Assembly (NCBI GenBank): GCA_031292215.1
Contig: JARLHO010000071.1
Coordinates: forward strand, 1 to 64,000
Length of the DNA: 64,000 nt
Direction of reading: 5' to 3'
Origin: Syntrophobacteraceae bacterium
GTDB taxonomy: Bacteria > Desulfobacterota > Syntrophobacteria > Syntrophobacterales > Syntrophobacteraceae
Shown here: piece after piece, positions 1 through 64,000 of the stretch
How the letters are laid out: every line of letters begins with the position of its first letter
How positions within the stretch are numbered: the stretch's first letter is position 1
The notes under the pieces: model-generated
Database searches by the model: none
What the model was told of the DNA's origin: nothing
The model's input: only the letters and a program-made list of their open reading frames with translations
Position numbers and translations under genes: made by a program

Positions 1-37
1 CGACGAGGAATAATATCCCTCTCGCCAGTCGGGAAAA

Positions 38-211
38 GTTGCAAATAAGGGGGGCGAGCGAGCCCAGCCGGTCCATGCGCGTCATTGCAAGCGGCTGGAG
101 AGTAAATCCCCCCAACCCCCCTTTGCAAAAAAGGGGGGCGATCGGGCCAAGCCCCTTCTTGGGAGTCTCAGCTAAGGGGCAAGTGGGCGCATGTGTGGGT
201 AATTCTCAGCT
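38..211 (+). repeat. Dispersed GC-rich repeat, copy A
   Basis: This is one of at least five related copies in the window (others near 20932, 30958, 38722 and 52174). It carries a first module with gcgagcgagcccagccggtc and a second module with a poly-C/poly-G arm pair, and it ends in the shared terminus gtgtgggtaattctcagc. The left terminal inverted repeat seen in copy B is not visible here. The open frame across it recurs in copy B only because the DNA is repeated, so it is not treated as a gene. Positions 1-37 show nothing recognisable. Confidence 0.85.
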
Positions 212-234
212 TGCTGTGGAGGTGGACATGAGAA

Positions 235-747
235 GTGATAGCCATGGATGATAAGTTTTATGTCTATCAGGACGCCAACCTGAATAAGCAGATCAAGGCG
301 CTGCTAAAAGGGGGAGCGAATTCGGCCCCGGCCGCGCGGCATGCCCTGTCGATTATCGAACAGTTCATAAACGGGGGCAGCCTCAACCTGAAAAATCCGG
401 GCAGACTCACCCGGTATGGCGATGCCCGCATAAGGAACTGCCTGAAATTCGATCTGGTGAGGAGCTACCGACTGGTGGCCGTGCTGGTGGAAAGCGGGAT
501 CGCGTTTCTCTTTGTGGGAAGCCATGCCGAATGCGATCATTGGATCAAAAACAATGCCTGGATTGAACCCAATTTGGACAAAAAAAGAAACACGATTACC
601 GAGATAAGGGAACGGGAATGCCCCCTGGAAACGGTTGCCAGGGGAGCTGAGGCGGAAGAATTTGAACCCGATTACGATGCTTTGATTTTCCAGGACATAA
701 CCGATCAGGACCTGCGACAGATATTTAGCGGACTGTGCCACAAATAA
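235..747 (+). CDS. RelE/ParE-like toxin-fold protein with C-terminal extension
   Basis: A protein of 170 residues. The central part (about residues 60-105) has the look of a RelE/HigB-type mRNA-interferase fold: RIRNCLKFDL, then SYRLVAVLVE, then FLFVGSHAECDHWIKNN, the last resembling the terminal strand and helix of that superfamily. About 60 further residues follow that I do not recognise. The GTG at 235 has a GGAGGT 11 bases upstream; ATG at 244 is an alternative start with a weaker site. A seven-codon frame opening at 228 ends on the 244 ATG. No antitoxin-sized partner lies beside it, since repeat copy A is upstream and a tautomerase downstream. Toxin activity is an inference from fold-like motifs only; a solitary or degenerate toxin is possible. 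Confidence 0.55.
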   Translation: MIAMDDKFYVYQDANLNKQIKALLKGGANSAPAARHALSIIEQFINGGSLNLKNPGRLTRYGDARIRNCLKFDLVRSYRLVAVLVESGIAFLFVGSHAECDHWIKNNAWIEPNLDKKRNTITEIRERECPLETVARGAEAEEFEPDYDALIFQDITDQDLRQIFSGLCHK

Positions 748-802
748 CTTTTTTCGCGGATTTCCATAAAGTTTACCCCACACATTGAAAAAGGAGAACC
801 CC

Positions 803-1027
803 ATGCCTTTGGTGACCATCAAACTGATTGAAGGTGTTTACTCTCAGGAGAAAAAAGAGCAGATGATTCGACGCATGACCGACACCATGGTCGAACTGGA
901 AGGCGAGCATATGCGGCCGGTGACCTGGGTGGTCATAGAGGAGGTAAAAAGCGGCGACTGGGGTGTCGGAGGCAAACCTTTCTCCTGTTCGGACGTAAAG
1001 GCGCTTGCAAAAGGTAAAACTGTTTGA
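803..1027 (+). CDS. 4-oxalocrotonate tautomerase family protein
   Basis: A 74-residue protein starting MPLVTIKLIEG. The tautomerase superfamily uses the amino-terminal proline, exposed after Met removal, as its catalytic base, and Pro2 is present when translation starts at ATG 803, which has AAGGAG six bases upstream. An in-frame upstream start at 785 would bury that proline and is rejected. The size and the internal RMTDTMVELEG and VTWVVIEEV segments fit the small 4-OT class, which acts as trimers or hexamers. The substrate cannot be told from the sequence. The gene lies 25 bases before the transglutaminase-like gene and may be co-transcribed with it. Confidence 0.85.
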   Translation: MPLVTIKLIEGVYSQEKKEQMIRRMTDTMVELEGEHMRPVTWVVIEEVKSGDWGVGGKPFSCSDVKALAKGKTV

Positions 1028-1052
1028 ACAACCGTTACTCAGGAGGCGATAA

Positions 1053-2060
1053 GTGAGGACAAGGCTTTTACCGGCGATCTTTTTGATTTTTCTTTTGGCG
1101 TCCACCACCGCTTGCAGGGCCAAGTCGGGGACCATTACCTACGATATCGAGCTCAATGCGGCCAAAGGCGCCAAACAGGCCAGACTGTGGCTTCCCTATC
1201 CCCTCTCCGATAACCACCAGACGATTTCCGATATCCATGTCAGCGGAAACTACAACAGTTCGGCCGTCTATCGAGAACCGGCCGGCGGGGCCACATATCT
1301 CTATGCGCAATGGACCGATATAAGCGGCCCGCCTTCGATGGTCATGAGTTTCCACGCCGTGTCAAAAGACCGTGGAATCCAAAATCTAAAGGATTCGGAA
1401 AAACCTGTCCCGGAGACCCTGAAAAAATATCTCGCATCTTCCCGATGGGCTCCCGCAAACGATTACCGAAAACTTGCCGCGCAAATCGTAGAGGGAAAGA
1501 CGAGCTATCTTGCCAGGGTGCATGCCGTCTATACCTGGGTGATAGAACACACCTTCAGGGACAATGGCGTAAAGGGCTGCGGCCTGGGCCTTACGGCCCG
1601 GACCCTCACGGAACTTAAAGGCGGCGGAAAATGCGCGGACATCAGCTCGGTGTTTGTCACCATGGCGCGCGCTGCGGGCATTCCGGCGCGGGATGTTTTC
1701 GGCCTGCGGCTTGCCGACCCGAAAAGCGGGGACATCAGCACCGCGTTCCATTGCTGGACCCAGTTTTATCTGCCGGGGACCGGTTGGGTTATGGCCGACC
1801 CCGCCGATGTGAGAAAGATGATGCTCGATCGCAACATCAAGCTAAAGGACGCCGGGAAGTGGGAAAAATTCTTCTGGGGCGGCGACGATCTTTTCCGTGT
1901 GGCGCTGGAAAAAAACGCGCGCGGCGTGGTCTTTAACCCGCCACAAAAAGGCGAGCCCCTCGGCTATTTCATGTATCCCTTCGCGCAGGTGGATGGAAAG
2001 AGCCTCGATTATTTTTCTCCGAAGGATTTTCGCTACACCGTCGCTTTCAAGGCGGATTGA
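1053..2060 (+). CDS. Transglutaminase-like lipoprotein
   Basis: A protein of 335 residues starting at a GTG preceded by AGGAGG. The N-terminus is a lipoprotein signal with a hydrophobic stretch and lipobox-like STTAC at residues 17-21. Residues about 150-255 form a transglutaminase/cysteine-protease-like domain: GGGKCADIS supplies Cys194, AFHCW supplies His233 and VMADPADV supplies Asp249, the expected catalytic triad. It probably faces the periplasm, anchored to a membrane. It is followed after 34 bases by the Fe-S and molybdopterin oxidoreductase genes, so it may belong to the same operon. Whether it acts as a protease, cross-linker or maturation factor for the oxidoreductase is not known. 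Confidence 0.82.
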   Translation: MRTRLLPAIFLIFLLASTTACRAKSGTITYDIELNAAKGAKQARLWLPYPLSDNHQTISDIHVSGNYNSSAVYREPAGGATYLYAQWTDISGPPSMVMSFHAVSKDRGIQNLKDSEKPVPETLKKYLASSRWAPANDYRKLAAQIVEGKTSYLARVHAVYTWVIEHTFRDNGVKGCGLGLTARTLTELKGGGKCADISSVFVTMARAAGIPARDVFGLRLADPKSGDISTAFHCWTQFYLPGTGWVMADPADVRKMMLDRNIKLKDAGKWEKFFWGGDDLFRVALEKNARGVVFNPPQKGEPLGYFMYPFAQVDGKSLDYFSPKDFRYTVAFKAD

Positions 2061-2094
2061 TCCCCTCACGCCCAAGACTTGGGACACTACTTTT

Positions 2095-2778
2095 ATGAAG
2101 GATAAGTCTCAAACGAGAAGGGCGTTTTTTAAAAACGGCCTTCTCGTCGGCATTGGGGCGGCAGGGAGACTAGCCCTCGTAAAAGACGCCCGGAGTTTTC
2201 CCTCGTTTGGAAAACACCGCTTCGGCATGATCATCGACCTCAACCGTTGCACGGGGTGCAATTCGTGCGTCATTGCGTGCAAGCTCCAAAACTCCACGGC
2301 CAAACATCGGTTCAACACCGTGGTCGAGGAAAGGGAGGTCGGGGGATACCCCGACTCGCGCATCGTTTTTACCCCGGTTCTTTGCAACCAGTGCATAGAC
2401 CCGCCATGCGCGCCCGCGTGTCCGCAAAAGGCCACCTACAAGATCGCGGGAGGGATCGTGGTAACCGACTGGAACAAATGCACCGGGGCAGGCGACTGTG
2501 TGACGGCCTGCCCCTACGGGGCGAGATTTCTCGATCCACGGTTTTCAAACAGGGTCGACAAGTGCGATTTCTGCCTACACAGGCTGGCGCGGGGTTTACA
2601 GCCGGCCTGTGTCGAGGCCTGTCCCCCGCGGGCAAGGGTCTGGGGGGATTTTGCCGCACCTTGCGGAGAATTTGCGCTCGCTCTTTCCGAAGGCCGCCTC
2701 GACCCCCCGAAACCCGAACTGGGAATCAGGACCAATGTGCTCTACAAGCGGATGGTGGAGGCCGGCCATGAAAAATAG
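2095..2778 (+). CDS. TtrB-like periplasmic Fe-S electron-transfer subunit
   Basis: A 227-residue member of the DmsB/NrfC/TtrB Fe-S family, the electron-transfer partner of a molybdopterin enzyme. The Tat signal is near the N-terminus (TRRAFFK, then a hydrophobic run), so export in the folded state is expected. Cys groups in order are CTGCNSCVIAC, CNQCIDPPCAPACP, CTGAGDCVTACP and CDFC...CVEACP, enough for four clusters. The third group has Ala where the second Cys is usual, which may give a 3Fe-4S cluster. ATG 2095 was chosen because the longer frame (from 1897) lies inside the preceding gene and the Tat signal begins here. Its end overlaps the ATG of the catalytic subunit. The natural substrate is not proven. 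Confidence 0.85.
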   Translation: MKDKSQTRRAFFKNGLLVGIGAAGRLALVKDARSFPSFGKHRFGMIIDLNRCTGCNSCVIACKLQNSTAKHRFNTVVEEREVGGYPDSRIVFTPVLCNQCIDPPCAPACPQKATYKIAGGIVVTDWNKCTGAGDCVTACPYGARFLDPRFSNRVDKCDFCLHRLARGLQPACVEACPPRARVWGDFAAPCGEFALALSEGRLDPPKPELGIRTNVLYKRMVEAGHEK

Positions 2779-5700
2779 AGTTCCAGAAGGCGAAAAAACC
2801 GAACGGGGCCTCACGCGCCGAGGACTTTTTACAATCGCAGGCCTTGGAGCGCTCTCCTGCGCCCTTGGAACCGACGTCGCCGGGGCGGGGGAAGCAGAGC
2901 TCGATTCGCGGAGCGTCCAGGGAACTGCGGCCACGCGAATGGACCGGGACGTACGGGTAGTACATTCGGTCTGCCTTGCCTGCAACGGCTTTTGCGGATT
3001 AAGGGGGGTGATCCGGGATGAAAAAGTGGTAAATTTTTCGGGAAATCCCTACCATCCATACAACATGAATTTCGAAGCCATCGATTTTAAGACGCCCGTT
3101 CGGGAATCTTTTCGCGTATCGAGTTCGCTATGCGGCAAATGCCTGGACAGCGCAAACCAGGCCTACAATCCCTACCGTGTGCTAAAGCCCTTGAAGCGCA
3201 ACGGACCTCGGGGATCGGGCAGGTTTGAGCCCATTGAATGGGACCATATGGTGCGGGAGGTGTCCGAAGGGGGCAAGCTCTTTTCCCATCTCGGCGAAGA
3301 CAGGATGGTCGAGGGTCTTAGGGACCTTAACTCCGAGGACCCGATAGATCCGGCCGCGCCGGAGCTCGGCCCGAAGCGCAACGGCTTTATTGCTATCACC
3401 GGAAGGCTTCAAAAGGGGCGCAAGGAATTCATCGACCGCTTCGTAAAGCAGGCGATGGGGTCGATAAACCGCATCGGCCACGGGGATATCTGCGGCCTTG
3501 GCTTTCGAATGGGCAACTGGGCTTTTACCGAGCGAAGGGACGTAGAACTTAAGGCCGACCCCTTAAGCGCCGAATACATCCTGATCTTCGGGGCCAACAT
3601 TTACGAAGCCACCCAGCCGGGCGTAAACACCTACGGGGCGCTTGCGGCCAAGCGTCACGCGCAAGGCACGCTCAACTTTTCGATCGTCGATCCCAGGGCC
3701 ACCAGGGCCTCGGCCCACGCGAAGGAATGGGTCCCGGTAAAGCCGGGACAAGACGGGGCGCTCGCCATGGGAATGATCCGCTGGATCATCGAACACAATC
3801 GGTTGAACCTGTCGTTTCTCACCGCGCCAAACCAGGCCGAAGCCGAAAACCGGGGTTACGCCGCCCATTCCAACGCCTCCTTTCTGGTCGTCTGCGACCC
3901 GGCCCACCCACGAGACGGCATGTTCCTGCGCATGAAAGACATCGATCCTTCAGCGTCCGGGAAGGCGGGGGAGGCCATGGTGGTGATTGCAACGGGAAGG
4001 GGCAAAAAACCGGTTTCCGCCCAAAAGGCGCGCGACGCAATACTTGATTGCGACCATGCCGCGACCGGCGAAAACGGCTTTCCCGTAAAGGTAAAAACCG
4101 CCTTTCGCCTTCTCAAGGAAGGGGTCATGGAGCACACCGCGGCCCGGTACGCAGAGTGTTGCGGGATCCCGGAATCGGCCGTCGCGCGTCTTGCCTCCGA
4201 ATTCACCTCGCACGGAACCCGGGCTGCGGTGACCGCCTACCACGGGGCTGGAAACTACGTAAACGGGACCTACGCGGCCTATGCGATAGCTGTTCTAAAC
4301 GGGCTCATCGGCAGCGTGGACATGCGCGGCGGCTACATGAGAGCGGGAGGCGGCTGGGGGTCGCCCAAAAAAGGGGCCTACGATCTTGCCCGATTCCCCG
4401 GGCAGGTAAAGGCCCGAGGCGTTCCCCTCTCGCGGGAAAAATTCGCCTACGAAAAAACCACCGAATACCGGACTAAAAAGGCCAAAACCGGGAGCGGGTA
4501 TCCGGCCGGCCGTCCATGGTTTCCTTTCTCCAAAGGAGGGCTAAGCGTTGAAACCCTGAGTGGGGTTGACGGAAAATATCCCTATCCCTGCAAGATCCTT
4601 TTCACCTATCTTTTTAATCCGGTCTATTCCATTCCCGGAGGCTACCGCTTCAAAGAAACCCTTTGCGACCCGGAAAAAACGCCCCTTCATGTCTCCTTCG
4701 ATGTGACGGTAAACGAATCCAACCTCTATGCGGACTACATCGTCCCGGAGCTCTCCTACCTTGAGGGCCATTACGGATGGCTCACCCCGCACGCTCCAAG
4801 CCTCATGTTCACGGCCATAAGAACGCCGATGATCGAACCTCTTACCGGGAGAACCGGAGACGGTCGCCCGTTTTGCACCGAGACCTTCCTGATAGACGTA
4901 GCGGAACGTCTCGGCCTTGCGGGTTTCGGACATGATGCCATTGCGGATAAAGACGGACATCTTCATCCACTCCACAGGGCCGAAGACTTCTATCTGCGAG
5001 GATTTGCCAACATTGCCCTCGGCGCGGGAGTAGAAGAGGCATCCGCCGAAGAGCTGGCCTTTATCGAAAAAAACTATCCCGTGGCCCGCTATAGAAATAT
5101 CCTTACCGGGCAGGAGTGGAAGAAGGTATGCTACATGCTGGCCAGGGGCGGGCTTTTCAAAAAATACGACGAGATGTTTAAAGGAGATACATTCAAACAC
5201 GGCACGAAAAGATATGCCATCTATAACGAAGACCTCGCGGCAACGACTAATTCCATGACCGGAAAACGTTTTGGCGGAACGCTCCAATATCTTGCGCCCG
5301 CCGATCTGTCGGGAGAAACGCTTGAAGAGGCCGACCACGAGTATCCTTTTTCAATTGTGACCTTCAAACGCTGCCTCCACACGCAGTCGCGCTCCCTCTG
5401 GTTTCGGTATTCGATGGAAGTGATCCCCGAAAATTTCGTGGAAATAAACGAATTGGATGCCGCAGCGCTTGGCCTAAAGGATCGCGACGAGGTGCTTTTG
5501 AGCTCAAGGAGCAACCCGGACGGCATCCGGGGCAGACTTCGCCTAACACGGCTTATTCGGCCGGGATGTCTCGGGGTGTCCTTTCATTTCGGCCATAAGG
5601 AGTTTGGCGGCGGAAGGCTCGAGGTGAAAAACGGTCCTTCGGTATTCCAGGGCGGGGCGGCCCTGTTTAAAGGAGATAGCCTTGTCACCGACCCCGCCTA

Positions 5701-5827
5701 CCGCGCGGGCCTTAACTCCAATGACCTGACCCGGCTGGAAAAACGGCTCGCCAATACGCCCATGGTCGATCTCGTCGGGGGCATTCCGGATTTTAGCAGC
5801 ACACGGGTAAAACTAAAGAAAGTCTAA
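2768..5827 (+). CDS. TtrA-like molybdopterin oxidoreductase, catalytic subunit
   Basis: A 1019-residue protein of the DMSO-reductase superfamily, closest in layout to tetrathionate reductase subunit A. It starts with a Tat signal (TRRGLFTIAGLGALS). A 4Fe-4S site follows (Cys69, Cys72, Cys76, Cys122: CLACNGFCG then CGKC). Cys242 in GHGDICGLGFRMGN is the expected molybdenum ligand. Later segments FGANIYEATQPG, AYHGAGNYVNG and the C-terminal pterin-binding part around SFHFGHKEFGGG fit the family. Its ATG overlaps the stop of the TtrB-like gene, so the two are translationally coupled. No TtrC or NrfD-type membrane anchor is found beside them, so the quinone link must lie elsewhere or the pair uses another donor. 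Substrate assignment (tetrathionate or another sulfur or arsenic oxyanion) is inference. Confidence 0.85.
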   Translation: MKNRVPEGEKTERGLTRRGLFTIAGLGALSCALGTDVAGAGEAELDSRSVQGTAATRMDRDVRVVHSVCLACNGFCGLRGVIRDEKVVNFSGNPYHPYNMNFEAIDFKTPVRESFRVSSSLCGKCLDSANQAYNPYRVLKPLKRNGPRGSGRFEPIEWDHMVREVSEGGKLFSHLGEDRMVEGLRDLNSEDPIDPAAPELGPKRNGFIAITGRLQKGRKEFIDRFVKQAMGSINRIGHGDICGLGFRMGNWAFTERRDVELKADPLSAEYILIFGANIYEATQPGVNTYGALAAKRHAQGTLNFSIVDPRATRASAHAKEWVPVKPGQDGALAMGMIRWIIEHNRLNLSFLTAPNQAEAENRGYAAHSNASFLVVCDPAHPRDGMFLRMKDIDPSASGKAGEAMVVIATGRGKKPVSAQKARDAILDCDHAATGENGFPVKVKTAFRLLKEGVMEHTAARYAECCGIPESAVARLASEFTSHGTRAAVTAYHGAGNYVNGTYAAYAIAVLNGLIGSVDMRGGYMRAGGGWGSPKKGAYDLARFPGQVKARGVPLSREKFAYEKTTEYRTKKAKTGSGYPAGRPWFPFSKGGLSVETLSGVDGKYPYPCKILFTYLFNPVYSIPGGYRFKETLCDPEKTPLHVSFDVTVNESNLYADYIVPELSYLEGHYGWLTPHAPSLMFTAIRTPMIEPLTGRTGDGRPFCTETFLIDVAERLGLAGFGHDAIADKDGHLHPLHRAEDFYLRGFANIALGAGVEEASAEELAFIEKNYPVARYRNILTGQEWKKVCYMLARGGLFKKYDEMFKGDTFKHGTKRYAIYNEDLAATTNSMTGKRFGGTLQYLAPADLSGETLEEADHEYPFSIVTFKRCLHTQSRSLWFRYSMEVIPENFVEINELDAAALGLKDRDEVLLSSRSNPDGIRGRLRLTRLIRPGCLGVSFHFGHKEFGGGRLEVKNGPSVFQGGAALFKGDSLVTDPAYRAGLNSNDLTRLEKRLANTPMVDLVGGIPDFSSTRVKLKKV

Positions 5828-5963
5828 ATTCAGGCGCTCTTCCCCCTTCTATCAACTCAGGGTATAGTGCGTTTGCGGGGATGATCCGATCGGGTAAATC
5901 CGGTTCGCCCGCAAAGCGTTGCAGCAAGACTCCAAGGATGTTGGCGCCCAAGGAGTACTGAGG

Positions 5964-7625
5964 GTGGATGCGACCACAATTGAAGATGTCCTCGACTACG
6001 TCGGCTCCTATTATGAGAAGAAGCGAAAACCGTCCTCGAAGCTGATCCGGCTGGACGATGAGTCCGCGTACTGCGTCCTTTGCGCCGCCGCCTTCCTTGG
6101 GCGCTTCGCAAAAATGGATGGCTTTCAGGCCCAGCGGTTGTTTGTCCGCATGCGGACATCAGGTGTTCGAACCGAAAATGAGCTGCGCTCGTGGATCGAT
6201 GAGACCTTTTGTCGTGTCAATACCAGGCGGTGGGACTCAAGCCGGAAACGGGCTCAAGAATTTCTCGAGGCCGAAATAAAGGTGTTTGCGCCTTCTGTGG
6301 AGTTTTTCGGTCCGGTCGAAGACCGCCCTTCGGCTCGAACCGATGCGCTGCAGTGCCCGGGGGTAATTTTTGGCAAAGGCTGCCCGCCCGAGTATCCGCC
6401 CCTCCTTGCCGTATTCAATTCTCGAAAGCCAAGGCGGGTTTGCCCCGATTCAAGCTGGCTGGATGCGATGCGCTGTTTCCTGCGCGGTATGGACCGAGGG
6501 GGAATTGGCCTGGCCGGCAGCACGGGGACGCTCACCTACGATCTTGCCTCAGCTCTTGCTCTGCGCCTGAATTTTCTTCAGCTCCTGATCGCCCCCTTTC
6601 CCCTTTTCGGGGCGGATCGTCAATTGTTTACAATCTTCGAAGAGACCGCCAAAACCCTTCCAACGATTTCCTGCATGGTCGATGGCGCCCCATGTCGCGG
6701 AAAACTGCCCATGAGGTGTCGCGACCGGCTTCTTGCCGCTATGTCCGATTTTCATCTCGTACTGGAAATAAGATCGGGCGGAAATCTCCTGGCGGTCCTG
6801 GAGCAGATCCAGTCAAAATCGCCCCGGCCCCACTTTGTTTTAACACCCGACACTCCGCGGACTTCCAGTGGCGGAAATCTTACCCTTTTGAAAAAATTTC
6901 CGGAGCACGCCGTGGGATTTAAAGCATCGAGGCCGCAGGAACCGGTTCAGGCCGAGGCGGCCGGCGCCGCCAACTCTTTTAGCTCTTCAAAGAAAGCGTC
7001 GCGGGAATGTAGTCTTTGGCGCGGCGTAAAACTTGCCCGGGACACTCACCTGTTTCACTACACACGGGGCTGCGTCGGTCCCTGGCCCGGTGAGACGTAC
7101 CGGCAATATCTTCTCGATCTGCTCGACGCGGGCCTCCTCTCGACTGGCGGTTCGGCGCTCGCAAGTCTTGCCCGGATCGCGCGCGAAGGCCTTCTGCGAG
7201 CCTCCTGCCACATGATCAGGGGAAAGATTCCGGTCGTTTCCTGGAGTTCCGTTCCACCCCACAAGCTTTTTCTCATGCGGACATGGCGCCGACCCTTTGC
7301 TCGCTGGAATGTCGAGCCTTACGGCGTCGCCTTGCGGCGCGATATACTGCGCCCGCTGGGGGCAAAGCCCGCCATATACGGAAGCGAAGAGGTCTATTCG
7401 AAGCTTCCCGACTCGGAGAAATACCGCTTTCAGTTAAGCCGTCCCCGGCCTGGCGCCGCCTGGAGACAGGAACGCGAATGGCGCATCGCAAACGATCTGC
7501 TGCTTACAGAAATAAAACCCGACCAAGGCTTTTTTTTCGTGCAAACGGCAAGGGAAGCCGAAAGGCTCTATGGATGCACGGACCCGGGGCTGCCGGTGAT
7601 TGCAATGAGTGAGCAAGACTTCTGA
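5964..7625 (+). CDS. Uncharacterised protein with possible DprA/SLOG-like and DUF2971-like parts
   Basis: A protein of 553 residues when started at GTG 5964, which has AAGGAG eight bases upstream; a TTG at 5919 gives 15 more residues but lacks a good site. The first 110 residues are unrecognised. Residues about 150-290 resemble a Rossmann-like DprA/SLOG module: YPPLLAVFNSRKPRR, then GIGLAGSTGTLTYDL at 181, then RDRLLAAMSDFHLVLEIRSG from 253, a layout like the nucleotide-binding part of DprA. After a linker of low complexity, residues 365-553 contain HYTRGC, SWSSVPPH, FARWNVEPYGVAL and WRQEREWRI, arranged like DUF2971-type proteins (an HYT start, a central FARW block and an EREWR end). No transmembrane segments are seen. 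These assignments are pattern-based; the gene stands alone between convergent and upstream genes. Confidence 0.5.
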   Translation: MDATTIEDVLDYVGSYYEKKRKPSSKLIRLDDESAYCVLCAAAFLGRFAKMDGFQAQRLFVRMRTSGVRTENELRSWIDETFCRVNTRRWDSSRKRAQEFLEAEIKVFAPSVEFFGPVEDRPSARTDALQCPGVIFGKGCPPEYPPLLAVFNSRKPRRVCPDSSWLDAMRCFLRGMDRGGIGLAGSTGTLTYDLASALALRLNFLQLLIAPFPLFGADRQLFTIFEETAKTLPTISCMVDGAPCRGKLPMRCRDRLLAAMSDFHLVLEIRSGGNLLAVLEQIQSKSPRPHFVLTPDTPRTSSGGNLTLLKKFPEHAVGFKASRPQEPVQAEAAGAANSFSSSKKASRECSLWRGVKLARDTHLFHYTRGCVGPWPGETYRQYLLDLLDAGLLSTGGSALASLARIAREGLLRASCHMIRGKIPVVSWSSVPPHKLFLMRTWRRPFARWNVEPYGVALRRDILRPLGAKPAIYGSEEVYSKLPDSEKYRFQLSRPRPGAAWRQEREWRIANDLLLTEIKPDQGFFFVQTAREAERLYGCTDPGLPVIAMSEQDF

Positions 7626-7740
7626 CAAAATTTATTTCGTTCGCCCCGCGGCATGATCGGGAGGGGATCGAATCCACGGTGGCGATGCCCAAAAAACGCA
7701 ACGAGCAAAGGCTCTCGCCCACAAGCCTGCGCTCAAACAC

Positions 7741-8382
7741 CTAGCGCTTGGGCTCGGAAACCATTTTGCGTACATCTTCGAGGGTCATTCCCGTATCGAT
7801 GTCCTGGCGCGCCACGAGTTCGTAGAGCGCATCCACCAGCAGCGGCGACCATCGACCAGGGGGCGACGAATTTTCCGGAGCCGCAGGCTTTAGTGTGGAT
7901 TCCTTCGCTTGCAGGGACGGCAACGGTTCCGGCGATTTGGCTTTTCTGACACGCTTTTCTTTCTTGGGGGGCTCCTTGGCAGCAATCTCAAGCCGGGGCT
8001 CGTTTACGGCAACCAACTCCGGCGCCGGCGCCTTAATGACGCATTCTTCCGTCTTATCCTCAACTGTCATAGTGGAGTGGGCGTTGGAGACCCTTTGCCC
8101 GTCCTCGACCGCTACTGGCTCGGTCAAGGGCTCTTCGCAATCAGGCTCTATTTGGCGGTTTCCAAAAACGCCTTTGGATTGGAGCACATGAACGACGAGA
8201 TATCTCGCCCTTCCGACCTCCCGGGTAATAGACTCGATACTTTGGCCGCCGGTGTAGAGCGCTACGATTCGCTGCTCGGTGTCTTCGTTCAATGCGCGCG
8301 ACGCCTGAGGTTGGTTGTTACGGCATCCGGGTTGCGAAGACTCGTTTCTGGGCTTTCGATAGTTCTGTACTGATTGTCTCAT
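7741..8382 (-). CDS. Helix-turn-helix protein of unknown function
   Basis: A 213-residue protein. Residues 30-70 (ALNEDTEQRIVALYTGGQSI, then SITREVGRARYLVVHVL) look like a resolvase- or Hin-type helix-turn-helix. The middle is a charged, proline- and lysine-rich linker, and the last 45 residues (RWSPLLVDALYELVARQDID onwards) form a short conserved-looking tail. It may be a DNA-binding regulator; a nucleoid-associated role is equally open. A likely promoter lies 50-90 bases upstream. It converges on the 5964-7625 gene, with 115 bases between them that hold nothing clear. Confidence 0.6.
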   Translation of the reverse strand: MRQSVQNYRKPRNESSQPGCRNNQPQASRALNEDTEQRIVALYTGGQSIESITREVGRARYLVVHVLQSKGVFGNRQIEPDCEEPLTEPVAVEDGQRVSNAHSTMTVEDKTEECVIKAPAPELVAVNEPRLEIAAKEPPKKEKRVRKAKSPEPLPSLQAKESTLKPAAPENSSPPGRWSPLLVDALYELVARQDIDTGMTLEDVRKMVSEPKR

Positions 8383-8430
8383 TTTTTGTTTCGTCTCTTT
8401 GGTTGGTTTAGAATTTGTGGAAGAACAGCG

Positions 8431-8470
8431 CTAATATAACATTATCGCTGGCAAATCAACTTCTTTTCAA
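8431..8470 (-). promoter_or_regulatory. Predicted sigma70-type promoter for the HTH gene
   Basis: On the minus strand TTGAAA (8465-8470) and GATAAT (8441-8446) are separated by 18 bases, and a second overlapping pair TTGATT (8453-8458) and TATTAG (8431-8436) is separated by 16. The region is AT-rich relative to its surroundings and lies directly upstream of the 8382 start. Prediction by eye only. Confidence 0.4.
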
Positions 8471-8540
8471 GATGTCGGCAGACTTTCTGTTATCTTCGCG
8501 GCCAAAAACCAGCCGCTACCCGGAAAATTGATCGGTAGCC

Positions 8541-9989
8541 TCAACTGTGCGGCTCGCTCTCTACCCCTTGGCTTCGCACCGCACCGGCTATCCGACTGAT
8601 CAGCTCTTCCTGGTCCCATGTCCCGTAAGTGGTTGTCAGGCCAAGGCGGACCACAACAAGCTTAAGAGAAGGAATTACGGAGACGAACTGCCCATCGTAT
8701 CCTATGGCATGATAGGAACCGCGCGGAACGGCCCGGACTGTTTTCCCGCCGCTTCTAAACTCGCGCGGGATGCGAAGCCAAAAGCCCGCCCCATACCTTT
8801 TGCCTGAAGCCGGCGCCGGGGCTGTGCAATACTTAACCCAGCCTTCGGGAAGAATTCGATCTTTTCCCCACATTCCGTCCCTCATATAAAGAAGGCCGAA
8901 CCGGGCCCAGTCTCTTGCCGTTGCGTACATAAAGGCCGACCCCACCAGAGTCCCGGAGGCGTCGGGCTCCACCACCGCGCTCTTCATGTCGATGCGCTCA
9001 AATAGCTCGCGTCGCGGAAATTCGATGTACTCGCGTTCGTTTCCGAAGACATTGCGCATTACCTCCGAAACAATGTTGGGCGTGCCGCTGGAATACTGCC
9101 ACTTAACGCCCGGGCGAAACAGCAGGGGTTTGTTTGCGGCAAATGATGCCATGTCGCCGGTCCCAAACATCATTGCGCTCACATCGGAAAGAGGGGAAGA
9201 ATAGTTTTCCTGGAAAGCCAGACCGCTGCACATATGGAGGAGATCATTTAGCGTGATCTTCTTTCTGGGATCGTGCGCCTTACACCACTCGGGCAAAAGA
9301 GCATCGGATTGTAAGGACAGTTTTCCCTCACCCACGAGGATACCCGCCAAGGCGGCGAAAACCGACTTGGTCATCGACCAGCCCGGCAGAGGCGTATGGG
9401 AGCTAAATCCCGGCGCATAACGCTCGGCCACTATCCGGCCGTCGTATACTACCACCAGTTCCCTGGTTCCGCGGAGATGATCGGGGTCGGGTTCCCGGAA
9501 GGCCCAGTCCACTGCCTGCCTCAGTTTCTGACCGTCCAGAACATGCGGAAGGTGTTTGGTATCGACCATCTCACCACGGGGCCATGGCTCATTTTCCCGC
9601 CCGTGAGCATCCCTTGCCGCTACGGTGGCGCCCTCTGCGCTCCAATCGATACTCTTCCCACCCCCTATCATCAGGGTGCAGCCAAGCCCTTGGCGGAAGA
9701 TCGCCTTCCGCTCGGCCAATCCATGGATAGAGGCCGTGACCGTCCGCTTCCCATAGTCGATCCGGCCGTTTGCAAATCTAAGGGGATAGAGCGCCCCGAC
9801 AGGCAATAGATCCTCGCTCGACACCGCCGCGGGTGTCCTTCCCGATACGAAGACATCCGAGCACAGGTTCTTGGCTTCAAAACCCGTAACGACGAGCGCC
9901 GCCTTCCACAAATAAAAGCCAAATACCATGGCGAGGAAGACACCAGCGACTGCCGAAATCAAAAGAACTCGTTTGGCCGGCTTTTTCAT
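8541..9989 (-). CDS. Serine beta-lactamase-like hydrolase (class C / esterase type)
   Basis: A 482-residue protein with an N-terminal membrane anchor (residues about 7-28). The beta-lactamase fold is marked by the SxxK nucleophile motif in GWSMTKSVFAALAG and by the tyrosine motif WQYSSGTPN. The closest layout is the family of EstB-type esterases, DD-peptidases and 6-aminohexanoate-dimer hydrolase, for example LNDLLHMCSGLAFQE and ATARDWARFGLLYMRDG. It probably acts on the outer face of the inner membrane. The substrate (ester, amide or peptidoglycan) is not predictable, and antibiotic resistance should not be assumed. The gene is monocistronic and divergent from the acyl-CoA dehydrogenase. Confidence 0.85.
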   Translation of the reverse strand: MKKPAKRVLLISAVAGVFLAMVFGFYLWKAALVVTGFEAKNLCSDVFVSGRTPAAVSSEDLLPVGALYPLRFANGRIDYGKRTVTASIHGLAERKAIFRQGLGCTLMIGGGKSIDWSAEGATVAARDAHGRENEPWPRGEMVDTKHLPHVLDGQKLRQAVDWAFREPDPDHLRGTRELVVVYDGRIVAERYAPGFSSHTPLPGWSMTKSVFAALAGILVGEGKLSLQSDALLPEWCKAHDPRKKITLNDLLHMCSGLAFQENYSSPLSDVSAMMFGTGDMASFAANKPLLFRPGVKWQYSSGTPNIVSEVMRNVFGNEREYIEFPRRELFERIDMKSAVVEPDASGTLVGSAFMYATARDWARFGLLYMRDGMWGKDRILPEGWVKYCTAPAPASGKRYGAGFWLRIPREFRSGGKTVRAVPRGSYHAIGYDGQFVSVIPSLKLVVVRLGLTTTYGTWDQEELISRIAGAVRSQGVESEPHS

Positions 9990-10154
9990 TTCACAGCCTT
10001 ATCGGTCGGCTCTGAGGCGATAAGCGCCATAGAGTCCGATAAATGTAAGGATCTCCGTAGACAGACTCCATGGTCTCGTGTCCATTTAGTTTTCTCCTTT
10101 ACATCGGCTGGGCCAGCCTTACATTTAACGCTAACTCGACTCCGGAGGACGCCG

Positions 10155-11348
10155 GTGAGTTCAGGACATACGGACTTTTATCTCTGCGAGGACCTGCTAT
10201 CCGAGGATGAAAAGCAGATCCGCGACGATGTGCGCAACTGGGTCGACAGGCGCTACCTTCCCCGGGCGGCCGATTATTTCGAGACCGCAGAGTTCCCGGT
10301 CGAACTGATCCCCGAGATGGGGGCCATGGGACTATTCGGGATCAAACTAAACGAATACGGCGGTCGGGGAAAGAACAATGTCTCTTTCGGCCTGGTGTGC
10401 CAGGAGTTGGAACGCGGGGATTCAGCCCTTCGCTCTTTCGTATCGGTTATGAACTCCCTGGTAATCCACCCCATCTATTCGTTTGGGAGCAGGGAACAAA
10501 AGCAGCGGTGGCTCCCGGAACTCGTTCGCGGCGCAAAAATCGGCTGCTTTGGCCTGAGCGAACCCGAAGCCGGCTCCGATCCCCGCAGCATGCGCGCAAC
10601 GGCGGTAAAAACCGGTGGGCGCTATATTCTAAACGGCCGAAAGATGTGGATCACAAACGGCGCGATAGCCGATGTGGCAGTGGTGTGGGCAAAGACGGAA
10701 AACGGCCGGGTGCGCGGTTTCCTGGTCGAAAAGGGAACCCCCGGATTTTCCGCCCGTCCGGTCGAGCGCAAGTTTTCGATGCGCGCCTCGGTTACCTCCG
10801 TTCTCAATTTCGACAATGTGTCGGTTCCCGAGGAAAATCTTCTTCCCGGCACAACCGGCCTTAAATCCGCCCTGATGTGCCTAAACGAGGGCCGCTTTGG
10901 CATTGCCTGGGGGAGCGTGGGAGCGGCCATTGCCTGCTATGAAGCCGCCGTTAACTACGCGAAATCCAGGATCCAGTTCGGAGCGCCGATCGCCTCCTTC
11001 CAACTGGTGCAGCAAAAGCTTACCCTGATGCTAACCGAGATCACCAAGGCGCAACTCCTGTGCATCCGGCTGGGAAGGCTAAAGGACGAAGGACGAGCGA
11101 GCCCGCAGCAGATCGCGATGGCGAAGATGAATAACGCCTTCGAAGCCCTAAAGATTGCCCGCAGCGCCCGAGAGATCCTCGGGGCAAACGGAATCACCCT
11201 CGGACACCCCCCCATTCGCCACATGCTAAATCTGGAGACCCTCAACACCTACGAAGGCACAAGGGACATCCACATTTTGTCCCTTGGCCGCCACATAACC
11301 GGAATGAGCGCCTTTAGCTGCGAACCTGAAGAAAAGGGCGCCGGCTAG
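10155..11348 (+). CDS. Glutaryl-CoA dehydrogenase-like acyl-CoA dehydrogenase
   Basis: A flavoprotein of 397 residues that starts at GTG 10155 with GGAGG seven bases upstream. The acyl-CoA dehydrogenase signatures are present in order: GCFGLSEPEAGSDP, WITNGAIADVAVVWA, KFSMRAS, and the catalytic glutamate in NTYEGTRDIH (Glu367). KFSMRAS and TYEGT are typical of glutaryl-CoA dehydrogenase. A tyrosine just before the catalytic Glu is, from what I recall of the family, associated with the decarboxylating enzymes that give crotonyl-CoA and CO2; the non-decarboxylating anaerobic form replaces it. This fits degradation of aromatics, lysine or dicarboxylates by an anaerobe. No ETF genes are adjacent. 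Subtype is inferred from motifs only. Confidence 0.85.
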   Translation: MSSGHTDFYLCEDLLSEDEKQIRDDVRNWVDRRYLPRAADYFETAEFPVELIPEMGAMGLFGIKLNEYGGRGKNNVSFGLVCQELERGDSALRSFVSVMNSLVIHPIYSFGSREQKQRWLPELVRGAKIGCFGLSEPEAGSDPRSMRATAVKTGGRYILNGRKMWITNGAIADVAVVWAKTENGRVRGFLVEKGTPGFSARPVERKFSMRASVTSVLNFDNVSVPEENLLPGTTGLKSALMCLNEGRFGIAWGSVGAAIACYEAAVNYAKSRIQFGAPIASFQLVQQKLTLMLTEITKAQLLCIRLGRLKDEGRASPQQIAMAKMNNAFEALKIARSAREILGANGITLGHPPIRHMLNLETLNTYEGTRDIHILSLGRHITGMSAFSCEPEEKGAG

Positions 11349-11561
11349 ACTGAGCCGGTCAAGGGCGCAGGGGGCGGCGAGGCGCCCTGAGACCTCCGTG
11401 CAACGGGCTTCCTGTTTGCTTTTCCCGGCTCCGCCATTCTTGCCTGCGTGGGGGTCGGCCTCCATACGCGGAGTGGCTGCAAAGGCGAAAAATGCAGGAC
11501 CTGCGCGGTTGGAGCCTTTCTAAAAAGTTACCGCGATGGATCGAGTTTGCGCGGGGGGGTA

Positions 11562-12167
11562 TCACAGAATCTGTTCTATCCCGATGGCAATCAGTATGAG
11601 ACCCGCGACGATTGTCGCCTTTTGGGCTATATTCATCCGGATAAAGAATGCGGAAATGTAGTTTCCCGCCCACAGGGCGACAAAACTTATGACGGCGGAT
11701 AAAAATCCGACCAGCAAGGCATCAACGCCCAGAATCCCGGCGCTCAAGCCTCCCCCGATATTGTTAAGCGACAGCGCTATCCCGAGCAGAGTCGCTTCCT
11801 TAAAATCTATATGCTTCGATTGATCCTTGTCGGCAATTTCGGGAGAAAGCAGTATATCGCCGATATTTTGGGTGCGCTTGGAACGATTTTCGCGAAGTTT
11901 TTTAATATAGGGCTCCAGTATCATCCACGAACCGATGGCCGTAAGAAGCACCATGGCTATCAGGGAAGACACTCTCGTTCCCAGGGAACCCGATACCGCC
12001 TTGCCCGAAAAAGCAGCCAGGTAGGAAATTACAAATGTAATTACCGAAATCCAAAGATTTACCGGGGTGCTTATCGATATCCCACGTATGCTATAGGCGA
12101 TTCTCGCCCCAATGTTGTCAAAGTTATTGGTTAAAGCTATAAAGAATGCAAGTACAATGTGATCCAT
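11562..12167 (-). CDS. YtaF/MntP-type membrane protein (putative Mn exporter family)
   Basis: A 201-residue protein with six predicted transmembrane helices arranged as two three-helix halves. Each half carries the family acidic/Asn signature: ALTNNFDNIGARIAYSI in the first and GIALSLNNIGGGLSAGI in the second. This matches the MntP/YtaF group of small membrane proteins, of which MntP exports manganese; YtaF is known from Bacillus sporulation, though nothing here suggests sporulation. A cytoplasmic loop rich in charged residues joins the halves. ATG 12167 has AAGGA eight bases upstream and is preferred to the GTG just before it. The 213 bases between it and the gene at 10155 hold no clear feature. 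Confidence 0.8.
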   Translation of the reverse strand: MDHIVLAFFIALTNNFDNIGARIAYSIRGISISTPVNLWISVITFVISYLAAFSGKAVSGSLGTRVSSLIAMVLLTAIGSWMILEPYIKKLRENRSKRTQNIGDILLSPEIADKDQSKHIDFKEATLLGIALSLNNIGGGLSAGILGVDALLVGFLSAVISFVALWAGNYISAFFIRMNIAQKATIVAGLILIAIGIEQIL

Positions 12168-12593
12168 CACGCCAATCCTTATATCAGCCTTTTATAATTC
12201 CACGGAAACGACTTTGCTACCGGCCAAAAGCCGCGCGCCAAACTTTTCCGCGGCGCCGGCGATTCTACCCGCGAGCTATCGGCTCGATTGCCCGATTTTC
12301 AAACCCATTATAAGGGTGTAATTGCCGATTACATCGTTTTTTGTTCATTACCTTTCCACACATTCTCGCACGCGATTTAGAAAAACTATTTATTTTGCCT
12401 CAATACCAGCCCATCTTGCTGCGCCACAACTTCCGTTACTTGCTCCGCAGTTGTGAGGTAATGGAATGTTTAGTTGACAGAGAGCAAAAGCACGCCTACT
12501 TAATTAATCTGCGTTACGAAATTGCGACTTATATGACGGTTTTGTGACAATTGAGCGTCAGTTCTATTTTGTGCCGCTATGAGGAGGTGTTGT
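12168..12593. other. Intergenic region with a promoter for the repeat-protein gene
   Basis: This stretch of 426 bases is less GC-rich than the surroundings. It holds a good sigma70-like promoter (listed separately) and a GAGGAGGT ribosome-binding site at its right end. A 68-codon TTG-started frame at 12341-12547 has no ribosome-binding site and no recognisable protein features, so it is not called. Confidence 0.6.
12474..12502 (+). promoter_or_regulatory. Predicted sigma70-type promoter
   Basis: TTGACA at 12474-12479 is a perfect -35 hexamer, followed after 17 bases by TACTTA at 12497-12502 within an AT-rich patch. It points to the repeat-protein gene about 90 bases downstream, leaving a short 5' leader. 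Confidence 0.5.
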
Positions 12594-13460
12594 ATGTCTA
12601 TAATAGACATCGAGGATGACCCTTGCGCCGCAGGGGATAAGCCTGCTGCAAAAGGGGTAAAAAAAAGGAAGAAAACGGCAGAGGATACCCGAACAGACTC
12701 TGGGAAGGAGAATACCATGGCATTTGAAGAGGGAAAAAGCATCTGCGAGCCGGAGACCACCCCGGAGACCACCGACCGTGAAAGCATGCAGGGCGCCTCT
12801 GGAGCCCTTAGGTCCGCCGAAGGGTTTTCCACGCAATTCATTGGCTCGGCTCGAAACGCTATTGGCGACACTCTGAAGGCAACGGGCGCGGTTGCCATGG
12901 ATGCCGTGAACGTGGTGCAAAACATGGTCAAAGGAACGGTTGGCGCAGCCGAGGATGTGAGCCTGAGCCTTGTTGGAAGCACCGTTAACGTGGCCAAAGG
13001 CCTTGTCGGCGGGGTCTCCGAGGTTGGCGGGGAGAGCTTTACCATTGCTTGCGACGCTGTTTGCGGCGCCGCAAGAGGTGTCTCGCAAGTCGGAGGCGAG
13101 GTGCTCACGATCGCTCAAAGGGCCGCTCTTGGGACCGTCAGGGGGGTTTCGGAAGTCGGCGGCGAACTGCTCACCACCTCCCGAAGAGCCATGTCGGCAA
13201 CGGTGCTCGGAGTCTCAGACCTTGGAGCGGAGGTTGCCTCGGTGGCCCAAAGGGCGATTCACGGCGGGATCAACGCGACCAGAGACATCGCCGCCAACGC
13301 CACGGCAACCTCAAAGGACGCCATTGGAGGGGCCGTAGACACTGCGGGTTCCCTTGCAATGGGAGTTGTCGGAGCCGCGAAAAATGTTTTCGTAGGTACT
13401 GTTGGAGGCGTAAAGGATGTCCTTAACGCAGCGCTGCCGAGACCGGCTGAACATCCTTAG
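12594..13460 (+). CDS. Protein with tandem 22-residue amphipathic repeats
   Basis: A 288-residue protein not recognised as a named family. It starts at ATG 12594, with GAGGAGGT five bases upstream; an ATG at 12579 would place that site inside the gene. Residues 1-75 are charged and disordered-looking (Lys/Glu/Thr-rich). From about residue 85 the chain is built of Gly/Ala/Val/Ser repeats, the clearest being 22-residue units starting GVSEVGGE, GVSQVGGE, GVSEVGGE and GVSDLGAE. The pattern suggests amphipathic helices like those of LEA-like, phasin or apolipoprotein-like membrane- or surface-coating proteins. There is no signal peptide or single hydrophobic membrane segment. An intrinsic terminator follows, yet it lies next to the P-type ATPase cluster with the same orientation. 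Confidence 0.65.
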   Translation: MSIIDIEDDPCAAGDKPAAKGVKKRKKTAEDTRTDSGKENTMAFEEGKSICEPETTPETTDRESMQGASGALRSAEGFSTQFIGSARNAIGDTLKATGAVAMDAVNVVQNMVKGTVGAAEDVSLSLVGSTVNVAKGLVGGVSEVGGESFTIACDAVCGAARGVSQVGGEVLTIAQRAALGTVRGVSEVGGELLTTSRRAMSATVLGVSDLGAEVASVAQRAIHGGINATRDIAANATATSKDAIGGAVDTAGSLAMGVVGAAKNVFVGTVGGVKDVLNAALPRPAEHP

Positions 13461-13550
13461 ATTGCGCGAATCATTATATGGAACCGAACATACCGATAAA
13501 CAGATAGGCGTTTCTACTGCCTTATGTCGGGCAGGGCAGGGCGAACAGAC

Positions 13551-13591
13551 GAACCGGTGATTGCAACCTCACACTCACCGGTTCATTTTTT
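13551..13591 (+). terminator. Intrinsic terminator after the repeat-protein gene
   Basis: The arms gaaccggtga (13551-13560) and tcaccggttc (13575-13584) are perfect complements around a 14-base loop, followed by a T-rich tract. It separates the repeat-protein gene from the ATPase gene, so the ATPase may need its own promoter or read-through. Confidence 0.75.
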
Positions 13592-13608
13592 CAAAGCGGG
13601 AGAAAGCG

Positions 13609-16600
13609 ATGGTACGGCCAGTCCACACCGCTCTCAAGGGAAGAGCCAGGTTTAAGATCGATGGGCTGTGCGGCTCAAAAGCGCTGCGGGACCATATTGA
13701 AGCCGGGCTCTGGAGGCACAAGGCAATTAGTGGAGTCTCTTCGAGCACAACGACCGGCAACGTTTTAGTGACCTTTAATTCGGGCAACGACTTCCGGTCC
13801 ATTGCCGAAGTCATCGAATCATTGGTTCGGGATTACCATGATCTGGAAATTGCCTCCAAGGCCATCCGGGAGGATAAGGGCGCCCGCGCCCCGGACATGC
13901 CGTCCACGGCGGTTGCGGTCAAATCCCCCGGGGCGCTGGGCAAGGCGCGAAGCGCATTATTTGGCCAGGCGCAACACCAGGAACAAGTTCTGGAACCGTG
14001 GCACACGCTCCATGCCGGCGCAGCTCTTGAGGCTTTTAAGAGTCCGGCGGCGTGCGGGCTGTGCAATACCGAAGCACTCGAGCGCCTTGATCTCTATGGA
14101 CCGAACGCTCTGCCCCAAACCTCCGCCAGGTCTGGGTGGGGCATCTTCGCCGATCAGTTTAAATCCCTTCCCGTTGTCCTGCTCGGAGTTGCCGCGGGGA
14201 TCTCGGTTTTAACGGGCGGGCTGGTCGATGCGGTAGTCATTTTAGGGGTCGTGGCGATAAACGGCGCAATTGGTTTTAAGACGGAGAGCGAGGCCGAAAA
14301 GACCATCAACTCCCTTAAAGACCTCGTAAAGCCTACCGCCGATGTTCTGAGGGACGGTTTGGTTAAGACCGTTTCCGCGGACCTGGTCGTACCCGGAGAC
14401 ATCCTCGTGCTGCGCCCCGGCGCCTACGTCGCAGCCGATGCCAGGCTGCTCGACGCAAATCACTTAAGTGTCGACGAATCCGCTCTTACCGGCGAGAGCA
14501 TGCCGGTTGCAAAGACCATCGACCCTCTTTCGCGCCCGGACATCCCGTTAGCCGATAGACTCAACATGGTCTACATGGGGACCCTGGTAACGGGTGGGCA
14601 GGGATTTGCCGTGGCGATTGCCACGGGCGGTTATACCGAGGTGGGGAAGCTCCAGGCCCTGGTAGGGGAGGCCTCCTCGCCCGATACGCCCATGGAAAAG
14701 CAGCTAAATAGACTCGGAGACCAGCTCGTGCTCATCTCGGGCGTTGCCTGCGGCCTGGTTTTCGGAATCGGCCTTCTTCGCGGATACGGCTTTTTAACGA
14801 TGCTAAAGACATCGATAGCGCTCGCCGTGGCCGCGGTACCCGAAGGGCTGCCCGCAGTCGCAACGACCACGCTTGCCCTGGGTCTTAGAAACATGAAAAA
14901 ACACAACGTGCTGATTCGCCACCTCAACGCCGTTGAAACCCTGGGGTGCATCCAGACGATATGCTTCGACAAAACGGGCACGATCACTCAAAACAGGATG
15001 TCTGTCGTACGCCTCTTCTCGGGAATGCAGGCGGTGAACGTCTCCAACGGCAGGTTCTTCTCGGGTGAATCCACAGTCGATCCACTCGACTCCAAAGAGA
15101 TAACGAACCTCATCGAAAAATCCGTTCTGTGCAATGAAACGGAAATCGTGGGGGAACCGGGCCAGTACGTTTTGCACGGCTCACCTACGGAGATATCCCT
15201 TGTAAATCTCGCTTTCCAGGCAGGGATCGATGCGCACCGCCTAAAAGAGGAGCACCCGCTTCTCAAGATGAACTATCGCTCGGAGAGCCGCCTTTTCATG
15301 GGATCTCTTCATACATTCGAAGAGGAGGGGCGCAGCCGTTTCCTAATAGCCATGAAGGGGAGCCCGGTCGAGGTCCTGGCGATGTGCGACTCCCATATCC
15401 TGGGCGGCGAAGAACTTATTCTCACCGAAGACGACCGCTCCCTTATCGAGCGCGAAAACGAGCTGATGTCCGCCGATGCTCTAAGAGTCCTGGGGGTTGC
15501 CTACACCATTTCGGACACCGAAGATCGATTCGGAAAAACGAACGGTTTCGTATGGCTGGGTCTTATCGGCATGGCCGATCCCGTGCGCCCGGGGGTCTCG
15601 GGGCTCATGCGCGAGTTTCACCACGCAGGGATCGACACCGTTATGATCACCGGTGACCAGAGTCTTACGGCATACGCCATTGGCAAGGAACTCGATCTCG
15701 CTTGCGGAAAACAAATCGAGATCCTCGATTCCTCAGAGATCACCCAGATGGATTCCGAGGCGCTCACCGCGATTTCGGACAAGGTCCACGTTTTTGCAAG
15801 GGTTAGTCCCTCCTTCAAGCTCGATATCGTTCGCGCCCTTCAGAGCAAAGGCAGGGTCATCGCGATGACCGGAGACGGAATAAACGATGGGCCGGCTCTA
15901 AAAGCCGCAGATATCGGTATCGCCATGGGGTTGGGGGGAACCGATATTGCCCGTGAGGTAGCCGATGTCGTCCTGGAAGGAGATAACCTCGAGACGGTGA
16001 TCATAGCCGTAAGAGACGGCCGCACCATCTACAACAATATCCGCAAAGCCCTGCGATTCCTTCTCGCCACAAACTTCAGCGAAATCATGGTGATGTTTGT
16101 AACGGTTGCTGCCGGGCTGCCTGCGCCCCTTGGCGCCATGCAGCTTCTGTGGATCAATCTCATCTCGGATATCTTCCCCGGCCTCGCCCTGGCCATGGAA
16201 GCGCCCGAACCCGATGTCCTCGACCGGCCGCCCCGCCCCCCGGAGGAACCCATTGTAAAGTCCTCCGATTTCAAAAGGCTGACATTTGAAGCCGGCACTC
16301 TCACCGCGGGCGCCATGGGGGCCTACGCCTACGGGATCGCCCGCTACGGGCTGGGGGCCCGGGCCGGAACGCTTACCTTCCAGAGCCTCACAATGGGGCA
16401 GCTCCTCCATTCCATAAGCTGTAGATCCGAAAAGCACACCATCTTCAGTGGGGAAAAGCTCCCGCCCAACCGGTACCTCACGATGGCCCTGGGCGGCTCG
16501 TTTGCTCTGCAGATGCTCACCATTTTCGTGCCCGGACTACGAAGCCTCTTGGGCCTTGCCCCGATCGGTCTGCTGGACGGCGCGGTCATAGCGGGAACCG

Positions 16601-16710
16601 CCGCGCTGCCGCTTCTGATAAACGAGGCGACCAAGAGTTTGACCGGGGACCAACCGTCGGTGAAGTGCGATGTGCCTCAGGTGACAGACGTAGCAGTAGA
16701 ACTCAGATAA
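13609..16710 (+). CDS. P2-type (Ca2+-ATPase-like) cation pump with HMA-like N-terminal domain
   Basis: A 1033-residue P-type ATPase. Residues 1-80 look like a ferredoxin-fold HMA-type domain but lack the CxxC metal site. Then come a cation-ATPase N-terminal segment, TGES (about residue 294, actuator), VPEGLPAV (membrane helix 4 signature of P2 pumps), the phosphorylation motif CFDKTGTITQ (Asp454) and GDGINDGPALK (about 755, hinge). The PEGLP form places it with Ca2+/Mn2+- or monovalent-type pumps rather than heavy-metal P1B pumps. ATG 13609 follows a GGGAGAAA site; a TTG at 13561 sits within the terminator. The MetK-like gene follows after 13 bases and is probably co-transcribed. Ion specificity is unknown. 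Confidence 0.9.
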   Translation: MVRPVHTALKGRARFKIDGLCGSKALRDHIEAGLWRHKAISGVSSSTTTGNVLVTFNSGNDFRSIAEVIESLVRDYHDLEIASKAIREDKGARAPDMPSTAVAVKSPGALGKARSALFGQAQHQEQVLEPWHTLHAGAALEAFKSPAACGLCNTEALERLDLYGPNALPQTSARSGWGIFADQFKSLPVVLLGVAAGISVLTGGLVDAVVILGVVAINGAIGFKTESEAEKTINSLKDLVKPTADVLRDGLVKTVSADLVVPGDILVLRPGAYVAADARLLDANHLSVDESALTGESMPVAKTIDPLSRPDIPLADRLNMVYMGTLVTGGQGFAVAIATGGYTEVGKLQALVGEASSPDTPMEKQLNRLGDQLVLISGVACGLVFGIGLLRGYGFLTMLKTSIALAVAAVPEGLPAVATTTLALGLRNMKKHNVLIRHLNAVETLGCIQTICFDKTGTITQNRMSVVRLFSGMQAVNVSNGRFFSGESTVDPLDSKEITNLIEKSVLCNETEIVGEPGQYVLHGSPTEISLVNLAFQAGIDAHRLKEEHPLLKMNYRSESRLFMGSLHTFEEEGRSRFLIAMKGSPVEVLAMCDSHILGGEELILTEDDRSLIERENELMSADALRVLGVAYTISDTEDRFGKTNGFVWLGLIGMADPVRPGVSGLMREFHHAGIDTVMITGDQSLTAYAIGKELDLACGKQIEILDSSEITQMDSEALTAISDKVHVFARVSPSFKLDIVRALQSKGRVIAMTGDGINDGPALKAADIGIAMGLGGTDIAREVADVVLEGDNLETVIIAVRDGRTIYNNIRKALRFLLATNFSEIMVMFVTVAAGLPAPLGAMQLLWINLISDIFPGLALAMEAPEPDVLDRPPRPPEEPIVKSSDFKRLTFEAGTLTAGAMGAYAYGIARYGLGARAGTLTFQSLTMGQLLHSISCRSEKHTIFSGEKLPPNRYLTMALGGSFALQMLTIFVPGLRSLLGLAPIGLLDGAVIAGTAALPLLINEATKSLTGDQPSVKCDVPQVTDVAVELR

Positions 16711-16723
16711 AGGATAACTCCCG

Positions 16724-17917
16724 ATGAAAACGAATTTCATCTTCGCCTCCGAATCGGCAACGGGCGGACATCCCGACAAACTCTGCGACCAGATAAGCGA
16801 TGCGATCGTCGACCGCTTTCTCGACCAGGATCCCCTGGCGAAGGTGCGGGCGGAATGCGCTGTTTCCACAGCGGTTCTGTTTCTGGCCGCACGGTTTGCA
16901 TCCAGTGCGAAGGTGGATGTGGCCCGCGTTGCCCGCAAGGTCATCAGGAAGGCGGGCTATGAGCATGAAGATTTCAACAGTACCACGTGCAGCATCCTTA
17001 CCAGCTTAAAGGAGCTGCCCCGAAGCGATGCGCCGGCCGCCGACGAAAGGGATCTATCAGACGAAGAGATCGACCGAATACATGTAAAGCAGCAGGGAAC
17101 GTTTTTCGGCTACGCGTGCGGCCAGACGCCTTCACTCATGCCCCTGCCCATAACGCTTGCCCATAAGCTCGCCATGCAAATCGATTCCGTAAGGGTGCAA
17201 AAGCTTATTCCCTATCTGGCCCCCGACGCTAAGACCCAGGTGGGAATCGAGTATCGGGATCGAAAGCCTGCCGGGATCTACAGCCTGGGGATCGCGGTGA
17301 CCCAGCTTGCCGGACCCCTCCAGTCTCAGCGCCAAATTGCCGAAGATATTCGGCAGGCGGTGATCGAGCCCGTTTTTAAAGATGAGCCCGTACGACCCGA
17401 TAAGGAAACGAAGATCTTTATAAATCCCGAGGGAGTCACCATGCTGGGGGGGCCTTCGGTACACTCGGGCCTTACGGGAAGGAAAAACGCCGTCGACACC
17501 TACGGCGAGTACTCGCGCTACAGCGGCTCGGCATTGAGCGGAAAAGATCCGATGAGGATCGATCGGGTCGGGGTCTATGCGGCCCGATATGCGGCCAAAA
17601 ACGTTGTGGCCGCCCATCTCGCCGATGAATGCGAAGTCCAACTGACCTACTCCATCGGATCTTCTCATCCGGTGAGCGTCCAGGTAGACACCTTCGATAC
17701 CGGTAAGATCTCCGAAACGGAAATAGCGGACTTAATCAAGAAGCACTTCGATTTCCGGCTGGCGGCCATCGTCAGGGAGTTCGACTTAAGGAGGCTGCCC
17801 GGCAGGATGAAAGGAGACTTCTACAGAAAACTCGCCGTTTATGGACACGTCGGCCGAACGGACCTCGATCTCCCCTGGGAAAAGACAGACAAGGCGGCGA
17901 TTCTCGAAGCCAGGTGA
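16724..17917 (+). CDS. Divergent S-adenosylmethionine synthetase (MetK) homologue
   Basis: A protein of 397 residues that is full length for the MetK family, which makes S-adenosylmethionine from methionine and ATP. Nucleotide and triphosphate residues are kept: GHPDK, CDQISDA, DAKTQV, GLTGRK and SGKDP. Residues around methionine and adenine in the E. coli enzyme are altered by my hand alignment: Glu55 to Arg, Gln98 to Leu, Asp118 to Gln (the loop GAGDQG reads HVKQQG), Phe230 to Thr and Asp238 to His. It therefore may not be the housekeeping enzyme, and may use another substrate or act in regulation. It follows the P-type ATPase gene by 13 bases, which suggests a linked function. Without structure or assay the reaction is open. 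Confidence 0.85.
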   Translation: MKTNFIFASESATGGHPDKLCDQISDAIVDRFLDQDPLAKVRAECAVSTAVLFLAARFASSAKVDVARVARKVIRKAGYEHEDFNSTTCSILTSLKELPRSDAPAADERDLSDEEIDRIHVKQQGTFFGYACGQTPSLMPLPITLAHKLAMQIDSVRVQKLIPYLAPDAKTQVGIEYRDRKPAGIYSLGIAVTQLAGPLQSQRQIAEDIRQAVIEPVFKDEPVRPDKETKIFINPEGVTMLGGPSVHSGLTGRKNAVDTYGEYSRYSGSALSGKDPMRIDRVGVYAARYAAKNVVAAHLADECEVQLTYSIGSSHPVSVQVDTFDTGKISETEIADLIKKHFDFRLAAIVREFDLRRLPGRMKGDFYRKLAVYGHVGRTDLDLPWEKTDKAAILEAR

Positions 17918-18096
17918 GGGGAGCTTAAGCGTAATTTTTTTAGCTCGCCCTGCTCCATAAAAGAGACTGTATCATAACTGGCCGCCCCGGTAGAGGCAAA
18001 GGACAGAAAGCGCGGGGAGCCGTGCCCCCGCACCCCCACGGGTCCCGCGACAGGGACGCATCCCAACAGCTCAGTTCATACTATAGGAGGCCCATC

Positions 18097-18336
18097 ATGG
18101 CTTTATTAGAAAATGGTTTTCTGAAATTGGGCGGCTCCATTGCGCTGGGAGTGGGGGCGATTGTCCTTGCTCCGATAATAATTCCCGCAGTCTCATCGGC
18201 CGTAAGGCCTCTTGTAAAAGCCGGGATAAAATCTGCCATGGTGCTCTACCAGAAGGCGACAGAACTTGCGTCCGAAGCGTCCGAAACCCTCGGGGACCTG
18301 GTGGAGGAAGTAAAAGCCGAGGTCGTATCGGAGTAG
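18097..18336 (+). CDS. DUF5132-type small membrane-associated protein
   Basis: A 79-residue protein starting MALLENGFLKLGG, with a GGAGG site six bases before ATG 18097. A long hydrophobic segment (residues 10-32, GVGAIVLAPIIIPAV) is followed by an amphipathic helical part and an acidic tail ending EVKAEVVSE. This matches my memory of DUF5132 proteins, small membrane proteins often found near P-type ATPases with HMA-like domains, as here. No biochemical role is known to me. It lies 179 bases after the MetK-like gene, in the same orientation. Confidence 0.7.
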   Translation: MALLENGFLKLGGSIALGVGAIVLAPIIIPAVSSAVRPLVKAGIKSAMVLYQKATELASEASETLGDLVEEVKAEVVSE

Positions 18337-18621
18337 TTTCCGATGGGCCGCATCAGATGCCCCTCTGGAGTGCGAGGCTACAAAGGCTTAAAAAAACGGC
18401 ACTTCAAGCGGCGCCAGGCAGCACCGGCCGCAAACAAACGGCGGGAGGCTCTCCTGCTCGGAATTGCTCGATCCTATGACACGACCCGTTACTTTATCGC
18501 CCAATGAGCGTTGACAACCGTTATCTTTGCGTTCATGCTTCGCCATGATCAAAAGTTGGAACCCGCCTGTAACTCGGGCGGAGGAACACGGCGGTATGCG
18601 TCTTACAAATCAGGAGAAAAA

Positions 18622-18930
18622 ATGGACTTAATGGTGCAAAGCGGCATTCCAAGAGGAAAAATCGGCGTGAGGCTCATGTATACGCTTCTATTCGTGGTAA
18701 TCCTCAGCCTGATGAATTTCATGATTCAACTGATAGCCCTGGTGCAATTTGTGATATTACTGCTCACCAAAAGCTACAGCGAACCGCTGCGTTCCTTTTC
18801 CAACAAGGCCGCGGCCTATGTATATCGGCTCGTACGCTACATTACGCTAAACGATAACACCAAACCGTTTCCTTTCATGGATTTTCCGGCCGAGATGGAA
18901 AGACCCCAAAATTTTGCCAGGTTCGAATAA
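18622..18930 (+). CDS. DUF4389 membrane protein
   Basis: A 102-residue protein with one long or two short transmembrane helices (residues about 15-48, MYTLLFVVILSLMNFMIQ then ALVQFVILLLT). The C-terminal half has the DUF4389 pattern: FSNKAAAYVYRLVRYITLN followed by KPFPFMDFP. ATG 18622 has AGGAG five bases upstream; an earlier TTG at 18511 has no such site. Function is unknown. It completes the same-strand run with the repeat protein, ATPase, MetK-like and DUF5132 genes, though the 285-base gap before it may hold a separate promoter (a TTGACA occurs at 18511 without a good -10). Confidence 0.75.
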   Translation: MDLMVQSGIPRGKIGVRLMYTLLFVVILSLMNFMIQLIALVQFVILLLTKSYSEPLRSFSNKAAAYVYRLVRYITLNDNTKPFPFMDFPAEMERPQNFARFE

Positions 18931-18971
18931 GGTCGCGCTCGCTCTCATCCGGGCCTGAAACCAAAGGCATG

Positions 18972-19091
18972 TTTCACGCGAAGACGCGAAGAAAATGAAA
19001 AAAGCGTGCTGTGCTATGCCGGTGCCCGGTAAACGGCGCGAATAAATGTGACAGGAGTCGCTCTGCGCACCTGTTGCGTCTTCGCGTGAAA
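18972..19091. repeat. Inverted-repeat unit with 16-bp arms
   Basis: The arms tttcacgcgaagacgc (18972-18987) and gcgtcttcgcgtgaaa (19076-19091) are perfect reverse complements about 88 bases apart. A further partial match, ttcacgcgccgccgcgaaa, lies at about 19119. The region between two convergent genes (18931-19202) holds no coding signal, so this looks like a small non-autonomous or palindromic repeat, or a structured transcript end. Confidence 0.6.
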
Positions 19092-19202
19092 CCTCAATCG
19101 CGGTGGAAACTGCAATATTTTCACGCGCCGCCGCGAAACCTTATCCAAGGGGTTACCTGCGGCCGATTCCCTTACCGGACCCCAAGCGGGGGCCGTTCCC
19201 CA

Positions 19203-20915
19203 TCATTTATCGCCCGCCTCCGAGCGAGTTTCGCCATCTGTTTCTGCTCCGCCTTGAGTCTGCAATCTTGAAAATTCTTTAAACAGCGCGGAATTTACCC
19301 TTTCCTTCTTGGAATCAAACAGCCTGTTGTTGTCTTTTCGCGCCTGCTTAGCCTCGGCAGTGAAGTATTGCAGTATGCGCAGATCCTCGGCCTCGATAGC
19401 ACCGGCCTTGTGCAAAATATCCGTTTCGCGCAAAAGGGCCAGGAGCCCGAAGGTATAAAGAGAAAGAGTGGTGATGCGGCGAAGCAGAAATTCCCTGTTC
19501 GCTGTCTGACCGGCGGCAATTTTGCGGCCATAGACGAGTGTTGCGCCAAGAAGAAGGCCCCTTACGCCTTTTGCGCATTTTTTCGCCTCGCGAAGCGCTT
19601 TTTGCATTATGCCGTTTTCAAAGAAAATGGGCCATTTCCGCCCCTTTACCAGGAGCTTTAGAAGATCGGCTACAAGCGACAGGGGTGAGCGCCCGGCTTC
19701 TTTTAGCGATCTTGCGATCAACCGCAGGCCCCAGAGGGCGGGATAGATCGAATGGACTTCGGTCGTGCCTTCAAAGACCGTGGTGACCCGCATGTCGCGC
19801 ATCCGTTTCTCATAGGGCAGGGTTTTGAGGTAACCGGCGCCCCCTGCTGTTTGCAAAGCGTCATAGGCCGCATCCCAGGCGCGTGTGGTCCCAAACAGCT
19901 TGCAGTGAGAAGTCTCGACGGGCGTGCTAAGAAGCGGCCGTTCCTGGAGCATCACGGCAGCCAGGTTGTTCATGGCCGAACTGACCGCCTCGCCCACCCT
20001 GGCTCGCACGATCTTTTCCTGGATCAACTCAAAATTGCTGATCGGGACCTGGAACTGGATCCGCGAAGAAGCTCGGGAGAGCATTTCCCGGGCCGAAAGG
20101 CGCATGAGAGACGCCGAAGAGGCGCCAAGGCCCAGCCTGCCGTAATTGAGAACGGTCATGGCGATTTTAAAACCCTCGCCGGGCGTCCCGATGAGATTTT
20201 CCTTCGGAATGGGCACGTTCCTGAACTGGATAGAGGCCGTAGAACTAGATGTCAGGCCCATCTTGGGCATGTCTTTTCCCACCTGCACCCCCTCCCAACC
20301 GGTTTCGACAATAAATGCCCCGATAAACCCGGGTTCCTCGGGGTGCATCTGTGCGAAAACGGTCATGGCGCCTGCGTAGTTGGCGTTAGTAATATAGGTT
20401 TTCCTGCCGTTTAGCACGTAGTGGGTTTCATCTTCGCTAAGCACCGCTGTCGTTTCGATATGTTGCGCATCGGAGCCGATGCGCGGTTCGGTAAGGGCGT
20501 AGGCGAAAATCATCTCCCCCGATGCTGCCCGGCTGAGATAATAGTGTTTCTGCCCCTCGTTTCCGAAAAGCTGGATCGCTTTTATGCCTATGGACAGGTG
20601 GGCGAGGAACGTGAAGGCGACCGGAATATCGAGCCTTGCGATTTCTTCTACGACCTTCAAATATTCGCACAGGCTAAAACCCAGCCCCCCGTATACGGTA
20701 TCGATGGTCAAGCCGAAAAAACCGCTTTCGCCCATTTTGCGCAGCAGTTCGGCAGGCAGGGCGCCCCCGGTTTCAAGCCTTGCGGGCGGGTAGTCTTTCA
20801 AAAGCTCCCGGTACCGTTCGACAATCACGCCAACCCTTGCTTCGTCAATGGCGGGAGAACCGACCCGGATAAGGTCGGGGTCAAACTCGCCCCTGTAAAT
20901 TTTTTCCATAATCAT
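19203..20915 (-). CDS. Acyl-CoA dehydrogenase with long C-terminal extension
   Basis: A 570-residue flavoprotein. The N-terminal and middle domains have the family patterns AYALTEPRIGSDAQ, YVLNGRKTYITNANYAGAMT and MGLTSSSTASIQF; the catalytic base is the Glu in TTVFEGTTEVHSIY. About 160 residues beyond the usual 380-400 form a helical C-terminal extension, as in long-chain or VLCAD-like and some FadE-type enzymes. ATG 20915 was chosen over longer starts because GGAGGGG lies six bases upstream and upstream sequence is repeat copy B. It probably feeds electrons to ETF in beta-oxidation of fatty acids; chain length is not predictable. It is monocistronic as far as can be seen. Confidence 0.88.
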   Translation of the reverse strand: MIMEKIYRGEFDPDLIRVGSPAIDEARVGVIVERYRELLKDYPPARLETGGALPAELLRKMGESGFFGLTIDTVYGGLGFSLCEYLKVVEEIARLDIPVAFTFLAHLSIGIKAIQLFGNEGQKHYYLSRAASGEMIFAYALTEPRIGSDAQHIETTAVLSEDETHYVLNGRKTYITNANYAGAMTVFAQMHPEEPGFIGAFIVETGWEGVQVGKDMPKMGLTSSSTASIQFRNVPIPKENLIGTPGEGFKIAMTVLNYGRLGLGASSASLMRLSAREMLSRASSRIQFQVPISNFELIQEKIVRARVGEAVSSAMNNLAAVMLQERPLLSTPVETSHCKLFGTTRAWDAAYDALQTAGGAGYLKTLPYEKRMRDMRVTTVFEGTTEVHSIYPALWGLRLIARSLKEAGRSPLSLVADLLKLLVKGRKWPIFFENGIMQKALREAKKCAKGVRGLLLGATLVYGRKIAAGQTANREFLLRRITTLSLYTFGLLALLRETDILHKAGAIEAEDLRILQYFTAEAKQARKDNNRLFDSKKERVNSALFKEFSRLQTQGGAETDGETRSEAGDK

Positions 20916-20931
20916 AGCGCACCCCTCCAAT

Positions 20932-21147
20932 AGCTTACAATTACCCACACATGCGCCCACCTATCTCCTTTTGCAAAGTTGCAAATAAGGGGGGCGAGCG
21001 AGCCCAGCCGGTCCATGCGCGTTATTGCAAGCGGCTGGAAAGCAAATCCCCCCAACCCCGCAAAAAGGGGGGGCGATCAGGCCAAGCCCCTTTCCCGGGA
21101 GTCTCCGCCAAGGGGTAAGTGGGCGTATGTGTGGGCAATTGTCAGCT
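20932..21147 (+). repeat. Dispersed repeat, copy B, with terminal inverted repeats (MITE-like)
   Basis: The fullest copy of the family, 216 bases. Its left end (20932-20961) and right end (21118-21147) are inverted repeats of 30 bases with 26 matches, sharing cccacacat. The inside carries the module gcgagcgagcccagccggtc and the C-run/G-run pair of the second module. It lies between the divergently placed start of the acyl-CoA dehydrogenase and the end of the J-domain gene. No transposase is present, so it resembles a miniature inverted-repeat element. Confidence 0.8.
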
Positions 21148-21211
21148 CCAATAGACCCGGACGCCTTTTTAGGTCCCGGTAAACAGTATAGAGCAGCAAG
21201 ATTTCGGCGCC

Positions 21212-22375
21212 TCACGGTCCTTGCGTGGCGCCGGGTTTTGTGACGTTGGTGAAGTGGAGCGCCCCATCGGCATCGATTACTCCGCTCACCCTGCCGTCCC
21301 GAAAAAACACGTAGTCAAAATTATAGGACCAGCGTTTCCCGTGTACCGCCGTGGGAGTCCCCTGCACTGCCAGCACCTCGCCGGGAGTAGAACCCTGGGT
21401 GAAAAAACCATCGCTCCCCCCGCGACCGGACAGAGTGGAAGGCTCCAGGCGTATCTTTAGGGTCCCGAAGTAGTTATCGTATCCCGCCACAAGCCCGTCT
21501 TGGAAGGTAAGCTCGGCAAAACCGTAGTACCAGCGGTTTCCCTCGATGCGCCCGGGGGTCCCCTGGACCAGCAGCACCTGGTTTTTACTCGATCCGATAG
21601 TAATGTGGTCTGTGTAGCGCCCCCCGTGAGCCCATGGCTCGATTTTCACCCGCAGCGACCCGTCGAAATTGTTGTACCCGCAGACCCGTCCGTTTCTAAA
21701 ATTTACCTCCGAGACGCCGTAGACCCAGGTGTCGCCCTGGATTCGAGTCGGCCTCCCCTGCACTTTCACCACCCGGGAATCGCTCGATCCCAGGGTAAAA
21801 TAGTCCCCCGACAACCTTGGCTCGGGCAAAGACCGGGCGGGGGGGGCAAGGCGCGGGGAGAGCGCCGTTTTCGTTTGCGCCGCTCGTTTAGTCTCTTCGC
21901 TCGGTGTAGGACGCTTTGCCTTCCTGAGCTCTCGCGTTGGCCGGTCAGAGCCGATGTTGGTGAGGAGCCCCAAGAAAAGGGCCAGGATAAATACCGCCGC
22001 AGCCATGGAAAGCGTGGCGGGCCGGACCGGCCATGGTCGGGAAAAAAAACGGGCGAAGGACCCCCGCCGGCGCTTTAACGCATAGGCCCTCTCCGGCCGT
22101 TTAGCGGCAGGCCTTGAACCGCTCTCCCCCCCGCCTTCGGGGCGCCCCGGTTGCGAACCTTCCCCCAGGGTCTTGGCAATGCGCCGGTACGCTTCGTCGA
22201 TTTCCCTGAACTTTTCTTCCGCTAGTGCCCGGGCTTCGTAGGACTCCATGTGATGGCGGTCGGGATGCCACTTCTTTACAAGCCTGCGATAGGCATGTTT
22301 GACCTCGGAGGCCCCAGCCCCCGGTTCAAGCCCAAGGGCTCTATAATCCTCGTTTTTTTCGACTTCGGGCGCCAT
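21212..22375 (-). CDS. J-domain membrane protein with three tandem C-terminal repeats
   Basis: A 387-residue protein from ATG 22375; a longer frame to 22519 has no better start and the J-domain begins here. Residues 5-70 are a J-domain with helix II/III and the HPD motif (KKWHPDRHH), which stimulates DnaK ATPase. A basic, proline-rich linker and one transmembrane helix (about 122-142, LSMAAAVFILALFLGLL) follow. The rest consists of three copies of about 65 residues, each running GSS..VVKVQGRP..IQGDTWVYG then F..GRVCGYNNFDGSL. The repeats are expected outside the cytoplasm. They resemble small BamE-like or lipoprotein beta modules, but I do not recognise the family. It may recruit DnaK to the inner membrane. 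Confidence 0.75.
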   Translation of the reverse strand: MAPEVEKNEDYRALGLEPGAGASEVKHAYRRLVKKWHPDRHHMESYEARALAEEKFREIDEAYRRIAKTLGEGSQPGRPEGGGESGSRPAAKRPERAYALKRRRGSFARFFSRPWPVRPATLSMAAAVFILALFLGLLTNIGSDRPTRELRKAKRPTPSEETKRAAQTKTALSPRLAPPARSLPEPRLSGDYFTLGSSDSRVVKVQGRPTRIQGDTWVYGVSEVNFRNGRVCGYNNFDGSLRVKIEPWAHGGRYTDHITIGSSKNQVLLVQGTPGRIEGNRWYYGFAELTFQDGLVAGYDNYFGTLKIRLEPSTLSGRGGSDGFFTQGSTPGEVLAVQGTPTAVHGKRWSYNFDYVFFRDGRVSGVIDADGALHFTNVTKPGATQGP

Positions 22376-22644
22376 GGTCAACTGTGGTCCCCATTCCCTT
22401 ATTCGTCCTGCAAACAAAGCGAAACCCAAAGTATTTTCTCGAAAAAGGGTTCTCGCCCGTAACCGCGGCTCTTTATTGCCATCCGCATTCAGTCGTCGTA
22501 TTTCCGATTGTAAAAACAACTATATACCATTTGATGCATACCCTGTATAATCCAAATAGTTCTGTTGTCGAGACGATACGGCCCCGAAAAGGTTCAACCA
22601 AACGCTCCATTTGGCCGATATAAAGGATGAAGGCGGAAAACCTT

Positions 22645-22887
22645 ATGCTCATACTGACCAGAAAAACGGGTGAGTCGATTCTGATCGGCGACGATATAGA
22701 GGTAACGATAACCTCGATCGATCAGAACAAAGTGCGGGTGGGGATCAAAAGCCCTGTGCACGTCCCTATTTACAGGGAAGAACTATACAGAAGAATCCAG
22801 AAAGAGAACAGGGCCGCAGCGCTTATCGGTAAAGAGGAATTCGAAAATCTGCTCGACGCCTACACCGGCGTGCGGCAGGGCGGCTAA
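22645..22887 (+). CDS. csrA: Carbon storage regulator CsrA
   Basis: An 80-residue RNA-binding regulator. ATG 22645 gives the canonical start MLILTRKTGESILIGDDIEV, followed by VRVGIKSP and VPIYREELYRRIQ; an earlier ATG at 22627 adds six residues that the family lacks. CsrA binds GGA motifs in mRNA leaders and controls translation, commonly of flagellar genes. The gene is 38 bases before fliW, whose product binds CsrA and sequesters it, so this is the FliW-CsrA switch arrangement. The C-terminal extension (LIGKEEFENLLDAYTG) is typical of CsrA from FliW-carrying bacteria. A TATAAT at 22546-22551 lacks a matching -35. Confidence 0.95.
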   Translation: MLILTRKTGESILIGDDIEVTITSIDQNKVRVGIKSPVHVPIYREELYRRIQKENRAAALIGKEEFENLLDAYTGVRQGG

Positions 22888-22925
22888 CCGGACCGGCGGA
22901 GAGCTTATTATGTCGAGGAGTTTCC

Positions 22926-23378
22926 ATGCAGGTTAACACCACCCGTTTTGGAACAATAGAAATAGCGGATAAAGAACTTATCACTTTTCCATGGGGGATT
23001 CCAGGCTTCGAAAATCTCAAGAGCTTTGTCCTGCTCGAGTATAAAAACGGTCCTTTCCAGTGGCTCCAGTCGGTGGAGGAACCCGGCGTGGCCTTCGTGG
23101 TTTGCCCCCCCGACTTTCTGGGGCTGGTCTACTCGGCGCCGGATGCGAAGAAAAAATTGATCGGTCTTGAGCGATACGAAGATTTGGTTATATTAAATAT
23201 AGTCTCGTTTGATCGGGAAAAGAAAGCCATACATTTCCACGTAAAAAGCCCACTTCTTTTTAACGTCGTCGCAAGGGTCGGCTACCAATGGACAATGGAA
23301 ACCGATGAACTCAAGGGACATCTGACAATGTCTCCGGGCGCCCTCCCGCAGGCGGGCGACGGGCAGACCGCCAGGTGA
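22926..23378 (+). CDS. fliW: Flagellar assembly factor FliW
   Basis: A 150-residue protein recognised by MQVNTTRFGTIEI, ITFPWGIPGFENLKSF and the YKNGPFQWLQSVEEPGVAF segment. In well-studied bacteria FliW binds CsrA and, alternately, flagellin, coupling flagellin level to CsrA activity. GAGGAG lies five bases before ATG 22926. It is in an operon with csrA. No other flagellar genes occur in this window, so flagellin genes should be looked for elsewhere in the genome. Confidence 0.95.
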   Translation: MQVNTTRFGTIEIADKELITFPWGIPGFENLKSFVLLEYKNGPFQWLQSVEEPGVAFVVCPPDFLGLVYSAPDAKKKLIGLERYEDLVILNIVSFDREKKAIHFHVKSPLLFNVVARVGYQWTMETDELKGHLTMSPGALPQAGDGQTAR

Positions 23379-23504
23379 GCCGTTGCAAATCCGCCTAAAA
23401 GACGCTGCTTGTCTTACCATCGGGTAAAATAGTAAAATTATTCTTCCGGAGTGAGCTTTACTCTCTCGCTGCTTGTTCCTGTATCCGTTCAGTGAGAATC
23501 AAAG

Positions 23505-24221
23505 ATGAAAAAAGTAAAAATTTCGGTTGAAAATGGCGATTTTTCCGTCGCCAGCTATAATATTCACAAATACAGAGGGATCGACGGTGTATTCGATCCC
23601 GAACGCGTAGCCCGTGTGATAAAGGAGCTAAAAGCGGAAATCCTTGGATTGCAGGAAATCGATTCCCGGGTTTTTCAAATGAAAAACTACGCCGGCCTGC
23701 TTTCGGAAAAGGCGGGCATGGAGGTGGTATTCGGACCTACCAGGCGAAAGCGTGCAAAATTTGGAAACGCCCTCGTAACTTCCTACCAGGTAAAGGATGT
23801 GAGGCATATCGATTTGAGTGTATCCGGCAGGTCGCCAAGGGCCGCGCTGGATGTAGATTTGCTCTCAAAAGGCGAAACCATCAGGGTGATCGTGGCACAC
23901 CTTGGACTTGGTGTCGGAGAACGCCGCAGGCAGATCGGCCGATTGCTCGAGATCTTCTGCGCCCAGAGCGACAGGATGGAAATAATGCTGGGTGATTTCA
24001 ACGAGTGGGTCCCGGCGGTAAACCTCCATCATGTACATAATTTTTTTGGAAAATCTCCCTCCCTCAGGACTTTTCCTTCGTTCATGCCCGTTTTGCCGCT
24101 CGATAGAATTTGGGTAAGGCCCGTAGAAGCCCTCGTAAGCCTTTCCACACACCGGACGCCGCTAAGCCGAATGGCCTCCGACCATTTGCCGGTAAGAGCT
24201 ATAATGAATCAGTGCCGGTGA
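23505..24221 (+). CDS. Endonuclease/exonuclease/phosphatase (EEP) family protein
   Basis: A protein of 238 residues with the EEP metal-site motifs: SYNIHKYRG near the start, ILGLQEID (Glu metal ligand), VAHLGLGVGERRRQ, GDFNEW (Asp/Asn) and ASDHLP (Asp-His) near the end. The family includes nucleases and phospholipid or sugar phosphatases; the N-terminal YNIHKYRGIDGVFDPERV segment is common in EEP proteins found next to cardiolipin synthases, but no such gene is here. It has no signal peptide. Nuclease or phosphatase action is not decided by the sequence. It converges on the methyltransferase gene. Confidence 0.8.
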   Translation: MKKVKISVENGDFSVASYNIHKYRGIDGVFDPERVARVIKELKAEILGLQEIDSRVFQMKNYAGLLSEKAGMEVVFGPTRRKRAKFGNALVTSYQVKDVRHIDLSVSGRSPRAALDVDLLSKGETIRVIVAHLGLGVGERRRQIGRLLEIFCAQSDRMEIMLGDFNEWVPAVNLHHVHNFFGKSPSLRTFPSFMPVLPLDRIWVRPVEALVSLSTHRTPLSRMASDHLPVRAIMNQCR

Positions 24222-24279
24222 AAATAAACCCGGCGAATGGGTGAATAGAAAAAAAAAGGCTCCCACTCACCAATTCAAT

Positions 24280-24942
24280 TCACCGACTCACCGACTCACC
24301 GGCATTTGATTTAATCATTGTGACGACCTGCAAGGCGCCCAGAAAAGAGAGCCGGCTCTCGACCGTCTTTAGTGGAAAGGATTCGAGCAGCTTTTGGATT
24401 CCTCCGTTTCTGGTAAAACGGACGAAGTTTTGGAAGTGCTCTGCGCCCGCAAGTTTTTCCACAAGCCCCATCAGCGTCAGCCCCAAAGCAGAGCCCCTGT
24501 TGGCAAGAGCTGCGTAATCGAAAACAATCAGTTTTCCTCCAGGGGCTAAGACCCTGAGGATATCACCCGCTACTCCGAGGCTCACTTTATGTGGCATCTC
24601 ATGGAGCGCCAGGCTGATGGTCACACAATCGAAGCCGGCGGATTTAAAAGGCATATTTTCGCCGTTTCCGCGAAAATATGAAATCGTGGGAAGGCTTTTT
24701 CGATGAGCCACAGAAAGCATCGCGGGCGAGAGATCCAGCCCGGTGACCTCCATGCCGGCCTTGGCGAGCATTACCGCCAGTTCCCCCGTCCCGCAGGCGA
24801 CATCGAGAATCCGCCTGCAATTTTGCCCCTTCGCTGCCCGCACAATGGTTGTACGCGCAGATTTAAGAAACTGCGCGGTCATCAGGTCGTAAAAAGGCGC
24901 GACCATGGCGTAAAAATCAAATATTTGAGTTGATTCCCCCAT
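24280..24942 (-). CDS. Class I SAM-dependent methyltransferase (UbiE/MenG-like)
   Basis: A 220-residue protein. Motif I is RRILDVACGTGELA and motif II is VTGLDLSPAMLSVA. The central region CVTISLALHEMPHK and the strand GGKLIVFDYAAL fit UbiE-type C-methyltransferases. It ends directly in a run of 9-bp repeats (caccgactc, near 24281-24300), which also encode the last residues. A quinone or small-molecule methyltransferase is the likely class, but the substrate cannot be given. It is 15 bases downstream of trpS on the same strand and is probably co-transcribed with it. Confidence 0.75.
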   Translation of the reverse strand: MGESTQIFDFYAMVAPFYDLMTAQFLKSARTTIVRAAKGQNCRRILDVACGTGELAVMLAKAGMEVTGLDLSPAMLSVAHRKSLPTISYFRGNGENMPFKSAGFDCVTISLALHEMPHKVSLGVAGDILRVLAPGGKLIVFDYAALANRGSALGLTLMGLVEKLAGAEHFQNFVRFTRNGGIQKLLESFPLKTVESRLSFLGALQVVTMIKSNAGESVSR

Positions 24943-24957
24943 TTACCCATTCACCCG

Positions 24958-25989
24958 TTATTCTATCTTTAAAGTCTTCCAAACTCGTTTGATCCCCATC
25001 CTCTCTCTTACCTCCCCCATCGTTTCAGCGGCGATCCGGCGAACCCTGGTCGTTCCGTTCAAAAGTATCTGGTCGATTAGACGGGGTTTATCTCCATAAA
25101 AGGCAAAACGCTCTCGAAAGGGACGCAAAAAGAGGTTTAAAGCCCTGGCGAGTTTTTCCTTCACCTCCGTATCGCCCACTTTCCCGGTTCGATACCGTTT
25201 TTCGAGCTCTTCCACCTCCGCGCGATTCTCGTTGAATATTCGGTGGTAAACAAACACCGGGTTACCCTCGACGCTCCCCGGTATGTCGGCGCGGATCCGT
25301 TTGGGGTCGGTGAACATCCCCCGGACTTTCGCGACCACAGTCTGCTCGTCATCGCTTAAAAAAATAGCATTGCCTGCCGATTTGGACATTTTCCCGCGGT
25401 TGTCTGTTCCGACCAGGGCGGGTATATCGGTCAAAAGCGGTTCGGGTTCAGGAAACACCCGGCCGTAAGTGGCGTTAAATTGCCGCGCCAGTTCGCGCGA
25501 AATCTCAATGTGGGCGAGGTTGTCCCTGCCTACGGGCGCCAGGTTGGCGCGGGCAAGCAAAATGTCTGCCGCCTGGAGGACGGGATAGCCCAAAAGACCG
25601 AAGGGAAGAGATTGCTCCGATGCCTTGGCGTCCCGGGCCATCTGCTTTAGGCTTGGCAGGCGCAGCAGACGGTCCACCTTCGCAAAATTTTCCAGATAGG
25701 TATGCAGCTCATGGGTCTCGGCCACTGCCGACTGAAGGTATATGCAACTCCTCTCGGGCTCCATCCCTGAGGCCAGGTAGTCGAGCACAAGGCCCCGCAC
25801 GTTTGGAAGAAGATTTCCTATATCCCCCCGGCTCCTTTTCGTGGTCAGCATGTGCAGATCGGCCACTATGAGGATGGTATCGTATTCGTATTGGAGTCTT
25901 ACCCGGGCCGACAGGCTTCCCACCCAGTGGCCGAGATGCAACCGCCCGGTGGGACGGTCGCCGGTCAGTATCCTCTTGGCTCTTTCCAT
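24958..25989 (-). CDS. trpS: Tryptophanyl-tRNA synthetase
   Basis: A class I aminoacyl-tRNA synthetase of 343 residues, the usual length for TrpRS. The HIGH signature is GRLHLGHWVGSL and the KMSKS loop is GKMSKSAGNAI. PVGRDNLAHIEISRELARQFN is the tryptophan/AMP-binding region that defines the family. It charges tRNA-Trp in the cytoplasm. The ATG at 25989 gives the family-typical start MERAKRILTGDRPTG. The methyltransferase gene follows 15 bases later. Confidence 0.95.
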   Translation of the reverse strand: MERAKRILTGDRPTGRLHLGHWVGSLSARVRLQYEYDTILIVADLHMLTTKRSRGDIGNLLPNVRGLVLDYLASGMEPERSCIYLQSAVAETHELHTYLENFAKVDRLLRLPSLKQMARDAKASEQSLPFGLLGYPVLQAADILLARANLAPVGRDNLAHIEISRELARQFNATYGRVFPEPEPLLTDIPALVGTDNRGKMSKSAGNAIFLSDDEQTVVAKVRGMFTDPKRIRADIPGSVEGNPVFVYHRIFNENRAEVEELEKRYRTGKVGDTEVKEKLARALNLFLRPFRERFAFYGDKPRLIDQILLNGTTRVRRIAAETMGEVRERMGIKRVWKTLKIE

Positions 25990-26018
25990 TCCTTTTCCCG
26001 GGGCTGCCTTTCCTTATC

Positions 26019-26330
26019 CTACAAATGTCCCAACATGCGCATGCGCTCATCGCGCGCGGCGACACGTTCCTTTTCGAGTTCAGCCCGCATAAGCCTCAAA
26101 TTCTCCAGTTCGAGCCGCGCGCCCTGGCGCCCGTGCCCCTCCTGCCCGTTTATTTCCTTTCTGAGAACCCCCGCGCGAAGGGAAGCCTCCCTTATCCTGG
26201 CCAGGACTTCCTGCTCCCGTATCGTAAAAATTCTCTTCTTGTCCGCACAGGTAAGCCCGGAGAAGGTTTCCTCCGTGTTGTCCTCACATGCGCAGCACCC
26301 GAGAATATCTTCGGATAGCTCTTTTTTCAT
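26019..26330 (-). CDS. Small uncharacterised protein with Cys-rich N-terminus and coiled coil
   Basis: A 103-residue protein with a good GGAGGAAAGGAC site before ATG 26330. The N-terminus contains ILGCCACEDN, and a further Cys follows at about residue 29 (LTCADKK), so a metal or disulfide site is possible. Residues 35-100 are charged heptad-like helix (REQEVLARIREASLRAGVL, then LELENLRLMRAELEKERV), predicting a coiled coil. There is no signal peptide. It lies 29 bases upstream of trpS on the same strand. I do not recognise a family. Confidence 0.6.
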   Translation of the reverse strand: MKKELSEDILGCCACEDNTEETFSGLTCADKKRIFTIREQEVLARIREASLRAGVLRKEINGQEGHGRQGARLELENLRLMRAELEKERVAARDERMRMLGHL

Positions 26331-26410
26331 GTCCTTTCCTCCTATATAAATTATAGTATGAGGTCTTGCATATGATAATGATTCTCTCTCATTTCATAAA
26401 GGAAACAGAT

Positions 26411-26758
26411 GTGCGAAAAATCAACTTCCTCGTTTTCGCTTTATTGGTGATGGCCTGTGCGGCCTGCGTTTCCCCCATACCCGAAGTAAAACCCCTGCTA
26501 AAGCCCGGGGTAGTTCCCATAGCTCAAAGAATCGCCGACCAGAAGAAATGGCTCGACCAGGACATAGCAGCCAAGGCAATAACTCCTGCTCAGGCAAAAC
26601 CCATACGCGACAAGCTCGAGCAAATAAAGAAAGAGTATGACCGGCTTCAAACCGAAGGCTCACTCACCCCAAAGGATGCCAAGGCATTAAACCGAATGGT
26701 TGACAAGACCAGCGAGCAGATTTTCCGTATGACCACGGGGCCGGGACACGCCCATTAG
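26411..26758 (+). CDS. Small lipoprotein, uncharacterised
   Basis: A 115-residue protein starting at GTG 26411 with AAAGGA seven bases upstream; the longer frame to 26366 would spoil the signal. The N-terminus is a short basic segment, a hydrophobic core (INFLVFALLVMACAAC) and a cysteine that fits lipid modification. The rest is helical and charged (QKKWLDQDIAAKAITPAQAK and IRDKLEQIKKEYDRL). It ends convergently with the next gene, overlapping by four bases. The function is unknown; a helical periplasmic domain of this kind is common in stress- or envelope-linked lipoproteins. Confidence 0.6.
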   Translation: MRKINFLVFALLVMACAACVSPIPEVKPLLKPGVVPIAQRIADQKKWLDQDIAAKAITPAQAKPIRDKLEQIKKEYDRLQTEGSLTPKDAKALNRMVDKTSEQIFRMTTGPGHAH

Positions 26759-27588
26759 CGATTTTTTTTGGCTATTCCGATCACGTTGGGGATGGGCAGT
26801 GCAAATTTAATCGAATCACTTTCGAGCCCCCCCAGTGTGCAATATTTTTCCAGGGTGATTTTCGGGGTGGATAGATAAAGGGATGCCTGTGGTCCGCCTT
26901 CGAGGTACATGGCGCTCTTTAGCGAGAGCGGAAGAGACAGAAGAATCTCGATAAAATCGTGAACCGAACCGGGGGTTCTACAGAAAAGAAACAGGATATT
27001 TCCCCGGGCGTCCATTCCCATCGCCAGCATGCTCCACTTCGCATCCTGCCTGCTCCAGACATTGCGTCCGTTGCACGAAATCATCCGTATACCCTGTACG
27101 AAGGAGCGGTATTTGGACCGCAGGTCGCTAAAGTCCTGGCATTCACGATCGATAAGTTGTACCTGCGGCAGATTTTTGTCCACGGGATTAAATGCCAGGA
27201 TGGTATTGTCCCGGCTGAGCCTGGGGTTATTCACATGGCCGAAATTTTTCATAAAATCTATACTCGTCAAGCCATCTGCCTGAAACATCGAAGCATTGAC
27301 GGCAGCGACCAGGTGGTGCTTTATGGCCCACTCTTTGACCGAAAGGGGCTCTTTGCCGTGTTCGGTTGCGCACAGAAGTTGGAACGAATAAGCCCCCGGA
27401 TCGATCTTTACCAGGGTGATCGCGTAGCGGTCGCCGTTAAGAACCGTTTGGACTTCAGCGACATGCAACCCCTTATCGGCTTCTTTCCATCCAATGGCAG
27501 GAGCTGCCGAAGCGGTCCCTGCAACCAGCAGCAGGAGGCCGAATATGCTCAGGCTAAATGTCGTTGCAAACCGGACATGTACTCGCAT
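26755..27588 (-). CDS. Exported phosphodiester glycosidase (NAGPA-domain) protein
   Basis: A 277-residue protein with a Sec signal peptide (FSLSIFGLLLLVAGTASAAP, residues about 11-30). The body has the patterns of the NAGPA domain: VAAVNASMFQADG, TILAFNP, MGMDARGNILFLFCRTPGSV and SAMYLEGGPQASLYL, which line the active site of phosphodiester glycosidases. The family cleaves sugar-phosphodiester bonds such as those of modified envelope glycans. The substrate in this organism is unknown. It is expected in the periplasm. No operon partner is obvious. Confidence 0.75.
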   Translation of the reverse strand: MRVHVRFATTFSLSIFGLLLLVAGTASAAPAIGWKEADKGLHVAEVQTVLNGDRYAITLVKIDPGAYSFQLLCATEHGKEPLSVKEWAIKHHLVAAVNASMFQADGLTSIDFMKNFGHVNNPRLSRDNTILAFNPVDKNLPQVQLIDRECQDFSDLRSKYRSFVQGIRMISCNGRNVWSRQDAKWSMLAMGMDARGNILFLFCRTPGSVHDFIEILLSLPLSLKSAMYLEGGPQASLYLSTPKITLEKYCTLGGLESDSIKFALPIPNVIGIAKKNR

Positions 27589-27619
27589 CTTTTCTCCGGC
27601 GTGTGAGGAGGCGATTTTT

Positions 27620-28144
27620 TTAACCGCTCAGTCGCGCACCCTCTGCGCCCAGCATCTCCCGTGCGGTTTCGATCATTTCCCTTCGCTTTTTTTGCCACTC
27701 CTGGTCGGCTTCGGCATTGGGAATCACCGCCTCGCCAAAGACTCCTCTTTGCAGAAGACCCGCCCTTAAGCGTTCGACCACCCGGTTTTCTTCCCCGTGG
27801 AGTCGCTCGCCAAATTGTTCCAAAGCCGCTTCGATGGTGGAAATGCCAAGACCCAGGCAGTGTTTCATAAAGTCCAATAACGGGGCGTTGTCTGCGACCG
27901 GATCGATCTTTTTGGAAATCTCGGCGGCTGCAACCACTTTGCGTCCGGCGTCCCCGTCAAGGAGCCGCATCAATTCTTCCTTGCAGCCCTCAAGGCCGAT
28001 CAGCCCATCCAGCCGTTTGGAGACGAGCCGGCAAAACGCCTCCCGGAATTTCTCCTCAGCTTCCCGTCGCCTGTCTTCTTCACTCATATGAAGGTGGCGC
28101 GTCCTCTCCAGTACCAGTTCGAGAGTGCTCTTTATATCAGCCAT
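27620..28144 (-). CDS. Uncharacterised helical protein
   Basis: A 174-residue protein that I do not recognise. It is predominantly helical and acidic/basic mixed (EEDRRREAEEKFREAFCRLV, DGLIGLEGCKEELMRLLDG), with Cys at a few positions but no clustered motif, no signal peptide and no transmembrane segment. ATG 28144 gives MADIKSTLELVLERT. It lies 31 bases upstream of the NAGPA-domain gene on the same strand and may share its transcript. The 179 bases between it and the FkbH-like gene hold nothing clear. Confidence 0.6.
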   Translation of the reverse strand: MADIKSTLELVLERTRHLHMSEEDRRREAEEKFREAFCRLVSKRLDGLIGLEGCKEELMRLLDGDAGRKVVAAAEISKKIDPVADNAPLLDFMKHCLGLGISTIEAALEQFGERLHGEENRVVERLRAGLLQRGVFGEAVIPNAEADQEWQKKRREMIETAREMLGAEGARLSG

Positions 28145-28323
28145 CCATCCTGTCCATTAGGTCTTCCGGGTCGCCCCCGGCCGGTAATTACAGAGCGCCA
28201 AATAACGCGTAAAGACATAAACATCGCCTTTGGCGGCATTTTAGCACAAAACCGCTCCCCGGTCACGAGCGCCCTAAAAAAACCCGGGGGCATTCCCCGT
28301 TACAAGGCCCTACGAAGTTGCGT

Positions 28324-30330
28324 TCAAGCCACGCCGCCCAGTCCTCGGACTCGGTTTGAACGAGATGAAACTTCGGTGAATACATCACCCGGCAGGCGGT
28401 GCGGACTGCCGTCCGAGCTGCCGCCGGCGCAGCCAGCCGGGCAGGTCGGGGCTTGGCAACCCGTCTGCGGCGACACGCCGCCCGATACCGTCAGCAAAAC
28501 GTGGGGGGGAGCAACAAAGGGCGCCGCCAAAGACCTTGACCAGAGAAAGGACTTTTCCGTCAATAGAGTGAAACCGTTCCGGCTAAAAACCGGGCGGCAT
28601 GCCATGTTCACCTCTGTTGGCCGCAACTGAGCAAACATCACCGTAGTATTTCGCCGGATCAGCCGGTTTGCGAGATGGGCCAGGAAAGCGTCTTCAATCC
28701 CCAGCCCGAGCGCGCGGCAACTCATGACCAGATGAACGACGCAGTTTTGCCATACCCACGCCGCCCCTATTAGACCGTATTGAGTAAACCTGTCTTTGGC
28801 CTCTATTGCGTAAACCTCTCGGCCCGCAGCGAAATTGCGGTGGCATTCCTCAAGCGTATAGCGCTCGCCGGTGGTGTTAAACTGGTTGGTCTTGTTGAAA
28901 AGTTCAAGTGTCCTCGCCATGCGCAAATCCACTATTTCCCGCAGCGTCGAAAGCGATACGCAAAGCCCGAGGGTCTTTAGGAATTCCTCGTGGGAAAGGG
29001 TCTTTCGAACGGATTCGCGCTGCAATTGAGCATGCACCATTTCGGTTTTTCGCACCGATTCCTCGGTTATAGCGCACCGCTGCGCTTCCGCCGACCAGAG
29101 CAAGATACGCTTCAGATAATAAGGATGGCTGCCCAGCACCCTTACGCCGGGTAGTCCTGCCTCGATCGATGCGCGCTCGGTCGGGTTATCGTCTATCATT
29201 ACGGTGTTTTGCGGCCTGAGATTGATTTCCTGGAGCACTTCCGCGAGGTTTTCGATCTTGCTTTTGAAGTTGATCTTATGCACGGCGAAGTCTTCAAGCG
29301 CGATCCGTCCCTGGACCAGATGGTCCCAGTTAGACCGGATGAATTCTTCGTTATTCTTGCTGACAATGGCGAGCAGGATGCCCCGTTTTTTTAAAATGAG
29401 AAGCGTTTCGATAAATCCCATGGGCCAGCCTTCGAGCACCCCCAGGGTTCCTTCCGCCGCAACTCCGCGCCAAAGCGTGTCATCGAGGTCAACCGCCACT
29501 AATTTGACGATGTCGCGCTGCGAGATCGTTCGATGCATTGCAAAGATTTCATGCAGGAGGGCCTCGAAGAATTCAAGCCACCGCGCGCTGTAATGCTGCG
29601 TCATGGGCCGCGGGGGCTCGATCCGATTCCTGTCGTGGTCGCGATCGCCATCGCTTAGGGTGGTCCCGTGGGTAAAAGACCACACCCCGTCGTCCTGGCA
29701 GGATTTTTTCCCGATGCCGGCGCTAACCTGGTCGATGTCGACAAAGTATGCGTTCTGGAGTTTTGACACCTCGGCTGCCAGAAACATGTTTAAGCGCTCG
29801 ATAAAGTACATCACGTTTCGCAGGTCGTAGCGCGGCTGAAGGCGCCCCATCTGATTTTGTTGCGGTACCATGAACCCGAGGACAAATGTCAGCAATTTGT
29901 GTTCGATATTTAATTTGACAACTCCGGCCAGGTAGTGGGCCAGATAATCCTGCGTCTCACCCAGGAAGTCTTCGTGGCTTTTCTCGTCGTCGGGGAGCCG
30001 AAAATAACTGCTGCCAAAAATGGAGCGCAAAGGAATGTGTATGATCTGAAAGTCGTACCGGGAGGCCCGCTCGGCAGATATTTCCGGAAACGAGTCGAAA
30101 TTGTTTAGCAGGAGAAAATCGCTTTTGAAATCGCTGTTTATCATCGCGGCGACTTCCTGGAACGGCTGGGCAAGGCAGCCGCCCACGACCAGAAATCGCA
30201 GCCCCGAGTCCGGAGTTACCTGCAGATCGATTGGCGTCCGGTAGCGGGAACCGGTGTGCAGAGCGAAAAGAGACGGATCAAACTCTTTCATCCGAGATTC
30301 ATTGGTATTTTCACTTGCCGCCGAGTCCAT
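28324..30330 (-). CDS. FkbH-like HAD-superfamily protein
   Basis: A protein of 668 residues from ATG 30330. The N-terminal half is an SGNH-hydrolase-like region containing FLVVGGCLAQPFQE and FVDIDQVSAG. From about residue 270 there is a HAD-IIIC domain: KLVAVDLDDTLWRGV (nucleophile Asp), AIVSKNNEE, and MIDDNPTERASIE. A GNAT-like C-terminal part follows (LFNKTNQFNTTG, VMSCRALGLGIEDAFLAHL). This is the FkbH arrangement, which loads glyceryl units onto acyl carrier proteins in polyketide or lipid pathways. The last 55 residues are a low-complexity tail rich in Gly, Ser, Pro and Cys. No acyl carrier protein or synthase gene is nearby, so the target is unknown. Confidence 0.8.
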   Translation of the reverse strand: MDSAASENTNESRMKEFDPSLFALHTGSRYRTPIDLQVTPDSGLRFLVVGGCLAQPFQEVAAMINSDFKSDFLLLNNFDSFPEISAERASRYDFQIIHIPLRSIFGSSYFRLPDDEKSHEDFLGETQDYLAHYLAGVVKLNIEHKLLTFVLGFMVPQQNQMGRLQPRYDLRNVMYFIERLNMFLAAEVSKLQNAYFVDIDQVSAGIGKKSCQDDGVWSFTHGTTLSDGDRDHDRNRIEPPRPMTQHYSARWLEFFEALLHEIFAMHRTISQRDIVKLVAVDLDDTLWRGVAAEGTLGVLEGWPMGFIETLLILKKRGILLAIVSKNNEEFIRSNWDHLVQGRIALEDFAVHKINFKSKIENLAEVLQEINLRPQNTVMIDDNPTERASIEAGLPGVRVLGSHPYYLKRILLWSAEAQRCAITEESVRKTEMVHAQLQRESVRKTLSHEEFLKTLGLCVSLSTLREIVDLRMARTLELFNKTNQFNTTGERYTLEECHRNFAAGREVYAIEAKDRFTQYGLIGAAWVWQNCVVHLVMSCRALGLGIEDAFLAHLANRLIRRNTTVMFAQLRPTEVNMACRPVFSRNGFTLLTEKSFLWSRSLAAPFVAPPHVLLTVSGGVSPQTGCQAPTCPAGCAGGSSDGSPHRLPGDVFTEVSSRSNRVRGLGGVA

Positions 30331-30429
30331 AAAAAACGCACCCCTTTTTGCGAGCCTGTTTGCTGACAACCTTGCCGCAAGCAAAAAACGGACCGTTTAT
30401 GGATGGAAGCTGCAAATGTAGCCCCAAAA

Positions 30430-30461
30430 GTAGGTTGGGTTGAGTGAAGCGAAACCCAACA
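30430..30461 (+). repeat. Palindromic gtaggttgggttgag repeat, copy 1
   Basis: The halves taggttgggtt and gaaacccaaca pair into a hairpin around a short loop. A second copy lies at 54230-54260, and both are preceded by aagctgcaaatgta. Short palindromes of this type are widespread in unrelated bacteria; a REP-like mobile or structural role is assumed, not shown. Confidence 0.75.
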
Positions 30462-30957
30462 GAGTAATTTTTGAACGTAACTGGATAAGAGCCAAGTTTT
30501 TGACGATTGTTCAAAGAAAACCGATCGGACGATTCAAGGAATCGGAGCTCGGAGCGGCTGAACTTGCAAGCGAGTCACGGTTTGTCCCTGCTTACTCCGG
30601 ACTCCTCGATCCGCCAATATCCGGTGCGTGTCGTCTGGTAGGCGGCAAGGTTTGTCGCCGCTAAAGGTGGGTATATTCACGCCGCACCGGCCAGCGCGGC
30701 ATCGCCCGCGAGGAGTAAATCGCAGCCGCCTCATGCGCAAAACCGCTCATGAGGGGCAAACTCCCTGCCCGCATGCCTCAGATGGCCACGGGATTAAGCT
30801 CGTAGACTTGCGAGTTTTGCGCAGCCCTTTTCAGGTCGCCGGGACGGACCCAACGGGGCACTGGGAATAACCCACCACGGCAGGGGAATCCGTTCCCTTC
30901 GGGATCAATTCCTTCTCATACCGAGTTGCGTTCATGATTAATGTACGAAAAGACTTG

Positions 30958-31064
30958 AAATCCCCCCAACCCCCCTTTGCAAAAAAGGGGGGCGATCAGG
31001 CCAAGCCCCTTTCTTGGGAGTCTCCGCTAAGGGGTAAGTGGGCGCATGTGCGGGTAATTGTCAG
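30958..31064 (+). repeat. Dispersed repeat, copy C (second module)
   Basis: Carries the poly-C/poly-G pair, the segment gatcaggccaagcccctttc and the right terminus gcatgtgcgggtaattgtca. It lacks the first module and left terminal repeat seen in copy B, but a first-module-like fragment (ggggggcgaatgagccaagc) follows at 31072-31091. It sits immediately before an IS110-type remnant. Confidence 0.85.
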
Positions 31065-31106
31065 GAAAAAAAAGGGGGGCGAATGAGCCAAGCCCCCTTC
31101 GGCGAC

Positions 31107-31250
31107 ATGGATACTGTGGTGTTCTATCAACGGCTCCTTACAGCCGGAAAGAAACCAAAGGTTGCCATTGCAGCCTGCATGCGAAAGCTCTTGACCATAC
31201 TTAACGCCATGATCACAAACGCGACATCATGGAACCCGAAGATGGCGTAA
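31107..31250 (+). pseudogene. IS110-type transposase C-terminal remnant
   Basis: The open frame encodes FYQRLLTAGKKPKVAIAACM followed by RKLLTILNAMI, which is the C-terminal transposase_20-type pattern of IS110/IS116/IS902 transposases. No N-terminal RuvC-like catalytic part is found upstream; copy C of the dispersed repeat occupies that position. It is therefore a decayed fragment, and the frame start is not meaningful. Confidence 0.65.
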
Positions 31251-31320
31251 AGTACTTGACATTCGAAACAGTTACTTCGGGATTCCCCTCCTCGCCGATA
31301 ACTGCGGCCACTCCGCCCCC

Positions 31321-33954
31321 TTATCCCGCCTCAACGGTCTCGGGCTCCAAGACATGAGTCACCACGAGTTCCCCGTCCTTTACGTCGACAGTAATCTTTG
31401 AGCCATCCATGATCGCCCCCGATATTATGGCCCGGCCGATCCGGGTTTCCATCTCCCGCTGCATGTACCGCTTAAGAGGCCTTGCCCCGTAGACCGGATC
31501 GTAGCCGGCATTGGCCACGAACTCGCGGGCCTTTTCGCTAAGGTGCAAAGTGAGGCGCCTGCTCTTTAGCCGCTCGTTTAAGTTTTCGACCAGCAGGTCG
31601 ACGATTTTTTCTATCTCCCCCAACGTGAGGGGTTTAAACATTATGATTTCATCTACCCGGTTTAGAAATTCGGGCATGAAATGGCGCCTTAGCGCCTCCA
31701 TTACGCTTGTCCTTGCGCCTTCCCGGATTTCCCCCTCCCTTGCGACCCCCTGGAGCAGGTATTCCGAGCCGATATTGCTGGTCATAATTATCACGGTGTT
31801 CTTGAAATCGACCGTTCGCCCCTGCGCATCGGTTAACCTGCCATCGTCGAGTATCTGGAGAAGCGTATTGAAGACGTCCCGGTGGGCCTTTTCGATTTCG
31901 TCAAACAAGATGACGCAGTAAGGCTTGCGGCGAACGGCTTCCGTTAGCTGCCCCCCTTCCTCGTATCCAATGTAGCCGGGAGGGGCCCCGATCAGCCGGG
32001 AGACCGTGTGGCGTTCCTGGTACTCGCTCATATCGATTCGCACCAGGTTTTCCTCGGTATCGAAAAGTGCCTCGGCCAGGGTTTTCCCCAGCTCGGTTTT
32101 CCCGACGCCCGTAGGCCCAAGAAAGATAAATGAGCCAATAGGGCGCCTCGGGTCCTTTATTCCCGACCGGGCGCGTATGACCGCGTTTGCAACGAGCTGA
32201 ACGGCCTCATCTTGTCCGATGACCCGCTCGTGCAGCACTTCGTCAAGCCTTAAGAGCTTTTCCCTTTCTCCTTCGACCAGCCTCGTTACCGGTATGCCCG
32301 TCCAGCGCGACACGATGTCTGCAATTTCGTCCTCGGTCACCATCTCGCGAAGAAGCCGCGAGCCCCCCTGCCTGTTCGAAAGCCTTTCTTCCTCCTCCCG
32401 GAGCTTTTTTTCGAGCTCGGGAAGCACGCCGTACTTTAATTCGGCAGTTCTTTGGAGGTTGAATTCGCGCTCGGAGCCCTCGATTTCATGCCGTATCTTT
32501 TCGATCTCCCCCCTGTGCGCCTGAACTTTTTTAATCGACTCTTTTTCGGCCTCCCACTGGGCTTTCATGGAATCGGCCCTCGCCCGCAGTTCGGCCAGTT
32601 CCTTTCGAAGCGCCTGGAGCCTTTCCCGGCTGGCCTTGTCCTGCTCCTTGGCAAGGGCTACCTCTTCTATTTCCAACTGGCGCGCCCGTCTTTCCACTTC
32701 GTCGATTTCGGAGGGCATCGAATCGATTTCCGTTCTGATCATCGCGCAGGCTTCATCGACCAGGTCGATTGCCTTATCGGGCAAAAACCGGTCGGAGATG
32801 TAGCGGTTGGAGAGCACTGCGGCTGCAACCAGGGAGCTGTCCTGGATTTTTACGCCGTGATGGACCTCGAAGCGTTCCTTGAGGCCGCGCAGTATCGAGA
32901 CCGTGTCCTCTACCGAAGGCTGATCGACTACCACTGGCTGAAAACGACGCTCAAGGGCGGGGTCTTTTTCGATGTGCTTGCGGTATTCGTCAAGAGTCGT
33001 AGCTCCGATGCAATGCAACTCCCCCCTTGCAAGCATGGGTTTTAGCATGTTGCCGGCATCCATCGACCCTTCGGCCTTCCCGGCCCCAACGATTGTGTGG
33101 AGCTCGTCGATAAAGAGCAAGATCCGGCCCTGGGCATCCTTTATCTCGTTTAAAACCGCTTTTAGCCTCTCTTCGAACTCGCCCCGAAACTTCGCCCCGG
33201 CAACCAAAGAGCCCATATCCAGGGCAAAGATGGTCTTATCCTTTAGCCCCTCGGGAACGTCCCCCCTCACAATGCGATGGGCCAGACCCTCGACTATGGC
33301 CGTTTTACCGACTCCCGGCTCGCCGATCAAAACCGGGTTGTTTTTGGTCTTTCGGCTTAGAATCCGGATAACGCGCCGAATTTCGGAGTCCCGGCCGATG
33401 ACCGGATCGAGCTTTTGGCTCCGGGCCTCGTCGACAAGGTCGCGCCCGTATTTTTGCAGGGCCTCGTAGGCCGATTCGGGCGTTGCGCTCGTTACCCGCT
33501 GGCTTCCGCGAATGGAGGTGAGGGTGCCAAGAAGAGAGTCCCTCGTTACTCCGAAATGTTGGAGCACCTGGCCCGCCGGGGTGCTGGTCCCCTCCTGCAG
33601 GAATGCCAAAAGGATGTGTTCAACCGATACGTATTCGTCCTTAAGCCTTTTGGCCTGGTCTTGCGCTTCGATGAGCAGCCGGTTCAAACGGTTGGCGATG
33701 TAGATTTTACCGGGCTCGATACCAGGGCCGCTAACGCGCGGCTTCCTGTTTAGTTCATCTTCGAGCCGCTCCCGCACCCTGTCCACTGGGATGTCCATCT
33801 TGCGCAAAAGCCGCGTCGTAAGCCCTTCGGGCTGTTCCAAAAGGGCCAGCAAAAGATGCTCGCCGTCAACTTCCATATGGCCAAAGCGGATCGCCTTGGT
33901 TTCCGCGGCCTGCAAAGCCTCCTGAGACTTGTTCGTAAACTTGTTGATATCCAT
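31321..33954 (-). CDS. clpB: ATP-dependent disaggregase ClpB
   Basis: An 877-residue AAA+ chaperone, full length for ClpB. It has the N-terminal Clp repeat domain ([18 protein letters not shown]), first AAA+ module with Walker [14 protein letters not shown], the middle coiled-coil domain (about 400-530, [20 protein letters not shown]) that distinguishes ClpB from ClpA/C, and second module with [13 protein letters not shown]. The hexamer threads aggregated proteins with help from DnaK. It is the last gene of a minus-strand run dnaK, cbpA, cbpM, clpB, so the disaggregation team is encoded together. AAGGAT precedes ATG 33954. Confidence 0.97.
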
Positions 33955-34013
33955 ATAGATCCTTAAAAGGCAAAGGCGACCAAAAGGATTACCCCCCTTT
34001 GCCCCTCTAATTT

Positions 34014-34367
34014 TTATGAAACGCTCACCTGCGATTCACGCACCCCGGAGCCTTCAAGCTCCCTCACCCGGCTTTCAAGCGCCTCGATCCGGGCGATAAG
34101 CTCAAGGATCACCCCCACGCCGGCGTAATTTACTCCCAGCTCGTTTCGAAGCCTCAGGATTCGTCCGATGAGCGGAACCACCTCCGGGTCGAAGGTACAC
34201 TCCCCGGCAATCGCGCCTTCGCTAAACTCGAGAAGACCAAGGCGCACGAACCTGTCAATCAAATCGGGGTGCACTCCGGCGCGGGCCGCCACCTCCGTTG
34301 TGGTGTAGCCGGCGAAAACCTCCCCGCCCCTTTTCACCTGAAGCATGAAAAAACGTCTCGTGGACAT
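34014..34367 (-). CDS. cbpM: Chaperone modulator CbpM-like protein
   Basis: A 117-residue MerR-like small protein. The pattern [40 protein letters not shown] and [20 protein letters not shown] is that of CbpM, which binds the J-domain of CbpA and inhibits it. It has the HTH-like N-terminal part and ends in a short coiled coil ([15 protein letters not shown]). It lies 22 bases after the cbpA-like gene, matching the known cbpA-cbpM arrangement. Confidence 0.85.
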
Positions 34368-34389
34368 TCCGGTTATTACTCCGCTTGGG

Positions 34390-35379
34390 CTAAGAAGCTC
34401 TCGGATCGAAACTGGAGCTCTTCTTCAATTGCTCGTAGAGTTCCTGTTCCTCCGGGGAAGGGTTCGTTGGAACTTTTAGCGCTATCGTTATGTACAAATC
34501 TCCGGCCGCGCCTTTCGGGTTGGGCATTCCCTTGCCCCGCAGCCGGAGTTTCTGGCCCCCCTGAGTGCCGGGCGGAATTCTTAGATCTATTGACCCCGAA
34601 AGGGCGCTCACCCGCACCTCGGCACCCAATACCGCTTCCCAGGGCGCAAGGGGAAGTTCCATCGCAATGTCTCGCCCGCTGAGGGTAAAGACCGGGTGGG
34701 GCTCGATTTCCACCTTCAAATAGAGGTGGCCCCGCGGACCGCCCCCCGCCCCCTCCGCCCCCTGCCCCGTCAGGCGAATCTTCTGGTTGGGCAAAACGCC
34801 GGGCGGAATTTTTACGTCATAGCGTTTTTCACTGACCTCCAATTGCCCCTCGGGGCTAACCGAGCGGCTTTGCAAAAGGATGGGCTTCGCCCCGCCGTGA
34901 AACGCCTCCTCTAAAGAGATCCGGATGGAGGTCTCATGGTCTGCCCCCGCCTGGCGGTGAACCGCTCCCCGGCCAAATCCCGGCCCCGCTCCGCCCCGCG
35001 CCTGCCTGAAACCGCCCGCTCCGCCAAAAAGGGATTCGAAAAAATCGCTAAACCCCCCACCGGCGGAGTCAAAGTGGAATTCTTCCTGGTAGCCGCCGCC
35101 CCGGCCGAAATCACTGGCCTGCCATCCCGGAGGGGGCCTGAACTCCTGGCCGGACCTCCAGTTGGACCCCAACTGATCGTACATTTTTCTCTTCTCGGGG
35201 TCTTTTAGTACCTCGTAGGCCTCGTTTATTTCCTTGAATTTGTCTTCGGCGTTGGAGGCCTTGCTGACGTCCGGATGGTATTTGCGCGCAAGCTTTCTGT
35301 AGCCCCGCTGGATCTCAGCCTGGCTGGCCGCCCTCTTTACTCCAAGCAATTCGTAGTAGTCTCTGTATTTAACAGCCAT
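34390..35379 (-). CDS. cbpA: Curved-DNA-binding protein CbpA / DnaJ-class co-chaperone
   Basis: A 329-residue J-protein. The N-terminal J-domain has KYRDYYELLGVKRAA and the HPD motif (ARKYHPDVSK). A Gly/Phe-rich segment (about 85-140) follows, then the C-terminal substrate-binding domains (ISLEEAFHGG, VKIPPGVLPNQKIRL, LRGKGMPNPKGAAGDLY). No zinc-finger CxxCxGxG repeats are present, so it is CbpA/DnaJ class II rather than classical DnaJ. It stimulates DnaK ATPase. dnaK is 190 bases upstream and cbpM 22 bases downstream. Confidence 0.92.
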   Translation of the reverse strand: MAVKYRDYYELLGVKRAASQAEIQRGYRKLARKYHPDVSKASNAEDKFKEINEAYEVLKDPEKRKMYDQLGSNWRSGQEFRPPPGWQASDFGRGGGYQEEFHFDSAGGGFSDFFESLFGGAGGFRQARGGAGPGFGRGAVHRQAGADHETSIRISLEEAFHGGAKPILLQSRSVSPEGQLEVSEKRYDVKIPPGVLPNQKIRLTGQGAEGAGGGPRGHLYLKVEIEPHPVFTLSGRDIAMELPLAPWEAVLGAEVRVSALSGSIDLRIPPGTQGGQKLRLRGKGMPNPKGAAGDLYITIALKVPTNPSPEEQELYEQLKKSSSFDPRAS

Positions 35380-35569
35380 AATGCAACCACACGTCCCTTG
35401 TAATTAGTTGCAGCGCAAAATCCGGTAAAAAAACGGACCCCTTACGCCTGCGTATGAAAAAACCAAAGCCGAAAGAGGCCCACAAGAAACAAGACCCGTA
35501 CTATCCGCTCAGCGCCAACCGGCGCCATTTTTTCCTTTCCTTACCTTTACTGTGGAGCGAGTCCCCCTG

Positions 35570-37498
35570 TCAATGCTCGGTAAATTCGGCGTCGATTACA
35601 TCCTCGCCCCCACCTCCCGGACGCGGTCCATATCCTGCCTGCCCATAATCCCTGCCTCCCGCCCGCTCTTCTCGCCCGGAGTCTTTGGCCTCGGGCTGGT
35701 TATAGGCCGTGGAAGGGATCATTTGAGAGGCCTGCTGGAGATCGCTTGCAAGCTGCCTTAACCGCTCGATGGTCGTACCCTCCTCACTTACCGCCTTCCT
35801 CGCCTCTTCGATAAGCGCCTGCGACCTCGCCAGCTCATTTACCGCGACCCTGTCGCCCGCCTCGCGCAGGGTGCGCTCGAGCTGGTAGGCCAGGGTGTCG
35901 GTGCTATTTCGCGCCTCGATTGTCTCGCGGCGGGATTTGTCCTCGGCCGCGTGGGCCTCGGAGTCGCCAACCATCTTGCCCACCTCTTCCCTGGATAGAT
36001 TGGTGGATTCCGAAATCGTTACGGCCTGCTCTCTACCCGTTTCCTGATCGCGCGCCGTAACGCTCAATATTCCGTTGGCGTCGATATCGAAGGTCACCTT
36101 GATCTGCGGCATGCCCCGGGGCGCTTTGCGGATTCCCTCGAGGCGAAACCGGCCAAGAACGCGGTTATCCCCGGCCATCTCGCGCTCTCCCTGGAGCACC
36201 ACGACATCGACCGCATCCTGGTCGTCCTCGGCGGTGGAAAAGATTTCCTCACGCCTTGCGGGTATGGTCGTGTTCCTCTCGATCAGCCGGGTCATCACTC
36301 CACCCAGAGTTTCCACCCCAAGCGAGAGCGGCGTGACATCGAGCAACACCACGTCTTCGACCTCGCCCTTTAGCACTGCGGCCTGGATCGATGCGCCAAC
36401 CGCGACGACCTCGTCGGGATTAACGCTCATGTTGGGCGCTTTTTCGCCCGCGAGCCTCCTTACCAGCTCCTGCACCGCGGGGATGCGGGTCGATCCACCC
36501 ACCAGTATCACTTCGTCTATATCCCCGGCGCCAAGGCGCGCATCCGACAATGCCTGCTGCACCGGCCCCATGCACCGCTCTACGAGCTCGCGGGTCAGCT
36601 CCTCAAATTTTGCCCGCGTAAGCTTTAGCACCAGGTGTTTGGGCCCGCCCGCCCCGGCGGTTATAAACGGCAAATCGATCTGCGTCTCCAAGGCGCTCGT
36701 GAGCTCGATCTTGGCTTTTTCCGCCGCCTCATAGAGCCTCTGGAGAGCCTGCCGGTCCTCTCTTAACTCTACGCCGTTGTCCCTTCGAAACTCCTCGGCA
36801 ATATAGTCTACGACCCTTTTATCGAAGTCGTCTCCGCCAAGGTGCGTATCCCCCGAGGTCGCCCGGACCTCGGCCACTCCGTCCCCGATGTCGAGGATCG
36901 ACACGTCGAAGGTGCCTCCCCCAAGGTCGAAGACCATGACGGTCTCGTTTTTTTTCTTCTCGATCCCGTATGCCAGAGCGGCCGCCGTCGGTTCGTTTAT
37001 GACCCGCAGCACCTTTAGCCCGGCGATCTCTCCGGCGTTTTTCGTAGCCTGGCGCTGCGCGTCGTTAAAGTAGGCCGGGCAGGTGATTACGACCTCCTTT
37101 ACCTTCTCTCCGAGATATTTCGAAGCGTCATCGGCAAGTTTTCGCAGCACCAGGGCGCAGACCTCCTCCGGGGAAACCTGTTTGCCGGAAACCTCAAAGC
37201 GGACCGCATCGCTTTGTCCTTTGATCACTTTATAGGACACTATCTTGGACTCTTCGTCCACTTCACCCCATTTTCTGCCTATGAACCTTTTGGCCGAGTA
37301 AATGGTAGCCGTAGGATTTAGTATTGCCTGCCTCCTTGCAACCTGACCGACCAGCCGTTGCCCATCCGCGGTGTAAGCCACAACCGAGGGCGTTAGCCGG
37401 GCGCCTTCGGCGTTGGGGATGACAGTGGATTTGCCTTCCTCCCATATTGCCACCACCGAGTTGGTAGTGCCCAGATCTATTCCCACTGCTTTAGCCAT
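35570..37498 (-). CDS. dnaK: Chaperone DnaK (Hsp70)
   Basis: A 642-residue Hsp70. ATG 37498 gives [18 protein letters not shown] and has GGAGGGG five bases upstream; a longer start is rejected. Nucleotide-binding signatures are [15 protein letters not shown] and [13 protein letters not shown]; the substrate-binding domain contains [15 protein letters not shown]. The C-terminus is Gly-rich ([20 protein letters not shown]) and ends IDAEFTEH, close to the usual EEVD-like acidic tail of bacterial DnaK. It works with CbpA, CbpM and ClpB encoded downstream. No grpE is adjacent. Confidence 0.97.
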
Positions 37499-37524
37499 TG
37501 CGTACCCCTCCCTGGTAAAAAAAT

Positions 37525-37546
37525 CTTCGGTCGTCTCGACCCGAAG
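37525..37546 (-). promoter_or_regulatory. Hairpin in the dnaK 5' leader
   Basis: On the minus strand cttcgggtcg and cgaccgaag pair around a tiny loop, with one bulged G, about 25 bases before the dnaK start. It could be a structural element in the leader or chance. No temperature-sensing role can be shown from the sequence. Confidence 0.35.
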
Positions 37547-37553
37547 CACCCCT

Positions 37554-37582
37554 AAGATAAGCATGTAGGGCGGGGGCAACAA
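37554..37582 (-). promoter_or_regulatory. Predicted promoter for dnaK
   Basis: On the minus strand TTGTTG (37577-37582) and TATCTT (37554-37559) are 17 bases apart, about 55 bases before the dnaK start. No clear sigma32 -10 (CCCCAT) is seen at the right spacing, so heat-shock control is not demonstrated by this site. Confidence 0.4.
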
Positions 37583-37590
37583 GCCTTTTA

Positions 37591-38670
37591 CTAGCAATTA
37601 AATCGGTTGAGTGCTAATTTTTGGAGTCTTGGCAGGCTCAAAGCCTTTTGTTCCGCAAACTGCTCGATGAGTTCCTTACAAAAAGAGCATCGCGAACATT
37701 GGCGGGAGCAGGAGAGTAACTGCTTGAGCAGATCGCCGGGCAAGAGCTCATTAGAGACATGCAGCCACTGCGCCGTTCCAGCCATGGCGTCTAGTAAGTC
37801 CAAAAGGTTTCCCGAATATTTCCTGTTCAGGTAGGCCTCCACAACCCGTTGGAGGAAAGAAACGCCCAGAGTTCTTCCGCAGAGCTTTAACACATCGACA
37901 TACGGTTTGTAGGCGTCGACGTCTTCGGGCCGGATAAAGGGGGACTTAAACAACCGGGAAGGCTCGCCGGAAATCGCCCGCATGCAACCGAGTTCCCGGT
38001 TTATCCGGAAAGTATCCAGGGATTGCCCCCCGTTTACCATGGAGATATGGCAATCGTGGGTCAGCTTGTAGGGACAATGATAGAGACACCCTTCATTGGC
38101 CAGAAGTTCAAGCTTGACATTTGGCCTAGATGTCCGGCAACGAGCCGAGACCTCCCGTAGAGCATCCAGGCGGCGATTTAGCGACCGGTCCAAAAGGAGT
38201 GTTTCCGGGAGGCGAAACCGGGTGGAGGCGATGAAGTCGAGAAGGGCATCGATTCGGTCGTAGCTGTCCAGAGCGCAGTTTGCGCTGGGAATAGCTTCCA
38301 GCTCGCTCGCCTCTTCTCCTCCCGCGTCCGAGAGGGCCTGAAGGTAGTAGGCATCGGCAAATACTACACCGTCAATCACTGCGGCTTGCAGCATCGACCG
38401 AAGGATTTTAACCACCTTCCGCAAATGACCCGCGTCAAAATAGGCCCGGTGCGCGTGGGCTCGACCGTTTACGAGCAGAAATTTCTTAGGAATCCGCACC
38501 GATGAAAGAAGTTCAATCCACCGGGTGGTTTCAACAAACGAAAGTCTGTGGCGGCAGTCGTCGATATCGGGGGCATAGAGGCTGAAATGGCAGGCGTAAA
38601 AGGAGCCGGCGTCCCGGTTAAGGATTTCGACCATACTTTGATCTGGGATCACCGGCACGTTAAAGAGCAT
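37591..38670 (-). CDS. Cys-rich protein, possibly U32/UbiV-like
   Basis: A 359-residue protein with no signal peptide. The segment [20 protein letters not shown] carries three Cys, and a second Cys-rich patch near the C-terminus reads [11 protein letters not shown]. The N-terminal part ([39 protein letters not shown]) has an alternating pattern compatible with a TIM barrel as in the peptidase U32/UbiV group, which uses clustered Cys for an Fe-S site. Similarity is partial, so U32 membership is a suggestion. Its stop is 92 bases before the dnaK start on the same strand, within the predicted dnaK promoter region. Confidence 0.55.
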
Positions 38671-38721
38671 CTTACGCGATCCTGTTTTTCCATGCGGGTC
38701 ATTTTGCCGGCGGAAAAAGAG

Positions 38722-38776
38722 TAAATCCCCCCACCCCCCTTGAAGCCCTTGAAGGGGGGCGATCGAGCCAAGCCGA
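38722..38776 (+). repeat. Dispersed repeat, copy D (short fragment)
   Basis: A fragment carrying taaatccccccac, a C-run/G-run pair and ggcgatcgagccaagcc. It lacks both terminal repeats and is the shortest copy seen. It lies between the U32-like gene and yjbQ in an otherwise featureless 293-base gap. Confidence 0.7.
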
Positions 38777-38963
38777 AGCAGTAGACGAGATAATTTCCAC
38801 CCTAGTTAAAAACATACTGTCTATGAAGTCGCAAAATACATATTTTCCCTTATTCACTTTTTCCCGGCCCTGGCTATATTTAAGCAGCTTAGCTATACCA
38901 TCTCATGTTTCTCTCTTGGAAAGCCAGGTCCCTCCCACCTGGCTTTTCTCTTTTCAAATCCCG

Positions 38964-39368
38964 TCAGGCGCCCCGCTCGCCCGTAAATTGGACGCGGATC
39001 GTGCGCGTCCTTGGGCCGTCGAACTCCAAAAGAAATACCCTCTGCCAGGTCCCAAGGACCAGTTCTCCCGAATCGACGATCGCCTGCGCGCTCTCTCCGG
39101 CCAGGACCGCCTTGATGTGGGCCGCCGAATTTCCCTCCGCGTGCTTGTAGCCGCCCTGCCAGGGAACCAATGTGTCGAGCGTTTCCAAAAGATCGTCCAT
39201 GACACTCTTATCGGCCCCTTCATTAATCGTTACGGCGGCGGTGGTGTGAGAGACGTAGATCAGGCAGACGCCGTTTAGAGCCGATATCTCTTTCAATGCG
39301 GCGGCTATGCGCTCGGTTATGTCAACCGCGCAGCAGTGGGCCGCAGTCTTTATCTGGAAAGTCTTCAT
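38964..39368 (-). CDS. YjbQ-family protein (UPF0047, thiamine-phosphate synthase-like)
   Basis: A 134-residue protein of the YjbQ/UPF0047 family. The signatures are ICLIYVSHTTAAVTINEGAD-like (here LIYVSHTTAAVTINEGAD), the central HAEGNSAAHIKAVLAGES and LGTWQRVFLLEFDGPR. Members have weak thiamine-phosphate synthase activity and a conserved His-rich pocket; the true role is debated. It is in the minus-strand orientation, 12 bases after the 406-residue unknown, so the two may be co-transcribed. Confidence 0.88.
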   Translation of the reverse strand: MKTFQIKTAAHCCAVDITERIAAALKEISALNGVCLIYVSHTTAAVTINEGADKSVMDDLLETLDTLVPWQGGYKHAEGNSAAHIKAVLAGESAQAIVDSGELVLGTWQRVFLLEFDGPRTRTIRVQFTGERGA

Positions 39369-39380
39369 CCCTTTTTCCGT

Positions 39381-40601
39381 TCAGGGCAGGATGATCCCCG
39401 ATTCCGTCCGATGCTCGGGCTCCGCAGCCTTTTGGGTTTCCTGGAAATCCTCCTGCCAGTAAAAATTCATCGAATCCATTATAAGGCGGGAGACGACCGG
39501 ATTTTTTCCGGAAGAGGACTCCCCGCCGAGGTCTGTTGCAATTCCCCATGCCCAGCGCGCCCGGACTTCCTCCCCCATGAGCTTTAAGGCCATCGCCTGC
39601 TCTTCGAAAAATCTTGTGAAAAGGCGCCGCTTGGCTCCCGCGCACAAAACCTCACCCGCATTTTCGATCACCTCCAGCCGCCGCTCCGCCTGGACCTCCC
39701 GGGGCACCACCAGAAAAGGGCTGCCAAGCCCCTTTAGCTTCTCGTGGAAGGGCGCCAGTTCGTCTTTGCCAAATCTTAGCCAGGAAAGGTCCATATCCTC
39801 GAGCAATCGCGAGATATCGATTTGGGTAAATAATTGCTCCGGATGCTCTATTTCCTCCATCAGCTCGTAGACATACGGTCTTACATCCGGTTCATGATAT
39901 CTCGCAAAAATCGCGCGTCCGCGCTCGAGTTGGCCGTAGGACCCCTTGCCGGTCCAAAAATCGACCATTTCGAAAAAGAGCCTCGCGGCGTGCCGGATCG
40001 GAACCTCGACGCCTCTTCGGGGCCCAAGCCCCGAGACTTGCTGCAGGTAGTCTTTGTAGAGCTTTTGCGTGGCCGATTCGGCGACCCGCACGTTAAAGCC
40101 CGAAAAATCGTCTTCAAAAAATGCGGTTACAAGCGCAGTGTTCCCGCTGGAGGCCTCCGGAACCAGGGCCGAGACGATCCACATGGCCCCCTGGACCTGG
40201 AAGAGATGAGCGATGGCTTTTCTATGCTCGCCCCGGATGAGAACGACCTTTTCCGGCGAGGAGGCGCCCTTCTCGGATGTAAAGCCCTTTTGCGAAAAGC
40301 GATATCCCGCCTGTTTGGCGTTTTTTCTGTAAGGAGATGCCTCCAAAATCTTTTCCAGGGCCTCGAAGGTCCTAAAGCCGATCGGGTTCGGATTGCGGCT
40401 CAACCGGTCGACAAGGGCTGCGGCAAGGCCCAGCCGATCGCCAACAGATTTGCAAAGGGATTTGAGGTACCCCTCGAAACTCTCGCCTTCAGGGTCCTGA
40501 ACGGCCAGACGGTCGAAAATCATTTCCAACTCGCCGGTTTCTTCCAGGGTGAGCAGGGGTTGATCTTTCCCTTTCTTGGTTGCTGCTTGCTTCTTGCTCA
40601 T
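39381..40601 (-). CDS. Conserved uncharacterised protein, 406 residues
   Basis: A soluble-looking protein of 406 residues without signal peptide, transmembrane segment or Cys cluster. It begins with a Lys-rich tail (MSKKQAATKKGKDQP). Patterns such as IGFRTFEALEKILEASPYRK, GPRRGVEVPIRHAARLFFEM and ITQIDISRLL-like segments are consistent with an alpha-helical fold. I do not recognise the family. AGGAAAT precedes ATG 40601. It is followed by yjbQ after 12 bases. The upstream gap to the selenoprotein terminator holds nothing else. Confidence 0.6.
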   Translation of the reverse strand: MSKKQAATKKGKDQPLLTLEETGELEMIFDRLAVQDPEGESFEGYLKSLCKSVGDRLGLAAALVDRLSRNPNPIGFRTFEALEKILEASPYRKNAKQAGYRFSQKGFTSEKGASSPEKVVLIRGEHRKAIAHLFQVQGAMWIVSALVPEASSGNTALVTAFFEDDFSGFNVRVAESATQKLYKDYLQQVSGLGPRRGVEVPIRHAARLFFEMVDFWTGKGSYGQLERGRAIFARYHEPDVRPYVYELMEEIEHPEQLFTQIDISRLLEDMDLSWLRFGKDELAPFHEKLKGLGSPFLVVPREVQAERRLEVIENAGEVLCAGAKRRLFTRFFEEQAMALKLMGEEVRARWAWGIATDLGGESSSGKNPVVSRLIMDSMNFYWQEDFQETQKAAEPEHRTESGIILP

Positions 40602-40698
40602 ATTTCCTCGACTGTCGGATGGCGCAAAGCGGAATTAAAAATCCGTCCGCTCCGGCCGGGATTGTAACACCGGGGAGCTTCCCCTAAGGCCGCTGAAA

Positions 40699-40746
40699 TA
40701 AAAAAAGCCCCATTCACACGCAGGTAAGAGTGATTCTGGGGCTTTC
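40699..40746 (-). terminator. Intrinsic terminator of the selenoprotein gene
   Basis: On the minus strand the arms aaagccccagaatcac and gtgtgaatggggctttt pair over about 14 bases with few mismatches, and the second arm runs into seven T residues. It lies 22 bases after the TAA stop of the Fe-S gene, ending that transcript. Confidence 0.85.
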
Positions 40747-40767
40747 GAACGGAGTTGGAAACTCTAT

Positions 40768-41994
40768 TTATTCGTCTTCGGGTTCCACCTCGCGCGGCTC
40801 AATGATCAAAGAGTCGGCTACAAGCTCCCAGAGATACTTTACCTCAAGATACATCATGTCGTATTCTTTTCGCAGGCTCTTCATGATCTGGTCGCGACAG
40901 TTGTGACAGGGAGCGATAAGCATCTTCGCCCCGGTATCCTTAATCTGTTTGGCCTTGACCCGACCATAGAAGATACGCTCCTCGGAATAGGGAGAAGCCC
41001 ATGCTCCACCGCCCGCGCCGCAGCAGAAATTGTTGGCCCGGTTGGGGTACATGTCGACAAAATCTTCGCAACACTGCTGCGTAATCCACCTGGGTTCCTC
41101 GTAGTATCCATGGCCGAAGGTGCGCTCACCCTTGCGGGCGTAATTACACGGGTCATGGTAGGTGGTCAGATGCGTATGCACCGATTTATCGAGCTTAATG
41201 CGCCCCTCTTCAATATATTGCTTCAGAAGGTCGTGCACCGAGAGGAACTTGATGTTTTCACCGGCAAACCACTTTTGCAGACCAAGCCTGGTCGCATAGT
41301 AGGCGTGACCTCATTCGGGTAGCAGTAGATACTCGCATTCGAGTTTTTTGTAGTTCTCGACGATCCTGCCGACAATTTCCTTCATCGATTCGTCGTCGCC
41401 GGTAAAAAGACCCCAGTTGACCCCTTCCCAGTTCTCGGAAGTCGTGGTCCAGGATTCATTGGCAGCGTAGAGAATCTTCCACCAGTACTTCATGTCGTCG
41501 GGTTCGCCGAAGGGCTCTTTGGAATTGACCGTAATAAGGATTTTGGCGCCTTTTTTGTCAACCGGTACGGTGAAGCCGGGGAGTTCCTCGGAAAGTTCGG
41601 CCGCCAGGTCCTCTAGGAGGAACAGGAAGTCATCCTTGGGGATACCGACGTTGTTTCCGGTCTTGAGGCACATCGCAACACCCTTGTGCAAAACACCGGG
41701 CACTTTGTCCCTGGCCCGCTTGCCGCGAGCAGACCGAAGCATCGCGAGGATATCGACGCCCATCGGGCAGGCATACTCGCACCGTCCGCACAATGTACAT
41801 ACCCATGGAAATCTCGAATCGACCAGTTCCTGTTCGAGTCCGAGCACGACCATTCGCACAGCTTTGCGCACATCCATGTCGTCGACGCCCGTGACCGGGC
41901 ACCCGCCGGCGCAAGTTCCGCAGGTCAGACACAGATCTGCGAACTGGGTCGCGAGCTTATGCTTTTCACGCTTTGACAATACCAACGGATCCAT
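40768..41994 (-). CDS. HdrD/DsrK-like Fe-S protein with in-frame UGA, probable selenoprotein
   Basis: A single reading frame of 408 codons with one in-frame UGA at 41311-41313 (codon 228). The N-terminal part carries two 4Fe-4S motifs, CLTCGTCAGGCP and CTLCGRCEYACP. The C-terminal part is a CCG domain: YHDPC, NFCCGAGGG and APCHNC. The UGA falls in LLPE-X-GHAYYATRL, where relatives of the HdrB/HdrD/DsrK group have ECGHA, so X is read as selenocysteine. A hairpin right after the UGA fits a bacterial SECIS element. Start ATG 41994 has AGGAGA nearby; an upstream ATG at 42069 is less likely. The alternative is a recent nonsense mutation, which would leave two broken pieces. Confidence 0.8.
41277..41295 (-). 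promoter_or_regulatory. Candidate bacterial SECIS element
   Basis: On the minus strand the sequence gcgaccaggcttggtctgc folds into GACCA/UGGUC with loop GGCU, extended by a GC pair past a bulged U. The loop begins 22 nucleotides after the UGA, and it starts with G, both within the range described for SelB-dependent SECIS hairpins. Inferred by eye; not tested by folding software. Confidence 0.5.
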
Positions 41995-42177
41995 TATTCT
42001 TCTCCTGTCTCCAATCCATGCCCCCTGCGCGGGGAACAGCTCTTTCCTTGACGCGGGAAGTTTTTTCACAAACGAAGGGGTACGAAGCTAAAATTAATGA
42101 TCGCAGTTTTTCTTCATAACCCGAATAGAGCGCAAATGCAATCCCATTCTCGCACCTATTCGGCCGCCAAATCGCGA

Positions 42178-43395
42178 TCATCCGAGCGTCTTAACAGCCT
42201 GCCCGACCAGTTTGGCGATTTGGATCTTTTGGGGGCACAGCCGCTCGGCGCCGGAAAAATCGATCGTTTCGAGCTTTTCGCGCACCTCGCCGGGAATCGC
42301 GGCAAAGCAGGCCCTTGCGTAGTCAACCTCGCCATAGCTGTTATAGTACATCAAAAAGCGCATTATGTCACCAACCGGCGCGGCCTGCCCGATCTCCCGC
42401 TCGCAGATGCTCGTGCACCCCGCGCAGTAGCCCGCGGAGGTCTCCAGGGCGAAAACGTCCATGAGAGCCCGCTCTGCGGACGTAAGCCTGGTTTTGTCCA
42501 TTGCTGCGGCCACATTGGACATCAGAATCGTCATATTGGGCATCTGTGAGCAGATGGAGGCAATGTTTGGTTCCTCCCATACCGCTTTTAGTTTGGCCTG
42601 GGCGTCGGTGAACCCCCGTTTTATAAATCGGGAGGCAAGTTCCAGTTCCGCTTCCGAATCGACTGCGACCGACCCCTTGCCCTGGGTCTTCATTGCCGTT
42701 AGCCCTATGCCCGCCTTGGCGCACGCATCCACCGCCCGGCGCATTTTATCGGTGCGCATCAACCGGAAGTCGTAGCGGAGCATGATCCCGTCTATCCAGC
42801 CAAGCTTTGAGGCGGCAAGAAGCATATCCTCCATATTGTTGTGGGCGCTAAAGCCGATGAACTTGATCTTCCCCCGGGATTTGGCTTTTTCCGCCCAGGC
42901 CCGGATATCTTTTCCGAGCAGGCTCGGGGTGTTTATTCCGTGCAAAAAATACAAATCGATGTATTTGGCGTTGGTTCTTTGGAGCGACTGGTCAAGGTAT
43001 TGCGAAAGGCCGTCAGGGTCATACTTTGTCGATTTGGTGACCAGAAAGATGTCCTTTCGGATTTTCGGATATTTTTGCAGAAACTGTCCGATCCCTATCT
43101 CGGAGTTTCCCCCTTCGTAGGTTTCGGCCGTGTCCCAGTAGGTTACGCCCCACCGCAGGGCCTGTTTCAAAAGCAGATGATTGGTCCGGATATCAAACAT
43201 TCCGCCCAGCCCAAGGCAGGAAACCTTCACACCCGTTTTGCCAAAGGTCCTTACCGGGATCGGAACAGCCGTGGAACTATTCGTTTCGCCTTGAGCCTCG
43301 GCGGCCTCGAGTCCGGGAAGAAAAACCGAGCCTGCGCCCAGCGCGCCTGCAATCTTGAAAAAATTTCGACGGGAACAGCCTTCGTTATCCGACAT
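42178..43395 (-). CDS. Tat-exported aldo/keto reductase
   Basis: A 405-residue protein. A Tat signal lies at the N-terminus (CSRRNFFKIAGALGAGSVF). The aldo/keto reductase barrel shows TFGKTGVKVSCLGLGG, YWDTAETYEGG (Asp and Tyr), FLVTKST (Lys) and YFLHGIN (His), giving the catalytic tetrad. The C-terminal part contains CAGCTSICEREIG and a later GAERLCPQKI, a Cys set common in ferredoxin-like extensions of this subclass. ATG 43395 follows AAGGAG at seven bases. Cofactor (NADPH or an Fe-S path) and substrate are unknown. It is expected in the periplasm. Confidence 0.82.
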   Translation of the reverse strand: MSDNEGCSRRNFFKIAGALGAGSVFLPGLEAAEAQGETNSSTAVPIPVRTFGKTGVKVSCLGLGGMFDIRTNHLLLKQALRWGVTYWDTAETYEGGNSEIGIGQFLQKYPKIRKDIFLVTKSTKYDPDGLSQYLDQSLQRTNAKYIDLYFLHGINTPSLLGKDIRAWAEKAKSRGKIKFIGFSAHNNMEDMLLAASKLGWIDGIMLRYDFRLMRTDKMRRAVDACAKAGIGLTAMKTQGKGSVAVDSEAELELASRFIKRGFTDAQAKLKAVWEEPNIASICSQMPNMTILMSNVAAAMDKTRLTSAERALMDVFALETSAGYCAGCTSICEREIGQAAPVGDIMRFLMYYNSYGEVDYARACFAAIPGEVREKLETIDFSGAERLCPQKIQIAKLVGQAVKTLG

Positions 43396-43483
43396 CGCAT
43401 CTCTCCTTTTCGAACGGGCTGGAACCAAAGATTGTTTACGGGCTTGTCCGAGCCGAATGCAACCGCAAAGGTTTCCTCTACGC

Positions 43484-45256
43484 TCAAGCCCTAAGCAAAA
43501 GTGAATGTTTTCTGCTTCTCGATTCCCCTTCGGCGCTCACCCGGATGGCCCTGCGGCCGCTTACCGGGCATTCGTGTTCGCAGACACCGCAGCCGGTGCA
43601 CCTCTTGGGGTCCACCACCGGGGCCTGGAGCCGGATTTGCACCGTAAACTTTTGGCCTGCGGAGGCTCTTAGCTCGGGCGAAAACCCCGATTCAAATGTT
43701 ATCGAGTCGCCCGAGTTGGAAACGATCCGCCTTCTATCCGCCACGCCTCCCGCTTGGAGCGCGATAAAAAAGTCCCCCGTATCCAGGCGGTGAGCCTTTA
43801 CGGGCGCGGAAAGGCAAGCAGTGGTTCCCGAAAGACTTGCGACCGCGAGCCTTCCGTCTCGCACCTCGGGAAAACTCTCCTTTACAAATATCGCCTTGGG
43901 GCTAACCGGGCAGTTTTCCTGGCAGACGATGCACGGCTTATCCATTGCCCAGGGAAGACAGCGGCCTCGATCGACAAAAGCTGTGCCGATCCGAAGAGGG
44001 CCGTCCCCCCGAAAAGACCCCAGTCCCAGCTTTTCATCGAGCGACAACGGTCTTATGGCCGCGGTCGGGCATAGTTTACCGCAGGCGGTGCACTCCTTCT
44101 GGCAGCCGCTCGTTCCCGCCCGCATGTTCAAGGCCGGGGTCCACAGCCCCTCGATCCCCTCTTTTATCGTAGCGGGTTGTATGACGTTGGTGGGGCAGAC
44201 TCGCGCGCATTGGCCGCACCGGATGCAACGGTCAAGAAAATCGGGTTCGGAAAGCGCCCCCGGCGGGCGAATGAGAGCCGGATCGTAGTTTTTGCCAAGT
44301 CTTCCGTCGAGCCTTAGCATGGGGACGGCAGCCATTGCGCAGATGGCGGTCGTCACAAATTCCCGCTTGGACAGATCCGGTGCGAGGGTCTCCCCGCAAA
44401 GCGATCGAAACGGGTTGTAGCCCATGAGGTTGTCGCAGCAGGTGTCAAGGCAGTTCATGCACAGCACGCACTCGGAAATCCTTATGGCCCCCGCCGGGTC
44501 GCAGGCGCCTTCGCACCGGCTGTTGCAAAGGCCGCACTGGCTGCATTTCCCGCTCTTTTTCCCGGGCCGCCACAGGGCATATCTGCCCAAAAGGCCGAAC
44601 AGGGCGCCAAGAGGGCATACGAACCGGCAGTAAAACCGGGGAATCGCAAGGTTTAGAAGAAGCGCTCCCAAAAATAGGGCGCCACTTAGCCAGGCCCCGT
44701 CGTAATGTCTTTGGGAAGCGCTCACCATGCGAAGCGATGAGTCTGCCAGGGGCAGGAGCAACAAATTTACCGAGCGGTACACAAGAGGGATTGGATCCAA
44801 AAAACCGGTAAGAAGCGATGAGGAAGCTACGCTGTCGAGTTTAAAAAAGTATCCCCCAACCGCTGCGACCAGCAAAAACAGGAGCACATAATATTTACTT
44901 CTCTGGGCGCCCCGGTAACGGTTCACCTCGATTCTTTCCCGCACGCTCCTCGCCCGGGAACCGATCCAGCCAACGAGGTGATGGAGCGCGCCAAACGGGC
45001 AGACCCAGCCGCAGAAAAACCTTCCAAGAAGCGCGGTGATCGCCACTGTTACAACGGCCCAGAGCAGCCCGGCATAAAGGGTACGGGTCGTAGCGATCGA
45101 GCCCAGCGCAACGAGCGGGTCAAGCTGGAGAAACCAGTTTACCGGCCAGCCCCGCAACCGCCAAAACGACTCCCCAAGGGTCGCGCAAAGGCAAAACCAC
45201 AAGAACAGGGCAAGGAAAAAGGCCTGGTTTATTCGTCGGACGATTGTAATCCTCAT
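43484..45256 (-). CDS. Membrane polyferredoxin (NapH/NosR-like plus ferredoxin domains)
   Basis: A 590-residue protein. Residues 1-220 hold about four or five transmembrane helices with two CxxxCP motifs of the NapH/CcoG type (FCGWVCPFGA and YCRFVCPLGA). Then come ferredoxin clusters: CSQCGLCNSRC, CVLCMNCLDTC, CIRCGQCARVCP, CQKECTACGKLCP, CIVCQENCP and finally CTGCGVCEHECP. A twin-arginine-like SKREFVTTAI lies between them, as in NapG. It looks like a fused quinol- or periplasm-facing electron conduit. It is transcribed after DUF362 and DUF6599 genes, with 7 bases between this gene and DUF362. Donor and acceptor are unknown. Confidence 0.85.
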   Translation of the reverse strand: MRITIVRRINQAFFLALFLWFCLCATLGESFWRLRGWPVNWFLQLDPLVALGSIATTRTLYAGLLWAVVTVAITALLGRFFCGWVCPFGALHHLVGWIGSRARSVRERIEVNRYRGAQRSKYYVLLFLLVAAVGGYFFKLDSVASSSLLTGFLDPIPLVYRSVNLLLLPLADSSLRMVSASQRHYDGAWLSGALFLGALLLNLAIPRFYCRFVCPLGALFGLLGRYALWRPGKKSGKCSQCGLCNSRCEGACDPAGAIRISECVLCMNCLDTCCDNLMGYNPFRSLCGETLAPDLSKREFVTTAICAMAAVPMLRLDGRLGKNYDPALIRPPGALSEPDFLDRCIRCGQCARVCPTNVIQPATIKEGIEGLWTPALNMRAGTSGCQKECTACGKLCPTAAIRPLSLDEKLGLGSFRGDGPLRIGTAFVDRGRCLPWAMDKPCIVCQENCPVSPKAIFVKESFPEVRDGRLAVASLSGTTACLSAPVKAHRLDTGDFFIALQAGGVADRRRIVSNSGDSITFESGFSPELRASAGQKFTVQIRLQAPVVDPKRCTGCGVCEHECPVSGRRAIRVSAEGESRSRKHSLLLRA

Positions 45257-45263
45257 CTGATTT

Positions 45264-46268
45264 TCACCCTATGGATACGCGGTATGGTTTTAGCGATTCG
45301 AAATCCGCTGTCCCGACCCCCGCCCGTTCGGCCTGCATTATAAATGGCAAATCCTTGGCCGTTTTCCCCAAAAGGCGCGCGCCCGCGGAATCTGCTGCGA
45401 CCTGGTCTGTGCTTGCTATCATCGTCTCGGTCTTTTTGAGATCGGATAGGGACCCGCCGGTCGGCCCGTTGGACACCATGGTGAATGTGCCGTCCAGGAT
45501 GACTAAAGTGGGCTTTATCATGAGAGCCAGATCTTTTATGAAAGTGTGTATATTCTGGTGGAAGATGTTTCGCCTGCCGCCGATAAATCCGTACCAGTTC
45601 TTCATGGCCATCGAAGCGCCGCTCCGGTGGTGATCCTTTACAGGGCAGATCCCGATAAGCTTTGTGACCCCCGTAAATGCGCCGGTAAAAACCGGCCAGT
45701 CCCGGATAAGGCTCGAACCCGGGGCCGTAAACTCCGTAAATAACGATTCCCGGGGCAAAATCAACTCGGCCCCCGAGCTCCGCGCCGCCTCCCCGATTCC
45801 GCTAAGCGAAAAACAGCTCTCCGGGTCGTTTATCGGGTTATCGGTTACGGCTACCGATGCGGCGCCGGCGCGAAAGCACAACCGCGTCACCTCGGCTACC
45901 AACTCCGGACTTGTCGTAGCACACAGGGAGGGCGGGGAAGCGAATGCGCAGTTGACCTTCATGAGGACCCGGTCTCCCTTTTTTATGAAACTACCCATGC
46001 CGCCCAGCGCCTCTATCGCGCCGTCAATGGCCTTAATTCTGCCGCCCCCCGTGGCTATCGCAATCTTTTTTCCAACACCCGGCACGATAAAATCGGGCAG
46101 GACCCCCGGGGGCTTTTCCGCCGAAGCGCGAGGGCCAAAAGGGTCGTGCAGAAAATAGCCAACCCCGGCGGCAACTCCTACGGTCGCCCCGGCTTTTGCC
46201 AGCCGGATCAAAAAATCGCGCCTGTCCATCCCGGGTTGTCCGGGCCGCTCTTTTCCCATCTTTTTCAT
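45264..46268 (-). CDS. Tat-exported DUF362 protein
   Basis: A 334-residue protein with a Tat signal (DRRDFLIRLAKAGATVGVAA). The body matches DUF362: KKGDRVLMKVNCAFA, GAASVAVTDNP, and the region GICPVKDHHRSGASMAMKNW. DUF362 proteins often accompany ferredoxin domains; here the ferredoxin clusters are on the next gene. The start overlaps the end of the DUF6599 gene by four bases, so translation is coupled. Role is not known. Confidence 0.82.
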   Translation of the reverse strand: MKKMGKERPGQPGMDRRDFLIRLAKAGATVGVAAGVGYFLHDPFGPRASAEKPPGVLPDFIVPGVGKKIAIATGGGRIKAIDGAIEALGGMGSFIKKGDRVLMKVNCAFASPPSLCATTSPELVAEVTRLCFRAGAASVAVTDNPINDPESCFSLSGIGEAARSSGAELILPRESLFTEFTAPGSSLIRDWPVFTGAFTGVTKLIGICPVKDHHRSGASMAMKNWYGFIGGRRNIFHQNIHTFIKDLALMIKPTLVILDGTFTMVSNGPTGGSLSDLKKTETMIASTDQVAADSAGARLLGKTAKDLPFIMQAERAGVGTADFESLKPYRVSIG

Positions 46269-47239
46269 CGCACCACCTCGGATATCTTGCGGTAGACCCG
46301 CAAGGCGACATCTTTTGCGCTTTCAAGCTTATCGACTTCGTGGGCGCCGGCAAAAAAAGCCCCCCTGTGCATGACCACTTCATAGGTATCGAACACCTTG
46401 TATATTTTGGCGCCGGGGGCGTCAATCATTTCACCGGCCGCCACTCCTCCGTTTTCCAGGAGAAACTTCCCGTAGGCTGCGGCAATATCTTCTGCTTCCT
46501 TCGGGCTCTTTCGCCGGGAAATAAAGGCGGTGACCTGGCAGCCCCGATCGGTGTATACGGCGGTATAAACCCGATCCAGGCCGCTCATGGAGAAAACATC
46601 CTTCATGTGGAGCGAAATGGTCGAGCGGTCCAGAAATTTATGCGGAAAAAAAGACTCGATCGTAAGTCCCCCGGAGCGGGGTTGACCTTTTACGAGGTTT
46701 ATCGCCAAAATCTTCATGTCGCCCATAAGGCCCGGGGCAGACGAGGTGATTTCGAAATATTTTGGTCCTGCTGCAAAAAAGATCGCATCGGCTGTGCGGT
46801 AGGCGGAGTCGCCCCCACCGCTCGACGCAAGGTTTAGCGGCTTGGAATCTTTTCGCTTTTGGAGGCTGTAGACCGAAAAGGCGCCGGCCGAATCCCGCAT
46901 CTGGTAGACGCTTAGTTCGATCCAGCTTTTCGCATCGGTTTTTTTGGCAAACCGCCTGACGGTGAGTTCTACGAATCCGGTCGAAAGATAGAGATCGGCT
47001 TTGCCGTCGATCTTATCGGACAGGGTCCCGGGATCGAAAGTCTCCTCGCGGCCAAAGGGGGCAAGATCGGCTGGAAGGTTTGCCGCAACACCCAACGGAA
47101 CCCCCGAGACACCGGGGCCTCTCCCGGATGCGGATTTTGGGGGATTTGCGCCATACCAATACACCCCGCCCGCTATTACTGCCAATAGAGTCAGTAGGAA
47201 GACCCCGATACAGGTTTCCAATACGCCCGCTCGCCGCAT
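46265..47239 (-). CDS. DUF6599-like membrane-anchored protein
   Basis: A 324-residue protein with an N-terminal signal anchor (residues about 10-28, CIGVFLLTLLAVIAGGVYW). The rest is expected outside the cytoplasm and matches the pattern I associate with DUF6599: LAPFGREETFDPGTLSDKIDG, YLSTGFVELTVRRF and AGAFSVYSLQKR. ATG 47239 has AGGAGG four bases upstream and is preferred to the GTG before it. It is the first gene of the operon that continues with DUF362 and the polyferredoxin. Confidence 0.75.
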   Translation of the reverse strand: MRRAGVLETCIGVFLLTLLAVIAGGVYWYGANPPKSASGRGPGVSGVPLGVAANLPADLAPFGREETFDPGTLSDKIDGKADLYLSTGFVELTVRRFAKKTDAKSWIELSVYQMRDSAGAFSVYSLQKRKDSKPLNLASSGGGDSAYRTADAIFFAAGPKYFEITSSAPGLMGDMKILAINLVKGQPRSGGLTIESFFPHKFLDRSTISLHMKDVFSMSGLDRVYTAVYTDRGCQVTAFISRRKSPKEAEDIAAAYGKFLLENGGVAAGEMIDAPGAKIYKVFDTYEVVMHRGAFFAGAHEVDKLESAKDVALRVYRKISEVVR

Positions 47240-47301
47240 CACGCCTCCTGTGTGGCCGGTTGGCTAAATATAGCAAGCGGGAAGAGAGCAAACAAGGACC
47301 G

Positions 47302-48009
47302 TCAACCGCCTTCGCCGTAGAGTTCCCGCATGGCCTCCGAGTAGCGATCCGGTGCGTCGTAGATAGAGAAAGGTTTTTCGATCCTAAGCTCTTCTCCCCC
47401 GCCCTTGCGGCATTCGAGGTGAACGAGCCTGCCAGGCTCCCCCGGAAAGGAATGGATAACCGTAAGCCGCTTGGGAGTAAATCCCTGGTCAAAAGCCGTG
47501 CAAAACAGATGGCCAAGCCTTGTCGCCGGATAGACGACCGCTACCCGGCCACCCGTTGGGACAAGCCGCCTTGCGGCTTCAAAAACGTCTGTAACCGTAG
47601 CCGTTAGTTCGTGACGGGCGAGCGCCTTCTGCCTGTCGGGGTTTACGCGTCCGGCGCCGGGTTTTCTGTATGGCGGGTTGCTAAGGACCAGATCGAAGCT
47701 TCCGGCCGCCAACACCCCCGCCCCCTCACGGAAATCGAGCCTGTGGACCTCGATAGTATCCCCGAAATGATTTTGCTCGACGTTTTTTCGGGCAAGTTCG
47801 GCAAGTTCGGGCTGAATCTCCACTGCCGCGATCTTACGCTCGGTCTTTGCCCGGTAAGCCAGGATCAGGGAAATGATGCCGCAACCCGTCCCCAGCTCCA
47901 GAACCCGGTCGTTTTTGTCGATGCGCGTAAGCCCTGCCAGCAAAACGGCATCGAGCGAAAAGCGATACCCTTTCTGCTCCTGGCAAACGATGAGTTTTCC
48001 GCCAAACAT
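47302..48009 (-). CDS. trmN6: tRNA1(Val) adenine-N6 methyltransferase TrmN6-like
   Basis: A 235-residue protein of the class I methyltransferase fold. The signatures are YRFSLDAVLLAG, VLELGTGCGIISLILA (motif I) and LVLSNPPYRKPG, the NPPY motif of N6-adenine methyltransferases. The overall pattern and length match the YfiC/TrmN6 family that modifies A37 of tRNA-Val. It lies 29 bases after the DUF1015 gene on the same strand and is likely co-transcribed. Substrate specificity is inferred from the family. Confidence 0.85.
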   Translation of the reverse strand: MFGGKLIVCQEQKGYRFSLDAVLLAGLTRIDKNDRVLELGTGCGIISLILAYRAKTERKIAAVEIQPELAELARKNVEQNHFGDTIEVHRLDFREGAGVLAAGSFDLVLSNPPYRKPGAGRVNPDRQKALARHELTATVTDVFEAARRLVPTGGRVAVVYPATRLGHLFCTAFDQGFTPKRLTVIHSFPGEPGRLVHLECRKGGGEELRIEKPFSIYDAPDRYSEAMRELYGEGG

Positions 48010-48038
48010 GGCATCGCTGGTTAAAAGCCGTTGTTCTC

Positions 48039-49385
48039 TCAGACGATTTCCTCGTTGGGATAAAGGGGATTTATCACAAGCCCCGAGGTCACCTTCGGAT
48101 AAAAGTAGGTGGACTTGTGAGGCATTATCAGCCCGGCATCGGCAACCTCTCGGACCTGCTCGATTCGCGTTTGATTTATAAAAAAACCGGCATCGAACCG
48201 ATCCGACATTGCCGCTTCGACGGCCCCGGAAAAATCGTGCATGAAACTGATGTTGCGCTCATCTGCCAGGAACTGCTCCGAGAGGCCGAAAATCTCACGC
48301 AGGAGCACCTGGTCGAGCACGACGACATCGAGCGTCCTAAGCGCGGGGGCAATGTCTTTCCGGGCGAGAAGCGAGGAAACCTCCTCTTTTTTTGCCGTCA
48401 GCACATAGGCACATGCAGCCTTCCTGCAATACACCCCGAGGGTGATCTCCTTTCGCAAGCCGCCGGCCCCGATGGCTTTTTTCCATTCCACCGCCCGGTC
48501 CCCGCTTTGCACTTGGAAGCGTTCGACATGGAAAAGGTCTTTGGCCTTTTCCATAACCTGCTCGCAGTCCCGGTCGCCGAGATTTCCAAGGAGCCGGTGG
48601 GTGGGCAAAATGGTTAGGCCCGGCTCGTTCATATCGGTAAGGTAGACCATTATGAATTCGTAGGAAGCGTTGGCGTTGCCCCCGCCATACCGCTTGCGAA
48701 GTTGATTTCTATAATTTAGCGCCGTTTCGTAGCGATGGTGGCCATCGGCTATAAAAATGGGCTTATCCCCCATGAGTTCCCGTACCCGGTCGAGGATGAG
48801 CCGCTCTGTTACGGGCCAGAACCTGTGGGCCATACCCGTTTTGTCTGTAAATGAAACCGGCGGCGCCACCGGTGCTTCGCCGCTAAGCGCGCCATAGACC
48901 TGTTCGCCCGAATCCGGATAGAGCGCGAAAACCGGGCTAAGGTTTGCATTGCAGGCGACCATGAGGCCCAACCGTTCGTCTTTTGCGGCCTGAAATGTTT
49001 TCTCGTGAGGGCGAACCCTGCCCGAGGAAAAATCCTCCAGCCTCAATGCGCAGATAAAGCCCCTGCGCGTCTTGACCGGTTCGCTCTCCGTCTTATAGTC
49101 CAGTTCGTACCTGTAAATGGACGGCTGCGGGCTCCGAACGAGAATGCCTTGCTGCGTCCATTGTTTGATCCATGCCGCCGCCCTGGTATGGGGATTGTTT
49201 TGAGCAGAGTCTTCCGGCGTGGTCAATCCCAGCTCGAGCCGTATGAAGTTATAAGGGTTACCGTCGTGGAAAGCCCGCTGCTCATCCGAAGATATGACAT
49301 CGTAGGGGGGGATGGTTACCCGAGCGAGATCGTGGACTTCTTCCAGGTTGTAGCAAAAACCTCTAAAGGGGGCGATTGCAGCCAT
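48039..49385 (-). CDS. DUF1015 family protein
   Basis: A 448-residue soluble protein recognised by IAPFRGFCYNLEEV, VTIPPYDVISSDEQ and PIFIADGHHRYETALNYRN, the defining DUF1015 patterns. The family has an unknown enzymatic role, often found with serine- or phosphoserine-metabolism genes, which are not here. ATG 49385 gives MAAIAPFRG; the longer frame to 49556 is not supported. trmN6 follows. Confidence 0.88.
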   Translation of the reverse strand: MAAIAPFRGFCYNLEEVHDLARVTIPPYDVISSDEQRAFHDGNPYNFIRLELGLTTPEDSAQNNPHTRAAAWIKQWTQQGILVRSPQPSIYRYELDYKTESEPVKTRRGFICALRLEDFSSGRVRPHEKTFQAAKDERLGLMVACNANLSPVFALYPDSGEQVYGALSGEAPVAPPVSFTDKTGMAHRFWPVTERLILDRVRELMGDKPIFIADGHHRYETALNYRNQLRKRYGGGNANASYEFIMVYLTDMNEPGLTILPTHRLLGNLGDRDCEQVMEKAKDLFHVERFQVQSGDRAVEWKKAIGAGGLRKEITLGVYCRKAACAYVLTAKKEEVSSLLARKDIAPALRTLDVVVLDQVLLREIFGLSEQFLADERNISFMHDFSGAVEAAMSDRFDAGFFINQTRIEQVREVADAGLIMPHKSTYFYPKVTSGLVINPLYPNEEIV

Positions 49386-49472
49386 TAGCTTCGAATGTCC
49401 TTTCCGCAACGTGCGTTGGAATAACCGGTATTTTAGCAATGAGGACGCTCTAGCTAACATAGGTTGAGCCTT

Positions 49473-49502
49473 TTGACAAGCGGGTTGGAAGTTTTTGAGA
49501 AT
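49473..49502 (+). promoter_or_regulatory. Predicted sigma70-type promoter for the UbiB-like gene
   Basis: TTGACA (49473-49478) is followed after 18 bases by GAGAAT (49497-49502), just before the ATG at 49525. If used, transcription would begin near 49509, which also excludes a start at 49495. Confidence 0.4.
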
Positions 49503-49524
49503 AAATACCTTGGGTGGAGAGGAT

Positions 49525-50967
49525 ATGAACTGGGAGTCCCTGATAGCCGAAAACATTCTCGGATGGCTGCTTCCCGATAGTTACGCCCGCTACCGCGGGC
49601 CTGTGCTCTCGGCTCTTGCTTTGTTTCTAAAAGAACTGCCGGCCAACCGCATAAAAGACATCGCCGCCGATCAGGCTCGGCTGCCTTCCGAGGCGAGCGC
49701 CTTGGACCGACTGGTCCGCCTTCTGCGCTGTTGCCCGGTTCTGCACAAAATCGGACAAACCCTGGCAAGAGACCGAAACCTGCCCGCCGAATTGCGACTG
49801 GGACTGCAAAGGCTCGAGTCTTTAGCCCCCTTGATCCCCATGGAGGCCGTAAAGCAGGTGCTCGAGCAGGAACTGGGCCCGCTGGATCGCCTCGGGATAA
49901 CGCTTCTGCACCCCGCCCTGGCCGAAGCAAGCGTCGCCGTGGTAGTCCCCTTCCAATTTTTCCGTGGGAAATCGCCCCGCAGCGGGGTCTTCAAGGTGCT
50001 AAAGCCCTCCATTGAGGAACGCATGGAAGGTGAGTTGGCCCTTTTGGAGCGGGTGGGCTCATGTCTTGACAAAAGATGTGAAAAGCTGCGGATTCCCAAA
50101 CTCGATTACCGCGATTCGTTTAACCGCGTTCGGGAAAAACTCATCAATGAAGTTCGGCTCGACAGGGAACAGGAAAATCTCTCTTTGGCCCGCCGCCTCT
50201 ATAGCGGGAACCCCCGGGTCGCGATCCCCGAGCTCTTCGATTTTTGCACGCCAAAGGTCACGGCCATGGAACGGCTAACAGGAAAGAAGGTGACCGAATG
50301 GGGCGCGGACTTCCAGAAAAAAGAAATGGCAAGGCTAATAATTGATACCCTCCTCGTCCAGCCGATCTTTGTAAAGGAACCCGGGGCGCCCTTTCACGCA
50401 GACCCGCACGCGGGAAACCTTCTCCATCTAAAAGACGGCCGTCTCGCCGTCCTGGATTGGAGCCTGGTCGGCCGGATAACCGAAACCGAACGCGTGTCGC
50501 TGATGCAAATCATTCTGGGGGGCCTGGCTTGTAGTCCGGAAAGAATAACCGATGCGCTCTCACGGCTCCTGACCGCTGCGCCCGGCGACCCGCCGGCCCT
50601 GCGGGACGCCGTCGATAGAAGTCTAGTGCAGATAAAAAACAGCCGGTTGCCCGGCTTTTCCTGGCTAAAGGAACTCCTAGACGATGTGGTCCGTTGCGCC
50701 GGCCTGCGTTTGGGAGCCGATCCGATGCTTTTTAGACGGGCTCTGCACATGGTCGAAGGCGTTGCCGCAGACCTCGGGGGTGATGCGGGACTAATCGAGC
50801 GGGTTTTCCTTAGCGAGTTTGGCTATAATTTTTCCGCCGAATGGCCCCTGCGGTTTTTCGCGCCCCCCGATTCCCACGACTTCCCCACCCGTATCTCCAA
50901 TTATGATTTGGCAGCCCTTTTGATGAGCTATCCGTTAAATCTCCCCAGACTTTGGCCCGATATTTAG
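49525..50967 (+). CDS. UbiB/ABC1-family protein kinase-like
   Basis: A 480-residue protein. The ABC1 kinase-like domain is marked by VRDLDREQENLSLARRLY-like segment (here RLDREQENLSLARRLY), MERLTGKKV, and the catalytic/metal region FHADPHAGNLLHLKDGRLAV followed by LDWSLVG. The family assists ubiquinone or other isoprenoid lipid biosynthesis and is an atypical kinase/ATPase; the exact quinone target in an anaerobe (menaquinone) is an inference. Start 49525 follows GGAGAGGAT; the TAG stop at 50965-50967 overlaps the first bases of the downstream inverted-repeat element. Confidence 0.85.
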   Translation: MNWESLIAENILGWLLPDSYARYRGPVLSALALFLKELPANRIKDIAADQARLPSEASALDRLVRLLRCCPVLHKIGQTLARDRNLPAELRLGLQRLESLAPLIPMEAVKQVLEQELGPLDRLGITLLHPALAEASVAVVVPFQFFRGKSPRSGVFKVLKPSIEERMEGELALLERVGSCLDKRCEKLRIPKLDYRDSFNRVREKLINEVRLDREQENLSLARRLYSGNPRVAIPELFDFCTPKVTAMERLTGKKVTEWGADFQKKEMARLIIDTLLVQPIFVKEPGAPFHADPHAGNLLHLKDGRLAVLDWSLVGRITETERVSLMQIILGGLACSPERITDALSRLLTAAPGDPPALRDAVDRSLVQIKNSRLPGFSWLKELLDDVVRCAGLRLGADPMLFRRALHMVEGVAADLGGDAGLIERVFLSEFGYNFSAEWPLRFFAPPDSHDFPTRISNYDLAALLMSYPLNLPRLWPDI

Positions 50968-51147
50968 GGCTTGTCCGTAAATAAAACCTTTGTGCTTGCA
51001 TCCGGCTTTTGGCCTGCTTTGGCCGCTCCTCAATCGCAAAATCCTCGACGTAGCTCTGCTACGCCTGCGGTTTTGCTCAATCGTCGCGACCAAATCAGTC
51101 TCAAAATCCAGCGCAATCCCTAAAAGGTCTATTTACGGACAAGCCCT
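50966..51147. repeat. MITE-like element with 18-bp perfect terminal inverted repeats
   Basis: The ends are agggcttgtccgtaaata (50966-50983) and its exact reverse complement tatttacggacaagccct (51130-51147), 182 bases overall. Similarity of the two ends continues imperfectly for about 10 more bases. It has no coding capacity. Its left end forms the last bases of the TAG stop of the UbiB-like gene. Confidence 0.8.
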
Positions 51148-51317
51148 TAGGCGCGCTGCGCGTCTCCACGCTAATTACCACTCGCGAGATTTCGGGTACG
51201 GCCTTGATCATCACCGCCTAAGAGGTGTATTATTTTTTCAGCAGATTTTTGGAACGGCAATCCCGCAAAAGGGGAAGTTGCAAGGTGCTGTGGTGTGAAA
51301 AATTGCAAAGGGCGAGG
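50968..51317. other. Intergenic region holding the MITE-like element
   Basis: Between the UbiB-like gene and the secreted unknown. Besides the inverted-repeat element it has a 170-base stretch with no clear promoter or RNA, apart from an AT-rich patch near 51230. Confidence 0.5.
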
Positions 51318-52151
51318 ATGGATCCCAAGTCAAACCTGATGATAAAAATATCGATCTGCGCGGCGCTCTTTTTCCTGGTCGGATTTTCCTGCCGCCAGAC
51401 CCTTTGCCTTGCCGATGAGGCCGAGCCGGCCCAGGTGGAGGCTGTGGTTATAAACGTCGATCAATGGGCCGTTTATGTGCCCGATCGGGTCTTCTATTTT
51501 GATACGAACGGGGACAAAAAAAAAATTGAGTCCCTAAGAAGAGCAGCCAATCGGTTGCGAAATAAAAGGGCTCTTATCACCTACTACTCGCCCGCAAACC
51601 CCTCCCGGGACAATCGAGCCATACTCTCCGACATCGTCCCTGCCGGAAATAATCCCAATAGTGAAAAGCCCGTGCAGGAAACGGCAAAACCGGCCGACGT
51701 CTCGCAGACTAAAGTTACTCCCAACCCGGCGGAGCAGGAAAAACCGCTTCCAAGCCAAACGGTTCCCTCCCAGTCTCCGATAACCGATAAACAGGTCGCC
51801 GCATTCGTTGAAGCTCTTCGCCAGGCGGCGCCACACACCGGAAATCCCAACGACGGGCTCTACAGCGACTGGAAGGTAAAAGCCGGAAATATTCTTCGCT
51901 GGTCGAAGCAATGCATGGGAAGGGAAATGGACCCGGCCGAATTTGCGGCTAATCCCCCAAAAGCTCGTGAGGTAGTTACCTTCGAAATGGGTAAAATACT
52001 CCGCCGGGAGTATGCGATAAGCAACGACATATATGTGGCTGTGTGTCGCGCCGCCTCCTGGTGGATGACAGGAGATCCCGGAAAATATGATACTCCCCCG
52101 ACCAGTTCCTATACGACAAAAGTCCTGGGGTATTACATGAGAGCCCTCTGA
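51318..52151 (+). CDS. Exported protein of unknown function
   Basis: A 277-residue protein with an N-terminal signal peptide (IKISICAALFFLVGFSCRQT, cleaved near residue 30 or lipidated). A short domain follows (VNVDQWAVYVPDRVFYFD-like: here VINVDQWAVYVPDRVFYFD and ALITYYSPANPS), then a Pro/Gln-rich linker (residues about 105-150), then a C-terminal domain with WSKQCMGREMDPAEFA and CRAASWWMTGDPGKY. I do not recognise either part. ATG 51318 gives the signal and lies after a weak GGCGAGG site. Confidence 0.55.
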   Translation: MDPKSNLMIKISICAALFFLVGFSCRQTLCLADEAEPAQVEAVVINVDQWAVYVPDRVFYFDTNGDKKKIESLRRAANRLRNKRALITYYSPANPSRDNRAILSDIVPAGNNPNSEKPVQETAKPADVSQTKVTPNPAEQEKPLPSQTVPSQSPITDKQVAAFVEALRQAAPHTGNPNDGLYSDWKVKAGNILRWSKQCMGREMDPAEFAANPPKAREVVTFEMGKILRREYAISNDIYVAVCRAASWWMTGDPGKYDTPPTSSYTTKVLGYYMRAL

Positions 52152-52617
52152 CCGGGGCACTCACCTCCCTCTTTTGCAATGACGCGCATGGAGGGGCTTG
52201 GCTCGATCGCCCCCTTTTTTTTGCAAAGCTGACAATTACCCACACATGCGCCCACTTACCCCTTAGCGGAGACTCCCAAGAAAGGGGCTTGGCCTGATCG
52301 CCCCCCTTTTTTGCAAAGGGGGGTTGGGAGGATTTTTTAAATGTTTCCCTTTAGCAGCAGCCTCAAACCATTCGCGAGAGAATCGGGCAAGAGGATGACC
52401 GATGCAAAACGGGCTCTCAGGCCCACATTTGGGCGGAAACGACTCAGAGATTAGAGATCACGTCCTTTAATGGTAAGCTACATGGCTTGCCCCCAAATCC
52501 GTACTCTTGGGGCAGGGCGCACCCCCAAAAAAAGGAGGTAGCGGCAGCCTGCCGCCCCCCCTCGGAATATCAATTTCAAGACTGGAAGCCGTGTCTCTAA
52601 GTAACACCTGCGCAGGT
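52152..52617. other. Non-coding region with repeat copy E
   Basis: About 466 bases. The first part is repeat copy E (52174-52337). The remainder includes cctgccgcc/ggcggcagg-type inverted segments and poly-C/poly-A runs but no frame with a ribosome-binding site and no tRNA. No function is seen. Confidence 0.6.
52174..52337 (-). repeat. Dispersed repeat, copy E (inverted orientation)
   Basis: Reverse-oriented copy with gacgcgcatggaggggcttg, the right terminus gctgacaattacccacacat and the second module cggagactcccaagaaaggg. The module order is permuted relative to copy B, so the family is modular rather than a single fixed unit. Confidence 0.8.
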
Positions 52618-54102
52618 TTACCTGCGCCGGCCACCCTTTGGTCCGCCACCTCCCGCGCGAGCGGCGGTTCTCATTGAGCCTCCGCCACGCTTAAACCCTG
52701 CGCCAAAGGCGCCGCCTCTACCTCCGCCAAATGAGGAGCTCCGAACTCCGGATAAACGCCCCGCCCCGCGGCTAAAACCTGCGCCGGATCGGCCCCGTCC
52801 GCCTCCAAACGAGCGTCCTCCCCCGCCAAAGGATCGGCCGCCTCTCCTAAACGACTGTTTTCTTCCGTCGTAAGAGCGCGAGCCTGCAGCCCTTCTAAAA
52901 GAAGGGTTCCGGCCATGGCTTCCACGCCGGCCTGAAAACCCGGATGGGCCTGCCCGATGCCAACCGGCGCGCGAGGCGCGGCCGCGAAATGGTCCGCCGC
53001 GTCTTCCCCCCTTAAAAGCCCGTCTCACCGCACCTTCAAAACGTCTTGCGCCCGGTCCGCGTCCATGGAAGCCAGCGCTGCGGGGGTGGAAACGGACCCC
53101 GGATCCGCTAAAACCCGATCGACCGTACGCTCGAAAATGTCCACGGTGGCCGTAGGCGCGGCCAAATCGTCCACCGGCGCCCACTCCATGCGCTCCCCTC
53201 TCGGCGCCTCCACTCCTGGCAACCGCCGACCTGGCAGCACCCCAGGTCGAGCTCCCGGCGCCGAACCGTCCGCTTACAACGGCCTGGCGCAAGCCAGTCG
53301 TTTGGAAACTGCTCCGAAAACTTCCTACGTTCACCGTATTAATATTTACCGTGCGGTTTATATTGAGATAAACTTGATGATCGCGCCATCCCCACGAACC
53401 CCAGCCCCAGCCCCAGACCGGTCCAACGGTCACCGAGCCCCAAAACCCGAATACCCCGACAACCGGCGATACGACCACGCCGGGCCAAACCGGATAGTAG
53501 GCAAACGGCGGGTATGCCGGCCACCACCACGTTCCGTAAACCACCACCGGATTGTAGCGTGGAACATACACAATTTGAGGGTTTGCAGCCCGGATCTCGA
53601 TACACTCCCGCCGGACCACAACCCGTTGCTCGGCTGTCGTTCTAAGATGTCCTGCTTCGTGCGCTCTTCGCCGCAACCTCTGAATGGAGTCCATAACCTC
53701 GATCTGCTGAGCCAGAAACGCTTCCCCCAGCTTTTGAGTCCATTCGGGTTCCTGCGCCATCATATCCATAACCTGTGGAAAAGGGGCAAGCGCCTTGACG
53801 CTTAGCTCCCACTCCATCCTGTCCAGTGCCTCATTTAGCGCCCTTCCTCTTATCCCCTCTTGCTCTCTTAGCCAGTGGTCCGCCTCCATTACCTGCTGCG
53901 GATAAGTCGCCGCCAAAAGAATCTGAGCAAGCAACGAATCGGGATAGAGCGCTATCGGGGCAAGCATCTGGTCCAATTGCTCCTGGCTAAATGTCGCCAC
54001 AACAGGTGGTGGCGGCCCCTGCTGCCCAAAGGCCCGCCAGGGGACCATAAAGACTGCGGCCACAGCAATCACCGCCCAGGCTATAATCAACTTTTGCCTC
54101 AT
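52618..54102 (-). CDS. DUF3300 envelope protein with Gly/Arg/Ser-rich tail
   Basis: A 494-residue protein with a signal peptide (IIAWAVIAVAAVFMVPWRAFG). The DUF3300 pattern follows: FSQEQLDQMLAPIALYPDSL, LLAQILLAATYPQQV, WLREQEGIRGRALNEALD and the aromatic block NPVVVYGTWWWPAYPPFAYY. From about residue 290 to the end the chain is dominated by Gly, Arg, Ser and Phe (for example GGRSFGGGGRSFGGGRGRSG), probably disordered. ATG 54102 follows GGAGGA at eight bases; the TTG just upstream is less likely. The 93-residue aromatic protein lies upstream on the same strand. Function is unknown. Confidence 0.85.
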   Translation of the reverse strand: MRQKLIIAWAVIAVAAVFMVPWRAFGQQGPPPPVVATFSQEQLDQMLAPIALYPDSLLAQILLAATYPQQVMEADHWLREQEGIRGRALNEALDRMEWELSVKALAPFPQVMDMMAQEPEWTQKLGEAFLAQQIEVMDSIQRLRRRAHEAGHLRTTAEQRVVVRRECIEIRAANPQIVYVPRYNPVVVYGTWWWPAYPPFAYYPVWPGVVVSPVVGVFGFWGSVTVGPVWGWGWGSWGWRDHQVYLNINRTVNINTVNVGSFRSSFQTTGLRQAVVSGRFGAGSSTWGAARSAVARSGGAERGAHGVGAGGRFGRAYGHRGHFRAYGRSGFSGSGVRFHPRSAGFHGRGPGARRFEGAVRRAFKGGRRGGPFRGRASRAGWHRAGPSGFSGRRGSHGRNPSFRRAAGSRSYDGRKQSFRRGGRSFGGGGRSFGGGRGRSGAGFSRGAGRLSGVRSSSFGGGRGGAFGAGFKRGGGSMRTAARAGGGGPKGGRRR

Positions 54103-54229
54103 CAAAAAATTCCTCCCCCTTTATGAATCGATGCCGCCTGTATAAGGACAAAAGACATCGGGCGGAAATGTCATTGCCGCCCTCGCCACGGCCTTTCGTT
54201 CGACGTGATTCATTGGTAAGCTGCAAATG

Positions 54230-54260
54230 TAGGTTGGGTTGAGCAAAGCGAAACCCAACA
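54230..54260 (+). repeat. Palindromic gtaggttgggttgag repeat, copy 2
   Basis: Nearly identical to the copy at 30430-30461, with the same upstream aagctgcaaatgta and the same hairpin halves. It lies between the DUF3300 and the 93-residue protein genes. Confidence 0.75.
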
Positions 54261-54292
54261 AGTTAATCTTTAACGCAACCTAATATTCAATC

Positions 54293-54568
54293 TTACCGGT
54301 AGTACCTCCAGTGGCCATGCGCCCAATGACCGTAAACGGTGACATGGCCTGGAACCCATACCCTATGGTGGCGCTCGTAGTAGAAGGGCTGGAAAGGAGC
54401 GGTTCCAATAACTACGGCGCCGTTAACTACGGTTCCAACAACCGCAAAGGGGTACCAAAGGGGGTTGCAGTAATAGCAACCTTGCGCATTTGCCGTACGC
54501 ATTGGAATCATCGCAACCACAAACAGGGCAGCGGCCGCGATGCACGCTGTGATAATTCTATTTCTCAT
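54293..54568 (-). CDS. Small exported aromatic protein
   Basis: A 91-residue protein with a signal peptide (IITACIAAAALFVVAMIPMR, cleaved near TANAQ). The mature part is rich in Tyr, His and Trp, ending HVTVYGHWAHGHWRYYR, a pattern seen in small envelope or YXWGXW-type proteins. AGGAG lies 11 bases before ATG 54568; a TTG at 54574 is an alternative start. It is upstream of the DUF3300 gene on the same strand and may share a role in the envelope. No assigned function. Confidence 0.6.
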   Translation of the reverse strand: MRNRIITACIAAAALFVVAMIPMRTANAQGCYYCNPLWYPFAVVGTVVNGAVVIGTAPFQPFYYERHHRVWVPGHVTVYGHWAHGHWRYYR

Positions 54569-55193
54569 TTTCAAGTCATCTCCTGGTACATGAGTTGATT
54601 ACCAATTCACAGGTACACATCCCGCAGTGTGGAAAACGATAAGGGATTAGACTGCGCAAACCCTCCCCGGCTTAGCCGATCGGGCAGGTTTCGAGCATAA
54701 CTTATGCCATGCGCAGCTAATTTTCCCTAAAGTGAGGCTAATCGGTATTGGGGCGTTATAATTAGATTATTTGGAGGGGGCAAAAGTCTGATGAACATTT
54801 TGCGGATCTCTTTCGATACTTTATGTCTGCTAAACCCTACAGCACTGTAGCGATAATCCTTCGCCGCAATTTGCTTGCAACCGGACAGCCATAGACCATG
54901 TTGATTCCAACTCTCGGGGGGGAAATATTTTATAAACGTAAAAACCCGCCCCACGACGAATAATTTGCCTATTCCAAACGAAGATTGTAAACTTTTTAAG
55001 ATCTTAAGGAGTGCAATTGAAGTTTTTCAGGCGAGTTTGCGGCGGGGAAATGCCGTGGGGATGAAACGGCGGTGAAGTCGTGCATTATTCCGGTTAACAT
55101 TCATGCATCGAATGGCGCGCGGATGCGGCTTTTCAAAAGCGACGACCTTTCTTTTACTCCTGCGATCGGAACCCAACAGGGTTGAGGCCAACA
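54569..55193. other. AT-rich intergenic region before the histidine kinase
   Basis: About 625 bases between divergently oriented genes. It contains a 12-base perfect palindrome (54996-55007), a TATAAT at 54757-54762 without a good -35, and scattered short frames without start sites. A frame at 54727-54954 on the minus strand has no ribosome-binding site or recognised pattern. Confidence 0.5.
54996..55007. promoter_or_regulatory. Perfect palindrome, possible operator
   Basis: The sequence ttaagatcttaa is a 12-base perfect palindrome in AT-rich DNA, about 190 bases before the histidine kinase start. It may be a binding site for a dimeric regulator; no partner is known. Confidence 0.3.
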
Positions 55194-56480
55194 ATGGGAA
55201 GCGACAATCGAAAAGTGGAACTGGAAATCGAACTAAAGCAGTTGCGTCTAAGGGTTTTGGAACTCGAGTCAAAGGCCCGTGACCGCCAGGAAATGGAAAA
55301 AACCCTACGAGACCAGCTTAGCTTTCTGCAGATATTGATCGACACCATTCCCAACCCGATTTTTTTTAAAAATAAGGCCGGAAAGTACCTGGGATGCAAT
55401 AAGGCGTTCGAGCGGCGCATAGGTTTAAACAGGGGCGATATCATAGGGAAATCGGCCTCCGACCTTTTTGCCCAAGAGATTGCCGCAAGCTATGAGCAGC
55501 ATGATGCCGAACTCTTCGATCAGCCCCGCGAAATGACTTACGAGACACCTCTCACCTACGCCGATGGTCGCACTCGCGACACAATCATAACCAAGGGGAT
55601 CTTTACGGACTCCGTAGGCGAAGTCTGCGGCCTGGTGGGCGTTACCCTGGACATAACCGAGCGAAAGCGGGCCGAAGAGGCGCTGCAAAAGGCGCACGAC
55701 GAACTCGAAAAACGAGTGGAGGAACGGACCGCGGCCTTGGCGGAGGCCAACCTCAACCTCGAAAAAGAAGTGGGCAAGCGTTCCAGAATCGCCGAAGAAC
55801 TCCGGATAAGCTCCGAAAAACTAAAGATATTCGCCTACTCCATCGCACACGATCTAAAAAGTCCCTCTGTTGGAATCCATGGGCTTGCCAGATTGTTAAT
55901 GAAAAACCTCCAGGGATTTCCAGGCGATAAAGCAGCCGCCTTTTGCGAGCAGATAATGAAGGCCTCCGAACATGTGGCCTCCTTAGTCGATGCGATTAAC
56001 CTGTATATCTCCACAAAGGAAACTCCGCTCAAAATCGAAGAGATCGCCATGGACCAGATCTTTTGCATGTTGCGCGACGAGTTTTCCGCAAGGCTTAGCG
56101 CCAGGCGGGTGCAATTGCTCGCGCCCGAGGGCGCTCCGCTTGTGCGAGCCGATAAAATTTGCCTCTTGCGCCTCTTTAGAAATTTGATCGATAACGCCCT
56201 AAAGTATGGAGGCGAAGGACTCACCAGGATTGAAGCAGACTATGAGAAATCGGAAGATTTCCATCGCTTCGCGGTAAAAGACGATGGGGTGGGCATGGAG
56301 CCCGACGAGAGCATCTTTAATTTGTTCCAGCGCCAGGCTACGTCGAGCAAGACCGAAGGTACGGGACTGGGGCTGGCTATTGTAAAAGAAATAGTCGAAC
56401 TCCATAGAGGCAAAATCTGGGTGGAGAAAGGACAAAACAAAGGTACGGTGTTTCACCTGTTATTTCCCTGCGGCCTTTGA
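55194..56480 (+). CDS. PAS-domain sensor histidine kinase
   Basis: A 428-residue cytoplasmic kinase. It begins with a coiled coil (about 5-45), then a PAS domain (LQILIDTIPNPIFFKNKAGK to GVTLDITERKRAEE), a second coiled coil (HDELEKRVEERTAALAEANL), the phosphoacceptor segment SIAHDLKSPSVG (His), and an ATPase domain with NLIDNALKYGGEG (N box), KDDGVGMEPDE (G1) and TSSKTEGTGLGLAIVKEI (G2). No transmembrane helices are present, so an internal ligand or redox/light-sensing PAS is likely. No response regulator is adjacent. ATG 55194 was chosen after the AGGGTTGAGG stretch. Confidence 0.88.
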   Translation: MGSDNRKVELEIELKQLRLRVLELESKARDRQEMEKTLRDQLSFLQILIDTIPNPIFFKNKAGKYLGCNKAFERRIGLNRGDIIGKSASDLFAQEIAASYEQHDAELFDQPREMTYETPLTYADGRTRDTIITKGIFTDSVGEVCGLVGVTLDITERKRAEEALQKAHDELEKRVEERTAALAEANLNLEKEVGKRSRIAEELRISSEKLKIFAYSIAHDLKSPSVGIHGLARLLMKNLQGFPGDKAAAFCEQIMKASEHVASLVDAINLYISTKETPLKIEEIAMDQIFCMLRDEFSARLSARRVQLLAPEGAPLVRADKICLLRLFRNLIDNALKYGGEGLTRIEADYEKSEDFHRFAVKDDGVGMEPDESIFNLFQRQATSSKTEGTGLGLAIVKEIVELHRGKIWVEKGQNKGTVFHLLFPCGL

Positions 56481-56541
56481 GGCAATACCGCCGGGTCGCC
56501 GGTAAAAGATCCCTGCCGGGCGGCGGGAGTCCGCGCACTGC

Positions 56542-56576
56542 GCCCCGCGCGGGGCAGCAGGTGGGGCTACCTGCTG
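56542..56576. terminator. Hairpins between convergent kinase and lptD genes
   Basis: Two adjacent palindromes, gccccgcgcggggc (56542-56555) and cagcaggt/acctgctg (56555-56576), lie between the kinase end and the lptD end. Neither has a clear T-tract, so bidirectional intrinsic termination is only suggested. Confidence 0.4.
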
Positions 56577-58882
56577 AGAAGCCAGGTCTCGGGGTGCTGA
56601 TAGCCGGGGAGGGACTCCCCGAACTGAGGCCTTCCGAAAAAGGATACCTGGTTGCCCAAGCTGCCGATTCCCATCAGATCCACCGTGAAAAGAAATCGAT
56701 TGTCGTTACCCACCCGTTCGTATCCGGCGCCGATTCCCCAGCACCCCTGCACATACCTGATCCCGTAGCCCTGCGTGAACCACAGACCGGTTTGAAAGGA
56801 AAAATCGTGGTAGGTGTTGAGGTAAATGTTGTCGTAGACTTTAAAGTACGTCGTGAGGGAAATTTCATTTACATTGAGATCGGGAATCTGTTCGTAGTCC
56901 ACTATTAGAGCGTTTCCCCGGCCGTTATTGTAGCTGGCGCTAAGATCCTGGGCCTGCACCTGGCTGCCCGACCGGAATTGCCAGTCCAGATCGTAGGAAA
57001 GAGTCCACAAATGAATGGGCATGATGTCGAGCCTTACGCCCAGGGGCGAAAATCCCTCGGGCATGAGAGTGTCCGCATCGAAGAGCGAATCGGGTTGAGC
57101 GGGCGGCTCGATATTAAAGAACTGAAAAACGCGCAGTCGAGCAATTTCGGCGTAGGTTACCGCAGGAGTTCCGGAGTCGCCTGGAGCTATCTGCTTTCCG
57201 GTAAGAAAGGTCGTAAAACCGTAGCGAACGCCGTTTCTGGACTGATCGAGATCCAGTCGGTCGAGTTGCGGGAGTTGGCTGCCAAGGGTCTGAGTCGCAT
57301 ATTCGTAGGAGATTTCGGGTTCGATGGTGTGCTGAACGGCGGTCAGGCCCCAAAAGTTGACGGGGTAAACCTTATTTAGGCGCGAGCTCATTTCGACATC
57401 GACGTCAGGGACTGCGCGTCCCGCATAGTTAGCCCCCGAATTGGGCTCTTGCCACTGGATCGAGTAGGCATCGCCTCGCAAACCCACCGAAGGTTCGATG
57501 TTGAGGTAGTTATTCCAGTGGAGCGGGTAGAAAAGTTGCGGATAGAGGTCTAGGCGCTGTTCGCCGTCGCCTTGCCGGCTCCAGTAGTTTACCGCCGAAC
57601 TGTCAACGGAGTAATAGAGGGGCGTGCCGTTTATCCCCGTGGGAATCACTGTATAGTCAAAAGAGGGCAGTTTCTGGGTCGTTAAGCTTTTTACCGTGGG
57701 CTCCAGGTTTTCCCAGTAGCGCGTGTCCATGCTGAAAACGTCGGATTCGCCTCTTTTTTCCAGATAGAGGTCGGATTCGCGCACCAGCGAGGTTTGGTCG
57801 TACAAAAGCCCCCGGTTGAAATAATCGATGAAATCACGGTTGGTGTTGGCCAAGGCGCTCGATCCGCTTGCAAATTCCTGGAGAAAATTCCGGTCGGAGA
57901 CGTAGTCCAGGTCGATCTTAGCCTCCCAGCCCAAGGGCAGATCGATGTTCTGTTTACCTCGCACCCAATACCTGTCTGTGGTCTGATAGGGATAGCCCTG
58001 CTCGGACAAAAGGGATTTGCTCGCCTGATCGTCGAGGTAGTTGAACATCCAGACGCCCTTGCCCAGTTGATTGTTATTTACGCGGTACTCCGCACCTTCC
58101 ATGACCCCGCGATTTTGCAGGTACTGGGTGTATAAGGTGGCGTCCATGTCCTCTCGAATGGCCCAGTAGTAGGGGAGCTCAAAATGAAAACCGTTGAGGG
58201 TGGAATCTCCGACAAACGGAAGAAGAAAGCCGGACTGACGCTCCGTCTCAACGGGCATGACGGCACTGGGCCAATAAGCGATCGGATGATTGCCCGCCCA
58301 AAAGGAGGTGTCCGTTGTCCAGGCGGTTCCCCCGACGGTAATCTCCATCTTTTTAAACTGGACTTTCCACGCGGGGTCGCCCGGATTGCAACTGGTGATA
58401 AATCCCTGCCCCAGTACAAACTGGGTGGGGCCGGTTTTGGATATCGAAGAACCCTGAACGAAGAAATTGTTTTCCGCAAAATACATGACACCGCTATCCA
58501 TCGTTCCGGTTTCCGTGTCGAGGTTCCAGACGATGTGTTCGCCTTTTAGCCAGTTTCTGCCGTACCGGATCGTAACGTTCCCGCGAAGATCGGCTTGGCG
58601 CGTCTGATTGTTCATAGTGGCCCGGTCGGCCTCTATCGTTCTGCTCGGGGCGCTGAGCAGAACGTGTCCCCGGGCTACGTAAAGGTGCTTTTCGGAATTA
58701 TACTCCAGTTTGTCCGCATGGATTGTCCAGGGGACCCGTGTCTTGGCAATGACCGAGACTGCGCCAAGCGGCGAGGAAGGTTCGGCGGCGGGGGCGTTTC
58801 CGCAGAGTAAGACCAGTAAGGCGATAGCGCAAAAAACGATGGCCGGCTTCAAAAAAATGCGCTTTCCTAAGACGTTTCTCAC
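56567..58882 (-). CDS. lptD: LPS-assembly outer membrane protein LptD
   Basis: A 771-residue outer membrane protein. The signal peptide is at residues about 12-33. An OstA/LptA-like N-terminal domain follows (TIHADKLEYNSEKHLYVARG, ADRATMNNQTRQADLRGNV). The rest has the LptD beta-barrel pattern: SFWAGNHPIAYWPSAVMPVE, SGFLLPFVGDSTLNG, GYPYQTTDRYWVRGKQNIDL, many amphipathic strands and a C-terminal barrel. It inserts lipopolysaccharide into the outer membrane, together with LptE. The GTG start overlaps the folC stop, so the pair is translationally coupled; this gives strong evidence for a Gram-negative envelope. Confidence 0.92.
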   Translation of the reverse strand: MRNVLGKRIFLKPAIVFCAIALLVLLCGNAPAAEPSSPLGAVSVIAKTRVPWTIHADKLEYNSEKHLYVARGHVLLSAPSRTIEADRATMNNQTRQADLRGNVTIRYGRNWLKGEHIVWNLDTETGTMDSGVMYFAENNFFVQGSSISKTGPTQFVLGQGFITSCNPGDPAWKVQFKKMEITVGGTAWTTDTSFWAGNHPIAYWPSAVMPVETERQSGFLLPFVGDSTLNGFHFELPYYWAIREDMDATLYTQYLQNRGVMEGAEYRVNNNQLGKGVWMFNYLDDQASKSLLSEQGYPYQTTDRYWVRGKQNIDLPLGWEAKIDLDYVSDRNFLQEFASGSSALANTNRDFIDYFNRGLLYDQTSLVRESDLYLEKRGESDVFSMDTRYWENLEPTVKSLTTQKLPSFDYTVIPTGINGTPLYYSVDSSAVNYWSRQGDGEQRLDLYPQLFYPLHWNNYLNIEPSVGLRGDAYSIQWQEPNSGANYAGRAVPDVDVEMSSRLNKVYPVNFWGLTAVQHTIEPEISYEYATQTLGSQLPQLDRLDLDQSRNGVRYGFTTFLTGKQIAPGDSGTPAVTYAEIARLRVFQFFNIEPPAQPDSLFDADTLMPEGFSPLGVRLDIMPIHLWTLSYDLDWQFRSGSQVQAQDLSASYNNGRGNALIVDYEQIPDLNVNEISLTTYFKVYDNIYLNTYHDFSFQTGLWFTQGYGIRYVQGCWGIGAGYERVGNDNRFLFTVDLMGIGSLGNQVSFFGRPQFGESLPGYQHPETWLLSR

Positions 58883-60156
58883 AGGGCAGGCTCTCCGAAA
58901 AGCTGTTTAACCTCGCCGGCAAAATATAGCGAGCCGGTAATGCATATGAGATCGTCGGGGCCGGCCAGGTGTCTTGCCTCCTCAATGGCGGAAGCCGGAT
59001 CGGCGATGACGTAGCACTTCTGTATATAAGGCCTGGCCATCTTGCGTATTTCATCGGGACTTGCGGCCCTGGCGTATTCGGGCTTGGTGAAAATGGCTGT
59101 CTCCGCCAAGGGGAGCAACCGCCGCAAGATTCCCGGTATATCCTTATCCGCCATTATGCCGATGACAAGATGGAGGTTTTTGTAGGAGAAAACTCCCTTC
59201 AGGGCCTCTCGAAGCGACTCTGCGCCCTGTGGATTGTGCGCCCCGTCAAGCAGGACCATCGGATTGGTACTCAGCACCTCCAGGCGCGCCGGCCACCGGA
59301 CCTGCGGCAGAGCCTCGGCGATGAACTGCGGCTGGAGAGACAGGAGATGTTTTTGTTGGAGCACCTCAAGGCCCGCCAACGCCAGCGCGGCGTTTCCCAA
59401 CTGGTGGCGCCCCATCAGGTTGAGCCGTAAAGACGGCAAATCTAGTTCGAGCCCCTTATAGTGAAAGGCGCCATTGGAATTTCGCCTCACCCGAAAATCG
59501 GACTTAAAGCGGTAGAGGGGCGCGGATTTATTCATGCACACAGTCTTCATTATACCCTGCGCCACGGGCTGCAAAGCTCCGGTTACCAAGGGAACGGACT
59601 CCTTTATAATTCCCGCTTTTTCCCTGGCGATCGAAGACAGGGTGGCCCCGAGATACTCCTGGTGGTCAAAGCCGACATTGGTAATGAGACATACTTCGGG
59701 GGTGATTACGTTTGTCGCATCGAGTCGGCCGCCCATGCCGGTTTCAACGATCGCCAATTCAACCTGTTCTTCCGCAAAATAGAGAAAGGCCATCGCGGTA
59801 ACCATTTCGAAAAAAGTCGGAGGCTGGCTTTCATCCACGATTGCCCGGATTTTTTCGAAAACCCCCAGGATTCTCTCCGCAGAGACTTCTTCATCATTTA
59901 TGCGGAACCGTTCGGTAAAGCGTACGAGGTGAGGAGAGGTATACAGGCCGGCCTTTATCCCATGCTTTACAAGAATTCGGGAAAGAATTGCCGCCGTCGA
60001 TCCCTTGCCGTTTGTCCCCGCGATATGGATGAAACGCAGTTTTCGGTGCGGGTTGCCAACCCGCGCAAGAAGATTCTCGGTGCAGTTCAAACCGAACTTT
60101 ATCCCAAACTTCTGAAGTCCATAAAGGTAGTCGAGAGATTGCTGCAAATCCGACAC
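58879..60156 (-). CDS. folC: Bifunctional folylpolyglutamate/dihydrofolate synthase FolC
   Basis: A 425-residue protein with Walker A FIHIAGTNGKGSTAAI, the loop SPHLVRFTERFRIN, ETGMGGRLDATNVI and NVGFDHQEYLG, the FolC family signatures. It adds glutamates to folates and joins dihydropteroate to glutamate in the cytoplasm. The GTG start at 60156 has GGAGG about 11 bases upstream. The overlapping lptD gene follows. Confidence 0.93.
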   Translation of the reverse strand: MSDLQQSLDYLYGLQKFGIKFGLNCTENLLARVGNPHRKLRFIHIAGTNGKGSTAAILSRILVKHGIKAGLYTSPHLVRFTERFRINDEEVSAERILGVFEKIRAIVDESQPPTFFEMVTAMAFLYFAEEQVELAIVETGMGGRLDATNVITPEVCLITNVGFDHQEYLGATLSSIAREKAGIIKESVPLVTGALQPVAQGIMKTVCMNKSAPLYRFKSDFRVRRNSNGAFHYKGLELDLPSLRLNLMGRHQLGNAALALAGLEVLQQKHLLSLQPQFIAEALPQVRWPARLEVLSTNPMVLLDGAHNPQGAESLREALKGVFSYKNLHLVIGIMADKDIPGILRRLLPLAETAIFTKPEYARAASPDEIRKMARPYIQKCYVIADPASAIEEARHLAGPDDLICITGSLYFAGEVKQLFGEPAL

Positions 60157-60509
60157 TCGCCTCTAACCTCCACTGGAGCGGCCTGCCAGGGGGCAAGACC
60201 GCACCCTTCGACTCAAAGAAATATCGAAACGGAACCAGACCCGGTAAGTAATTATCTAATAGCACACTTCATGACCATTAAAAATGATTGATTCCCGCTG
60301 CGAACAATTCTTCGAAAACCGCCCCAAAGCTCAACCACGCAGAATAGCCAAGCCGAGGTCCAGCGAAATTCTTGACTTTACCGGGTAACCAAACTAAATT
60401 TCCCAAGTTAAGCTTGAAAAACTCTGATATCTTAACCCGGAGCGGGGTCTAAGCTACCGGTGGGACAATTAATTGCACATACAGCTCCATTTGCGGGAAG
60501 GATGTAATT
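60157..60509. other. Intergenic region with hflK promoter
   Basis: About 353 bases between folC (reverse) and hflK (forward). It contains a sigma70-like promoter at 60372-60400, a CTTGAAA at about 60412 without a clear heat-shock -10, and a GGAAGGAT ribosome-binding site. No RNA gene is seen. Confidence 0.55.
60372..60400 (+). promoter_or_regulatory. Predicted sigma70-type promoter for hflK
   Basis: TTGACT (60372-60377) and TAAATT (60395-60400) are 17 bases apart, leaving a leader of about 105 bases to hflK. Confidence 0.45.
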
Positions 60510-61589
60510 ATGGAATGGGAAAGACCGCCTGAAAAAAGGGCGCCGGGAGGAAGCGGTCCGCCGCAGGACTTCGAAGAGGTCTTGAGATGGCTTGCGGAGC
60601 GCTTCAAAAAGTCGCCAGGCTCCTTTATGGGCCGTATTTTCGCGATAGTCGGGATCGTCCTTGTTCTTTTCATTGTTTTTAATTCCTACTACACCGTTCA
60701 ACCCCAGGAAACGGCCGTCATCCAAAGATTTGGCAAGTTCATCGGAACAGCCGGTTCGGGGCTTCATTTCATGATTCCCTTCGGAGTCGATACGGTCACC
60801 AAGGTGGTGACCGGGCAGGTGCTTCAGCGCGAATACGGATACCGCACGACGCGGCCCGGCGTGCGCTCCGAGTTCCAGGCCAAGGGCTATGAAGCCGAAT
60901 CACTCATGCTAAGCGGAGATCTGGACGTTGTGGAAGTCCACTGGACCGTTCAGTACATGATAAGGAACCCCGTAAAATATCTTTTCCACGTCTCCGGGGT
61001 GGAAGCAACCCTTGACGATATCTCGCAGGCCGTGATGCGCCAGATCGTTGGAAATCACTACGCCGACGACATTTTGACCACGGGCCGGGCCGCCCTGGCC
61101 AACGAGTGTCAGCAGCAAATCCAAAAGATCATGGACACCTACGGGACCGGCCTTCAGATAGTCGCGGTAAAGCTCCAGGATGTAAATCCCCCGGCGCCGG
61201 TCCAGCCGGCCTTCAACGAGGTAAACGAAGCCAAGCAGGACAGGTCGCGCACGATTAACGAGGCCGAGCAGACCTACAACGAGAAGATCCCGGAAGCCTC
61301 CGGACAGGCCAAGCAGACCGTTGCCCAGGCGCAGGCCTACGCCACCGAGCAGGTGAACCGGGCAGAGGGAAAGGCGCAACGCTTCATCGACATTCTCGCC
61401 CAATATCAAAAGGCCCCCGACATCACCCGCAGAAGAATGTATCTGGACTCTTTTGCGGCCATTATGGCGAAGGCCGGCCATATTTACATTGTTGACAGCG
61501 CGCAGAAAAATATTTTGCCGCTACTCGATTTTGGAAAGCTCGGCGGGCAGCACGGGTCTCAAATTCCCGGGGCGTCCGGCCAAAAATAG
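60510..61589 (+). CDS. hflK: SPFH protein HflK
   Basis: A 359-residue SPFH/Band 7 protein with a charged N-terminus, one transmembrane helix (about 41-63, IFAIVGIVLVLFIVFNSYYT) and the HflK pattern SYYTVQPQETAVIQRFGK, VEVHWTVQYMI, KLQDVNPPAPVQPAFNEVNE and an Ala/Gln-rich coiled coil (AKQTVAQAQAYATEQVNRAE). With HflC it forms the ring that surrounds and modulates the FtsH protease. The hflC gene follows 30 bases later. FtsH is not in the window. Confidence 0.93.
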   Translation: MEWERPPEKRAPGGSGPPQDFEEVLRWLAERFKKSPGSFMGRIFAIVGIVLVLFIVFNSYYTVQPQETAVIQRFGKFIGTAGSGLHFMIPFGVDTVTKVVTGQVLQREYGYRTTRPGVRSEFQAKGYEAESLMLSGDLDVVEVHWTVQYMIRNPVKYLFHVSGVEATLDDISQAVMRQIVGNHYADDILTTGRAALANECQQQIQKIMDTYGTGLQIVAVKLQDVNPPAPVQPAFNEVNEAKQDRSRTINEAEQTYNEKIPEASGQAKQTVAQAQAYATEQVNRAEGKAQRFIDILAQYQKAPDITRRRMYLDSFAAIMAKAGHIYIVDSAQKNILPLLDFGKLGGQHGSQIPGASGQK

Positions 61590-61619
61590 GCGCGCAAACA
61601 CGCGCCAAAGGAATACGGA

Positions 61620-62624
61620 ATGGGAAATACTTTGATTCCACGTTGGGTAAAGCTGGCCGCTGCGGCGCTGGTCGTTTTGGTGGTTGTTGCCTGGTCCTGT
61701 CTGTTCGTGGTTACCGAAACAGAACAGGTGGTCGTAACCGAGTTTGGCCGCCCCGTCGGAAATCCGATCACCGCGGCCGGACTCCATTTCAAGCTTCCGT
61801 TCATTGAGACGGCCAACTATTTCGACAAGCGCATAATGGCATGGGACGGCCGTCCCGACCAGATCGCGACCAGCGACAAAAAGTATATCTGGGTGGATAC
61901 GACGGCTCGGTGGCAGATATCGAACCCGCTGCTCTTTATGGAGCGGGTGGGAAGCTTCCAGACGGCCCAGAGCCGTTTGGACGGAATAATAGACTCGGTT
62001 GTCCGCGACAATATCTCGGATAACGACCTGGTCGAAATTGTTCGCAGCAAGGGATGGGAGAAGGCAAAGGCGCAGTTCCTGCAATCGGGCGTTCCCGGGC
62101 CCACGATGGGCTATGAGAAACCCTCCGACAACTATCATCTTTTAAAAGGCCGAGAGAAAATCACCCGCGATATGGTGGCCGGAGCATCCAAGCTCATTTC
62201 CGAATTCGGCATGAAACTCTTAGACATTCGCATAACACGCATCAACTATGTCGAATCGGTGCGCAATTCGGTCTACCAGCGCATGATTTCCGAACGAAAG
62301 CGGATCGCCGCCCAGTACCGCTCCGAGGGACTGGGGGAAAAGGCAGCGATCCTTGGCCAGATGGAGTTGCAACTGGCAAAGCTTCGGTCCCAGGCGTACA
62401 AGAACTCGCAGGAAATACGGGGGAAGGCCGACGCCCAGGCGACCAAGATTTTCGCCTACGCCTACAGCCAGGACCCGGAGTTTTTCTCTCTGTACAAGAC
62501 TCTTAATTTATATGGTGATTTCAATAAGAACAGTTCGTTTTTGCTCAGTACGGACTCGGACGTTTTCAAATATCTAAAGGGCGCGGGGAAGCAGCCATCC
62601 GCAAAGAACTTGACCACGAGGTAA
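61620..62624 (+). CDS. hflC: SPFH protein HflC
   Basis: A 334-residue SPFH protein with one N-terminal transmembrane helix (about 11-32) and the HflC pattern FVVTETEQVVVTEFGRPVG, AGLHFKLPF, DVRITRINYVESVR-like (here LDIRITRINYVESVRNSVY) and RMISERKRIAAQYRSEG. It partners HflK in modulating FtsH at the inner membrane. The stop is four bases before the glycosyltransferase ATG. Confidence 0.93.
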   Translation: MGNTLIPRWVKLAAAALVVLVVVAWSCLFVVTETEQVVVTEFGRPVGNPITAAGLHFKLPFIETANYFDKRIMAWDGRPDQIATSDKKYIWVDTTARWQISNPLLFMERVGSFQTAQSRLDGIIDSVVRDNISDNDLVEIVRSKGWEKAKAQFLQSGVPGPTMGYEKPSDNYHLLKGREKITRDMVAGASKLISEFGMKLLDIRITRINYVESVRNSVYQRMISERKRIAAQYRSEGLGEKAAILGQMELQLAKLRSQAYKNSQEIRGKADAQATKIFAYAYSQDPEFFSLYKTLNLYGDFNKNSSFLLSTDSDVFKYLKGAGKQPSAKNLTTR

Positions 62625-62627
62625 GCC

Positions 62628-63860
62628 ATGGCCTTTTATGAAGAAAATCCGGGGCAAATTGCCCAAGCCGACATTGTAGTGGGCATACCTACGGCAAATG
62701 AGGCTGGAAACATTGCTCTGACTGCCGCTCGGGTGGACGAAGGCCTAAGCGAGTACTTCCCGGACATGCGGCGCGCCATCATAAATTGCGACAATCACTC
62801 CTCCGACGGCACGCGGGAAGCTTTCTTCTCGGCGCCGGGCAAGGCTTCCAAGCTCTATATCTCCACGGAACCGGGGAGCGGCGGGAAAGGAAGAAACGTT
62901 CGCAACTTCTTCGAAAAAGCCCGCCGGCTAAATCCCAAAGCCATGGTGATAATTGAAGCCGACATCCGGAACATCTCCCCGGTGTGGCTCCGAAACCTTG
63001 TGACGCCCGTCCTCAAGGGCGCAGGCTTTGTTTGCCCGATCTATGAACGCCATAAGTATGAAAGCTTTCTTTCCAACTCGATCATCTACCCGCTATTTCG
63101 GTGTCTTTATGGCCGGCGCGTCCGCCAGTGCAACGCCGGCGACTATGCTTTCGGCCCCAAAATGCTCGACATCTATCTCGACCCGCCCTTTCGAAGCGAG
63201 ATGGTCGATAATTCCGGCGCCGACATCTGGATGGCCGATTTGGCGCTGGCCTCCCGCCTCCCGATTGTTCAGGCAATCATGGGGGCGCCCAAATTGCACC
63301 GGGTGCGGGGGCGTTTTGCCGATCTGCCGGTGCGCTTTGCCGAAGCGGTCGGAACCATTTTCGACCTGGTGCAGGTAAACGACACGTATTGGCAGCAGGT
63401 GAAGTGGAGCAAACCAACGGCCTTGTCCGGCACCGATCTCCAGGAGGTGGAAACGCCACTTCCGCCCGCAGACGTCAGTCCGGAACGGTTGCATGAAAAG
63501 TTCATTGAAGATTTCGATAAATACTACAGGCTATGGGAGCACGTCTATGGCCCCATCGTGGCGCGCAAACTCCAGGAAATACGCTCTATCGGGCTTCAGC
63601 ATTTTTCCTTTCCGACACAGACCTGGATGACTATTCTTTTCGACACGATGGTCGCCTACCGCGGGATGTCGATTTCCGAGAGAAAGGAGCTGGTAGATGG
63701 TCTACTTCCTCTTTATGTCGGCAAAGTCCTTTCCTACGTTAAGAAGGCGTGGAGAATGTCGCTTCAGCAGGCGGAAGAATACATTGAAAATGAGTGCATG
63801 ACGTTTGAGGAAAATAAACCTTACATTATAAAATCGTGGACCAAGGGAGAAAAGGGCTAA
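62628..63860 (+). CDS. GT2-fold glycosyltransferase
   Basis: A 410-residue protein with a GT-A-type N-terminal part: VVGIPTANEAGNIALTAARV, INCDNHSSDGTREAF, GGKGRNVRNFFEKA and VIIEADIRNI (an E-A-D variant of the DxD metal motif). The central region KYESFLSNSIIYPLFRCLYG and QCNAGDYAFG resembles glucosyl-/mannosyl-3-phosphoglycerate synthases, which make compatible-solute precursors, but the match is not specific. It starts four bases after hflC and is in the same operon, followed after three bases by a response regulator. Substrate is unknown. Confidence 0.7.
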   Translation: MAFYEENPGQIAQADIVVGIPTANEAGNIALTAARVDEGLSEYFPDMRRAIINCDNHSSDGTREAFFSAPGKASKLYISTEPGSGGKGRNVRNFFEKARRLNPKAMVIIEADIRNISPVWLRNLVTPVLKGAGFVCPIYERHKYESFLSNSIIYPLFRCLYGRRVRQCNAGDYAFGPKMLDIYLDPPFRSEMVDNSGADIWMADLALASRLPIVQAIMGAPKLHRVRGRFADLPVRFAEAVGTIFDLVQVNDTYWQQVKWSKPTALSGTDLQEVETPLPPADVSPERLHEKFIEDFDKYYRLWEHVYGPIVARKLQEIRSIGLQHFSFPTQTWMTILFDTMVAYRGMSISERKELVDGLLPLYVGKVLSYVKKAWRMSLQQAEEYIENECMTFEENKPYIIKSWTKGEKG

Positions 63861-63863
63861 ACG

Positions 63864-64000
63864 ATGTCGAAGATCCTTGTTGTTGATGATGAGGAACATA
63901 TCAGGCTCCTGTATTCGGAAGAGCTCAAGGAAGCCGGCTATGAGGTCATAACGGCTGAAAGCGGCTACAAGCTTCTTGAGAAAATAGAAGAAGAAAAACC
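63864..64000 (+). CDS. Response regulator receiver domain (5' part only)
   Basis: The window ends after 45 codons. The visible part is a CheY-like receiver start, MSKILVVDDEEHIRLLYSE with the acidic pair DD, followed by LKEAGYEVITAESGYKLLEKI. The phospho-acceptor Asp and any output domain lie beyond the window. It begins three bases after the glycosyltransferase stop, so it belongs to the hflK operon. Confidence 0.85.
   Translation, partial: MSKILVVDDEEHIRLLYSEELKEAGYEVITAESGYKLLEKIEEEK

Follow-up and report, generated by a model that had tools for sequence, protein, structure and literature searches.

A SAM-synthetase homologue with a rewritten methionine pocket is encoded beside a P2A-type cation pump in bacteria

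Results

The window analysed in this report is the whole stretch of 64,000 nucleotides of a Syntrophobacteraceae bacterium (GCA_031292215.1, contig JARLHO010000071.1, positions 1 to 64,000). The following genes in it are considered.

11562-12170, minus strand: MntP/YtaF-family membrane protein, on the strand opposite to the pump; possibly related cation export
12579-13460, plus strand: Ala/Gly/Val-rich repetitive protein (c3), 293 aa; no Pfam or NCBIfam match
13561-16710, plus strand: P2A-type cation ATPase, 1049 aa as listed, start not fixed; ends 13 nt before MetK2
16724-17917, plus strand: MetK2, 397 aa; MAT fold, with the methionine and adenosine contacts rewritten and the triphosphate/metal site intact
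18022-18336, plus strand: DUF5132 protein, ORF as listed, start not fixed
18511-18930, plus strand: DUF4389 protein, downstream; its membership in the unit is uncertain

The 397 codons of the gene that we call MetK2 contain no internal stop, and the N-terminal, central and C-terminal SAM-synthetase domains of Pfam (PF00438, PF02772 and PF02773) are all matched. The product scores 362.4 bits against the NCBIfam metK equivalog model TIGR01034, above the cut-off of 309.4, so automatic annotation would name the gene metK. The structure predicted by AlphaFold2 with 50 alignment rows (mean pLDDT 86.6, pTM 0.89) has solved MATs as its best matches, with Z 47.7 over 379 residues at 2.2 A for 5h9u (VIA-align). 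Residues ~241-270, an active-site stretch, are predicted with low confidence (pLDDT about 50-57), and for this reason the pocket geometry is not argued from the model. MetK2 is about 41% identical to the canonical MetK copies within the same genus.

Alignment to E. coli MetK, whose numbering is used throughout, gives E55R, Q98L, D118Q, F230T and D238H, with HVKQQG replacing the GAGDQG loop; H14, D16, E42, D163, K165, R244, K245, K265, D271 and the GHPD motif are kept. The original prediction had named these five changes and the altered loop, and had considered the ATP/triphosphate residues to be retained; each change is confirmed by the alignment, and all the listed phosphate and metal ligands are present. 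The dN/dS values for nine sequence pairs are 0.05-0.13, as under purifying selection, and these values together with the residue conservation reject a pseudogene or a decaying copy. Riboswitch control of the unit was rejected as well, since an Rfam search of the window gave no match above the gathering score; so was an anti-phage defence system, as PADLOC gave 0 families for 5 proteins.

A single scan of 84,980 species genomes yielded 61 loci: 54 MetK2 variants, 6 canonical MetKs and 1 ambiguous fragment (L063). The latter is a broken fragment with the best segment at 32%; it is outside the variant counts and inside the 55-locus table of neighbour clusters. The 54 loci span Thermodesulfobacteriota, Nitrospirota, Gamma- and Betaproteobacteria and one planctomycete-labelled MAG. 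For the residue counts, 69 matches were reduced to 61 variant rows, the addition of L113 gave 62 (including the rows of relatives), and thinning at 90% identity left 56.

Neither E55 nor D238 is kept in any of the 56 sequences: position 55 is occupied by Arg in 40 and by His in 16, and position 238 by His in all of them. K269 is replaced by Arg throughout (56/56), I102 is kept in none, and Q98 in two; positions 55 and 98 covary, Arg occurring with Leu in 33 and His with His in 19 of the 62 rows. T227 is also kept in none (Glu in 29 and Asp in 18, i.e., acidic in 47/56), R229 is kept in one, and position 117 is Lys or Arg in 48/56. Residue 230 is still Phe in 17/56 and otherwise highly variable, and D118 is kept in 10/56; thus, of the changes proposed for the window gene, those at E55, Q98 and D238 extend to the clade, while those at F230 and D118 do so only in part. 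The ligands of triphosphate, metal and K+ (D16, E42, R244, K245, K265 and D271) are kept in 56/56. D163 is kept in 49 and is Glu in the other 7 (acidic in 56/56), H14 is kept in 54 and is Asn in two, and K165 is kept in 44 and lost in 12. E55, D118, F230 and D238 do not vary among the 38 canonical rows. The alignment with MAT families, which had been suggested as a check, accordingly shows that the altered residues define a clade and are not the oddity of one gene.

Examined for the substrate residues of a MAT, MetK2 falls short at the methionine-binding E55, Q98, D238 and K269 and at the adenine-stacking F230. Read from the alignment, it is a MAT-fold homologue lacking the MAT substrate residues; the phosphate and metal side of the site is preserved and the methionine side is not, two acids having given way to basic residues.

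Several individual sequences can be mentioned separately. The natural members with Asn at the catalytic His14 are L079 and L113 (genomes G003 and G001). Lys165 is missing from 13 of the 62 rows, mostly with Glu in its place, in a gammaproteobacterial branch. Three Helicobacteraceae MAGs (L059, L060 and L061) have an unusual MetK in which His14 is Gln and both Gln98 and Lys269 are Arg, with E55 and D238 kept.

A second, canonical metK, which the original prediction proposed to search for, is present in the genome of the window (G000:C61:63904-65040); it has all canonical residues and lies beside the S-adenosylhomocysteine hydrolase gene (ahcY), so MetK2 is not the only MetK of this genome. Among 18 other MetK2 carriers checked, a full canonical metK is present in 14; it is cut by the contig end in G067 and is a fragment in G072, and none was found in G071 and G074. 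In the MetK tree, obtained by a quick method with long branches flagged and without X_L096 (translated in a wrong frame), one branch with SH-aLRT 100 parts the MetK2 variants from the 38 canonical rows. Four genomes of the window's genus (L095, L097, L099 and L114) have a long-branch MetK with canonical active-site residues, some of them with another canonical copy. Plasmid carriage of MetK2 was considered and rejected: 130 plasmid records matched, all below 60% identity (the best 47.6% among 20 listed), and these matches look like ordinary metK or are unannotated.

The pump gene is directly upstream of MetK2 on the same strand in 51 of the 54 loci; the remaining three (L038, L055 and L058) begin at most about 312 nt from a contig end. 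At the canonical metK loci an upstream pump was found in 0/6. The gap between the two genes has a median of 13 nt and does not exceed 100 nt in 43/51, with a 4-nt overlap in 13; gaps of 230-534 nt, the latter being the longest, occur in L025, L030, L034, L036 and L039. The claim that the window gene directly follows a cation pump gene is therefore correct (the pump ORF ends at 16710) and applies clade-wide. The distance matrices of the pump and MetK2 for 45 loci correlate with r=0.90, and 0/1000 permutations were as high; such a correlation would follow from shared descent alone too.

Two whole-genome surveys bear on the same point. The window's family (26 genomes) contains 18 orthologous pumps (at least 54% identity) and 18 MetK2; 17 are adjacent, and one pair (G022) is split at contig ends, all other pumps being at most 39% identical. 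The order of Thiohalocapsa halophila (119 genomes) has 6 orthologous pumps (at least 47% identity); five of them are neighbours of the 5 MetK2 of these genomes, and the remaining one (G172) is cut by the contig end. All other pumps there are at most 41% identical. An intact pump of the MetK2-paired subfamily without MetK2 was found in neither survey (26 + 119 genomes). One MetK2 remnant has no pump (G005:C130, L121:5587-5874); it comprises the last quarter of the protein (residues 299-394) in a scrambled context, and we read it as a decayed relic. Judging from both surveys, gain and loss seem to affect the pump and MetK2 jointly, and we consider their pairing to be strongly supported by the genome comparisons.

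A reverse-strand ORF near the relic looks HMA-like by eye. In G025 (L116:7691-10684), a second HMA-bearing P-type ATPase, only 37% identical, directly follows MetK2, which gives the order pump-MetK2-pump. A fusion of the pump and MetK2 in L031 was rejected, since the 1268-aa ORF does not share the reading frame of the pump, whose true ORF (4969-8004) is followed by a separate metK2.

The best curated match of the window pump is the PMR1-type Ca2+ ATPase model TIGR01522, with 618.1 bits, below the cut-off of 798.3; the nearest solved sequence is SPCA1 (ATP2C1, calcium-transporting ATPase type 2C). The motifs TGES, DKTGT, PEGLP, TNxSE and NLxSD are conserved among 45 aligned pump sequences; PEGLP, TNxSE and NLxSD contain the SERCA-like site residues of TM4-TM6. 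An N-terminal HMA_2-like stretch of the window pump scores 24.4, under the Pfam cut-off of 30.

As to the other neighbours, the MntP/YtaF-family protein scores 139.4 bits, just under the YtaF cut-off of 149.6. Relatives of c3 are found upstream of the pump at other loci, in Nitrospirota and others (14/55 loci in the cluster table). At the 35 long MetK2 loci (at least 12 kb), small HMA_2-like proteins occur in 20, DUF5132 in 14 and c3 in 11 cases; at other loci, sub-lineages repeatedly have ion transporters such as Na/Ca exchangers and CorA near MetK2. No paper on DUF5132 was found in the literature searched.

Discussion

SAM synthetases are among the most conserved and essential enzymes. Their substrate-binding residues are well preserved even among divergent archaeal enzymes, according to PMC1282579. 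PMC3853416 and PMC6850014 describe the methionine amino group as bound by D238 and E55, its carboxylate by Q98 and K269, and the ribose hydroxyls by D163 and D238; adenine is stacked by F230, H14 is the proposed catalytic acid, and human R264 (E. coli R244) holds the gamma phosphate and also salt-bridges across the dimer. Human S247 (position 227) contacts adenine N1 (PMC6850014).

By alignment, the basic residues R/H55, K/R117, H238 and R269 replace the acids holding the methionine amino group. The original suggestion that the protein may not make SAM from methionine gains support from the clade-wide loss of the methionine-binding residues, and we believe that MetK2 probably does not do so; standard adenosine recognition is probably lost as well. 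The individual changes differ in value. Human Q113A (Q98) retains 75.6% of SAM formation (PMC6850014), so the Q98 change alone is weak evidence. K269R is weak evidence too, being a conservative change that is also found in the three Helicobacteraceae rows keeping E55 and D238. PMC6850014 also reports that human MAT alpha-1 with D258G, a Lys289 change or R249W (E. coli D238, K269 and R229, respectively) has lowered SAM and unaffected phosphatase.

We propose that MetK2 is a neofunctionalised MAT paralogue, which probably no longer makes SAM from methionine and now serves a P2A Ca2+/Mn2+-type pump as its dedicated partner, a proposal on which our own confidence is evenly divided. MetK2 would keep the tripolyphosphate/NTP-Mg chemistry, with methionine recognition gone. 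What is kept would correspond to the tripolyphosphatase partial reaction of MAT, an activity that persists in the human enzyme when several of the same residues are mutated (PMC6850014). The pocket would bind a triphosphate (NTP, PPPi or longer polyphosphate) together with an anionic, not zwitterionic, ligand, and the bound triphosphate would be hydrolysed or only sensed. The ligand state would be coupled to the adjacent pump, MetK2 being a regulator or a handler of a phosphate-bound cation; the protein would be cytosolic and dedicated to this pump. The cation-transport neighbours (Na/Ca exchanger, CorA and MntP family) are counted for the partnership with the pump. The adjacency of the two genes may reflect co-regulation and not physical contact.

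It is tempting to go further, and we do so tentatively, with somewhat less than even confidence. On this view, evolution would have turned the SAM-synthetase fold into an obligate partner that uses (or senses) NTP or tripolyphosphate and serves a bacterial SPCA-like Ca2+/Mn2+ pump. Transport would then depend on two components, pump and partner, and what was once the methionine pocket would take an anionic phosphate-type ligand, possibly with an altered base specificity (acidic residue 227).

The main rival to our proposal is a nucleosidyl-transferase with a new acceptor: an anionic nucleophile would attack the C5' carbon of an NTP, be it ATP or another such as GTP, and the adenosylated product would be used or exported with the pump. 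Since D163 is always acidic and H14 is kept in 54/56, 5'-transfer to another acceptor is conceivable; the six PPPi/metal ligands are invariant, the basic residues sit around the methionine amino-group site, and Glu or Asp at 227 could suit another base. However, two sequences have Asn for H14 and 12 lack K165, which makes it uncertain that adenosyl transfer is the conserved activity of MetK2; F230, the adenine stacker, is highly variable, and the clusters examined contain zero recurrent biosynthetic partner genes, being composed mainly of transport and metal-associated genes. We regard this rival as doubtful.

MetK2 could also be catalytically inert and serve the pump as a scaffold or regulatory subunit, its active site being preserved merely for fold or dimer stability. 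This would agree with the tight gene pairing, the divergence matched to that of the pump, the natural H14N and K165E members and the salt bridge that human R264 (R244) makes across the dimer (PMC6850014); nevertheless, the joint invariance of D16, E42, R244, K245, K265 and D271 exceeds what dimer stability should require, and we consider such a role improbable. A second methionine-using SAM synthetase with specialised regulation or kinetics is unlikely to about the same degree: the same fold, the passed metK cut-off and the intact triphosphate site speak for it, but E55 and D238 are lost in every sequence and Q98 in all but two, a canonical metK accompanies it in its own genome and, as a full copy, in 14/18 other carriers, and the gene context is the pump and not the methionine cycle.

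The proposed pump partner can be compared with known systems. With canonical MAT/MetK it shares the three-domain fold, the length, the triphosphate/Mg2+/K+ ligands and the GHPD motif; it differs in that the methionine amino and carboxylate contacts, the adenine stacker and the 117-120 loop are replaced in most of the clade, and in being an extra copy beside canonical metK that is paired with a pump. The tripolyphosphatase partial reaction of MAT is similar insofar as the PPPi-binding residues are kept and the equivalent human mutants lose SAM formation and keep phosphatase (PMC6850014), whereas the changes in MetK2 are natural and clade-fixed and its hydrolysis is putative. The window pump resembles the P2A Ca2+/Mn2+ ATPases PMR1/SPCA1 and LMCA1 in its best matches and P2A motifs, and is distinguished from them by its score below the TIGR01522 cut-off, the N-terminal HMA_2-like stretch and the pairing with MetK2.

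Two further comparisons are by description. Methylococcus capsulatus Bath has two MetK genes (MCA0450/MCA0139) with divergent phylogenies (PMC517821), and MetK2 loci occur in two Methylococcaceae (L035 and L051); the accessible part of PMC517821 gives neither altered residues nor a link to a pump. In the mycobacterial PacL/CtpC system, small membrane-associated proteins act with a metal-pumping P-ATPase, which is reminiscent of the DUF5132 and HMA_2 genes here; the pump is of P1B type there and P2A here, and a MetK-like protein is unmentioned in the accessible description of PacL/CtpC. We found no description of the MetK2 clade or of its link to the pump in the literature searched, most subscription journals being outside the search.

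Conclusions

Considering the rewritten methionine pocket and the pairing with the pump, the database label of an ordinary SAM synthetase is probably wrong, and the metK name assigned by the NCBIfam equivalog model is probably a misannotation. Because MetK2 genes pass this model, they would enter metabolic reconstructions as SAM synthetases, and the clade thus flags a systematic misannotation of metK. If our proposal is true, there is a MAT-family function that makes no SAM. A clade in which only the triphosphate part of the site survives and whose gene accompanies a single ion pump would illustrate how an ancient transferase was repurposed; as natural separation-of-function mutants, its members would be of use in work on MAT catalysis, and they may indicate that a bacterial P2A pump has an accessory component so far unrecognised.

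Follow-up and report, generated by a model that had tools for sequence, protein, structure and literature searches.

A selenocysteine (Sec)-containing "Fe-S oxidoreductase (GlpC)" was described in 2006 with five proteins, three of them in Syntrophobacter fumaroxidans (Zhang et al., 2006; PMC1794560). The operon was given as glpC-hdrA-frhD-frhG-frhA, and all three S. fumaroxidans genes were placed in five-gene operons (PMC1794560). A later census counted 47 such proteins in 31 organisms, which puts GlpC among the more frequent selenoproteins of anaerobes (Peng et al., 2016; PMC5029168). The Sec GlpC/COG0247 family is marked by the motif UGH (2026 review; PMC13188914). A soluble Sec-containing HdrD (HdrD4) from Desulfobacterium autotrophicum HRM2 was described in 2009 (PMC2702500). 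In EtfD, Cys581 is a ligand of an extra linear cluster, and His583 is a ligand of the noncubane cluster, which it caps and renders non-catalytic (PMC13083937). The bacterial SECIS element is a hairpin shortly after the UGA, with a G in a small apical loop (PMC1088965).

The gene examined here lies on the minus strand of the window, the whole 64-kb stretch of DNA that was analysed. Its features and immediate surroundings are as follows.

40768-41994, minus strand: gene for a predicted Sec-containing, HdrD-like (fused HdrC+HdrB) Fe-S protein, 408 aa with the UGA read through
41311-41313, minus strand: UGA, predicted Sec codon 228 in the motif PE-U-GHA, from translation and orthologue comparison
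41755-41937, minus strand: HdrC-like two-[4Fe-4S] ferredoxin domain (Cys 22, 25, 28, 32, 66, 69, 72, 76)
40885-41163, minus strand: C-terminal CCG domain, predicted noncubane [4Fe-4S] site (Cys 283, 324, 325, 363, 366)
41277-41295, minus strand: bacterial SECIS-like hairpin GCGACCA-GGCU-UGGUCUGC, 16-34 nt 3' of the UGA, loop beginning GG
40700-40746, minus strand: intrinsic terminator right behind the Sec gene, from folding (z -4.5)
39381-40601, minus strand: conserved uncharacterised gene (406 aa) directly downstream of the Sec gene, adjacent in 21 of 25 orthologous loci

Translation of the minus strand from 41994 to 40768 gives 408 residues followed by TAA, with codon 228 as the sole UGA, in the context LLLPE-U-GHAYYAT. 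An AGGAG stands ahead of the start codon ATG at 41994, and the plus strand of 40768-41994 holds no gene. A mechanical ORF caller divides the gene into two ORFs, 41311-42069 and 40768-41238. A first-pass annotation had described, with no strand given, one frame of 408 codons with a single UGA at 41311-41313, two ferredoxin motifs before it and an intact CCG domain after it. The translation bears this out, and both the ferredoxin motifs (residues 20-80) and the CCG domain (residues 278-370) exceed their Pfam cut-offs.

Homologues were collected from 60 genomes, comprising the source genome and relatives. The UGA occupies codon 228 within PE-U-GHA in all 33 distinct orthologues (78-91% identical), and their aligned part holds no other stop, which places the conservation of the frame far beyond chance. 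Among the matches listed from these genomes, every full-length close homologue at 78-91% identity has one in-frame UGA; two have a single additional stop, TAA or TAG, located beyond the aligned part used for the conservation comparison. Across 80 family rows, into which a few genes were entered twice, the site is UGA in 60, Cys in 16, Thr in two (one gene entered twice), Leu in one and Gly in one. Most distant homologues carry UGA or Cys, and in most non-UGA homologues the ECGHA-type motif is otherwise identical around the site. Bacterial selenoproteins are marked by an in-frame UGA where homologues carry Cys. Such a UGA is found here at the Cys of ECGHA, where it had been placed from the single sequence, and no sense codon replaces it in any of the orthologues. 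Selection after the UGA is as strong as before it: amino-acid identity among orthologues is 0.869 after versus 0.822 before, and differences after the UGA fall mainly at third codon positions (0.135/0.052/0.462 for the first, second and third). The first-pass annotation had named decay on either side of the UGA as a counter-sign; after the UGA there is none.

The Thr, Leu and Gly rows belong to a single paralogue clade of the window's own genus (L083, L056, which is also L086, and L085; support 100/100). The GH adjoining the site is retained in this clade, a single substitution separates its Leu codon TTA from TGA, and a SECIS-like hairpin is still present in L083 and L056. The residue at codon 228 is therefore not always essential.

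The hairpin, GCGACCAGGCUUGGUCUGC, lies 16-34 nt past the UGA and has a four-base loop beginning with GG, which agrees with the bacterial SECIS description of a structure just behind the UGA with a G in a small apical loop. Codons 234-236 and 238 (GCG ACC AGG .. GGT) are unvarying in 33 of 33 orthologues; codons of the gene that are invariant in amino acid have a mean codon entropy of 1.2 bits, and the SECIS codons give the lowest of 104 windows of codons. A hairpin better than synonymous recoding (p<0.05) is found in 51 of 58 UGA genes versus 3 of 16 Cys genes. Of these three, L081 and L099 are sisters within a clade still holding a UGA gene and L074 is placed among UGA genes, positions that fit SECIS remnants, as these are expected after a change from Sec to Cys. 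Distant UGA genes carry different hairpins of equal stability (AACCC..GGGUU, GGUCC..GGACU). Pairing stands at 97% and drops to about 50% or less when the position is slid by one nucleotide. Compensatory changes are few, amounting to two pairs among the UGA genes compared, and the 44-nt SECIS region, taken by itself, shows no exceptional stability against dinucleotide shuffles (z -0.9); the informative comparisons are the codon-aware ones. Judged by its conservation, the hairpin is a predicted bacterial SECIS, and it answers the SECIS check that the first-pass annotation had asked for.

The selA, selB, selC and selD genes that were to be sought are all present in the 4.9-Mb source genome. Profile searches gave 614 bits for SelA, 362 bits for SelB and 384 bits for SelD, and a tRNA-Sec with anticodon UCA (74 bits, Rfam match) lies on a separate contig. 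Within the 64-kb window, an Rfam scan gave no match and ARAGORN found no tRNA. The SelD gene, on contig C53, itself holds one in-frame UGA, a known trait of many SelD proteins.

Two readings would deny a selenoprotein at this locus. The two ORFs returned by the mechanical caller are what a pseudogene, or a gene broken in two by a nonsense mutation or sequencing error, would look like, and in that case only two fragments or nothing functional would be made. The UGA, however, recurs at codon 228 in dozens of genomes and across orders, the aligned part is otherwise free of stops, and beyond the UGA constraint persists and synonymous sites are frozen. Conservation of the UGA among orthologues leads us to reject this explanation, whose probability is negligible. 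Alternatively, suppression or a change of code might cause a residue other than Sec, Trp or Cys, to be inserted at the UGA. Nothing in particular speaks for this, except that the Cys homologues suggest an inserted Cys would be tolerable; against it, the UGA falls exactly at a Cys position, the Sec machinery is complete, the SECIS-like hairpin occurs mainly in UGA genes, and the remaining genes of the window are open with normal ends under table 11. This is very improbable, if slightly less so than a broken gene. Decoding of UGA 228 as Sec, as predicted from the genes, is by comparison close to certain. The original view of the split-looking gene as one selenoprotein is upheld by the conserved UGA, the machinery, the hairpin and the continued constraint, which all agree, and we hold with high confidence that the best overall explanation is one intact selenoprotein gene with a soluble HdrBC-fusion product. 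The annotation is to be corrected accordingly, from a split gene to a whole one, and dozens of orthologues would likewise be broken by a plain ORF caller.

The product is very probably an HdrD-like Fe-S oxidoreductase. Profile and fold comparison pair its N-terminus with HdrC and its C-terminus with HdrB and EtfD, and the predicted structure (pLDDT 90.5) has its best fold match in EtfD (9ojn; TM 0.70, E 7e-15), followed by HdrB (8rwn, 5odc) and HdrC. NCBIfam scores are 202 bits for HmcF (NF045711), 184 for TmcB (NF045724) and 165 for DsrK (NF045796). Since these lie far under the equivalog cut-offs of 750, 735 and 400, orthology to HmcF, TmcB or DsrK was rejected. When the profile is aligned to EtfD, Sec228 coincides with Cys581, His230 with His583 and Ala231 with Cys584, and the remaining ligand positions of EtfD's extra cluster are non-Cys in the Sec protein. 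The predicted noncubane-cluster cysteines 283, 324, 325, 363 and 366 are invariant among the homologues compared, and His230 is nearly so. Only the C-terminal CCG motif is complete, whereas catalytic HdrB and HdrD are recognised by two complete motifs, for two noncubane clusters. From this ligand pattern, the protein likely carries two cubane clusters and one noncubane cluster, with Sec at the place of the second cluster.

Mechanistically, SelB and Sec-tRNA-Sec would read UGA 228 as selenocysteine, guided by the downstream SECIS hairpin, and the product would be a soluble HdrBC-fusion protein resembling HdrD, TmcB, HmcF and DsrK. Its HdrC-like N-terminus would hold two cubane [4Fe-4S] clusters that exchange electrons with the single noncubane [4Fe-4S] cluster of the C-terminal CCG domain, a route suggested by the conserved cysteines and the fold. 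The first CCG domain appears to have lost its own cluster ligands save at position 228, which Sec would occupy. On the geometry of the alignment, Sec probably lies next to the noncubane cluster. Sec228 and His230 are probably turned toward that cluster, so the selenolate would probably act as a nucleophile, either on the substrate side or in tuning the cluster, and the reaction with a partner of the HdrA-MvhD type would be electron transfer or disulfide/thiol chemistry. Such a structurally interpretable position for Sec offers a testable idea of the role of selenium.

The most likely function, as predicted, is that of a cytoplasmic HdrBC-fusion (HdrD-like) oxidoreductase of the electron-transfer or disulfide type. 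Putative disulfide chemistry has a little less than an even chance. Somewhat less probable still, though a serious contender, is that the protein serves electron transfer only, as EtfD does; Sec and His would then be cluster-tuning ligands and no disulfide chemistry would occur. EtfD is the closest solved fold and its clusters are fully coordinated, His230 aligns with the capping His583 that makes the noncubane cluster non-catalytic, and Thr, Leu or Gly can substitute for Sec in paralogues. Yet EtfD has its second cluster at this place and the Sec protein is without the other ligands; moreover, retention of Sec in all orthologues would be costly if its role were passive. It is rather unlikely that Sec, as the only retained ligand position of the degenerate CCG domain, replaces the whole second noncubane cluster. 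As part of that same speculative and doubtful reading, Sec and the His230-capped noncubane [4Fe-4S] cluster would form a mixed selenolate/Fe-S active site, which is biochemically undescribed.

Outside the genus of the window, most of the orthologous loci have upstream genes for HdrA, MvhD, an Fe-S protein, a HydB/ShyB-like and a HydG/ShyC-like protein; at one locus, HdrA is fused to a GltD-like part. These HdrA-MvhD-HydBG neighbours suggest an electron-bifurcating or -confurcating Hdr complex. The set is absent from the Sec-gene locus in the window's own genus, and for HydB the source genome holds solely a 40% homologue. The window, like several relatives from its genus, has in place of this set genes that here occupy 42178-47242 on the minus strand, upstream of the Sec gene, and encode a TAT-signal aldo-keto reductase, a NapGH-like polyferredoxin, a DUF362 and a DUF6599 protein. 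The downstream gene at 39381-40601 is retained even at loci where other neighbours are exchanged; its protein has no Pfam or NCBIfam family, and its model (pLDDT 84) matches no PDB fold at an E value under 0.09. A second UGA member of the source genome (63% identical, contig C53) lies in an operon of the published hdrA-frhD-frhG-frhA type. At two further loci (L052, L054), HdrA genes adjoining paralogous UGA genes have CSM-U (CxxU), giving neighbouring selenoprotein genes.

With TmcB, HmcF and DsrK the Sec protein shares its domain order, and the 165-202 bits extend across most of its length. EtfD (9ojn) and HdrB/HdrC (5odc, 8rwn) share its fold and C-terminal noncubane-cluster motif; the Sec protein differs in that its first CCG domain has lost the cluster ligands, with Sec in place of the first CxxC Cys, and in having no membrane part. 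The first-pass annotation had found Sec at this position of a CCG-domain protein less familiar, but the protein, with Sec-Gly-His in a ferredoxin and CCG protein, falls within the established GlpC family (COG0247/PTHR43551), with which it shares the Sec motif UGH and lineage. One relative genome (G015) has exactly three UGA homologues, among them an 83% orthologue of the Sec gene, and from the matching count we infer that this orthologue is among the three published S. fumaroxidans proteins. It adjoins HdrA-MvhD-HydBG, in contrast to the five-gene operons of the published account. The published operon context is that of the 63-64% paralogues and not of the window's clade, whose members stand beside HdrA-MvhD-HydBG or, in its own genus, DUF362/NapGH/AKR genes. 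HdrD4 of D. autotrophicum HRM2 is, by its description, likewise a soluble HdrC+HdrB fusion with Sec. Because GlpC has been listed since 2006 and a Sec HdrD since 2009, the gene is not new: it is a genuine member of an already known selenoprotein family.
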